Assembly: GCA_021817905.1 (NCBI GenBank)
Contig: JAKAFM010000009.1
Coordinates: 1-40,180 of the forward strand
Direction: 5' to 3'
Length of the DNA stretch: 40,180 bases
DNA from: a bacterium
GTDB taxonomy: Bacteria; Patescibacteriota; Microgenomatia; UBA12405
Positions 1 to 40,180 of the stretch are shown piece by piece. Numbering within the stretch: position 1 is the first letter of the stretch; each line of letters opens with the position of its first letter. The translations under genes and the position numbers were made by a program. The notes beneath the pieces are model-generated. The model saw only the letters and a program-made list of their open reading frames with translations. It was not told where the DNA came from and searched no databases.

Positions 1-1
1 T

Positions 2-952
2 CCAAATTATCAAGTAGCAGTAAAAACGGGAACAACGAATGATAAACGTGACAATTGGGCAATAGGCTGGACCCCGAATTTAATGGTTGCTGTCTGGGTT
101 GGTAATAATGATAATTCGCCGATGACCAAGGTAGCTTCCGGTGTGTCCGGAGCGACTCCGATTTGGGCACAAATTATGAAGTATGAAGTAGTAAAACGAC
201 CAAAACAGGATTTTCCGATACCTGACAAGATTGTTAGTGTTCAAGTTGATAATGTTTCTGGATATCCAGCACATGATGGTTTTCCTTCTCATCCTGAATA
301 TTTTATTGATGGAACCCAGCCAAAAATTTCCGATCCGATTCATTTAATGTTAAAGGTATGTAAGAACGGTCAAAACGGATTGGCTCCACCTGAGGATGTG
401 GCGAATAATAATTACGATAGTAAAGAATATTTTAATGTCAAAGAGGATGATCCAGTTTCAACAGATGGACGAAATCGTTGGCAGGAAGGGATCGATTCTT
501 GGGTAGCTACCCAAGCGAATAAAGACCAATATAATCCGCCGACCAATTATTGTCGGTCTGGTGGTTTGGTGACAGTGTCGATTGATAGCCCGTCAAACCA
601 GTCAACAGTCGGTAATAGTGTTGATGTGAAAATTTCGACAACTTCGGTAAGTCACATAAATGAAGTCAAACTGTCAGTTGATGGTGTTGATACGAAAACA
701 TGGAATGATAAGCCATATGAGACAACTCTAAACTTAGCTGACGGGATTCATGTGTTAAAAGTCAAGGCAACTGATGTCAACGGCAATAGCCAGGAGCAGC
801 AAAGTACAATCGGGGTAAATACACCATGGAACGGAACACCAACGCCAATTCCTTCACCAACATTGGCAGTAACACCAACTGCGGTAGTAACAGCCGCTCC
901 GGTGTCAAGCCCAACTCCGACTGTTAGCTTGGTGCCGACAGTAAAACTGTAA
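2..952 (+). CDS. Penicillin-binding protein 1A-like, C-terminal part (5' end outside window) with Ig-like domain and Thr/Pro-rich tail
   Basis: Frame is open from base 2 and reads PNYQVAVKTGTTNDKRDNWAIGWTPN, containing the transpeptidase KTGT motif; followed by a Big/Ig-like stretch and a TPTPIPSPT tail. Confidence 0.85.
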   Translation, partial: PNYQVAVKTGTTNDKRDNWAIGWTPNLMVAVWVGNNDNSPMTKVASGVSGATPIWAQIMKYEVVKRPKQDFPIPDKIVSVQVDNVSGYPAHDGFPSHPEYFIDGTQPKISDPIHLMLKVCKNGQNGLAPPEDVANNNYDSKEYFNVKEDDPVSTDGRNRWQEGIDSWVATQANKDQYNPPTNYCRSGGLVTVSIDSPSNQSTVGNSVDVKISTTSVSHINEVKLSVDGVDTKTWNDKPYETTLNLADGIHVLKVKATDVNGNSQEQQSTIGVNTPWNGTPTPIPSPTLAVTPTAVVTAAPVSSPTPTVSLVPTVKL

Positions 953-2743
953 TTACTTTTTGAGTAAATCAAAAGTTTGGAGATGGATTTTTTTGGCTGT
1001 TTTATCGTCAGTATTGTAATAAGTTACTCGGAAGGTATAGCGATATTTATTTTCTTTTTGGTCATGATAGATATCAATTATTTGCATATTCCAAAGCAAC
1101 TTATCCCCTATTTTCTGGCTATAGTCTTCAATTAATTTTTTTGGATCTTGTTCTTGATTGAGGGTAATATTGGCATCTAAAATTTGCATTTGAGAGGTTA
1201 ATTCAATGGCGGTGTTGGATTGATTTTTGGGAGTATAGCTATCCGGTTTAGGTGCATCGTCTAAAATTATTTCAGCAAAGTTACCAATGAAATTTGCTTT
1301 TAGATTAAGCGATTGAATATCGGTAGTTAACTTTGATTGATCATAGTGGTACATTCCCAGCGCGTATTGCTCGATATATTTGTTTTCAGACATGGAAAAA
1401 ATTTTCCCAATTTCAAATAATTGGGTGTTGAAAAGTTTCAGCCGATCGTATTGATCAACTTGAATTTTAAGTGATTGTATAATACTTTGCCGTAAATATG
1501 GGTGATCGGCATTAATACTATTTTGGGTTTGGATGGCATTGTCGTCTTTAGGGTACATGACTAATGGCCAAGTAAGAACTTCGTCATAGCCGAGGCTTAT
1601 TAATTTGTCTTTTAAGGTTTCAATCAAGAAGAGTATCTTTGGAGTAATATTGGGATAATTTTTGGTGACTAATGGTTGATTAGTAGGAATTTTCTGATAA
1701 CCCCAAAAGCGGATAACTTCTTCAGCCAAATCCTCCTCCATGGTCAGATCATGGCGAATTGACGGTGGGGTGACGGTGGTGGTGCTGACAGTGCAGCCAA
1801 GACGGTTTAGGGTATCAAAGGCAAAGTTGGTATTGATGTCAACCCCGGAGATTTTAGAGGCGATGGCGGGGTTAAATTTAATTGCCAAAGGAGCGTTTGG
1901 AGTTGGGTAATAGTCAAAAAGCGGACTGGCAATGGTTGCTTTGGTAATATCGGAAACAAGGGTAATAAGATGATTGAAAGCAACTGGGATTAAATTAGAG
2001 TCAAGTTCTTTTTCAAGACGAATACCGGCTTCAGTAACAATTTTAAGTTGGCGCCAATCATGACGGACTCGAACTGGATTATAGGTGGCCATTTCTAAGA
2101 TAGAATCGGTGGTGTTTAAGTTAATACCGGAGTTTTGACCACCTATAAAGGAGAGCGATAAAGGTTCTGTTTGGTTGGTAATTACTAGTTCATGATTTGC
2201 AAGGTTTAGGTTGGTGCCGTCTAGAGTGGTGAATTTGGTAGATTTGTCACTATTTTTCCAAGATAGCTGATCAGAAGTTTTAGCGGTATCAAAGGCGTGA
2301 TTTGGTATTCCCCAGAAAAGCATAATGTAGTTAGTTAGATCGACTAAAGCATTAATAGCGTTAATGCCGTGAAGTTTGAGAACTTTTTGTAACCACTGAG
2401 GAGAGGCAAGATTTTTTATGTTAGTAACTTTTATTGCTTGGATTCGATATACATCGGCTGAGTCGATAATGATCGGTAGTTTAGGTGCCGATGAGTTAAT
2501 AACGATACTGCGTGGAAGTGATAATGGAAGGTGATAATAAACTGATAAGTCGCGGGCTAGACCGTAGTAGCCGAGAGCATCAGGACGATTAACTTTAATA
2601 TCTAAATCAAATACAATTTCATCATCAATTTTTTCGTAAAAATTGGTGAAGTGGCCGATCATAGTTAAGTCGTCACGTAAAGTTTGGGGTTCTTTGGTAA
2701 GATCGGGTAAAAATTTTTTAAGCTCGGAATAGATAAGTTTCAT
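953..2743 (-). CDS. pheT: Phenylalanine--tRNA ligase beta subunit (short form)
   Basis: 596 aa; VNRPDALGYYGLARDLSVYY, EEDLAEEVIRFWGYQKIPT; directly downstream of pheS with ATGA overlap. Confidence 0.93.
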   Translation of the reverse strand: MKLIYSELKKFLPDLTKEPQTLRDDLTMIGHFTNFYEKIDDEIVFDLDIKVNRPDALGYYGLARDLSVYYHLPLSLPRSIVINSSAPKLPIIIDSADVYRIQAIKVTNIKNLASPQWLQKVLKLHGINAINALVDLTNYIMLFWGIPNHAFDTAKTSDQLSWKNSDKSTKFTTLDGTNLNLANHELVITNQTEPLSLSFIGGQNSGINLNTTDSILEMATYNPVRVRHDWRQLKIVTEAGIRLEKELDSNLIPVAFNHLITLVSDITKATIASPLFDYYPTPNAPLAIKFNPAIASKISGVDINTNFAFDTLNRLGCTVSTTTVTPPSIRHDLTMEEDLAEEVIRFWGYQKIPTNQPLVTKNYPNITPKILFLIETLKDKLISLGYDEVLTWPLVMYPKDDNAIQTQNSINADHPYLRQSIIQSLKIQVDQYDRLKLFNTQLFEIGKIFSMSENKYIEQYALGMYHYDQSKLTTDIQSLNLKANFIGNFAEIILDDAPKPDSYTPKNQSNTAIELTSQMQILDANITLNQEQDPKKLIEDYSQKIGDKLLWNMQIIDIYHDQKENKYRYTFRVTYYNTDDKTAKKIHLQTFDLLKK

Positions 2744-3756
2744 AGTTTGTTGGGTTTATAGGCTAAATTGCCGCCCATGAGGGTGCGGATATCTTTGATA
2801 TTGGTTTGGGCCATAGTCCAGCGATCGAGCCCCATACCGAAAGCAAAGCCTGACCATACTTTGGGATCAATGCCGGCTTTTTGAAGAACTTTGGGGTGAA
2901 TCATACCAGAACCTCCCATCTCAATCCAGCCGGCGTATTTACATAACGGGCAGCCAGCTCCATGACAATGAAAACACTGCATGTCGGGGCCAACCCCCGG
3001 TTCGACTTCAGGATAATACTTACAACGGTAGCGGACAACGACATCAGGCCCATAGAGGGTTTTGAACATTAGGTCCATGGTGCCAATAAGATCTTTCATG
3101 GTAATGTTTTTGTCAACTACAACAGCCTGGTATTGATGAAATATAAAGTGGTTGCTACGGTTAACTTTTTCGTTGCGATAAACTGAACCAGGAAATGCAG
3201 CGCGTATAGGTAATTTATCTTTACATTCGTCTAGGAGATGAGCTTCGATGGTTGAGGTTTGAGTTCGAAGTAAATAGTCTGGTTCTTGGATATAGATGGT
3301 ATCTTGCATATCACGCGCTGGGTGATTTTGAGGTACATTTAGCCGTTCAAAGTTATATTCATCGGTGTCAATTTCGGGGCTGGCGTAAATAGAAAAACCT
3401 AAATCTCGGAATAAATTGTTAAGTTTTTGCTCGGTGACGGTGATAGGATGGAGATGGCCGAGTTTTGGAAGCTGAAAGGCGTTAGGTAGTTGGATTGAAG
3501 CTTTGCCAGTGATGGTTTGTGTTGAGGTAAGTGTTTTTTGATTAATTGCATTTTCAAATACATTTTTGAGCTCGTTTAATTCTTGGCCATATTGTTTTTT
3601 TTGATCCGAAGGGAGATCTTTCATTTTGGTAAAAAGATCATTAAGTAGACCGTGTCGTCCGAGCAATTCGATACGAACCTCTTCGAGTTTATTGGCGGTG
3701 ACTATCTTGTCTATTTTGGTAAGCCACTCTTGTTCAATTATTTTTAAATTGTTCAT
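2740..3756 (-). CDS. pheS: Phenylalanine--tRNA ligase alpha subunit
   Basis: 338 aa class II aaRS; HPARDMQDTIY, GVGPDMQCFHCHGAGCPLCKYAGWIEMGGSGMIHPKVL, GFAFGMGLDRWTM. Confidence 0.97.
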   Translation of the reverse strand: MNNLKIIEQEWLTKIDKIVTANKLEEVRIELLGRHGLLNDLFTKMKDLPSDQKKQYGQELNELKNVFENAINQKTLTSTQTITGKASIQLPNAFQLPKLGHLHPITVTEQKLNNLFRDLGFSIYASPEIDTDEYNFERLNVPQNHPARDMQDTIYIQEPDYLLRTQTSTIEAHLLDECKDKLPIRAAFPGSVYRNEKVNRSNHFIFHQYQAVVVDKNITMKDLIGTMDLMFKTLYGPDVVVRYRCKYYPEVEPGVGPDMQCFHCHGAGCPLCKYAGWIEMGGSGMIHPKVLQKAGIDPKVWSGFAFGMGLDRWTMAQTNIKDIRTLMGGNLAYKPNKL

Positions 3757-3763
3757 AAAAACA

Positions 3764-3787
3764 AAAAACTCCCCTAAGTGGGGAGTC
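3764..3787 (-). terminator. Intrinsic terminator in the pheS leader (attenuator)
   Basis: On the minus strand: AGACTCCCC-ACTTA-GGGGAGTTTTTTG; about 9 bp stem followed by a T-tract. Confidence 0.8.
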
Positions 3788-3800
3788 TAAATTTTGAAAT

Positions 3801-3809
3801 AACTCCCCT
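3801..3809 (-). promoter_or_regulatory. Candidate antiterminator 5' arm (AGGGGAGTT) of the pheS leader
   Basis: Complementary to GACTCCCC (3780-3787), which is also the 5' arm of the terminator; the two structures are mutually exclusive. Confidence 0.6.
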
Positions 3810-3812
3810 CCT

Positions 3813-3854
3813 CTAGATTCTAAACGAAAATGAGAAAGAAAGTGGTTGTAGCAT
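3813..3854 (-). CDS. Putative Phe-rich leader peptide MLQPLSFSFSFRI (pheM-like)
   Basis: ATG CTA CAA CCA CTT TCT TTC TCA TTT TCG TTT AGA ATC TAG; starts 3 nt after the rplT stop and ends just before the antiterminator arm; 3 Phe codons of 13. Below the size limit of the ORF track. Confidence 0.7.
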   Translation of the reverse strand: MLQPLSFSFSFRI

Positions 3855-3857
3855 GGT

Positions 3858-4199
3858 TTATTTTAGTGAATGGGCAATTTTTTCAAAAGTAGCAGGATCA
3901 TTAGTGGCAATTTCGGCCAACATCTTGCGATTAAGATCAACTTTGTTGTCTTTTAGCTGCTTGATAAATTTGGAATAACCAATGTTTAAAGCGGTAAGAG
4001 CGGCATTAATTCTGACTATCCAAATGCGACGGATATCACGGCGCTTAAGTCGACGGCCAACAAAGGCATACATCCCAGCGTGCATAACAGCTTCGTGAGC
4101 AACTTTGTAACGCTTGTGGCGGGTCATCCAAAAACCCTTGGCTTGCTCTAATACTTTTTTGTGGTGTTGTCGGCGGACAATGCCTGTTTTAACGCGCAT
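3858..4199 (-). CDS. rplT: 50S ribosomal protein L20
   Basis: MRVKTGIVRRQHHKKVLEQAKGFWMTRHKRYKVAHEAVMHAGMYAFVGRRLKRRDIRRIWIVRINAA. Confidence 0.97.
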   Translation of the reverse strand: MRVKTGIVRRQHHKKVLEQAKGFWMTRHKRYKVAHEAVMHAGMYAFVGRRLKRRDIRRIWIVRINAALTALNIGYSKFIKQLKDNKVDLNRKMLAEIATNDPATFEKIAHSLK

Positions 4200-4205
4200 A
4201 AGTGT

Positions 4206-4415
4206 TTATTTTAATCCTAATAACATTTTGATTTTAGTTGCCCAGCGGCCGGAAACGACACGCTTACCTTTTAAACGACGAAGTTGTTTTTTACTTTTCT
4301 TGCGACGTAAATGGCGATCAAAGCTGGCTTCACGTAAGACGATGCCGTTCTTGGTAACCTCAAAACGGTTACTAATTGATTTGTTTACTTTTAGTCGTAA
4401 CTTCTGTTTTTTCAT
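4206..4415 (-). CDS. rpmI: 50S ribosomal protein L35
   Basis: MKKQKLRLKVNKSISNRFEVTKNGIVLREASFDRHLRRKKSKKQLRRLKG; lies between infC and rplT. Confidence 0.92.
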   Translation of the reverse strand: MKKQKLRLKVNKSISNRFEVTKNGIVLREASFDRHLRRKKSKKQLRRLKGKRVVSGRWATKIKMLLGLK

Positions 4416-4957
4416 TTTTTAGCTGACTTTTTTAATGGTGTCAAAGTCTGAAATAGTCTTTTGCCCAAAAGCTTAGCATCTCCTTCGAGAGCGGCATATT
4501 CGACCAGGTCTTGTTTAAATCGGTCGATGAGCTGATATCCAAATTCCTTACGGGTAATCTGGCGACCTTGGAATTTTATACTTAATTTGATTTTATTTCC
4601 AGTGGTCAAAAAATCTTTTGCCTTTTTTAGGCGGGTTTCGTAGTCTCCTTGACCAATAAAGGGGGTCATTTGAATTTCTTTTATGTCGCCGCCCTTGACA
4701 CCTTTTTTCTCGGCTTGTTGTTTTTTGGCTTCTTGATACTTAAATTTGGAGAAACTGATAAGTTTGACAACGGGAGGAACAGCATTTGGCCCAACTTCGA
4801 CCAAATCTAGACCAGTATCAGTGGCTTGTTGTTTGGCTTCAGTAAGCGACATGATACCAATTTGTTTGCCGTCGTCTGAAAGTAAACGGACGGTAGGCAC
4901 GTTGATTTGAAAATTTACCCGATAACGGGTGTCATTTCTAAATTTAGGAATATACAT
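4412..4957 (-). CDS. infC: Translation initiation factor IF-3
   Basis: VRLLSDDGKQIGIMSLTEAKQQATDTGLDLVEVGPNAVPPVVKLISFSKFKYQ, KIKLSIKFQGRQITRKEFG. Confidence 0.96.
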   Translation of the reverse strand: MYIPKFRNDTRYRVNFQINVPTVRLLSDDGKQIGIMSLTEAKQQATDTGLDLVEVGPNAVPPVVKLISFSKFKYQEAKKQQAEKKGVKGGDIKEIQMTPFIGQGDYETRLKKAKDFLTTGNKIKLSIKFQGRQITRKEFGYQLIDRFKQDLVEYAALEGDAKLLGKRLFQTLTPLKKSAKK

Positions 4958-4961
4958 TGCT

Positions 4962-6734
4962 TTATTGTATCAAATGAAGCGATTTTTCGGTAATTAATGA
5001 TTGTAGCTTGCCTATAAAGTCGTTTATTGATAAAGCGCCAAGGTCTTTGCCGTCTCGTTGACGAATGGCTACAGTACCAGCACTGGCTTCTCGTTGGCCT
5101 ATAACGGCCATAAAAGGTACTTTTTCGAGTTGGGCATCCCGAATTTTGGCTTGCATCTTTTCGCTGCGATCATCCAGTTCTGCGCGAATCCCCAGCTCTT
5201 TTAATTTGTCAAAAATTTCTTTGGCGTAGTCATGTTGAGCATCGGTAATGGGGATAATTTTGACTTGAATCGGAGCAATCCAAACCGGAAAGGCTCCAGC
5301 AAAATGTTCAATCATGACACCCATAAAGCGTTCAAGAGAACCAGATATAGCTCTGTGAATGACGACAGGACGTTCTTTTTCACCTTTTTCATTAATAAAT
5401 GAAAGATCGAATCTTTCTGGTAAATTGAAGTCACATTGGATGGTTGATAGTTGCCACTCACGATTGATGGCATCTTTGAAAATAAAATCCAGTTTGGGAC
5501 CGTAAAATGCGGCCTCATCAATACCAATTTTGTATGGAAGTTTTTCTCTTTCGGAAACATTTTTTAAAGCAACTTCGGCCTTTTCCCATACTTCATCGGT
5601 ACCAAGATATTTGCCTTTTGGTCCGCGGACTGACAGACGCACCCAATAGCCGTCTAGCATCCCCATAGTGGTAAAGAACTCTTTAATTATGGATACGATG
5701 GTGGAAATTTCATCTTCTAGTTGAGAGACACGGCAGAACAAATGTCCATCATCTTGAGTAATTGCGCGAACGCGAGTTAACCCTGATAATTCTCCCGTTT
5801 TTTCATCTCGATACACCGTGGCTGGTTCGAAATATCGGACTGGCATATCACGATAGCTAAATTGGTTATCGCTGAATATTTGCATGTGGTGAGGGCAGTT
5901 CATTGGTTTTAGAAAAAACTTTTCTTCCTTGCCCTGGACTCGAAAGATGTTGTCGCCGAATTTTTCGGCATGTCCGGAAGTGACGTATAAAGCTTCCTTG
6001 GTAATATGGGGGGTCCAAACACGCTGATAACCTCTGTCTTTGTGGATACTCCACAGGTAATCTTCGATGCATTGGCGAATAATCATCCCTTTTGGCTGAA
6101 GCAAGGGAAGGCCGGCACCGATTAGACTCGAGAGAGTAAAAAGCTTCTGATTTTTACCAATAATACGATGATCTCGGCGTTTTGCCTCTTCTTGGGTGTA
6201 AATGAATTTTTCCAACTCTTCTTTATTTTCAAAAGCAGTGCCGTAAATTCTGGTAAGCATTTTATTCTTTTCATCACCATGCCAGTAAGCGCCAGCAATG
6301 GATAGTAGTTTAAAGGCTTTGACCTTGGCAGTATAGCGGACATGAGGACCAGCACATAGGTCGACAAATTCTTCTCCGATTTTGTAGATGGTAATGACTT
6401 CTCCTCGATTCTTGATTGAATCAAGCCACTCGATTTTGTAGGGATTGGAACTAAACAACTTTTTAGCCTGTTCTATGGTTATTTCGCTACGAACAATGGG
6501 GAGATTTTCTTTAACAATTTTGGCCATTTCGGCTTCAATTTTGGGAAAATCTTCTTCTGAGATTTTAAAGTCCCCCCGCGGTTCGAAGTCGAAGTAAAAA
6601 CCTTCGTCGGTGGCGGGGCCCATGGCCATGTAAAAGGCATCGGGTCCATAAAGACGAAGCATGGCTTGGGTTAATATGTGCTCGGCACTATGTCGTAGCG
6701 CATGTAAATCGTTTGGATTGTTATTTTCTGACAT
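4962..6734 (-). CDS. thrS: Threonine--tRNA ligase
   Basis: 590 aa; ALRHSAEHILTQAMLRLY, MNCPHHMQIF, GELSGLTRVRAITQDDGHLFC, HRAISGSLERFMGVMIEHFAG. Confidence 0.97.
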   Translation of the reverse strand: MSENNNPNDLHALRHSAEHILTQAMLRLYGPDAFYMAMGPATDEGFYFDFEPRGDFKISEEDFPKIEAEMAKIVKENLPIVRSEITIEQAKKLFSSNPYKIEWLDSIKNRGEVITIYKIGEEFVDLCAGPHVRYTAKVKAFKLLSIAGAYWHGDEKNKMLTRIYGTAFENKEELEKFIYTQEEAKRRDHRIIGKNQKLFTLSSLIGAGLPLLQPKGMIIRQCIEDYLWSIHKDRGYQRVWTPHITKEALYVTSGHAEKFGDNIFRVQGKEEKFFLKPMNCPHHMQIFSDNQFSYRDMPVRYFEPATVYRDEKTGELSGLTRVRAITQDDGHLFCRVSQLEDEISTIVSIIKEFFTTMGMLDGYWVRLSVRGPKGKYLGTDEVWEKAEVALKNVSEREKLPYKIGIDEAAFYGPKLDFIFKDAINREWQLSTIQCDFNLPERFDLSFINEKGEKERPVVIHRAISGSLERFMGVMIEHFAGAFPVWIAPIQVKIIPITDAQHDYAKEIFDKLKELGIRAELDDRSEKMQAKIRDAQLEKVPFMAVIGQREASAGTVAIRQRDGKDLGALSINDFIGKLQSLITEKSLHLIQ

Positions 6735-6850
6735 AAGACTATTATAAAGGATTAATAAAGGGAAAGAGGAATGCCCAAACAGGAGCGCTGGAAATTACGC
6801 CCGTTTAGGCGTTGTAGTCGAAAGTACTGTATTATTTAGTTTAAACATGG

Positions 6851-6924
6851 TGACCGCTAGTGGACTTGAACCACTGACCTTTTCAATGTCAATGAAATGC
6901 TCTAGCCAACTGAGCTAAGCGGTC
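6851..6924 (-). tRNA. tRNA-Val(GAC)
   Basis: Cloverleaf on minus strand: GACCGCT TA GCTC AGTTGGCTA GAGC A TTTCA TTGACAT TGAAA AGGTC AGTGG TTCAAGT CCACT AGCGGTC A. Confidence 0.93.
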
Positions 6925-6976
6925 GGAATGGTGAAACAGGGAAAGTATAGCTGATTAATGGTGAAAATTAAAGAAT

Positions 6977-7198
6977 CTAGAAAATCCGAAGATGTTGGCT
7001 TTTTGCTGTTGGTAGATTTTTGACGGCCTCTCTTTTGTCTTCTTGCGCGCGGAATTTTGGTTCTGAAGATACAAAAATTTCTCCAAGTATATAGGAAATG
7101 TTTAGCCTAAATTTACCAACTTTATTGCCAAGAGACTCACCCACCCTTGGTAATTGATGGTTGGTATGCCTATCTGGACTGTGTGCTAGTGTAGCCAT
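6977..7198 (-). CDS. Small hypothetical protein
   Basis: 73 aa ORF starting 5 nt after the stop of the 7204-7803 gene, so operon-like spacing; no recognised domain. Confidence 0.4.
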   Translation of the reverse strand: MATLAHSPDRHTNHQLPRVGESLGNKVGKFRLNISYILGEIFVSSEPKFRAQEDKREAVKNLPTAKSQHLRIF

Positions 7199-7203
7199 AA
7201 TTT

Positions 7204-7803
7204 TTATGTTCCGCTGCGAGCGGCGGAGTGCTCGTTGCTAAATAAATATTGTTCTCCTCCACCTTTTTTATTTTTAACCTGACCCCAGAAAGCATTTTTT
7301 CTGGATTTTCGTTTATTAAGGACATGAAGCCAGGATGAGGCTTCAGTAATATTGCGTCGAAAGGCGACGATTAATTGTCGTAATCGATCGAGAAAGGTAA
7401 GCTGATAAGTATTAAATTCGTGGATTGGGGTTAGCGCGGCTTTTTCTACTTGTTGATCAAGTGTTCCTGCAGATTTAAGTAGATTCTTAATTTCCTGTCT
7501 TAAGGCATCAATCTCTTTTTGGAGTTCCTTTTGATGAGTATCGAATAATACTTTAGTTTCTTGTTCGAGGTGATTGGTAAAAATGATATTATTTTCTGGT
7601 TTTTTGGTAGGTTCCGAGTGAAGTTCTATAGTTTGATTTAGGCCTAGAATACCACTCAAACTAAATACAGGTCGTGATTCCGTTTTTACAGATTGGGAAG
7701 GCGCCTTATTGGCAGAGATATTCTGATTAAATTCGGGAGAATACCACTGATTTGCGACTTGCTTTGATTTAGTGTCCCGCTTGGGTACCAAAACACCTGC
7801 CAT
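7204..7803 (-). CDS. Hypothetical coiled-coil protein (resembles DUF5660-type CPR proteins)
   Basis: 199 aa; heptad-like HLEQETKVLFDTHQKELQKEIDALRQEIKNL; C-terminal ITEASSWLHVLNKRKSRKNAFWGQVKNKKGGGEQYLFSNEHS. Family call from memory. Confidence 0.6.
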   Translation of the reverse strand: MAGVLVPKRDTKSKQVANQWYSPEFNQNISANKAPSQSVKTESRPVFSLSGILGLNQTIELHSEPTKKPENNIIFTNHLEQETKVLFDTHQKELQKEIDALRQEIKNLLKSAGTLDQQVEKAALTPIHEFNTYQLTFLDRLRQLIVAFRRNITEASSWLHVLNKRKSRKNAFWGQVKNKKGGGEQYLFSNEHSAARSGT

Positions 7804-7842
7804 TGCGGAATTCTAGCACTATTTCTATTTAAAGTCTATACA

Positions 7843-7865
7843 AAAAACTCCCTATTTGAGGGATT
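7843..7865 (-). terminator. Intrinsic terminator overlapping the tig stop codon
   Basis: Minus strand ATCCCTCAAATAGGGAGTTTTTTG; the stem includes the last codons and TAG stop of tig. Confidence 0.65.
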
Positions 7866-8667
7866 GAAGATATTCGATGGTTTTATTCTGCATCAAGATG
7901 AATTGAAGGAACTGAGGGTCAATATTATTTTTTGAATATTTCTTCATTTCCTCCTCAACATTTTGGGGCGTAACTTCTAGTTTATTAGAATGAGCTATAG
8001 AGTCAAGGGCCAAATTAAGAGTCCATTCTTTAGTAATTTGTGATTTTAGCTGTTCTTTGTATTGATCAAGGGTGAGATTCTGATTTTTGAGATAGGCTTG
8101 AACGGTAATGCCTGCCTGTTGGGTTTGGTCAACTAACTGGCTTAACTTATGGTTTAATTCGGCTTCGGTTAAGATGGGGGGTAGAATAACTGATGATTTT
8201 TTAACTAAAAGGTCTAAGATTTGGTTAACTTTTTCTTCCTGAGATAGTTTAATATTTTTTACGTTTAGTACGGTAATTTCTTTGCTATAGTCAGCAAGCT
8301 TAATTTCTGGAAGTTCACAAGAAATAATTTCAATTTGCCAATCTTTGTCGATAGTAAGAGGAGGATTGGTTATTTTAATTTGTGGTTGGATAATCGGTTT
8401 TAAAACGTGTTCTTTGATTTTTTGTTGATATAAATCGGGAATAAGTTTTTGTGCCGTTTCTTCGAGCAGTTTTTCATTGGAAATGTGTTTTTCTACCAAC
8501 TCTTTTGGAGCTTTACCCTTTCGAAAGCCGTGAATATCAATATCAGCGGCAATGTGCTCAAGTAGATGCTGGTAGGTGCTTTTGACGTCATTAGCTTTGA
8601 TTGTAAGCCTCAATATGAATGTTTTATCGTCATTTCTGGTTAGTTCTGATTGGTTTGTGTTGGTCAT
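7852..8667 (-). CDS. tig: Trigger factor, short form
   Basis: Likely start MTNTNQSELTRNDDKTF at 8667 (271 aa) rather than the longer ORF; ribosome-binding signature GFRKGKAPK; too short for a PPIase domain. Confidence 0.82.
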   Translation of the reverse strand: MTNTNQSELTRNDDKTFILRLTIKANDVKSTYQHLLEHIAADIDIHGFRKGKAPKELVEKHISNEKLLEETAQKLIPDLYQQKIKEHVLKPIIQPQIKITNPPLTIDKDWQIEIISCELPEIKLADYSKEITVLNVKNIKLSQEEKVNQILDLLVKKSSVILPPILTEAELNHKLSQLVDQTQQAGITVQAYLKNQNLTLDQYKEQLKSQITKEWTLNLALDSIAHSNKLEVTPQNVEEEMKKYSKNNIDPQFLQFILMQNKTIEYLQSLK

Positions 8668-8695
8668 AGTGCTTATGATATCATGGCTACGAGTG

Positions 8696-9310
8696 ATGAC
8701 CAATACTATCGCCCGCATATTTTTTATTGTTGTTTTTGTTTTGGTTTCTGGAGGCTTAGTTGCATGGGAAACGACTAGTTTGATGGCAATTAGTAAACCA
8801 AAACAAGATATCGCAGTCATTAAGGAATTTCGTTTTGGGCAATGGCCAGTGGTAGGTAGTGGCAACAATCAGGTGGATATGGCTAGCAGTCAAAGTGGAG
8901 GTTCGGTTAAGATTGTGGCAGATGATGCTCGTCCTTTGCTAATTAAACGGTACTTGGCAAAATATCAGTCTCCCCTGCTGCCATACGCCGATCTTATTTT
9001 TCAAATGTCACAAACGTATGGTTATGATTATCGATGGATTATTGCCATTGCGCAGCAAGAATCGAATTTGTGTAAAAAAATACCTGACAATTCATTCAAT
9101 TGCTGGGGATATGGAATAAATTCTGCGGGAACGTTGCGGTTTACAAGCTATGAACTGGCAATAAAAAGTTTTGGTGAATATTTGAAACGTGAGTATTTTG
9201 ATAAGGGACTGACAACGCCAGAGACTATAATGCGGAAATATTGCCCGCCATCTAATGGTTCTTGGGCCTATGGAGTTAGTCAATTTTTTAATGATATAGA
9301 GAAAGGTTAA
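8696..9310 (+). CDS. Membrane-anchored lysozyme/transglycosylase-like protein
   Basis: N-terminal TM IARIFFIVVFVLVSGGLVAW; YGYDYRWIIAIAQQESNLCKKIPDNSFNCWGYGIN resembles the lysozyme-like catalytic Glu region. Start chosen within the longer ORF. Confidence 0.7.
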   Translation: MTNTIARIFFIVVFVLVSGGLVAWETTSLMAISKPKQDIAVIKEFRFGQWPVVGSGNNQVDMASSQSGGSVKIVADDARPLLIKRYLAKYQSPLLPYADLIFQMSQTYGYDYRWIIAIAQQESNLCKKIPDNSFNCWGYGINSAGTLRFTSYELAIKSFGEYLKREYFDKGLTTPETIMRKYCPPSNGSWAYGVSQFFNDIEKG

Positions 9311-9353
9311 TTGGTAACTGCGGAATAAGTACTATTTTCTGATGTGTAATGGA

Positions 9354-9382
9354 TTGACATGTGGAAAACTAGATGATATATT
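9354..9382 (+). promoter_or_regulatory. Strong sigma70-like promoter
   Basis: TTGACA (9354-9359), 17 nt spacer, TATATT (9377-9382). Confidence 0.7.
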
Positions 9383-9389
9383 ATAAGTC

Positions 9390-9433
9390 AGATCCCGGGG
9401 TGGCTCCTCTACAAGCATGCTCTGGGATTTTTT
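9390..9433 (+). ncRNA. Candidate ~44-nt RNA or promoter-proximal attenuator ending in an intrinsic terminator
   Basis: AGATCCCGGGGTGGCTCCTCTACAAGCATGCTCTGGGATTTTTT; ATCCCGGGGT pairs with GCTCTGGGAT (with G-U pairs), followed by a T6 tract. Confidence 0.5.
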
Positions 9434-9478
9434 GTGGTAAAATCTCTAGGTTTATACATTATTAGTTGTTGCTATAGT

Positions 9479-9739
9479 ATGGCTGATACAAATGAAGCAT
9501 ATTTTGCTCGTGTGAAAGAAGCCCGAGATATTTCACATATTTTAGCTAGAGGCACACGGGAAATTAAGTCTGGTCACAGAGAAAGGCAGACTCCAGAATC
9601 AGGTATTGATAAGACAACGGTTGAAGTGCCACTAAAATCAAGAAAGCTAAAAATTTTAAGGCAACGTCGAGCTCGATTGGAAAGTATAAATAGAGGAAAG
9701 TTTCCAGACTTACTTCCAAGTCGTAAAAACAAGATTTAA
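9479..9739 (+). CDS. Hypothetical small basic protein
   Basis: MADTNEAYFARVKEARDISHILARGTREIKSGHRERQ; just upstream of efp. Confidence 0.5.
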   Translation: MADTNEAYFARVKEARDISHILARGTREIKSGHRERQTPESGIDKTTVEVPLKSRKLKILRQRRARLESINRGKFPDLLPSRKNKI

Positions 9740-9753
9740 TAATTATTGGAATT

Positions 9754-10317
9754 ATGGGCGCTATACAAACATCACAATTCAAAAAAGGTATGTACATCAT
9801 GTTTCATGAGGAACCATGCATGATTATGGATATTACTTTCGTGTCTCCTGGTAAAGGGTCGGCATTTTATCGAACAAAACTTAAGAATCTTTTTACTGGT
9901 AGAGTAGTTGAATTTACCTTTAAGTCTGGAGAAAAAGTTGAGGAAGTTTTGGTGGAAACTCATGAAGCAGCTTATTCTTATTTTGATGGTACTAACTATG
10001 TTTTTATTGAGCCGCGAACTTTTGAACAGTACTCAGTGCCAGTTGATATTGTTGGTGACGACAAAGTTTTTTTGAAAGAAGGTATTTTGTATCGGATAAA
10101 ATTTTATGATGAAAAACCAGTTGGTCTAACTTTGCCCAAGAGTATTGTTTTGACAGTGGTTGAATCGGAAAATTCAGTTAAGGGCGATACTGCTACCAAT
10201 GCAATGAAGAATGCTATTATGGACACTGGAGCAAAAATCTTGGTTCCCTTATTTGTAAAAGTCGGGGACGAAGTATCAGTGGGAACTGAGAGTGGTGAGT
10301 ATTTATCGAGAAAATAA
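9754..10317 (+). CDS. efp: Elongation factor P
   Basis: 187 aa; QFKKGMYIMFHEEPCMIMDITFVSPGKGSAFYRTKLKNLFTGRVVEFTFKSGEKVEE. Confidence 0.95.
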   Translation: MGAIQTSQFKKGMYIMFHEEPCMIMDITFVSPGKGSAFYRTKLKNLFTGRVVEFTFKSGEKVEEVLVETHEAAYSYFDGTNYVFIEPRTFEQYSVPVDIVGDDKVFLKEGILYRIKFYDEKPVGLTLPKSIVLTVVESENSVKGDTATNAMKNAIMDTGAKILVPLFVKVGDEVSVGTESGEYLSRK

Positions 10318-10346
10318 TCTGTCAGTAGGTGGATTCGGATACCTCT

Positions 10347-10739
10347 TTATTTCCCAATTTCGGTATCGATTTCCGGAGGAAGAAGATCTTCGTTCATTTG
10401 GGTTTCGGCTTGGCGAAGTTGTAATCTTTGTTGCCATATTGGCGAAAGTTGTGATTGATTGGCTGTTGGGGTTGGCGAGAGCGTGCTGGTGGGACGGGGT
10501 TGATAGATTGTCGGTGTAGGTTTTTTTCTCATGACACTGGCTATAATGGCGAGTATTAAAAGAATCCCAAGGATAAGCGAAAGGATGAATAATAGTTTAA
10601 ATTTGGGATCTTTTAATTTAGCTTTGAATGGGTTTATGGTAGGGTTGGTGGATGGTTGCGGTGATGATAATGATGAAGTGAGCGGATTGTCTTGATGGGT
10701 ATCAATAATTTGGTTATCTAATTCGGAAACGCGAGTCAT
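10347..10739 (-). CDS. Hypothetical single-pass membrane protein
   Basis: TM segment LLFILSLILGILLILAIIASVM; 4-nt overlap with upstream ORF. Confidence 0.6.
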   Translation of the reverse strand: MTRVSELDNQIIDTHQDNPLTSSLSSPQPSTNPTINPFKAKLKDPKFKLLFILSLILGILLILAIIASVMRKKPTPTIYQPRPTSTLSPTPTANQSQLSPIWQQRLQLRQAETQMNEDLLPPEIDTEIGK

Positions 10740-11614
10740 TGGGAATTTGAATATCTAACCAATATATTTTGAAGATCATTAATAATATCAATTTCGTATT
10801 GATTGGCAGTAACTAATTTGGCCTTAGCATCAGGGTAAAAATCAGAGAACTGATACGTTGATGGTCCCATGTTTTGATTTACAATATCTTGGGCATTATT
10901 TAGGTTAGTAAGAGCGTTATCTGCTTTAATAATTTCATTACTAAGTGATTGTTTACCTTCCGTTGTTAATGTGGAATCAGTTTGGAGTTGAGTAATGTAG
11001 CTTTTTAGTTCATTAAGAGTACTTAATCGTAAATTGTATTCTGATTGGACTAGTGATGCTGCTTCAATTTGTTGAACATGAATATATTGAATACGAAAAT
11101 CTGTGGCGTTATTTTGGATATCGGCATCATTATTGAGGGTGGTAACAATCGTATTTTGTTCATCAAAGTAATTTTCAAGTTTTGATAACTCGATTTGTAA
11201 TTTATTTGTATTAGTCGGATCTGACGTCTTGTAGATATCTAATTTGACTCGAAGTGCCCGTAGGTAGGTTTTAAGGGTGTTATTTCTGGTTATCAGGGCT
11301 TGTTTGGTAGCGTCGATCTTGTCGTTTTGGGTAGTAACAGTGTTGTATTTGGTGTAGATTTGTTTTTTTTGGGTGTAATCAAGATATGACTGAGCATATT
11401 GATCTCGGTTAAATAAATAGTCATTTTTATATTGGTTGTACAAAGCAATGGCGGGATTGGGGGTGGGAGTATTTGAGGGAGCAGGAGTGGCGCTTGAACT
11501 TGAAGTTATACTGATGGTAGGGATGGTAACAGTTGCAGCGGAAGTTGCGGGTGTTTGAGCAAAGATCGGGTGCCCGAGAATTGTTTGTAAAAAGGTTAAG
11601 ACGAAAAGTAGCAT
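10736..11614 (-). CDS. Hypothetical secreted coiled-coil protein
   Basis: Signal-peptide-like MLLFVLTFLQTILGHPIFAQ, Thr/Pro linker, long helical region. Confidence 0.65.
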   Translation of the reverse strand: MLLFVLTFLQTILGHPIFAQTPATSAATVTIPTISITSSSSATPAPSNTPTPNPAIALYNQYKNDYLFNRDQYAQSYLDYTQKKQIYTKYNTVTTQNDKIDATKQALITRNNTLKTYLRALRVKLDIYKTSDPTNTNKLQIELSKLENYFDEQNTIVTTLNNDADIQNNATDFRIQYIHVQQIEAASLVQSEYNLRLSTLNELKSYITQLQTDSTLTTEGKQSLSNEIIKADNALTNLNNAQDIVNQNMGPSTYQFSDFYPDAKAKLVTANQYEIDIINDLQNILVRYSNSQ

Positions 11615-11643
11615 ATAAAGTTATTTAAGTGTAACAAAAAAAG

Positions 11644-11725
11644 TGCCGCAGAGAGGACTCGAACCTCCACACCTTTCGGTATACGCTCCTAAAGCGTACG
11701 TGTATACCAATTTCACCACTGCGGC
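11644..11725 (-). tRNA. tRNA-Leu(UAG)
   Basis: Class II tRNA; acceptor GCCGCAG/CTGCGGC; anticodon arm TACGC TTTAGGA GCGTA. Confidence 0.93.
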
Positions 11726-11733
11726 TTGTCAGT

Positions 11734-11784
11734 GTGTATACCAACCCCTTTTGAATGTCAGGGCTAAGTTTCACCACTGCGGCT
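11734..11784 (-). pseudogene. Degenerate tRNA-Leu 5'-half copy with internal insertion
   Basis: Minus strand AGCCGCAGTGGTGAAA-[CTTAGCCCTGACATTCAAAAGGGG]-TTGGTATACAC; outer parts match the neighbouring tRNA-Leu 5' half. Confidence 0.65.
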
Positions 11785-11854
11785 AGGATACTAGTACTGA
11801 AGAAACATAGATATTTTACCAGTAAAGCTGGTAGAATAGCAGAGTTTGAGGCGT

Positions 11855-11928
11855 GTCCCCATAGCTCAGTTGGATAGAGCGCTTTCCTTCTAAGAAAGAG
11901 GTCACAGGTTCGATCCCTGTTGGGGATA
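11855..11928 (+). tRNA. tRNA-Arg(UCU)
   Basis: GTCCCCA...CTTTC CTTCTAA GAAAG...TTCGATC...TGGGGAT A. Confidence 0.93.
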
Positions 11929-11947
11929 CTCAGTACTTTTGCATTAT

Positions 11948-12019
11948 GCGCCTATAGCTCAATGGATAGAGCATCAGCCTTCGGAGCTGGTGATGGGGGT
12001 TCGATTCCCTCTAGGCGTA
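11948..12019 (+). tRNA. tRNA-Arg(UCG)
   Basis: GCGCCTA...TCAGC CTTCGGA GCTGG...TTCGATTC...TAGGCGT A. Confidence 0.92.
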
Positions 12020-12060
12020 CTGAGAGAAAATGGTCTAGAGGATGGTAAAATAGGAACATT

Positions 12061-12134
12061 GGGTCGCTAGCTCAGTTGGTTAGAGCAACCGCCTCTTAAG
12101 CGGTTGGTCGTGAGTTCGAGTCTCACGCGACCCA
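12061..12134 (+). tRNA. tRNA-Lys(CUU)
   Basis: GGGTCGC TA GCTC...ACCGC CTCTTAA GCGGT...TTCGAGT...GCGACCC A. Confidence 0.94.
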
Positions 12135-12138
12135 CTAA

Positions 12139-12405
12139 ATGGAGTTTTGGGTATATGTAATTAAAAACACGGTGACTCTCAGGATTTATATTGGTCAAAC
12201 AAATGATATAAAAGCCAGATTAGAAAGACATAATAAGCTAAAATTAAATAAGCAAACGAGTTATACATCAAAAAATAAAGGTCAAGGCGAATGGATTTTG
12301 GTTTACTGTGAAAAATTTGTAACTCGAGGAGAAGCAATGAAACGGGAAAAAGAATTAAAGTCATATAAAGGCAGGGAATTTATTAAAAGTCAGCTCAGTT
12401 GGTAG
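12139..12405 (+). CDS. GIY-YIG domain endonuclease (single domain, UPF0213-like)
   Basis: WVYVIKNTVTLRIYIGQTNDIKARLERHN ... AMKREKELKSYKG; GIY/YIG, Arg and Glu motifs recognisable. Confidence 0.88.
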   Translation: MEFWVYVIKNTVTLRIYIGQTNDIKARLERHNKLKLNKQTSYTSKNKGQGEWILVYCEKFVTRGEAMKREKELKSYKGREFIKSQLSW

Positions 12406-12464
12406 ATCCGCCAACTGGCGGACTCTTAAGCGGTTGGTCGTGAGTTCGAGTCTCACGCGACCCA
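12392..12464 (+). pseudogene. Broken tRNA-Lys(CUU) copy
   Basis: AGCTCAGTTGGT (12392-12403), a palindrome-bearing replacement, then 42 nt (12423-12464) identical to the 3' part of tRNA-Lys 12061-12134; no 5' acceptor strand. Confidence 0.85.
12407..12422. repeat. Perfect short palindrome TCCGCC-AACT-GGCGGA
   Basis: 6-bp inverted repeat with 4-nt loop inside the tRNA-Lys remnant. Confidence 0.85.
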
Positions 12465-12497
12465 CCAACTTGTTTTTTAATGAGATATAGTATTTGT

Positions 12498-12842
12498 ATG
12501 CTCCTGACAAAGTATTTGGAAACAATTCCGCTCTTTGGATTGTTAATTCTTAGTGCTCTTTTTACCATCTGTGGTGATTATTTTGGAAAAGTTTGGTCAA
12601 TTAATCACAGTCTGATTACTTTTCTTTTAGCTTTTATTCTATATGCTGTTGGTGGACTATTGTTTATTCCTACATTGGCAAAAGAATCGTTGGTGGTGAC
12701 AACGATTATTTGGGTATTGTTGGCTGAGTTTGGAAATCTTGTGGTTGGTTTGTTGATGTTTCATGAAAAAATAGATTTTTTACAATCGTTCGGAATTGCT
12801 TTCGGATTTATCGCAATTTGTATTTTTGCAGTGAGGCATTAA
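12498..12842 (+). CDS. Small multidrug-resistance/EamA-like four-TM membrane protein
   Basis: Four hydrophobic segments; ALFTICGDYFGKVWS ... GFIAICIFAVRH; start chosen downstream of TATAGT. Confidence 0.55.
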   Translation: MLLTKYLETIPLFGLLILSALFTICGDYFGKVWSINHSLITFLLAFILYAVGGLLFIPTLAKESLVVTTIIWVLLAEFGNLVVGLLMFHEKIDFLQSFGIAFGFIAICIFAVRH

Positions 12843-12846
12843 TTAC

Positions 12847-13041
12847 GTGGAAAATAGACGGTTTGACAACATTATTAAGTTAGCAATACGGGCAACAAAA
12901 GATATGACTATTGAAAGTACGGGTGATGGCAAAATTATTTTGAGAACAGTGAGGAGAACAATGAATCAGTCATCGAAAAAAAGTGAATATAACTCTGTAA
13001 AACGTCGTGAACGTAAGTGGAAGGAATATCGTTGGAGGTAA
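12847..13041 (+). CDS. Hypothetical small basic protein (GTG start)
   Basis: 64 aa ORF 4 nt after the upstream gene. Confidence 0.35.
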   Translation: MENRRFDNIIKLAIRATKDMTIESTGDGKIILRTVRRTMNQSSKKSEYNSVKRRERKWKEYRWR

Positions 13042-13044
13042 CTT

Positions 13045-14442
13045 TTATTTAAACACTTCGTAATAAAAGCGTTTTATACGGTCGATAATTCCATTCTCGG
13101 GACGATAGATTTGGGCGTTGGTAATCATTGGTAGTACTGAGTTGATCTCAAAATGCGGAAGGCCTTGCCAGCTGAGAAAGCTGTTTTCCTGTTGGCTACC
13201 AAGTTTAAATTTAAATGAGAATGTTTCAGTTTGTCCGGGAACAATCTGTTGATCATCGGAACAGAGAGAATCAAGTGTAATGTTACTACTTGCTTGGGGA
13301 ATGAGGCAAAATTGACTCTTTTTTTCTCCCCAAATGCTTTGACCTTCATTTTTAAGTATTAATTGACCGCTGTATTCGTTGTTGGGAAACATAAAAAGTG
13401 GTAATTGAATTTTGACTGAGATGTACTTAAAAAGTTGTTCAGGTTGGTTTGCATTTTTGGGAAGATCAATCACTTTTTGGTATGCAGGATATATGATTTC
13501 TGATTTATCAATCCATGAAAAATGATCAAATGGAGCATAGGGATAATTGAAAATAAAAGGAGTGACTGCGACAACTCGGTCATCTTTTTGCCATTTGCTT
13601 AGGGCATCAATTAAAAATGAGGCAGTGGTAGTAGTAGTGTAAAAAATATTATTATTTGACTCCCCTTCTCTGTGTGGCCAACCGGTTTCAGTGATATAAA
13701 CAGGAAAATTTTTTGTAATTCCAAAGTTTTTAAGTGTTGCTAATTCCCATTGATAGCCCAGAATGCTATGTTCTCCGGAATCATTTGGTGTACCAACGAA
13801 ACCATGATTGGGATATGAATGGGAAGCGATTCCATCTATTTGTTGCCAATATTCTCGATTATATTGTGTGACGACATTTATAAAATTTTCAGCTGACTCA
13901 AAATCCGGTAATTTTTGGGGGGCAGCAAGATCAAGTCCAGCGCTTAATAAGATAAAGTGAGAATTAAGGGACTTGAATTTTTGAATGGCATATATACTTA
14001 TATCGGTATAACTTTTTGGATCGACTGTTCCTCCCCATTCTTGGGCATGATTTACTTCATTAAAAAGAATAATATGCTGGTCAAGCGTTGGCCAGTTAAG
14101 TGAATTAAGAAAGTTGGCAAGATTGTCGATGTCGGCGTATTCTGGTTTTTTCCAAACACCATTTTGGTTAATGGTGGCAAGTCTTATTATTGGAATAATA
14201 TGGTATTTCCGGCATTTATTAAAAAAATCTTGCCAGGTTTGGTAATCAAGTTGATCGGTTCTAATAACAATTGTTGCCCATCCCCAATCACCGCCATTAG
14301 AATTAACTATTTTGGCAGCATCATCAATATCTGAGGTTTGGGTCAGATGGAGACCAAAAATGTTTCGGTCAGATGCTAAGATTACCTTTGGAAATAATAA
14401 AATTCCCAAAGTTAGGATAATTACGATAAAATACTTATACAT
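13045..14442 (-). CDS. Secreted glycoside hydrolase-like protein (clan GH-A fold)
   Basis: Signal peptide; NEVNHAQEW (candidate acid/base) and YITETGWPHREG (candidate nucleophile); C-terminal beta domain. Confidence 0.68.
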   Translation of the reverse strand: MYKYFIVIILTLGILLFPKVILASDRNIFGLHLTQTSDIDDAAKIVNSNGGDWGWATIVIRTDQLDYQTWQDFFNKCRKYHIIPIIRLATINQNGVWKKPEYADIDNLANFLNSLNWPTLDQHIILFNEVNHAQEWGGTVDPKSYTDISIYAIQKFKSLNSHFILLSAGLDLAAPQKLPDFESAENFINVVTQYNREYWQQIDGIASHSYPNHGFVGTPNDSGEHSILGYQWELATLKNFGITKNFPVYITETGWPHREGESNNNIFYTTTTTASFLIDALSKWQKDDRVVAVTPFIFNYPYAPFDHFSWIDKSEIIYPAYQKVIDLPKNANQPEQLFKYISVKIQLPLFMFPNNEYSGQLILKNEGQSIWGEKKSQFCLIPQASSNITLDSLCSDDQQIVPGQTETFSFKFKLGSQQENSFLSWQGLPHFEINSVLPMITNAQIYRPENGIIDRIKRFYYEVFK

Positions 14443-14483
14443 GAGTGTTGTTGATGGTAAACAGCATTATAGTATAAAAACAT

Positions 14484-15584
14484 ATGAACAAAGAAGAAAT
14501 TATTAAAATGAAAATTGCTCGGGTAGAAAAAGAAATCCGAGATACTCCCTACGATAAGGCCTCAGAGCATCATCATGGAGTACTGAAAGCAAAGTTGGCA
14601 AAACTAAAAGATGAACTTGATGGACCGAGTAATAAAGGAGGTGGGGGTGGAGTTGGATATGCTATAAAACATTCGGGAGACGCCTCGGTAGTATTGGTCG
14701 GTTTGCCGAGCGTGGGAAAGTCAACCTTACTTAATGCGGTGACAAACGCTGAGTCAAAAGTGGGTAATTATGATTTTACGACACTTGGAGTAGTTCCGGG
14801 AATGATGGAGTATAAGGGAGTGCGGATGCAGCTGCTTGATCTGCCAGGGATTATCGAAGGAGCAGCGGGTAATAAGGGATTTGGACGGAAAGTATTGTCG
14901 GTTATTCGGGCGTCTGATTTGGTAGTGTTGATGACGGACATTTCGAGGATTGAATGGTTATCGAAGGTGGAAAAGGAATTATATAATGCCGGTATTCGGG
15001 CAAATTCGCGGCCTCCAAAAATTCGAGTTAAACGAATGTCTAAAGGAGGAGTTCAGATTATAGATCCTTTTAAGTCTTTGGACATAGGAATGATGGTTGA
15101 TGTAGCCAAAGAATTTGGAGTGGATAACGCGGTGATAGAATTGGGTGAAAAAATAGAAACCATTGATTTGTTTATTGATGGGTTGATTACATCGCGGGAA
15201 TATTTACCTTTAGTTGAAGTGGTAACCAAAATTGACCAGATCGATAGTCGAAAATTAGAAAGATTAAAGTCTAAAAGTAAGGCAATTTTTATGAGTGCAG
15301 AAAAAGAGATTGGTATTAACGAGTTTAAAGAAGCGGTTTGGAAAGGGTTGGGGATGATTAGGGTGTATTTAAAGCGTGAACGAATAGGTTTAGCGGATAA
15401 GGACGAACCGCTTATTATGCGGCGAGGACAGACTTTGGATGATGTGCTGCAAAAAATATCAAATGAAATGCGAGACGATATTGGCCGGGCTCATATTTGG
15501 GGATCACAAGCGCGATTTCCGGGTCAGGAAGTGTCATTTAAGTATCCGGTGTTTGATGAGATGGAAGTGTGGTTTGGAAGATAA
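14484..15584 (+). CDS. DRG/Rbg-family GTPase with TGS-like C-terminus
   Basis: KIARVEKEIRDTPYDKASEHHHGVLKAKLAKLKDEL, GDASVVLVGLPSVGKSTLLNAVTNAESKVGNYDFTTLGVVPGMMEYKGVRMQLLDLPGIIEGAAGNKGFGRKVLSVIRASD; matches DRG architecture rather than Obg. Confidence 0.88.
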   Translation: MNKEEIIKMKIARVEKEIRDTPYDKASEHHHGVLKAKLAKLKDELDGPSNKGGGGGVGYAIKHSGDASVVLVGLPSVGKSTLLNAVTNAESKVGNYDFTTLGVVPGMMEYKGVRMQLLDLPGIIEGAAGNKGFGRKVLSVIRASDLVVLMTDISRIEWLSKVEKELYNAGIRANSRPPKIRVKRMSKGGVQIIDPFKSLDIGMMVDVAKEFGVDNAVIELGEKIETIDLFIDGLITSREYLPLVEVVTKIDQIDSRKLERLKSKSKAIFMSAEKEIGINEFKEAVWKGLGMIRVYLKRERIGLADKDEPLIMRRGQTLDDVLQKISNEMRDDIGRAHIWGSQARFPGQEVSFKYPVFDEMEVWFGR

Positions 15585-15600
15585 ATAATTTATTTCTAAT

Positions 15601-15828
15601 CTACAGTTCGTCTACAGACTGGATAGTAAATCTGCCGGTTGTCGTTTTGTTCCAGATTCTTAAACCGGCTAGTGGTGCGGTTGTTAGCCGTTCAGTAATG
15701 ACATTGTCTGCTGCGAGCTGTTCGTCTACAATAATATCGCTTGCTGATTGAATAAGTATTTTCCCATCAGTTTCATTAGTTGTAACGCTAAACTTTCTAT
15801 TTTTTGCTTTAATTTCGATGGTTGCCAT
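15601..15828 (-). CDS. Hypothetical small beta-rich protein
   Basis: 75 aa MATIEIKAKNRKFSVTTNETDGKILIQSASDIIVDEQ. Confidence 0.45.
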   Translation of the reverse strand: MATIEIKAKNRKFSVTTNETDGKILIQSASDIIVDEQLAADNVITERLTTAPLAGLRIWNKTTTGRFTIQSVDEL

Positions 15829-15859
15829 ACTTTTGCTTTTTTGACTTGTAACTGCCTGA

Positions 15860-16942
15860 TTATAGCTCTATTTTCTTAATTTGCTCAAGACGGGCGGCTA
15901 AAACTGCTGGAGTTAATAATTTGTCTGGTTTATAAAGGGCTTTGGCGGCCGATTGAGGGCGGGCTGAATATTTAAAGCGATGAATTTTGGTAAAACCAAC
16001 CCGTTGACAGATTTTGAGTGTATCTTGAAAATCAGATTCAGTTTCACCAGGAAAGCCAACGATAATGTCAGTGCCGTAGTGGAGATTAACAGGAATTTCT
16101 TTTAGTTTGCCATACATTTCAAGAATTTTTGGCTGATCGTAGGGACGGTTCATTTTTTTAAGAATTTTTGTAGAGCCTGATTGAAGTGGAATGTGTAAAA
16201 ATAGCGATAGTCGATGGGAATATTTGGAGAGTAAATTAATAAATTTATTATCTACACAATTGACGGGAATCGAGCCGTAACTAATAAGTTTAATATTAGT
16301 TTTAGTGAGGAGTATTTCGACGAGATTGGAAAATCCTGGTTCATATTGTTCCAGATTAACGCCGGTAATAATGATTTCTTCATACCCATTTTTTATGGCT
16401 TGGGTGGCGGTAGCAAGGGCATCATCTAAGGAAAGTGACCATAAATATGGCCGACGGTATGGGACAATACAATACGTACACATTTGACTGCAGCCTGATT
16501 GAACTTTGAGTAAGAAACGCTTAGTATGGCTAAACTTATCTTCGATTTGGGGAGTATAGGCACAGCGGAGATCTTTGAGTAGCTCTTCTTTGGATTTATT
16601 GTTAATGGTAATAATATTTTCTAATCCATCAACTTTTTGTAAGGTGGCACAGCCGGTGGCAATAATTTTGGCACCAGGATATTGTCGGTGAAGGGTGCGA
16701 ATGCGGCTTAGTGACTCAATATCAGCTTTTTTGGTGACACTACAAGTATTGATAAGAATAACATCGGGAGTAACTTCCCCTTTCAATCCTTGAGAAAGTG
16801 GTGAAAAACCTTGTTCAAGAAAAACTTGTGAAAGTTGATTGAGTTCGGCGGCATTAACTCGGCAACCAAAATTAATGCTCATAAATTTCTTATCAGGAGT
16901 GGTGACTTGGTCTATTACCTGTTCAAGAATGTTAGTTTTCAT
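15860..16942 (-). CDS. Radical SAM tRNA methylthiotransferase (MtaB/MiaB family), apparently lacking TRAM domain
   Basis: FGCRVNAAELNQL, LINTCSVTKKAD, QSGCSQMCTYCIVPYRRP, LHIPLQSGSTKILKKMNRPY, GTDIIVGFPGETESDF. Confidence 0.9.
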   Translation of the reverse strand: MKTNILEQVIDQVTTPDKKFMSINFGCRVNAAELNQLSQVFLEQGFSPLSQGLKGEVTPDVILINTCSVTKKADIESLSRIRTLHRQYPGAKIIATGCATLQKVDGLENIITINNKSKEELLKDLRCAYTPQIEDKFSHTKRFLLKVQSGCSQMCTYCIVPYRRPYLWSLSLDDALATATQAIKNGYEEIIITGVNLEQYEPGFSNLVEILLTKTNIKLISYGSIPVNCVDNKFINLLSKYSHRLSLFLHIPLQSGSTKILKKMNRPYDQPKILEMYGKLKEIPVNLHYGTDIIVGFPGETESDFQDTLKICQRVGFTKIHRFKYSARPQSAAKALYKPDKLLTPAVLAARLEQIKKIEL

Positions 16943-18038
16943 GGTGGTAGTGGGCTTGTAATTTCTCCATAAGTAAGGAATAAAAACGGAGATTATGAAT
17001 GGTGGCGAGTCGACCCGCGGTCATATCCCCTATTCTGAATAAATGGGCCAAATATGAACGCGAATATTTTTTACATAATAGGCAGTCACAAGCGGTTGAA
17101 ACCGGTTGTTGGTCACGGTAATATTTTTCTTTATCGGGAACGTAATAGCTGTAAAAGTTATCGGCAAAGACGTCGATTTCGTCGATTGATTTGGCATTAA
17201 AAGTATAAAGGCGTTTGTGACGGGCATCTCGGGTGGGTAGAACGCAATCAAAAATGGTCCAGCCAAGTTGGTAGCATTTAACAATTTCATCTGGTTTGCC
17301 GACTCCTAGGCCATAAAGAAGGTAATCTTTGGGACAGTTATTGGCAATAACTTTGGGGATGTCAAAGTTGAAACTACCTTCTTTTCCGCTCATTGGCCAA
17401 CCACCATACCCAAGTCCGTCAAAACCAATTTCAACTAATCTTTGAGTACATTCTTGTCTTAGGTCCAGATATGGACCACCTTGGACAACCCCTAAGAGAT
17501 ATGGTTTTTTATCCCCTTCCAGATGTTTTTCGAGACATAATTTTTCAAATTCAGCTTTACAAACTTTGGCCCAAAGAATTGTTCTTTCGACTGTTTCCCG
17601 GGCCTGATTCTTGTCGGCATCAAGGTCAGTAAAATCGTCGAGAACAACAACCATATCACTTTTGATGGTTAATTGAAGCTTGATTGACATAACAGGCGTA
17701 AAAACAATTTTTCCTTTTCCAGCTTCTTTAAAGGTGACACCTTTGTCGGTAATGGCGTTTTTTCCGCCGCCATTCTTGGCAATTGACATGACCTGAAAAC
17801 CGCCAGAATCTGAGATAACCCCACCATCCCAATTCATAAAAGGGCGTATACCTCCATGACTTTTGATGACGTCAGCGCCGGGTGTAGTATAGAGGTGGTA
17901 GGTATTGACCAAAATGCCGGGGGTCTTGGTATTTTTGATATCGTCTGAATCTAATGTTTTAAGGACGGCTCGGGTAGCATCGGGAAAAAAAACCGGAAGT
18001 GGAATGGAGTTACCGGTGACAGTTTTGAAAAATTTCAT
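16932..18038 (-). CDS. tgt: tRNA-guanine transglycosylase (TGT)
   Basis: VNTYHLYTTPGADVIKSHGG, SDSGGFQVMSIA, FDCVLPTRDARH, Zn site CDCLLCKK...H. Confidence 0.93.
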   Translation of the reverse strand: MKFFKTVTGNSIPLPVFFPDATRAVLKTLDSDDIKNTKTPGILVNTYHLYTTPGADVIKSHGGIRPFMNWDGGVISDSGGFQVMSIAKNGGGKNAITDKGVTFKEAGKGKIVFTPVMSIKLQLTIKSDMVVVLDDFTDLDADKNQARETVERTILWAKVCKAEFEKLCLEKHLEGDKKPYLLGVVQGGPYLDLRQECTQRLVEIGFDGLGYGGWPMSGKEGSFNFDIPKVIANNCPKDYLLYGLGVGKPDEIVKCYQLGWTIFDCVLPTRDARHKRLYTFNAKSIDEIDVFADNFYSYYVPDKEKYYRDQQPVSTACDCLLCKKYSRSYLAHLFRIGDMTAGRLATIHNLRFYSLLMEKLQAHYHHEN

Positions 18039-18310
18039 CGTGGAAAAGTTATATAAAAACGAGTGATACCATTAGTTATTGTTATTTCAGGAATTTTTCC
18101 ATCACTATCGAGTTGAATGGTACCAATTCTTGTTGGGTAATCCGATGGAGTAAGCATGTTTTTTTTATCAGGTTTATAGACTCTCGTCTGAAGAATTTTC
18201 TTACCTTTAGGATCCTCGACGGTTTTGAATGGACGATGAAATGTTAGTTTTGCTATGTCAAGAGTTTTTTCAACCTCGGCAATAATTACTTCTTGTGCTA
18301 GTATTGGCAT
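18035..18310 (-). CDS. Hypothetical protein, translationally coupled to tgt
   Basis: 91 aa ORF, 4-nt overlap with tgt. Confidence 0.55.
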   Translation of the reverse strand: MPILAQEVIIAEVEKTLDIAKLTFHRPFKTVEDPKGKKILQTRVYKPDKKNMLTPSDYPTRIGTIQLDSDGKIPEITITNGITRFYITFPR

Positions 18311-18355
18311 ATTTGTTTAAATAATATCGTATTATATCAGCCAATTGTTTTGCGT

Positions 18356-18438
18356 TATAATACAACAGCTTGCCGCTCTAGGTTCAACCCAACATGAGCT
18401 TGTGTTGCGTGAGGCTTGAAATCTGGTTCTTTTACATT
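18356..18438 (+). promoter_or_regulatory. tRNA-Leu(UAA) promoter (TATAAT) and ~70-nt structured leader
   Basis: TATAATACAACAGCTTGCCGCTCTAGGTTCAACCCAACATGAGCTTGTGTTG...; shares TATAAT-N19-GGTTCAACC with 25221-25254. Confidence 0.45.
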
Positions 18439-18523
18439 GCCGCTGTGGTGAAATTGGTATACACGCAAGACTTAAAATCTTGTGGTCTCAAAAACCGTGT
18501 GGGTTCGATTCCCGCCAGCGGCA
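18439..18523 (+). tRNA. tRNA-Leu(UAA)
   Basis: Class II; GCCGCTG...CAAGA CTTAAAA TCTTG...TTCGATT...CAGCGGC A, followed by CCA. Confidence 0.94.
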
Positions 18524-18558
18524 CCATCAAAGCCACGTGTTTGGTAGAATTAAGTCTT

Positions 18559-18632
18559 CGGGGATTGGCGCAATTGGCTAGCGCGCACGGTTTGGGACCG
18601 TGAGGTTGCTGGTTCGAATCCAGTATCCCCGA
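18559..18632 (+). tRNA. tRNA-Pro(UGG)
   Basis: CGGGGAT...CACGG TTTGGGA CCGTG...TTCGAAT...ATCCCCG A. Confidence 0.94.
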
Positions 18633-18661
18633 CTTTGGTAGAATTAGTTACTTTAAAAATT

Positions 18662-18732
18662 GCGGGCGTAGTTTACCGGTAAAATGACTCCCTTCCAAGG
18701 AGTAGTAGTCGGTTCAATTCCGATCGCCCGCT
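18662..18732 (+). tRNA. tRNA-Gly(UCC)
   Basis: GCGGGCG...ACTCC CTTCCAA GGAGT...TTCAATT...CGCCCGC T. Confidence 0.92.
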
Positions 18733-18736
18733 CAAA

Positions 18737-19219
18737 TTAAGGAGTTAATGGAGTTGCACTGGGGCTGGCGGTTGGTGAAGCAAATAAATATTTAACAGGT
18801 GTGGGAGTGGTGATAATTTTAAGGGGAACGGCGACTTTAGGTTTAAGTTGAGGAATGGTGTATTTTAACGAAAATATTCCGAGAATAAGAAGGATCAGAA
18901 AAATCATGAGGATAATCAGGTTTCGTAGACTATTGTCTGGCTTTGAAAGGATTTGGGTTGAAGAGACACTATTTTGTGGTGCTGGTGCTGGTGCTGGTGC
19001 TGGTGCTGGTGCTGGTGCTGGTGCTGGTGCTGGTGCTGGTGCTGGTGCTGGTGCTGGTGCTGGTGCTGGTGCTGGTGAAAAGCCGGTTTTGCTGATGGCC
19101 AAGTTAAGCTCATCGGTTGAAAACCCAAGTTCGGAGGATAAAAGCGTCAAGTCGGAGAGAGTGATTGTCGGTTTTGATTTAATTAGGTCAATAATTTTTT
19201 GAACATTATTGTTGTTCAT
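18737..19219 (-). CDS. Membrane protein with (Ala-Pro)n linker
   Basis: 160 aa; N-terminal helical domain, long AP repeat, TM LIILMIFLILLILGIFSL, Thr/Pro-rich tail. Confidence 0.7.
   Translation of the reverse strand: MNNNNVQKIIDLIKSKPTITLSDLTLLSSELGFSTDELNLAISKTGFSPAPAPAPAPAPAPAPAPAPAPAPAPAPAPAPAPQNSVSSTQILSKPDNSLRNLIILMIFLILLILGIFSLKYTIPQLKPKVAVPLKIITTPTPVKYLFASPTASPSATPLTP
18978..19077. repeat. Hexanucleotide microsatellite (GGTGCT)n, ~16.7 copies
   Basis: 100 bp of uninterrupted GGTGCT units, coding for (AP)n on the minus strand. Confidence 0.97.
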
Positions 19220-19277
19220 ACTCTAACAATACAGAGAGAACTATATTTTTTCAATAATGAGGTAAAATACAGGTAAA

Positions 19278-19359
19278 GCCGCGGTGGTGAAATTGGTATA
19301 CACGTACGTCTCAGAAGCGTATGCCGAAAGGTGTGGAGGTTCGAGTCCTCTCCGCGGCA
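19278..19359 (+). tRNA. tRNA-Leu(CAG)
   Basis: Class II; GCCGCGG...TACGT CTCAGAA GCGTA...TTCGAGT...CCGCGGC A. Confidence 0.92.
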
Positions 19360-19455
19360 CGAATTTGATAAATTAAGATAGCTGAAAAGAAGCTGTTAAT
19401 TTTCAAATTCTTTATGTTAGTATTAGTTGAGAATTAGTTATTATTTTTCTCTTTT

Positions 19456-19779
19456 ATGGCAGACAAAAAAACGCAAACTCAGAATAGTAATAATGCAATG
19501 GCTTTGTTATCGTATCTTGGTATTTTATTTATTATCCCGATGTTAACGTCGAAGGATGATCCTTTTGTTAAATTTCATATTAAGCAGGGATTAGTCCTAT
19601 TTATTTTTGAATTAGTATTGATGTTCGTTAATGTTATCCCTATCTTGGGACAATTAGTGTGGCTAGTGGGAATGATTACATCACTAGTTTTGGCAATTAC
19701 TGGTATCATGAACGCCTTGGCGGGAACTCAAAAAGAGCTTCCTCTGATTGGAAAATATGCTGCCAAGTTTAATTTCTAA
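19456..19779 (+). CDS. DUF4870/Tic20-like membrane protein
   Basis: NNAMALLSYLGILFIIPMLTSKDDPFVKFHIKQGLVLFIFELVLMFVNVIPILG. Confidence 0.65.
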   Translation: MADKKTQTQNSNNAMALLSYLGILFIIPMLTSKDDPFVKFHIKQGLVLFIFELVLMFVNVIPILGQLVWLVGMITSLVLAITGIMNALAGTQKELPLIGKYAAKFNF

Positions 19780-19827
19780 CTGGAACTAGAGTAACCACTG
19801 GTTTTGTTGCTATAATACGATCGTTTA

Positions 19828-19900
19828 GCCGAAGTAGCCAAGATGGTCACGGCACTGGTCTGAAAAACCTGGGATGTTGGTTCGAGTCCAACCTTCGGCA
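19828..19900 (+). tRNA. tRNA-Phe(GAA)
   Basis: GCCGAAG...CTGGT CTGAAAA ACCTG...TTCGAGT...CTTCGGC A; TATAAT at 19811-19816. Confidence 0.9.
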
Positions 19901-19914
19901 CTTGTATTGTTATA

Positions 19915-20394
19915 TTGTTGTGGTATTTTTTAGTGCATAAAATATCTTTGTTACATGGTATTGTTTGTGGAGTTTCAATTTTGTTGATTGGTTTACAGAT
20001 TGCTTTAAGACCACGGGCCCCCCTCTTTTTCCAATCAAAGATCGCAGTAATAGAAGAGCAGCGGCGGATGAATGATTATCCGACCTATTTGTATCGTCTG
20101 GCGCATATTATTGAAGAGCGACCGGAAAGTAGAATACTTAGGCAAATTAAACACAATTTTTTTCTTCTTTTTGATTTGAGTCATTCGATTGATTACGCAT
20201 TAATTTTTACGTTGATTGGATTTTTTGAGCTAATAAAAACAAGAAGCTTTGGTGTTATGGGGATTAGTCTATTGTTACCTGTTATTGTTTTAACTATTTT
20301 AGGAACCGATCAGCCAAGAGGAAATTTCTGTCTTTATCCATTTATAGCTTTGTCTACCTATTATGGGGTGGTGGCAGTGGTTAAGAAAAAATAG
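19915..20394 (+). CDS. Hypothetical membrane protein
   Basis: 159 aa with several hydrophobic segments; overlaps start of next ORF. Confidence 0.5.
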   Translation: MLWYFLVHKISLLHGIVCGVSILLIGLQIALRPRAPLFFQSKIAVIEEQRRMNDYPTYLYRLAHIIEERPESRILRQIKHNFFLLFDLSHSIDYALIFTLIGFFELIKTRSFGVMGISLLLPVIVLTILGTDQPRGNFCLYPFIALSTYYGVVAVVKKK

Positions 20395-21892
20395 CTTGCT
20401 CTTACTAATATTGTTAGTAGGTTTGATACTTTATGGGTATAGATTGGGGTTGGTGCCGGCTGGAGTGTATAGTGATGAAGCGGTGGTTGGATATAATGCT
20501 TACTCGATTTTAATGACGGGTAGGGATGAATATGGAAAATTGTTTCCGGTTTATTTTAAATTTTTCGGGACTTTTACTCCGGGATTATTTGTATATGTTC
20601 AAGCGTTGGTAATAAGATTGTTGGGTTTATCGGTATTTTCAATACGAATTATTTCGATTGTTTCGATGGTAGTTATAGCAGGATTATTGGCGTGGTTTGT
20701 TTATGGCACCAAGTTGGTGAAATTATCATTGGTACGTGAGTTGGCAGCTTTATTACTTTTGATATCCCCATGGGCGTTTCTTCAAGGGAGAGTAGGTTAT
20801 GAGACCACGTTTGCTTTAATGCTTTTAGTGTTGGGGATTGTGTTATATCGCAAGCCACTATGGTCCTTTTTATTTCTTTCGTTGTCGACTTATGCCGGAT
20901 TTACGGAAAGGTATTTGGCAGCGATGATAGGTGTTTTAATTATTGGGATTTTTTATCGAGAGAAAAATAAGTGGAAAGCATTGTTGATGCCAACCGGTGT
21001 TGCATTGTTTGTCCAAATACCAAATTTTATTTTGATGTTTACTCCTGCTTTTTGGGTAAAAGATAGTAGTTATACTGTGAATTTTTTTGGTCAATACCTG
21101 TCGTATTTTTCCCCAGCGAATTTGTTTTATCGCTCTGATTATCAATTACAACGTTCGATTCCAGAGTTGGCGGTTTTTTATGGATGGATGTTTGTTCCTT
21201 GGATTGTAGGGTTATATTGCTTATGGCAGAGACGACGTTTGCCAATTTACCAATTTATTATTGGTTTATTGCTCCTGTCCCCTTTACCAGCGGCATTGGG
21301 AAATGTTAATTATTCAACTCAACGAGCGTTGCCTTTATTGTTTCCGTCAATGGTGATCATTATAGTTGGGATCGAAAAAATAATAACGGTGGTAAAAAGG
21401 TTCTATTTGTTGCCGTTAGGGGTGATTGTACTTATCTATTCACTGATTATGCTCTACCGGTCTTATTTTATTATTTTACCGGCACAACGAGCACGAGCGT
21501 GGGATTATGGATATGAGTCATTGGCCTTATTTATTAAGCAACATCCTCAGACTAAGTTTGTGATTGATAATGGCCGAAGCGTTCCTTATATTGAGCTGCT
21601 ATTTTTTTTAAAGTATCCACCAAAGCGTTATCAGGCAGATAATCCACCTGTGCACCAGTATTATTCTAATTTGAGTTTTTCGGGAAATAGTATGATTGGA
21701 AATGCAGTGGTACGATCAATTATTTGGAGGGAGGATTTATGTAAAAATGTGGTATTGGTAGGCGATCCATTGGCAATTTCCGATGGTCAGGTACAAGAAC
21801 ATCATTTAGCAAAAGTATGGGATGTTAGGGATCCTGAAGGAACGGTTTTGTTGCGGGCGTTTCAGACAACGCAATGGCAAAGGTGCCAATAG
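20363..21892 (+). CDS. Membrane glycosyltransferase (GT-C, ArnT/PMT-like)
   Basis: Multi-TM; GLVPAGVYSDEAVVGYNAYSILMTGRDEYGKLFPVYFKFFGTFTPGLFVY. Confidence 0.75.
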   Translation: MGWWQWLRKNSLLLLILLVGLILYGYRLGLVPAGVYSDEAVVGYNAYSILMTGRDEYGKLFPVYFKFFGTFTPGLFVYVQALVIRLLGLSVFSIRIISIVSMVVIAGLLAWFVYGTKLVKLSLVRELAALLLLISPWAFLQGRVGYETTFALMLLVLGIVLYRKPLWSFLFLSLSTYAGFTERYLAAMIGVLIIGIFYREKNKWKALLMPTGVALFVQIPNFILMFTPAFWVKDSSYTVNFFGQYLSYFSPANLFYRSDYQLQRSIPELAVFYGWMFVPWIVGLYCLWQRRRLPIYQFIIGLLLLSPLPAALGNVNYSTQRALPLLFPSMVIIIVGIEKIITVVKRFYLLPLGVIVLIYSLIMLYRSYFIILPAQRARAWDYGYESLALFIKQHPQTKFVIDNGRSVPYIELLFFLKYPPKRYQADNPPVHQYYSNLSFSGNSMIGNAVVRSIIWREDLCKNVVLVGDPLAISDGQVQEHHLAKVWDVRDPEGTVLLRAFQTTQWQRCQ

Positions 21893-21950
21893 TAAGGTAC
21901 TACTAAGAAATTGGAAATTGGGTGGGTTGTTGGTACAATAACAGTGTTTC

Positions 21951-22024
21951 GCGAGAGTAGTTCAGTTGGCTAGAACGTCTCCTTGCCAAGGAGAAGGTCG
22001 AGGGTTCGAGTCCCTTCTCTCGCT
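21951..22024 (+). tRNA. tRNA-Gly(GCC)
   Basis: GCGAGAG...TCTCC TTGCCAA GGAGA...TTCGAGT...CTCTCGC T, followed by CCA. Confidence 0.93.
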
Positions 22025-22029
22025 CCAGA

Positions 22030-22425
22030 CTAGTGAATAACTGTTTTAGCTATATGTTCCTTCATCATACACATGTTCATAACTATTGTTAGACCGTGCT
22101 GTTCACTGTAGGCTTTGGCTTGAGGGGAACCAACTCCTTCTTGTAACCAAATTAGTGGTTTACGCCCGCTTTTGACGACGTCCTCTAGGATGGGGATAAC
22201 CTGATCAGGTCTCCGGAAAATATCGACAATGTCAATTACAATGTTGGAAGGGATATTGAGGATCGATGGATATGATTTAAGACCGAAGACCTCGGTAATC
22301 ATTGGATTGACGGGGATAATGGTGAATCCGTGATTTTTTAAATAGAGGCCAACCTCATAACTTGGTCGGTTGGGTTTGTCTGATAGTCCAACGATGGCTA
22401 CTGTTTGATTAGGTGTTGTTGTCAT
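22030..22425 (-). CDS. CoA-binding domain protein (YccU-like)
   Basis: TVAIVGLSDKPNRPSYEVGLYLKNHGFTIIPVNPMITEVFGLKSYPSI; WLQEGVGSPQAKAYSEQHGLTIVMNMCMMKEH. Confidence 0.88.
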   Translation of the reverse strand: MTTTPNQTVAIVGLSDKPNRPSYEVGLYLKNHGFTIIPVNPMITEVFGLKSYPSILNIPSNIVIDIVDIFRRPDQVIPILEDVVKSGRKPLIWLQEGVGSPQAKAYSEQHGLTIVMNMCMMKEHIAKTVIH

Positions 22426-22436
22426 AAGTTAGTATA

Positions 22437-22470
22437 CTAAAAACCCCTTATAATGAGGGGTTTTTAGTAT
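22437..22470. terminator. Bidirectional intrinsic terminator
   Basis: CTAAAAACCCCTTATAATGAGGGGTTTTTAG. Confidence 0.85.
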
Positions 22471-22486
22471 GTTTGATGATGGTTAT

Positions 22487-22828
22487 TTATCTATTCATTC
22501 CACCACACCCTTGTCCTAGGCCATATTTGGCTCTAAAGGCATCAAGTAAGGAGTCGTCACCATTTTGGGCAGCAAGCTGGGCAGCAGCAAATTCTTTAAA
22601 ATTTGAAGCGTTAACGAAACGGGTAGCTCCGCGACCGTTCATATTGGCTACCCATGATTGGTAGTCGTTGTTTTGAAAGGCGGTGGTATTGGTTGTGTGC
22701 CGAGCTTCGGTGTAGTTGGGCCCGCGGACGGTGGCGTCGCCACGATAGGCTAAAACAGGCGTAATTGATTTGGTAGCCAATAAGCCAAGAGCAAGAGCAG
22801 CAACCCCTAAGATGATTTGAGTATTCAT
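22487..22828 (-). CDS. Small exported hypothetical protein
   Basis: 113 aa; signal-peptide-like MNTQIILGVAALALGLLATKSITPVLA; C-terminus GQGCGGMNR. Confidence 0.55.
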   Translation of the reverse strand: MNTQIILGVAALALGLLATKSITPVLAYRGDATVRGPNYTEARHTTNTTAFQNNDYQSWVANMNGRGATRFVNASNFKEFAAAQLAAQNGDDSLLDAFRAKYGLGQGCGGMNR

Positions 22829-22884
22829 ATATTTATTTAAAACTAATAATAATTTGACTGGCGCAGTCTATTAGTAATACAAGG

Positions 22885-23571
22885 TTAGCGGCCGTTTTCT
22901 TTCATCATGTTTTGTCTCATCATGCCGTTCCAAGGTCTAATTTCATTAGTTTCAAAGCTGTTTTCTCCGGTTTGGTTGCCTATTAATTTTACCGTTTCAC
23001 CGATAATTACTTGGACTTGACCTCTGAGTATGGAATTTGTACTGGTAATTAACCAATTCTTGCCGTTAAAATCCTTTATTTCGAAGTGATCTGTATCAAT
23101 AATAACGGTTATTTCCCCGGACAAGTAACCTTGGTCTGGATTGTTCCAGATCATCATTTTCATAGGAACCATCTGACGATAGTAAGGTATGTTTGACTCA
23201 AGATTACGATCAATTTTACTACCAACTCCGGCTTTAAAAAGAATACCACCAACTAGTAGTCCAATGGCTGTAATTGTGGTGATTACATGCCATTTTTGCA
23301 GTCGATACGCTTTTTTTGTTTTTTCAAAAAGAATAAATGCTAGGATAAGAAAAATTAAAGCTATAAATAGCCAAAAATACGGGGTAATAATATTATCAAT
23401 CAGCCCAAACCAGGAAACACTCATATCCAAAATAAACAAAGTTATACAAATAATAATTCCAAGCCAAAGTCCGCCGTTTTTGACCATGAATTCCCACTTG
23501 GGAATAGGCTTGAGGTGGTTAGTATTGATAACTTTTAGCGCATTGTCGCTAATACTTTTTTTCTTTTTCAT
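22885..23571 (-). CDS. Three-TM membrane protein, candidate partner of the adjacent ECF sigma factor
   Basis: Probable start MKKKKSISDNALKV at 23571, overlapping the sigma factor 3' end; TM segments plus extracytoplasmic beta-rich domain. Confidence 0.65.
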   Translation of the reverse strand: MKKKKSISDNALKVINTNHLKPIPKWEFMVKNGGLWLGIIICITLFILDMSVSWFGLIDNIITPYFWLFIALIFLILAFILFEKTKKAYRLQKWHVITTITAIGLLVGGILFKAGVGSKIDRNLESNIPYYRQMVPMKMMIWNNPDQGYLSGEITVIIDTDHFEIKDFNGKNWLITSTNSILRGQVQVIIGETVKLIGNQTGENSFETNEIRPWNGMMRQNMMKENGR

Positions 23572-24127
23572 ATATTTCCTTAAATTGTATCTTTGCTCGT
23601 GAGAGGAGTGTGGCCACTGTTCCCATCGGCTTTTGTAAAATATCACTAATTTCGATATAGTCCTTGTCTTCAAAAAACTTTAGCATTAAGACTTCTTTAT
23701 AGTCCGGTTTCAGTTTGTTGAGGATTGTTTTGACGTAATCATTAAAATGAAGTTTAATGGTGTCCTTTTCGATATCGGTTTTATCGGTTAGCCAATCAAC
23801 AAATTCATCGTCATTTTCATTAAAGTTTATTTTTAAATTTTGTTTATTTTTCTTTAGAAAATTGATAGTTTGGTTATGGACAATCCGATATAGCCAGCTA
23901 CTAAATTTTAACTCGCAATCGCAGTCATTAAGGTGCTGGTAAGCGCTGATGAATGAATCCTGAACGATATCGGAAATATCATCGTCTGACAGGTAAGTAA
24001 ATCGATGAACATAATTGGCTAGCTTATGCTCATATCGTTTCATAAGGCAGTAGAAATACTGACTGTCGTGCAGTGCAAGGTTGACCAATTCCTTATCGTC
24101 TAAATTTTGGCAGTTTTGATCGATCAT
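23549..24127 (-). CDS. ECF-type RNA polymerase sigma factor
   Basis: sigma2 DDDISDIVQDSFISAYQHLNDCDCELKFSSWLYRIVHNQTINFLKK; sigma4 LKPDYKEVLMLKFFEDKDYIEISDILQKPMGTVATLLSRAK. Confidence 0.9.
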   Translation of the reverse strand: MIDQNCQNLDDKELVNLALHDSQYFYCLMKRYEHKLANYVHRFTYLSDDDISDIVQDSFISAYQHLNDCDCELKFSSWLYRIVHNQTINFLKKNKQNLKINFNENDDEFVDWLTDKTDIEKDTIKLHFNDYVKTILNKLKPDYKEVLMLKFFEDKDYIEISDILQKPMGTVATLLSRAKIQFKEIYEKEKKY

Positions 24128-24193
24128 AGCTTACTTAGTATATATACAATTATCCTAGTTTTTTTCTTTCACCTAAAAGAGGGCATATTAGGG

Positions 24194-24889
24194 TTAGGGT
24201 GCAGTTAATTCTTGTAACCCTGTTTGTAATTGGTTTTGAGTAATAAAATTGTTCTGTTTCATTTGGTTGAGAATAATTGCGGCCCTATTTGTAGCCTCAG
24301 AATGGTGAGTTGCGTAGTATGAAGGAGCATTGATTAGGGCGGCTAGAAAAGCAGATTGACCAAGCGTAAGCAGTTGTGGCGAAGTTTTAAAAAATGATTT
24401 GGAAGCAGCGGCCAGTCCATAGGCGCCGTTACCATAATAAATATCATTAAAATACATCTCCAAAATTTTGTCTTTGGAATATTTTTTAGTAATAAGGAGT
24501 GCCATTGTTTTGGTTTCAATATCAGATCGTAATGAATCGTGATCCTGAAAAAAAACGTTTTTTGCCAACTGTTCAGTGATGGTGCTGGCTCCTTGGCGTT
24601 GACCTTTGAAGATGGTGTAATAGAGTGCCCGGAAGGTGCCTCTCGTGTCAATTCCAGAATTTTGGTAAAACCGTTTGTCTTGTGAAGCGATAACGGCGTT
24701 AGATAGATATTGATTGATAGAAGTTATAGGGACATAAAAGCTATGATTTTTTTCGATTTTTTTCGTTATAAGTAGAGGCATTTCATTGATGTAAGGGGTG
24801 AATTTGTTAATACTATATAAACTAACTAAAAACAGGAGGCCGGTGACCAGTAATATACAGATGACCGATATTTTTATCTTTCTTGACAT
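24194..24889 (-). CDS. Monofunctional peptidoglycan glycosyltransferase (GT51)
   Basis: AVIASQDKRFYQNSGIDTRGTFRALYY, RQGASTITEQLAKN, KDKILEMYFNDIYYGNGAYGLAAASKSFF. Confidence 0.9.
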   Translation of the reverse strand: MSRKIKISVICILLVTGLLFLVSLYSINKFTPYINEMPLLITKKIEKNHSFYVPITSINQYLSNAVIASQDKRFYQNSGIDTRGTFRALYYTIFKGQRQGASTITEQLAKNVFFQDHDSLRSDIETKTMALLITKKYSKDKILEMYFNDIYYGNGAYGLAAASKSFFKTSPQLLTLGQSAFLAALINAPSYYATHHSEATNRAAIILNQMKQNNFITQNQLQTGLQELTAP

Positions 24890-24923
24890 TGATTAATTAT
24901 AGTTCCTTTATAAATGTGGAGGC

Positions 24924-25100
24924 TTATGAAAACGGCTGAAAGTATCTATCGGGAGGAAGTGGATGTGGAGTTTGTCTATTGGGAAATGTATAGATCGGAG
25001 GAAAGATGGTGTCAATGAGTGGTGACGCTAGTGCTAAGATAATAAGGATTAATATAAAAATAATTTCTAACCGATGGAGTTTTCTAAATTTAACTTTCAC
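24924..25100 (-). CDS. Small signal-anchor protein, 58 aa (GTG start), not in the ORF track
   Basis: MKVKFRKLHRLEIIFILILIILALASPLIDTIFPPIYTFPNRQTPHPLPPDRYFQPFS*: basic N-terminus, hydrophobic helix, Pro-rich tail. Confidence 0.5.
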   Translation of the reverse strand: MKVKFRKLHRLEIIFILILIILALASPLIDTIFPPIYTFPNRQTPHPLPPDRYFQPFS

Positions 25101-25138
25101 AGGTAAATTGTAATTGGTTTGCTATACTATTTCAAATT

Positions 25139-25211
25139 GGCCGTTTAGCTCAGTTGGTAGAGCGCACCGTTTACATCGGTGATGTCGGGGGTCCGAGTCC
25201 CTCAGCGGCCA
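25139..25211 (+). tRNA. tRNA-Val(UAC)
   Basis: GGCCGTT TA GCTC...CACCG TTTACAT CGGTG...TCCGAGT...AGCGGCC A. Confidence 0.92.
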
Positions 25212-25220
25212 CTTTTAGGG

Positions 25221-25316
25221 TATAATACGAAGTATCCGTCAATGTGGTTCAACCTGCCAAATATCGGGCTGGTTGGTATACTACAAACGTTGAAAATAAG
25301 ACTTTTTTAACAATCT
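25221..25316 (+). promoter_or_regulatory. tRNA-Leu(GAG) promoter (TATAAT) and ~85-nt structured leader
   Basis: TATAATACGAAGTATCCGTCAATGTGGTTCAACCTGCCAAATATCGGGCTGGTTGGTATAC...; CAACC-t-GCC/GGC-t-GGTTG hairpin. Confidence 0.45.
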
Positions 25317-25398
25317 GCCGATGTGGTGAAATTGGTATACACGTACGCTTGAGGTGCGTATGCCGAAAGGTGTGGAGGTTCGAGTCCTCTCATCGGCA
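25317..25398 (+). tRNA. tRNA-Leu(GAG)
   Basis: Class II; GCCGATG...TACGC TTGAGGT GCGTA...TTCGAGT...CATCGGC A. Confidence 0.92.
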
Positions 25399-25430
25399 CT
25401 ATAAAAACAAATCGCTATCACATTCATTTA

Positions 25431-25766
25431 TTGTTTGCCAAAAAACTGGCATTACTGCTTGATGATAAGTTTGAGCTTTTTGGAATAAAATTTGGCCTTG
25501 ATCCCCTTCTGGATTTGGTCCCCTGGGTTGGTGATATTGTAGCCGTGACATTGGGTGCTTATATAATTGTTGTGGGTATAAAAATGCGCTTGCCTTCTTA
25601 TAAAATTTGGAAGATGGTTTTTAACTGTATTATTGATTATGTGATCGGGTTGATTCCTGCAGCGGGACCACTGATTACAATATTTTTCAGATCTAATCGT
25701 ATGAATATCGAGATTATTGAAGATCATCTGCGAGGAGATAGGGTGGAAGAAGGGGTGATTGTATAG
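25431..25766 (+). CDS. DUF4112-like membrane protein
   Basis: LDDKFELFGIKFGLDPLLDLVPWVGDIVAVTLGAYIIVVG ... IDYVIGLIPAAGPLITIFFRSN. Confidence 0.75.
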   Translation: MFAKKLALLLDDKFELFGIKFGLDPLLDLVPWVGDIVAVTLGAYIIVVGIKMRLPSYKIWKMVFNCIIDYVIGLIPAAGPLITIFFRSNRMNIEIIEDHLRGDRVEEGVIV

Positions 25767-25785
25767 TATAATTCCATGGTTTCAA

Positions 25786-25856
25786 TGCCCCGTCGTCTAA
25801 TGGTAGGACATCAGCCTTTGGAGCTGGTTATTGTGGTTCGAATCCATGCGGGGCAA
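25786..25856 (+). tRNA. tRNA-Gln(UUG)
   Basis: TGCCCCG...TCAGC CTTTGGA GCTGG...TTCGAAT...CGGGGCA A. Confidence 0.92.
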
Positions 25857-26031
25857 CAAGTCCGTAAAATGCTACTGTATCTTTTCAGATAGTCTATTTC
25901 ATAAATATTGGTAAATAATTATTTTTGGATCGTTAATTTTTTTGATACGTATGATCCTGAGTGGTCCGGAAGAAGTGATTGCTAATTATACTTAATTATC
26001 GTTTCAAAAATTAGAATAAAATGTCTGGTGT

Positions 26032-26280
26032 ATGTTTCATGTTTATGTTTTGAGAAGCTTGATCAATGGTAAATTTTATACTGGTTATACCGGTGATATT
26101 GAAAAACGATTAAAGCAACACAATTCAGGAAGTGGTGGTCGATTTACAAAATTAAATAAACCTTTTGAATTGGTTTATACAGAGGAATACGATGATAAGT
26201 ATGTGGCCCAAAAACGGGAACGAGAGTTAAAAACCAGTAAGGGTAGATATTGGGTTAAGAAAATCGTAAATGGTAAGTAA
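26032..26280 (+). CDS. GIY-YIG domain endonuclease (UPF0213-like)
   Basis: FHVYVLRSLINGKFYTGYTGDIEKRLKQHNSGSGGRFTKLNKPFELVYTEEYDDKYVAQKRERELK. Confidence 0.9.
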   Translation: MFHVYVLRSLINGKFYTGYTGDIEKRLKQHNSGSGGRFTKLNKPFELVYTEEYDDKYVAQKRERELKTSKGRYWVKKIVNGK

Positions 26281-26291
26281 AGATGGATACG

Positions 26292-27380
26292 TTAGGCAGT
26301 AACGGTTGCGTAGTTGGGTAGTACCGGCGGAAATACGGGCTTGGGATACTTAAATGTTTTAGTAGTGTAGTCTTTATAATTTTTTATAGCCAGATCGCAT
26401 AGTTTTAAGATTGTTTGACCATAATTATAACCACGACGTGAGGTAGCGATAATAAAATCTCCCTGAATAGAAATATCTGGATTAGGATTGATATCGATAA
26501 TGTAAGGGGTATTGTCTCTTACACGAACGTCGACCCGACAATAGCTTAGACAGCCGGTTGAGCGAATGGCGTTGGAAACTTCCAGATAGATAGATTCAGG
26601 AACATCGGTAGTTTTATCGGCGGGGAGGCGGGTGCTACAGCGATGAGAAATTTTTGTTTTATCTCGCCATTTGGCAATGTAGTCATAAATTTGATGATGA
26701 TAATCTTTGGTATAAGAATAATCCTGACAGACTAACGGGAGAATTTCGGGGTTATTATAGCCCCAGGAAGAGACAAAAAATTCCGGACCATCAATAAATT
26801 CCTCTATAAGTAACGGTTGGCCGTAACGTTCAAAAAGCGTTTCTGCACGGGCCCGTAGCTGTTTTTCGTTATCAACTACTGATCGTCGAGTTATGCCATA
26901 AGAACAATGTTCATGGGCTGGTTTAACAATGCAGGGATACGTATTCCAATTGTTTAAATGAGTAAATCCTTTTTTGATGGTGGTGTATAACGGGGTGCTG
27001 ATTTTATTTCTTAATAGTGTTTTTTTGATAGCAATTTTGTCATTGGTATTAATTAATGTCCGGGAATTATTACCGGTATAGATAAATCCCATATTTTCTA
27101 AAATTTGCGGAGCAATATGGTAACCATATTTTAAATTATCGATTTCTTCAACCCAATTAAAAATGACAACTTTATTTTGATCAAATTTTTGTAGTTTACT
27201 TTTGAGATCTGCTGAAGACTTTACAATAAGCATTTTTGATTTATAACCAGCTGCTTTTATGTCACTTCTAATTTTATCTAAACAGGTATTTGAATAAATA
27301 ATTTCGTCTTTGCTCCAATCTTTTGTGGTGGTCGAAAGGATGATAATTTTTCTTTCTCCAATATTCTCAAAAAAGTCCAT
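26292..27380 (-). CDS. ATP-grasp ligase (D-Ala-D-Ala ligase-like)
   Basis: YPCIVKPAHEHCSYGITRRSVV, PLLIEEFIDGPEFFVSSWG, CRVDVRVRDNTPYIIDINPNPDIS. Confidence 0.82.
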   Translation of the reverse strand: MDFFENIGERKIIILSTTTKDWSKDEIIYSNTCLDKIRSDIKAAGYKSKMLIVKSSADLKSKLQKFDQNKVVIFNWVEEIDNLKYGYHIAPQILENMGFIYTGNNSRTLINTNDKIAIKKTLLRNKISTPLYTTIKKGFTHLNNWNTYPCIVKPAHEHCSYGITRRSVVDNEKQLRARAETLFERYGQPLLIEEFIDGPEFFVSSWGYNNPEILPLVCQDYSYTKDYHHQIYDYIAKWRDKTKISHRCSTRLPADKTTDVPESIYLEVSNAIRSTGCLSYCRVDVRVRDNTPYIIDINPNPDISIQGDFIIATSRRGYNYGQTILKLCDLAIKNYKDYTTKTFKYPKPVFPPVLPNYATVTA

Positions 27381-27590
27381 TGATTAATTATTATCTGTTA
27401 TCGAAATTTGTCAATCATATATATTTATTACTATTAATATTTAGCCTATTTATTCTGTATAAATATTATTATAGATTTTTTTATAAAATTAATTATTTGC
27501 ATTATAAAAAATAAAATTACTATCAATTATTATTGAATTTAAATAAATATCAATTATTTATTCAGTATTTTCTCAGTATTAACTATTACC

Positions 27591-28070
27591 ATGGAACGAT
27601 TAGTAATTGAAAATTATATGGGTGATAATAATCAAAAAAGAGCACATAGAGAATTTATTATTGGAATTCTGATAGTAGCAGTTGTGTTTGGACTCATAGT
27701 GTATAAAATAAAAGGAGAGAGTAATACTTCTATTTTGGGAGTTACTACAACACAAACTATGCAAAATGTAGCCTACAAGGATGGTACGTATGAAGTTAAA
27801 GGAAACTATACCTCACCGGGTGGTCCGGAAGAAATTGATGTCAAATTGACATTGACACATAATTTGATAACTGATGCTACGGTAGTTTCAGAAGCAACCA
27901 GATCAATGTCGCAGAAATTTCAGGGAGAGTTTGTTGATAATTACAAGCCTTTGGTGATTGGTAAAAATATTAACGAAGTGATATTGACTAAGGTGTCAGG
28001 ATCTTCTTTGACTCCCAAGGGTTTTAACGACGCAGTGGAAAAAATAAAGCAACAAGCTAAGGTAGGATAA
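27591..28070 (+). CDS. Membrane-anchored FMN-binding domain protein
   Basis: N-terminal TM; ATRSMSQKFQGEFVDNYKPLVIGKNINEV...VSGSSLTPKGFNDAVEKIK resembles the NqrC/RnfG flavinylation site region. Confidence 0.8.
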   Translation: MERLVIENYMGDNNQKRAHREFIIGILIVAVVFGLIVYKIKGESNTSILGVTTTQTMQNVAYKDGTYEVKGNYTSPGGPEEIDVKLTLTHNLITDATVVSEATRSMSQKFQGEFVDNYKPLVIGKNINEVILTKVSGSSLTPKGFNDAVEKIKQQAKVG

Positions 28071-28078
28071 TTGCGATC

Positions 28079-28939
28079 ATGAAACAACTAGTTTTTGAGG
28101 CTTTGGGTACACATTGGATTATTGATATTGACGTGTCGGTTAAGCGGTTGAAATCTATTGAAGATGTTGTCATTGAATGGCTGTCCCGATTTGAAAAAAC
28201 GTACTCGAGATTTGATAGTGATTCCTGGTTGGTAACTATTGGTAAAAAAACGGGGAGCTATCCTCTTCCTGATGATGGTTATGAACTGTTGTCATGGTAT
28301 GAAAAGATGTATCGGATGACTAATGGAGTGTTTACTCCCCTTGTTGGCCAAAATTTAGTTGAAGCCGGTTATGATCGACAGTATTCACTCAAACCAAAAA
28401 GGCTACAACGAGTAGCCAACTGGGACGAGGTGATTATTTTTGATCATGAACAGGTTAAGATCTTAAAACCGTGTCAACTTGATTTTGGAGGAGTAGGCAA
28501 AGGGTGGGCGATTGATAAAATTGGACAGCTGTTGCAGAAAAGAGAGGTTGGCGAATATACCATAGATGCCGGCGGTGATATTTTTAATTACAGTCAAAAA
28601 GGCGGGATCATAACAGTCGGGCTGGAGCATCCGGATAATCGGAATGAAGTAATTGGCGAGGCATATATCGGTAATGCAAGTATTTGTGGTTCGGCTGGAA
28701 ATCGACGAAATTGGGGTTCTTTTCATCATATTATTAATCCCCTATTATTGTCATCTCCAAAGGCTGTGGTGGCTTCCTGGGTGGTAGCCCAGAGTGCTTT
28801 GGTGGCTGATACGTTGGCAACTTGTTTGTTGTTGGTACCGTTGGAAATGGTAGCCAATGTTGCTGAATTTGCTTATGTTATGGTTGACCAGCAGCGGGGT
28901 GCTGTTTTTTCTAAAAACTTTCCAGGAAAGCTCTATTGA
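28079..28939 (+). CDS. apbE: FAD:protein FMN transferase (ApbE family)
   Basis: EALGTHWIIDI, LSRFEKTYSRFDSDS, LDFGGVGKGWAIDKI, YTIDAGGDIFNYS. Confidence 0.88.
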   Translation: MKQLVFEALGTHWIIDIDVSVKRLKSIEDVVIEWLSRFEKTYSRFDSDSWLVTIGKKTGSYPLPDDGYELLSWYEKMYRMTNGVFTPLVGQNLVEAGYDRQYSLKPKRLQRVANWDEVIIFDHEQVKILKPCQLDFGGVGKGWAIDKIGQLLQKREVGEYTIDAGGDIFNYSQKGGIITVGLEHPDNRNEVIGEAYIGNASICGSAGNRRNWGSFHHIINPLLLSSPKAVVASWVVAQSALVADTLATCLLLVPLEMVANVAEFAYVMVDQQRGAVFSKNFPGKLY

Positions 28940-29104
28940 CGAAAGGATAGGTAATAATTAGCAGTCATAAGCATTAAGTGCTAAAGTAAGGCCATTTTTA
29001 AATTATGTGGAAATATACACATAATTAATGATGCTATACGATATATATAGTATGTTTTTGATATAGTATGTTGACAGATAGGAGTTGCTATGGAAGAATG
29101 AGGT

Positions 29105-29326
29105 ATGCAAAAAAATGTGATAGTTGGAATTGGGGTGGTGATTGGATTAGGTTTACTGGTTTTGACCTATGTGTATGCCACCACACAGGCACAATTTTTA
29201 CCCCATTATTTTCCAGGTTATGAGATGGTTGCCAAGATACACTATAAACATGCCATTGGGTGTTTTGTTTTGGCGATGGGATGTTTCACCTTGGCGTGGT
29301 TTCAAAGTGGCAAGAAATCAGCGTAA
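29105..29326 (+). CDS. Small two-TM membrane protein
   Basis: 73 aa; VIVGIGVVIGLGLLVLTYVYATT and GCFVLAMGCFTLAWF. Confidence 0.55.
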   Translation: MQKNVIVGIGVVIGLGLLVLTYVYATTQAQFLPHYFPGYEMVAKIHYKHAIGCFVLAMGCFTLAWFQSGKKSA

Positions 29327-30175
29327 TAGAAAGATTATGGTGGTAACAATACCGGCGATAATGCAGTAGAAGGCAAAAGGGGTAAGCTTGTCGGTTTTGA
29401 AATATTTTTCCAGGAAACGGACTGAAAAATAGGCAGTAACACCGGCACAGACTGTTCCCACCAAGGTGGGACCAAGGACTACGTGGGCGCCAGTAGTGGC
29501 CAACTCGGGGATTTTAAGCAGGGAAGCGGCAGCGATAATCGGAGTAGCCAGAAGAAAGGAAAACCGGGCGGCATCTTCGTGGTTTAATCCCATAAGAAGA
29601 CCGGCAGTAATGGTTGAACCAGTGCGAGAGAAGCCGGGAAGGAGAGCTAGACATTGGAAAAGACCAATTTTGATGGCCTGTAGCCAGGATAGCTTAGATA
29701 TTTGCGGTTGACTATTTCTGGTGTGGCGTTCGGCCGATTTTCGGCGGAGATATTCGGCTCCAAGAAGCATGAGACCGTTGAGGATTAAAAGAATAGCGAC
29801 AAGCTGGGGTGCAGAAAAGAATTTTTTAAATGTTTCTTCAAAAAGCAGTCCAAGAATTCCGGCAGGAATAGTACCGACAACCAAAAGCCAACCAAGTTTG
29901 GCGTCCTTATCAGATTCATCAATCGAGCGGGCTATGAAAGAACGAACGAGTCCTTTGATAATCCGGAGCCAGTCGCGCCAAAAGAAAATAAACAGAACTA
30001 AGGCGGTAGCTGTGTGGGTAGCCACTAAAAATGTGAGAAAATAAGGATTATCTTGGCGAAGATTCCAATTTAAGAAACTTTCAAGGAGAACACTATGCCC
30101 AAGACTTGATATGGGGAAAAGCTCAGTAATACCTTGGAGTGAGCCGATAATAATGGCTTGAAGATAGGAGAACAA
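29318..30175 (-). CDS. uppP: Undecaprenyl-diphosphatase
   Basis: GSLQGITELFPISSLGHSVLLESFL; LALLPGFSRTGSTITAGLLMGLNHEDAARFSFLLATPII. Confidence 0.95.
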   Translation of the reverse strand: MFSYLQAIIIGSLQGITELFPISSLGHSVLLESFLNWNLRQDNPYFLTFLVATHTATALVLFIFFWRDWLRIIKGLVRSFIARSIDESDKDAKLGWLLVVGTIPAGILGLLFEETFKKFFSAPQLVAILLILNGLMLLGAEYLRRKSAERHTRNSQPQISKLSWLQAIKIGLFQCLALLPGFSRTGSTITAGLLMGLNHEDAARFSFLLATPIIAAASLLKIPELATTGAHVVLGPTLVGTVCAGVTAYFSVRFLEKYFKTDKLTPFAFYCIIAGIVTTIIFLLR

Positions 30176-30177
30176 GG

Positions 30178-30837
30178 TTAAGGTGAAGGGGTAATGGAAG
30201 TGACAAGTGTTTCAATGGTTTTGGGAAGATCAGTATAGGAGCTGGTATAAAGTTGATTGTTGATAAAAAACGTTGGCGTGGCATTAACTCCGATAGCATT
30301 ACCATCAGCCAGGTCTTTTTGAATAAAGTTGTTATATTGATTGTTGTTTATGTCCTGCTTGAACTTTGTCGTATCAAGTTTTAAATCAGCTGCGTATTTC
30401 ATAAAAAATTCCATAGGATTTGATGATTCACCCCACTCTGTTTGTTTATCGTATAAGGTATCGGACATTTGCCAATATTTCCCTTGGGCTCCGGCGGCTT
30501 CGGCGGCTTCAGCCCCGATAAGAGCATTTTGGTGGATATTTAAAGGAAAATTTCGGAATACATAGTTAATATTGGCCGGAAATTTGCTTAAAATTTGCTT
30601 GACATAAGTATGAGCAGCAGCACAAGATGGACATTGGTAGTCGCCGAATTCAACCAAAGTAATGGTGGCGCTTTTAGTGGCTATTTTATGGCTATCATCG
30701 CGAATAAGAACTCCAGCGTCGGCAACAGATTGTGGAGCTGATATAGGAGTATTTTTAGTAAAGAAGAAGATGCCAGCTCCTAATATTAAAAATGTAATAA
30801 TTCCAATTGATAGTAATATTTTAGTTTCACTGGTCAT
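30178..30837 (-). CDS. DsbA-like thioredoxin-fold oxidoreductase
   Basis: TM anchor; LVEFGDYQCPSCAAAHTYVKQILSKFPANINYVFRNFPLNIHQNALIGAEAAEAA; GVNATPTFFINNQ. Confidence 0.9.
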   Translation of the reverse strand: MTSETKILLSIGIITFLILGAGIFFFTKNTPISAPQSVADAGVLIRDDSHKIATKSATITLVEFGDYQCPSCAAAHTYVKQILSKFPANINYVFRNFPLNIHQNALIGAEAAEAAGAQGKYWQMSDTLYDKQTEWGESSNPMEFFMKYAADLKLDTTKFKQDINNNQYNNFIQKDLADGNAIGVNATPTFFINNQLYTSSYTDLPKTIETLVTSITPSP

Positions 30838-31274
30838 TATGGTTGGTTATTTTTAATTAGCCTATTATAAATGATGAGACTGATATTTATGGTAAGGAAA
30901 GCAAGTAGTGATAGTATAGGAATGGTAATAAATCCAAAGATTGTTAGGTATTTGGTAGTACAAGACACTCCAGTGGAACAAGGGGCAAGAGCTTCAGTAA
31001 TAATGTTGTAATACAAAAGGTTATGGTAGAAAGCAAAAAGTGTTCCAATTAGGCTTAAGGGTAAGGCGTAGCTGGTAATAAATTTGTCTTTTTTGATAAT
31101 GCCAACTCCTAGTATGAGAATGAGTGGATACATACAAATTCTTTGATACCAACACAGAACACACGGTGGATATTTAAGAATTTCGCTGAAGAATAAGCTT
31201 CCCAAAGTAGCGATAAGGGCAACTGTCCAAGGGAGAAAGAGAAGATATTTTTTTAGGACTAAGCTCATACTCAT
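30837..31274 (-). CDS. Disulfide bond formation protein B-like (start may be 31268)
   Basis: Four TM; YPPCVLCWYQRICMYPL and APCSTGVSCTTKY cysteine pairs. Confidence 0.88.
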   Translation of the reverse strand: MSMSLVLKKYLLFLPWTVALIATLGSLFFSEILKYPPCVLCWYQRICMYPLILILGVGIIKKDKFITSYALPLSLIGTLFAFYHNLLYYNIITEALAPCSTGVSCTTKYLTIFGFITIPILSLLAFLTINISLIIYNRLIKNNQP

Positions 31275-31337
31275 ATCTTAACAGATAGTAATTGACCTAG
31301 TTGCTAGTTGCGTAGTGCTTACCTATACTCGTCTAAT

Positions 31338-33017
31338 ATGCAAAAACCCAAAAATAAAAAACAAACCAGGTATGTTTTTATTTGTGGAGGGGTGGTTTCT
31401 GGTTTGGGTAAAGGAATTGTCTGTTCGTCGATTGGAATGATTTTGAAATCGTGCGGCTACTCAGTCAATCATATAAAGATTGATCCTTATTTAAATATTG
31501 ATGCAGGGACGATGCGTCCGGCTGAACATGGCGAAGTTTATGTGACTGATGATGGCGGTGAAATAGACCAAGATTTGGGGAATTATGAACGTTTTACTAA
31601 CCAAAGTTTTTCAAAAGAAAACAATATCACGTCCGGAAAAGTGTTTTTGTCAGTAATTACCAAAGAACGAGAGTTGTTTTATAAGGGGAGAGATGTAGAA
31701 ATGATTCCCGATGTTCCCAATGAAATTATTAGAAGATTTCATGAACTGGAAAAGAAGGCTGACGGATCTTCGTATGATTTTATTGTAGTTGAAATAGGTG
31801 GAACAACAGGAGATATTGAAAATTTGCCTTTTTTGTATGCAGCCCGAGAAGTTGGACGTGAGCGCGAGTCTTTATATGTTTTGGTTTCGTTAGTTCCTTT
31901 TTTACGAAATGTTGGAGAGTTAAAAACTAAACCAACTCAACACGCAGTAACACAGCTTAGGTCTACGGGAATAAATCCTGATATTTTAGTTACCCGGGAG
32001 GAACGGCCTTTGGATGAACCACGACGGGAAACTTTGGCACGAAGGTGTTTTTTGGAAAGCGATGCTATTTTTGATGATCCAGATTCGAGTTCTATTTACG
32101 AAGTACCATTGATTCTTGAGCGTCAAGGGATGAGCGCTAAAATCATGCGACATTTTGGCTTACCGCACCGAAAACCAGACTTTAAAGAATGGAAAAAAAT
32201 GGAAGCCAGAGTACGAAATCCAAAAAAAGAAATTACCATTGCTTTGGTTGGAAAATATGTCAAACACGGAGGAAACGCTCATCGGGATGTGTACGTATCA
32301 GTACTGGAAGCGATTAAACATGCGGGTGCGGCGAATAATGTTAAAGTAAATGTTTTGGCGTTTGATTCGAATGAGTTTAATGCCAGTGAATTGGAGAAAA
32401 TTACAATAAGTGGAATGGTGGTTCCTCAAGGGTGGGGGTCTCGGGGAGTGGAAGGTAAAATTGCGGCTGTTGGGTATGCTAGAACTCATAAAATTCCCTT
32501 TTTGGGACTATGTTTTGGAATGCAGATGGCAGTAATTGAGTACGCAAGAACGGTTGCTGGTTTGGATGATGCAAATTCTTCAGAGGTCGATGCTAATTGT
32601 CGTTACCCGGTGATTCATCTGATGCCCAATCAGGAAAAATATTTAGCGGCACATCAATTCGGTGGAACAATTAGGCTGGGATCTTGGCCATGTCAAATTA
32701 TTGCCGGAACACAATTAGAAAATGCTTATAGCATTTACGGAAAGGATGAGAATATGATTACGAAAGATTTAGTTATTCATGAACGTCATCGACATCGGTA
32801 CGAATTTAATAATGAATATCGGGATAAGCTAGTAAAAAGTGGGCTAGTTATTTCTGGTTTAAGTCCTGATGGGCAACTGGTCGAAGCAATTGAATTGCCG
32901 AAAAATGTTCATCCGTTTTTTGTAGCTACTCAATTTCATCCGGAATACAAAAGTCGCTTTCTTTCGGCTCATCCCCTATTCATGGCTTTTGTTAAAGCTT
33001 GCGAAACTTATCAATAG
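31338..33017 (+). CDS. pyrG: CTP synthase
   Basis: RYVFICGGVVSGLGKGIVCSSIGMILKSCGYSVNHIKIDPYLNIDAGTMRPAEHGEVYVTDDGGEIDQDLGNYERF; GATase GLCFGMQMAVIEYAR. Start chosen at MQKPKNKK. Confidence 0.97.
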   Translation: MQKPKNKKQTRYVFICGGVVSGLGKGIVCSSIGMILKSCGYSVNHIKIDPYLNIDAGTMRPAEHGEVYVTDDGGEIDQDLGNYERFTNQSFSKENNITSGKVFLSVITKERELFYKGRDVEMIPDVPNEIIRRFHELEKKADGSSYDFIVVEIGGTTGDIENLPFLYAAREVGRERESLYVLVSLVPFLRNVGELKTKPTQHAVTQLRSTGINPDILVTREERPLDEPRRETLARRCFLESDAIFDDPDSSSIYEVPLILERQGMSAKIMRHFGLPHRKPDFKEWKKMEARVRNPKKEITIALVGKYVKHGGNAHRDVYVSVLEAIKHAGAANNVKVNVLAFDSNEFNASELEKITISGMVVPQGWGSRGVEGKIAAVGYARTHKIPFLGLCFGMQMAVIEYARTVAGLDDANSSEVDANCRYPVIHLMPNQEKYLAAHQFGGTIRLGSWPCQIIAGTQLENAYSIYGKDENMITKDLVIHERHRHRYEFNNEYRDKLVKSGLVISGLSPDGQLVEAIELPKNVHPFFVATQFHPEYKSRFLSAHPLFMAFVKACETYQ

Positions 33018-33021
33018 TAAT

Positions 33022-33228
33022 TTATTTGGTTGTATTTTTAGCTGAAGGAGTGGCAGTTTCTTGTGATTTGCTGGGAACTGGGGTTGGGAGAATTAATGGT
33101 TCGGCCTCAAGACGTTTTAGAACAGTCCAATCTATGCTTTTGTAGGATAGGTAGCCGCCATAGGCAAGAGCGACTAGTAAGGCGGCAATTAAGAGACTGC
33201 CAATGGGATCAATTTTTGGTTCATTCAT
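33022..33228 (-). CDS. Hypothetical single-TM protein
   Basis: 68 aa, one TM helix, Pro/Thr-rich tail. Confidence 0.5.
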   Translation of the reverse strand: MNEPKIDPIGSLLIAALLVALAYGGYLSYKSIDWTVLKRLEAEPLILPTPVPSKSQETATPSAKNTTK

Positions 33229-33232
33229 GAGA

Positions 33233-34558
33233 CTATTTTACCCTAGAAATAGAATAGACGGTGGGGTAAGAGAGAAAAATTGCCGGGCTTTCTTCGAGGA
33301 GATATCTCTGAAAATCAAGGTAGATTTTTTTTCGTTCAATGGGGTCAAAGGTAAGTCGGCCCTCTTCGAGAAGTTTATCAATCCGGGAATTATTTTCCTT
33401 AGTAATGTTTGTTTTTTGGGTTGAGTGCCAAAACTGATATTGATCAGGATCGGTGGGAATACCGCCATAGGCAAGAATAACATCGTAATTATCGGTATCA
33501 AAAGAGCCGACGATAGAAATACTAACGGTTATCCCTAAGGTGCTATTCCAAGCACTTTTTATGTCTTCAGCTAGAGGAAGAAGTCGAGGATCATTAAGAG
33601 CGATGCTGATTGAATTAGGACTATTCTTATCAAATAATTCTTTAGCTCGGGTAGTGTTCTGGTCATATGATTTAACGTCATTATTGAAGGCCCAAGAATT
33701 AGGGGAGATAGGACCAAGACAGCGGTCCTTACGGTCAAGTGGTTTTGGGGTGGCATAGGCTAATGCTTGCCGAAATTTTTTGTCTTTAAATTTGTCCGTA
33801 TTAATAAAAAGAGCTAAATATCGCTGATAGTCTAGGGTTGGAGTGATTTCAGTTTTTGGCCATGATTGGAGTGGTGTGGAATCTTCAATTTTATCAATAA
33901 TATCAATTTTTCCCATTTTATAGGCGCTAATAACACTTTTTTCATCAGCGTAAAAATGAAATTCTTTGTCGGGGCCGGAAATTAGTGATCTTAGATAGAG
34001 GTCTTTAATATAGCTATCCTGATAGTCAATTGAGGTAACTTGGTATGGTCCGACTCCGACTAAATCGCGCATAAATAAAGGCTTGTCAACGAGGGCGAGA
34101 AAAGGGGCAAAAGGGGTGTCAGTTACAGCCTTAAGAGTAGTGTTATTAATTGCCTGAAATTTTGTTCCTGAAAATGAGTAGTTAACATCGTAGGCAGTAA
34201 ATTTTTTACCGTTGTGCCAGGTGAGATTGTTGTTAAGTTGAAAGGTGTATTCGGTATTGGCAGGGTTCATTGCCCAGCTTTTTACGAGTGGAGAAGCATC
34301 CAGGTGGTTGTTTTCTTTGGTGACTGTTAGACCGTAACTAATAAGGTTGGTAATTGATGAGGGTAATTTATTGATGGTGTAAAGGCCGTTAATACCGATT
34401 ATTTCTTGATGTGGTTGAGCGGAATTAATAAACTTAATTATTGAGACTCTAAAGATACTGACTAAAGATCCAAGTATTAATCCGATGACAATAAAGGGGA
34501 TATTTTTTAGGAAATACGCCTTGTAGAGAGTGATTTTGAAATAAATTTTTTTGAACAC
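33233..34558 (-). CDS. ABC transporter substrate-binding protein, family 5 (peptide-type)
   Basis: PLVKSWAMNPANTEYTFQLNNNLTWHNGKKFTAYDVNYSF; KDKKFRQALAYATPKPL; N-terminal TM anchor. Confidence 0.85.
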   Translation of the reverse strand: MFKKIYFKITLYKAYFLKNIPFIVIGLILGSLVSIFRVSIIKFINSAQPHQEIIGINGLYTINKLPSSITNLISYGLTVTKENNHLDASPLVKSWAMNPANTEYTFQLNNNLTWHNGKKFTAYDVNYSFSGTKFQAINNTTLKAVTDTPFAPFLALVDKPLFMRDLVGVGPYQVTSIDYQDSYIKDLYLRSLISGPDKEFHFYADEKSVISAYKMGKIDIIDKIEDSTPLQSWPKTEITPTLDYQRYLALFINTDKFKDKKFRQALAYATPKPLDRKDRCLGPISPNSWAFNNDVKSYDQNTTRAKELFDKNSPNSISIALNDPRLLPLAEDIKSAWNSTLGITVSISIVGSFDTDNYDVILAYGGIPTDPDQYQFWHSTQKTNITKENNSRIDKLLEEGRLTFDPIERKKIYLDFQRYLLEESPAIFLSYPTVYSISRVK

Positions 34559-34559
34559 A

Positions 34560-34772
34560 CTATATTATAGTCTGGATGATTGAAGATAAAAGAAAGACAA
34601 AAATAACTCCGACACTAAAATAATACATGATTAGTTCCCATCCGCGTTTTTGAACGCCGGCGGTTGAGAGAATATTTGAACGGGATTCGGTATCGCCATT
34701 AGCCTGAAGGAGTATAAGAACGGCGACGCTAATACCCAGGATAATTTGAATAATGGTAAGTATGGTTTTCAT
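34560..34772 (-). CDS. secG: Preprotein translocase subunit SecG
   Basis: ILTIIQIILGISVAVLILLQANGDTESRSNILSTAGVQKRGWELIMYYFSVGVIFVFLLSSII. Confidence 0.8.
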   Translation of the reverse strand: MKTILTIIQIILGISVAVLILLQANGDTESRSNILSTAGVQKRGWELIMYYFSVGVIFVFLLSSIIQTII

Positions 34773-35188
34773 TTTGTAGCTTTCCTTTTGAGGATAAAGT
34801 TATAGAGATTAAAAATAATACCTAGGGTCAAAGAAGTGACTATGTAGGCTATTATACCTTCAAAATGAAATTTAGGGATAGTAAACCCTTGCCAATAGAA
34901 ACTTGAGGAATCGATATTGGTAACGGTAAAGTCACTTATAAGTGAAGTAGCCAGATAAAGTCCAACCGTATTGATGGCAATTCTGATACCGCCAAGAGTA
35001 ATGATACTAATTGGCAGTAGTAAAATTTTAACGATAGGTTTGATAAAAATATCAAAGGCTGAAAGAATGGTGGCGACTAGTAAAATGGTCTTCAATTGTT
35101 GATTAAATACAAGGTTACCCCACAAATAATTTTCAGTGATGAGACAAAAGGTAAAAAGTAAAATAAGGCGAAAAAATTTCTTAATCAT
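34769..35188 (-). CDS. Phage holin family 4-like membrane protein
   Basis: Four TM; ILSAFDIFIKPIVKILLLPISIITLGGIRIAINTVGLYLATSLI. Confidence 0.75.
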   Translation of the reverse strand: MIKKFFRLILLFTFCLITENYLWGNLVFNQQLKTILLVATILSAFDIFIKPIVKILLLPISIITLGGIRIAINTVGLYLATSLISDFTVTNIDSSSFYWQGFTIPKFHFEGIIAYIVTSLTLGIIFNLYNFILKRKATK

Positions 35189-36951
35189 TTATGTTTTGTA
35201 ATTAGTATACCGCATAGGCAAAGAATAACTATGGTGGTAGCTATGGCTATCGATAAATAGAGGTAGTGTTGTTGGTTGGTGATTATAATTGTTTGGGGAA
35301 GGTCGGTTTCGTCATACATTAATTGGAGCGCAGTTGATTTGGCACTGGGTAAGATTATTTGAGGAAAGTTCGGAGATGGCATGGCTATTTTAAAATGTGA
35401 AAATGGCGGAAGCATATCGATTTTTTGACTCCATGGTGGGTTTGAGGATGTTAATTTCAAATGATTGATGGCGACTGTGTTGGGGTTGATTATTGTTTGA
35501 TTGACGATAGATAGTGGGAGTATGTTGGGGTGGATTTCGTTGGTAGCAAAGGAAATATTAACAGTTTTTTGATTATTGGATCCTCGGTATGATCCGGGAG
35601 GGGGTGGGTAGCTATCGCTTTGGCCATGGATAACAAAGGTGATATGGTTTAGGTCGAGGTCAGTAAAAAAATCGATGCCGTTGGTTGTTTTTCCCCAGGT
35701 AGGATCGATTGATTTCCAGCTTTTGGTAGTTTGATCGTAATATTGTGGCCAGGCGTGAAGAATATCGGCGTTTTCATTTATTGGTTTGATTTTAGGATTG
35801 TTAGTGTAAGCATATCCTTCGACCTCCCGGGCGGGAATGCCTTTGGCGCGGGCAAGGGTGACAAAGAGGTCAGTAAAATCAGTGCACAATGAAAGGTTGG
35901 GAGCATTAAGTGTGGCCAGCGCTCCTTTTCTGGTAGCATTGTCGATTTGACTATAATCGTAATTTAACGTTGTTGTCACATAATCATAGATACTTCTCGG
36001 GGTAGTAAGGGTGGCGGCAATAGTTTTAATAGCTTCAGCTTGAGTAGGCCAAAAATTGGTACTTTTAAGGTAGTCGGCAGGATTGATACTGGTTTTTGTT
36101 GATTCGTTAATAATTTTAACCTGTCCAGTAACCGTAATGGCTAATTTTTGCCATGGAGTGAGGGTGTATTGAGCCAACCAATTCCCGTCAGCGTCAGCAT
36201 TAATTGTTAAGGGTGGTGGGTTAATGGATTTCAGAATCACTTTTTGGTAATCAACACTTGGAGGTATAGCAATTTCTTTGGTTATGGTTTTGTCTGATGG
36301 ATTATCAAGAAAGTAGCTTAAATCAAAATCAAATATTTGGTTATCTCCAAAAGCGATAAGAATTTTTTTTGAAATTGCAGTGTATCTAAATTCGAAGGTT
36401 TCCATTGACGGCGTGCTTTGTTGGTTACTGGGACTTAATGATGTATAGGCAATTTGCCCGTAAGATAGCGGTGCAGTAATAATAATGTCGGTGGTGTCGC
36501 TCTGTGGTGAGAGCGGTAAAAGTAATTCTTTGGTTTTTCCTTTTTGGGTAATAAGATTGAGGAGCTTGTAATGGATTTGGAATTCGGTGGTGGCATCTTT
36601 ACCAATATTAGGTTGGTCGAAGTGGAGAAAAATTTGAGTGCTCTCGGGTCCGGTTTTGACTTGTTGTAATATATTGCCATTAGCATCGGTAGCAATTATG
36701 GTATCGGTAATGCTGACAGGAAGGGTTAGGATATAGTCTTTAGCATAAACAAGAGCTAGCTTATTGGTTAATTTAATATCATGGGTAACTTCTGCCATTC
36801 CTGATTCGTCAAACGTATAGGAAATGGTCTGATCTGTCACAAAACTGTCGTTGGCTTTGGAGATTTTGGGTGCAAGGAAGAGCATGGTCAGAAGAAGTAG
36901 GAAAATGATCCTGCTTGACTTCGGGTTATATTCGCGTATAAAATGAAACAT
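35185..36951 (-). CDS. Transglutaminase-domain membrane protein
   Basis: APNLSLCTDFTDLFVTLARAKGIPAREVEGYAYTNN...DILHAWPQYYDQTTKSWKSIDPTWG; signal peptide and C-terminal TM. Confidence 0.88.
   Translation of the reverse strand: MFHFIREYNPKSSRIIFLLLLTMLFLAPKISKANDSFVTDQTISYTFDESGMAEVTHDIKLTNKLALVYAKDYILTLPVSITDTIIATDANGNILQQVKTGPESTQIFLHFDQPNIGKDATTEFQIHYKLLNLITQKGKTKELLLPLSPQSDTTDIIITAPLSYGQIAYTSLSPSNQQSTPSMETFEFRYTAISKKILIAFGDNQIFDFDLSYFLDNPSDKTITKEIAIPPSVDYQKVILKSINPPPLTINADADGNWLAQYTLTPWQKLAITVTGQVKIINESTKTSINPADYLKSTNFWPTQAEAIKTIAATLTTPRSIYDYVTTTLNYDYSQIDNATRKGALATLNAPNLSLCTDFTDLFVTLARAKGIPAREVEGYAYTNNPKIKPINENADILHAWPQYYDQTTKSWKSIDPTWGKTTNGIDFFTDLDLNHITFVIHGQSDSYPPPPGSYRGSNNQKTVNISFATNEIHPNILPLSIVNQTIINPNTVAINHLKLTSSNPPWSQKIDMLPPFSHFKIAMPSPNFPQIILPSAKSTALQLMYDETDLPQTIIITNQQHYLYLSIAIATTIVILCLCGILITKHK
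36915..36942 (+). promoter_or_regulatory. lexA promoter
   Basis: TTGACT (36915-36920), 16 nt, TATAAA (36937-36942); lexA ATG 7 nt downstream. Confidence 0.65.
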
Positions 36952-37573
36952 GCCAACTACATTATATCGTCGACAGAAAGAAATTTATGATTATATCAAT
37001 AAGACCATTTCCCGCTATGGTTATGCACCAACTTTAACCGAGATAGCGGCAAATTTTGGCTTGTCATCGTTAGCGACAGTTCATGAACATTTGTCAGTTT
37101 TGGAAAAAAAAGGTCTGATTAGACGTTATCGAGGTTCGGTTCGAGGAATAGAGGTTTTAGGAAATGATATAAGTGATGGGTTATTGTCACAGATGGTAGA
37201 GTTGCCAATTATGGGATTTATTGCCTGCGGAGCGCCTTTGGAACCCTACAGTGATCCAAATGCGACTATTGCGGTTAATCCGGCATTGGTTAAATCTGGT
37301 GATTCGTCATTTGTATTGCAAGCGAAGGGCGATTCGATGATTGATGATGGTATTTTGGATGGAGATTATGTGGTTATTCGCGAGCAACAAAATGCTAATA
37401 ATGGTGATGTAGTGGTGGCGGTTCTAAAAAATGGCTTTGCAACACTGAAACGATATTATAAAGAAGCGCATCGAATTCGTCTTCAACCAGCTAATTCGAC
37501 AATGGAACCAATGTATGTGACAGATGTGGAAATTAAAGGCAAGGTGGTGGCGGTAATTAGGCAATTCGCGTAA
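36950..37573 (+). CDS. lexA: LexA repressor
   Basis: TLYRRQKEIYDYINKTISRYGYAPTLTEIAANFGLSSLATVHEHLSVLEKKGLIRR; ACGAP cleavage region; GDSMIDDGI and TLKRYY catalytic Ser/Lys. Confidence 0.94.
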   Translation: MPTTLYRRQKEIYDYINKTISRYGYAPTLTEIAANFGLSSLATVHEHLSVLEKKGLIRRYRGSVRGIEVLGNDISDGLLSQMVELPIMGFIACGAPLEPYSDPNATIAVNPALVKSGDSSFVLQAKGDSMIDDGILDGDYVVIREQQNANNGDVVVAVLKNGFATLKRYYKEAHRIRLQPANSTMEPMYVTDVEIKGKVVAVIRQFA

Positions 37574-37589
37574 TACGGTACAATAAGGT

Positions 37590-38255
37590 ATGCTGTCAAT
37601 TATTTCGACTCCGATTGGAAATGTTAAAGATATCTCGATGCGAGCGGTGGAAGCTTTGGAGAACGTGGAAATTTTATTGTGTGAAGATACTCGAGTAACG
37701 GGAAATTTGTTACGGATATTGGCTATAAAAAATAAACCAAAATTAGTATCGTTTTATGACGAAGTTGAAGAGCAAAAAATTCCTCAAGTGATTGAGTGGT
37801 TACAGGAAAATCGGGAAATTGGTTTAGTAACTGATGCGGGAACGCCTCTGGTATCTGATCCCGGTTGGAGGTTGGTAAAACGATGTTACGAAGTAGGATT
37901 ACAAATTACTGCTTTGCCGGGGCCGAGCGCGATTATAAACGCACTAGTATTGTCTGGTTTGACGACTGATAGGTTTATATTTTTGGGCTTTTTGCCAAAA
38001 AAAGATGGCAGTCGAAAAGCACTATTAGAGAAATTTAAAGATAGTAGTATGACTTGTGTTGCTTACGAATCTCCTCACCGGTTGGAAGTTTTAATTGACG
38101 ACTTAGAAAGATTTTGGGGTGTTGAGGTGGAAATAGCTGTATGTAGAGAAATGACAAAGAAATTTGAGGAGATTATCAAAGGAAAACCGGTTTTTGTTCG
38201 AGAAAAAATAGCAGCTAGTGTTGACCGTGGCGAATGTGTGGTAGTTTGGAAATAA
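37590..38255 (+). CDS. rsmI: 16S rRNA (cytidine(1402)-2'-O)-methyltransferase
   Basis: LSIISTPIGNVKDISMRAVEALENVEILLCEDTRVTGNLL; LVTDAGTPLVSDPGWRLVKRC; ALPGPSAIINALVLSGL. Confidence 0.95.
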   Translation: MLSIISTPIGNVKDISMRAVEALENVEILLCEDTRVTGNLLRILAIKNKPKLVSFYDEVEEQKIPQVIEWLQENREIGLVTDAGTPLVSDPGWRLVKRCYEVGLQITALPGPSAIINALVLSGLTTDRFIFLGFLPKKDGSRKALLEKFKDSSMTCVAYESPHRLEVLIDDLERFWGVEVEIAVCREMTKKFEEIIKGKPVFVREKIAASVDRGECVVVWK

Positions 38256-38256
38256 T

Positions 38257-40180
38257 TTATTTTTTTCTGAATTTTCTTTTTTCAGCCCAATGAACGATTT
38301 GGCGGGTATGGTCGATGACATCGGGACTAACTGAGACACTGGTAATTCCCCATTTGACTAATTTTTCGACTAAATCTGGATGATTACTGGGTGCCTGACC
38401 GCAGATTGAAGAGGTTATCCCCCGTTTTTTAGCCTTTTTAATAATTCGGCGTAATGACCAGAGTACAGCCGGGTCCATCTCGTTAAAATCGTGGGCTACT
38501 TCGCTATTATCACGATCCAAACCAAGGGTTAACATGGTCAAATCATTGCTGCCTATAGAAATACCATCAATACCAACATCAATAAATTTATCGAGCATTA
38601 TGACATTGCTGGGTATTTCGACCATCATATAAAGCTTAAAAGTAGGTGAACGAAGTAGTCCAGCGGCGGCGATAATTTTTTTGACCTCTAATAACTGCCT
38701 CGGAGTGCGGACAAATGGAATCATCAAATAAAGATTTTTAAGCCCAAAAATATTGCGGACCTTTTTAATGGCTTCAAGTTCCATCTGAAAAACATCGGGA
38801 GTGCTAATGTAACGGGCAGCACCACGGAATCCAAGCATGGGATTGGGTTCTTCCGGCTCATAAAGTTTGCCGTATTTTAGGAATCGATATTCGTTAGTTT
38901 TAAAATCAGAGGCACGATAAATGACTGGCCGAGGATTAAAACTGGAGCAAAATTTTTTAAGTTCGGTAGCAAGTTCATTAATAAAAATATGTTGTTTATG
39001 TTCAGCGATCATGTGTTTAGGGTGAACTCCGATGTTGGCCATCATGAACTCTGCACGTAGCAACCCAATACCATCAACGTGTTGTTTGGAAATTTCAGCG
39101 GCTAAATCCGGTTCACCTAAATTGACATAAACATGAGTGGCGGTTTTTAGTTCATCGGAACTTATTTTAGTTTTGGTTTGGTCAATTTTTTGAGTAATAG
39201 CTCCTTTCCAAATTTCTCCAGTAGTACCATTTAAAGTGACAATATCACCGACTTTAAACATTTTGGTAGCGGTGTTGGTGCCGACAACACAAGGGACTCC
39301 CAGCTCCCGACTGACAATGGCGGCATGTGATGTTTGCCCACCTTTGTCGGTAATAATACCGGCGACTTTTTTCATAGCTGGAACAAAATCGGGAGTAGTC
39401 ATTTCGGTAACAAGTATTTGACCTTTTTTGGCTTTACCGACGTCGCGCGGATTATTGATGATAACGACGTCACCAGTAGCAGTACCGGGACTGGCTGGTT
39501 CGCCTTTTAGATCGGCATTTTGAGAAATTACTTTTTGATCATCCAGTGTTTTTTGGTTGGACTCGATGGTGGTGATCGGCCTGGTTTGGACGATAAAAAT
39601 ATTACCTTTTTCAATGGCAAATTCAATATCCTGTGGGTGATGGTAATGGTCTTGGAGTTTTTGACCGATTTTGGCAAGCTTTATAACTTGGGCGTCGGTT
39701 AATTTCCAGGCCTTTTGTTTAGAAACCGGGACAGCTACTTCTTTGGTTTCGTCGCTGGTTTTAGTTAACATCACATCCTGATTGACCTGGTTTTTGGAAG
39801 CGATAGTCCAATCGTGTTTGGTGACAATGTATTGATCCGGAGTAATTTTACCCTGGACTATATATTCTCCGAGCCCCCATATGGCTTCAATGACGATTTT
39901 GGTTTTATCGTTACTGACCGGGTTTACGGTAAACATAATACCGGAGATGTCAGATTCAACCATTTTCATGATTGGAACGGCAATGCCGACTCTAAAATGA
40001 TCGTAGTGCTTTTTTTGGCGATAAAAAATTGATCGTGGCGTAAAGAGTGAAGCCCAGCAATCGCGAACACGGGAAACAACGTTTGATTCACCAATAACAT
40101 CGAGATATGTTTCTTGTTGTCCGGCAAAGGAAGCGTCAGGTAAATCTTCGGCAGTAGCGGAAGAGCGAACGGCCAAGATC
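38257..40180 (-). CDS. ppsA: Phosphoenolpyruvate synthase (5' end outside window)
   Basis: AVRSSATAEDLPDASFAGQQETYLDV; GGQTSHAAIVSRELGVPCVVGT; GSNDLTMLTLGLDRD; SICGQAPS. Confidence 0.95.
   Translation of the reverse strand, partial: ILAVRSSATAEDLPDASFAGQQETYLDVIGESNVVSRVRDCWASLFTPRSIFYRQKKHYDHFRVGIAVPIMKMVESDISGIMFTVNPVSNDKTKIVIEAIWGLGEYIVQGKITPDQYIVTKHDWTIASKNQVNQDVMLTKTSDETKEVAVPVSKQKAWKLTDAQVIKLAKIGQKLQDHYHHPQDIEFAIEKGNIFIVQTRPITTIESNQKTLDDQKVISQNADLKGEPASPGTATGDVVIINNPRDVGKAKKGQILVTEMTTPDFVPAMKKVAGIITDKGGQTSHAAIVSRELGVPCVVGTNTATKMFKVGDIVTLNGTTGEIWKGAITQKIDQTKTKISSDELKTATHVYVNLGEPDLAAEISKQHVDGIGLLRAEFMMANIGVHPKHMIAEHKQHIFINELATELKKFCSSFNPRPVIYRASDFKTNEYRFLKYGKLYEPEEPNPMLGFRGAARYISTPDVFQMELEAIKKVRNIFGLKNLYLMIPFVRTPRQLLEVKKIIAAAGLLRSPTFKLYMMVEIPSNVIMLDKFIDVGIDGISIGSNDLTMLTLGLDRDNSEVAHDFNEMDPAVLWSLRRIIKKAKKRGITSSICGQAPSNHPDLVEKLVKWGITSVSVSPDVIDHTRQIVHWAEKRKFRKK

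Follow-up and report, generated by a model that had tools for sequence, protein, structure and literature searches.

A predicted pheM-type attenuator between rplT and pheS in a Microgenomatia bacterium, and an apparent rplT-tail variant in its relatives

The short interval between rplT and pheS in this member of the Microgenomatia very likely holds a transcription attenuator of the classical leader-peptide kind, by which the cell adjusts how much PheRS it makes to the available Phe-tRNA. We put this reading at almost nine chances in ten, with the regulation itself inferred, as we have no expression data. Directly observed are the sequence, three competing helices, their conservation and co-variation across related loci, the cognate-codon rule at four synthetase genes and the spacing between ribosome and segment 2. 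Moreover, we think it probable that in many Microgenomatia, and in at least one family outside them, the pheS attenuator needs no leader peptide and senses Phe through the last codons of rplT, recruited for this role. Here the codons between Phe and stop would serve as segment 1 and segment 2 would run from the stop codon. The same reading, held with the same confidence, takes cognate-codon leader attenuation to be a general means of aminoacyl-tRNA synthetase (aaRS) control in the lineage, implying that transcription and translation are coupled.

The element between rplT and pheS

The window, by which we mean the whole stretch of 40,180 nucleotides analysed, carries a conserved cluster on its minus strand. 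Family models place thrS, the first gene of the cluster, at 4962-6734, followed in the same operon by infC (IF-3, 4412-4957) and rpmI (L35, 4206-4415). Then come rplT, encoding ribosomal protein L20 (3858-4199; TIGR01032, 133 bits), pheS, encoding PheRS alpha and the putative controlled gene (2740-3756; best match TIGR00468, 228 bits against a cut-off of 237), and pheT, encoding PheRS beta, which overlaps pheS by 4 nt (953-2743; best match TIGR00472, 303 bits, under its cut-off). Although rpmI, pheS and pheT score below the NCBI curated cut-offs, these families are their best matches, and the models agree with a reading made earlier from the sequence alone, which had recognised the E. coli order thrS-infC-rpmI-rplT-(leader)-pheS-pheT. 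The genome was assigned to Candidatus Shapirobacteria (Patescibacteria, Microgenomatia), from which the closest named relatives of this PheS also come (72% identity). The pheT product is short, at 596 amino acids, and its alignment to the family model begins only at position 142, so that PheRS beta seems to lack its N-terminal part. A candidate case of recoding, based on an 'in-frame TAA' in the PheS of five genomes, was rejected, as the TAA is the ordinary PheS stop codon and the match had overrun it.

The rplT stop codon, TAA at 3860-3858 of the minus strand, is followed by ACC and then by the ATG of a leader ORF (3854-3813, minus strand), which thus starts 3 nt past rplT. Its codons read ATG CTA CAA CCA CTT TCT TTC TCA TTT TCG TTT AGA ATC TAG and encode MLQPLSFSFSFRI (peptides are given throughout without their stop), 13 codons with Phe at codons 7, 9 and 11. 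After the leader stop come AGGAGGGGAG, ACTCCCC, a second GGGGAG with a T-tract (GGGGAGT at 3774-3768) and the pheS ATG at 3756, 12 nt past AGGGGAG. When the minus strand was read again base by base, the 13-codon ORF and all other coordinates and bases of the sequence-only reading proved right. That reading had also proposed that ACTCCCC could pair with either GGGGAGT, and both pairings were found by folding. All four segments lie on the minus strand. Segment 2 (GAGGAGGGGAGU, 3802-3813, with the core GGGGAGU at 3802-3808) pairs with segment 3 (ACUCCCC, 3780-3786) as an antiterminator, and segment 3 is also the 5′ arm of an intrinsic terminator with segment 4 (GGGGAG and the T-tract, 3763-3774), a stem of nine pairs, five of them GC. 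What had been overlooked was a 12-bp helix between segment 1 (ACUUUCUUUCUC, 3843-3832), which lies within the leader codons, and segment 2 (3813-3802). This protector helix, present in the minimum free energy fold and backed by co-variation in relatives, completes the classical attenuator. The whole element is compact, at about 95 nt. The minus strand from 3757 to 3860 folds at -29.9 kcal/mol (z = -3.5), and none of 200 shuffled sequences folded as well. This fold, and the genome-wide rarity of such a combination described below, are more than chance.

In the mechanism that we propose, RNA polymerase would arrive from the rplT side with a ribosome behind it translating the 13-codon leader. With ample Phe-tRNA the ribosome would reach the stop codon and cover segment 2, the 3:4 terminator would form and transcription would stop before pheST. 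With Phe-tRNA scarce, the ribosome would pause at Phe7, Phe9 or Phe11 and mask segment 1; segment 2, left free, would pair with segment 3 as antiterminator 2:3 before segment 4 exists, and pheST would be transcribed. Were the leader not translated at all, 1:2 and 3:4 would form and transcription would end.

We simulated folding with a ribosome set at each control codon. The ribosome was taken to cover 12 nt, a textbook value, beginning with the first base of the codon in the A site. With no ribosome, 1:2 and 3:4 formed (-29.9 kcal/mol). With the A site at Phe7, Phe9 or Phe11 and the RNA made only to the end of segment 3, 2:3 formed (-11.8 to -12.0), whereas at Ile13 it was weakened (-5.8). Once the stop codon occupied the A site, 2:3 was impossible and 3:4 formed (-15.1). 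The simulation agrees with the geometry first suggested, in which a ribosome finishing the leader covers the first GGGGAGT and one stalled at Phe leaves it free. At equilibrium, 3:4 has a small advantage over 2:3 (-13.9 and -13.1). Therefore the model needs 2:3 to form first, by order of synthesis, as in classical attenuators. That the leader is translated, that ribosome and polymerase are coupled and that Phe-tRNA charging exerts control are all inferences. To our knowledge, transcription-translation coupling has not been established for Patescibacteria, and this is a point against the model.

Dedicated leaders and rplT tails in relatives

Phe-rich short ORFs at the same place recur in about 12 families of the class. 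Those of the same family and order, MINLIPFFFFFKK, MSKSTPQTSFFFIN, MILTIFSTNFFFRV, MHSNRLSLFFFRF, MQQFTSFSMFFFRN, MKITSFFFFTHFQD, MTQKPLKFSFFFRN and MNRLNLFFSFAFFFSN, share the position with little sequence conserved. Across the class there are further leaders, MKTNSVTSRFFFFTQQ, MQVMTSLIAFTAFFFSLG, MNLTTFSASFFFFTKK, MNQSRNGFFTFFKP and MSYILYFFSTSFFFTMK, the last two with an ATG that overlaps the rplT stop. Where segment 2 lies away from rplT, 21 of 23 loci have a short ORF ending beside it, compared with 11% in shuffled sequences. These ORFs carry on average 3.4 Phe in their last 10 codons (0.8 in shuffled ORFs), and three or more Phe are found at 74% of these loci but in only 0.5% of shuffles. 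Most relatives have 3-6 Phe, and the window leader has three in its 13 codons. Segment 2 lies 11-23 nt (median 17) past the last Phe codon in the dedicated leaders and 16 nt past it in the window. To judge from these comparisons, the relatives keep the putative system while its sequence turns over. Three family members (L006, L024 and L030) have lost the element altogether. No rplT match was obtained in the genus mate (G001) nor in G030, and therefore the comparison has no close neighbour.

Several loci show features of their own. Some leaders have a promoter-like sequence (L127, L139). At L109 (G048) a tRNA-Phe(GAA) gene, identified by eye, stands between a Phe attenuator and the apparent pheS start, which looks like tRNA and synthetase under one switch. 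L064 (G005) retains the leader MTQKPLKFSFFFRN and has lost segments 3 and 4; its pheS starts soon after the GGGGAG of the former segment 2, which may now be the Shine-Dalgarno sequence of pheS. Elements of Phe type, or with 2-3-4 segments, also follow rplT at six loci where the next gene is not pheS (L108, L137, L139, L215, L222 and L225).

A multiple alignment of eight leaders was too divergent for counting pairs, and we therefore used permutation tests of pairing between loci. We took 61 loci for their Phe signal and terminator, with pairing playing no part in the choice. In these, segment 2 pairs with the segment 3 of the same locus at a mean of -11.3 kcal/mol, as opposed to -8.6 with the segment 3 of other loci (permutation p = 1e-4); own partners of helix 2:3 are thus better matched than swapped ones. 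Segments 2 and 4 share nineteen different words of five or more letters, such as GGGGAG, GGAGGTT, GCGGGG and GGTGGG. Helix 1:2 co-varies in the dedicated leaders (p = 0.0002) and more weakly in the tails described next (p = 0.005). Some preference for own 2:3 partners was also seen in 21 control terminators (p = 0.003), several of which are Phe-type elements that fall short of the codon rule.

The sequence-only reading had held that relatives with the hairpins and without a Phe-rich ORF would refute it. Such relatives do occur, but in them it is the final stretch of rplT that now carries the Phe codons, with the spacing to segment 2 unchanged. Segments 2-3-4 lie directly at the rplT stop codon, and rplT ends in extra Phe codons, as in ...SIFTSLK, ...VAFIK, ...VSTFKK, ...AGFFFTS (L179), ...EAGFEFTPEK, ...FKFVFTKAS and ...VVSFTVKK; at L218 an apparent leader peptide is fused to the rplT end (...MTTARSLASFLFNLH). 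The last Phe codon stands 12-20 nt before segment 2, and segment 1 is made up of the codons between Phe and stop, often ACC or TCC (Thr, Ser). A script blind to codons located the terminators and segment 2. Where segment 2 adjoins the stop, 30 of 31 loci have Phe among the last eight rplT codons, compared with 21 of the 113 others (p = 3.5e-16), several of the 21 being elements that the strict caller missed. No residue is more enriched before segment 2, the next being Thr (3e-6). The extra Phe is mostly absent from rplT genes that precede pheS with no element in between. Related genomes are not independent, which limits such locus counts. A tree-based paired test of an element next to the rplT stop against Phe in the rplT tail gave only four usable pairs. 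As the rplT tree had too few supported branches, a table with one locus per genus was used instead, and here the counts are 17 of 18 and 8 of 61 (Fisher p = 2e-10). Family f67, outside Microgenomatia, has the same design in other letters: at L307 the tail ...VFTFIVKSL precedes TAGAGTCCT ... AGGACTC-att-GAGTCCTTTTTT. Three further loci of this family (L303, L309 and L327) look similar, with a tail and then GAGTCCT, AGGACTC and GAGTCCTTTTTT. These data support the view that the leaderless relatives would extend rather than refute the attenuator model.

Cognate leaders at other synthetase genes, and known systems

A scan of 801 of the 817 kb of this genome took in about 130 terminators. Only four combine a strong 2:3 pairing with an adjoining short ORF holding at least three copies of one residue: the window element, a leader before leuS, one before proS and one before an unnamed gene. 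At three of the four the next gene encodes a tRNA synthetase, and the ORF contains codons for the amino acid of that enzyme. The leuS leader, MFILGLSRLLLTH, has a run of Leu and is followed by an antiterminator and a terminator (L099:14990-15082, contig C17, plus strand; leuS by TIGR00396, 902 bits). In the ribosome simulation it gave an outcome like that at pheS. Leu-run leaders before leuS recur in at least five relatives (L245, L247, L253, L255 and L257), among them MFIKKALLLLN, MTNSKNLSLLLLG, MKLLIVSLLLN and MQKMLIALLLS. Before proS lies the leader MTNKNITNKICPRSPRRGV with a terminator (L171:11091-11210, contig C28); it has two Pro codons, and its repeated residue is Arg. A second scan found an Ile-run leader, MTYQFIIIIN, before ileS (L177, about 6150-6260, contig C30), and relatives (L269-L292) have MGQTKTIIII, MLHNVKIIIT, MPNLFNQNIIII, MYLTSFNIIIK and others. 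The ileS elements are arranged differently, with a hairpin from the stop codon on, then a terminator, and no clear 2:3 pairing. The cognate-codon rule is clear for Phe, Leu and Ile, and for proS it rests on the two Pro codons. No cognate leader was found at gltX, cysS, valS, tyrS, trpS, alaS or thrS of this genome. The match of the leader amino acid to the downstream enzyme is the strongest single argument for the proposed mechanism. Strong 2:3 and 3:4 hairpin pairs also stand before a greA-like gene (contig C23, 2:3 at -14.5) and an rplJ-like (L10) gene (contig C3, -12.4), and these are possible further attenuators.

The window element most resembles E. coli pheM, which lies between rplT and pheS in thrS-infC-rpmI-rplT-pheM-pheST. 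Both combine a short ORF rich in Phe with the alternative hairpins 2:3 and 3:4 and with 16 nt between the last Phe codon and segment 2, and E. coli pheM behaved like the window element in the ribosome simulation. The E. coli leader, however, begins about 120 nt downstream of rplT rather than 3 nt, the phylum is different, and beyond the architecture there is no clear sequence similarity. Rfam Phe_leader (RF01859) was the best-ranked relevant family on the window strand, with a match starting at the leader ATG. Its 20.7 bits (E = 0.21) are far below the gathering score of 55 bits, and by the Rfam rule the element is therefore not a Phe_leader. At gathering score, Rfam returned only tRNAs in the window, and no T-box (RF00230) either there or in seven other aaRS-bearing stretches of the genome (128 kb). 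The pheM-type reading of the window element is, in our view, well supported, with leader translation and the response to Phe-tRNA remaining inferences. To the extent that sequence can probe them, it withstands the refuting conditions set by the sequence-only reading.

Outside the gamma-proteobacteria, aaRS leader attenuation has been predicted for leuS and trpS of Streptomyces (PMC1262725). These share with our elements a cognate-codon leader peptide before the aaRS gene, a terminator and an antiterminator, in a different phylum. A 2010 survey, for which Proteobacteria and Actinobacteria were the only groups with leader-peptide systems known until then, extended them to Firmicutes (PMC2965389). 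In the literature that we searched, from which subscription journals are mostly missing, no leader peptide or attenuator of Patescibacteria or CPR was found; within the same bounds the earlier statement that no pheM-type attenuator had been described in a CPR lineage held. For the rplT-tail form the precedent is E. coli rph-pyrE, where the end of the upstream structural gene is the translated attenuator sensor (PMC2784333). Unlike the rplT tail, rph-pyrE responds to pyrimidine (UTP) supply and has no amino-acid-specific codons at the gene end. The window element itself is a known kind of system, and the rplT-tail form looks new as a variant.

Other readings and what the finding means

Four other accounts of the element were weighed. 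The 3:4 hairpin is a good terminator and stands alone at the same place in three relatives (L008, L010 and L011), so that it might simply end the rplT transcript, with the short ORF and the first GGGGAGT coincidental and pheST under its own promoter. As Phe-rich ORFs and segments 1 and 2 recur and co-vary in relatives, such an ORF is met in only 0.5% of shuffled sequences, and cognate leaders also precede leuS, ileS and proS, we give this account the least credence of all. Control might also be mainly translational, the 3:4 hairpin hiding AGGGGAG, the sole Shine-Dalgarno-like sequence of pheS, which in the window does lie inside the hairpin and 12 nt before the ATG. The sequence-only reading had suggested sequestration of this kind as an added effect, and on this point it was not borne out: in relatives the terminator and the pheS ATG are separated by widely varying lengths. 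Most of their pheS genes start farther from segment 4 than in the window, by amounts that differ greatly, with the T-tract kept, and a mainly translational control appears highly improbable.

A ribosome-dependent attenuator could instead respond to growth rate or to translation in general, as those of pyrE and ampC do. The tail form, with the end of an ordinary gene as sensor as at rph-pyrE (PMC2784333), would suit this, as would the elements of this type before genes other than pheS (L108, L137, L139 and L222). Nevertheless, enrichment before segment 2 is far stronger for Phe than for any other residue (p = 3.5e-16, with Thr next at 3e-6), and in the leaders before other synthetase genes Phe gives way to the amino acid of the enzyme concerned. 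We consider general sensing very unlikely, and grade no higher a decayed attenuator, inherited by this species and now unresponsive, with only three separated Phe codons left. That run is indeed weaker than the FFF to FFFFF of most relatives and counts against an attenuator responsive to Phe-tRNA; on the other side, the three helices are all preserved, the fold has a z-score of -3.5 and the spacing from the last Phe equals the 16 nt of E. coli pheM.

A working attenuator that senses Phe-tRNA would matter in a group, the Patescibacteria, whose gene regulation is little known. The putative sensor works only with a ribosome close behind the polymerase, and so transcription-translation coupling becomes testable in these host-dependent bacteria. 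Moreover, the relatives show how, inside a single operon, an apparent amino-acid sensor can be shifted from a separate leader peptide to the end of an essential ribosomal protein, or back. The E. coli operon has its element in the same position and with the same geometry, with sequences that are not alike, and this raises the question of common ancestry or repeated invention.
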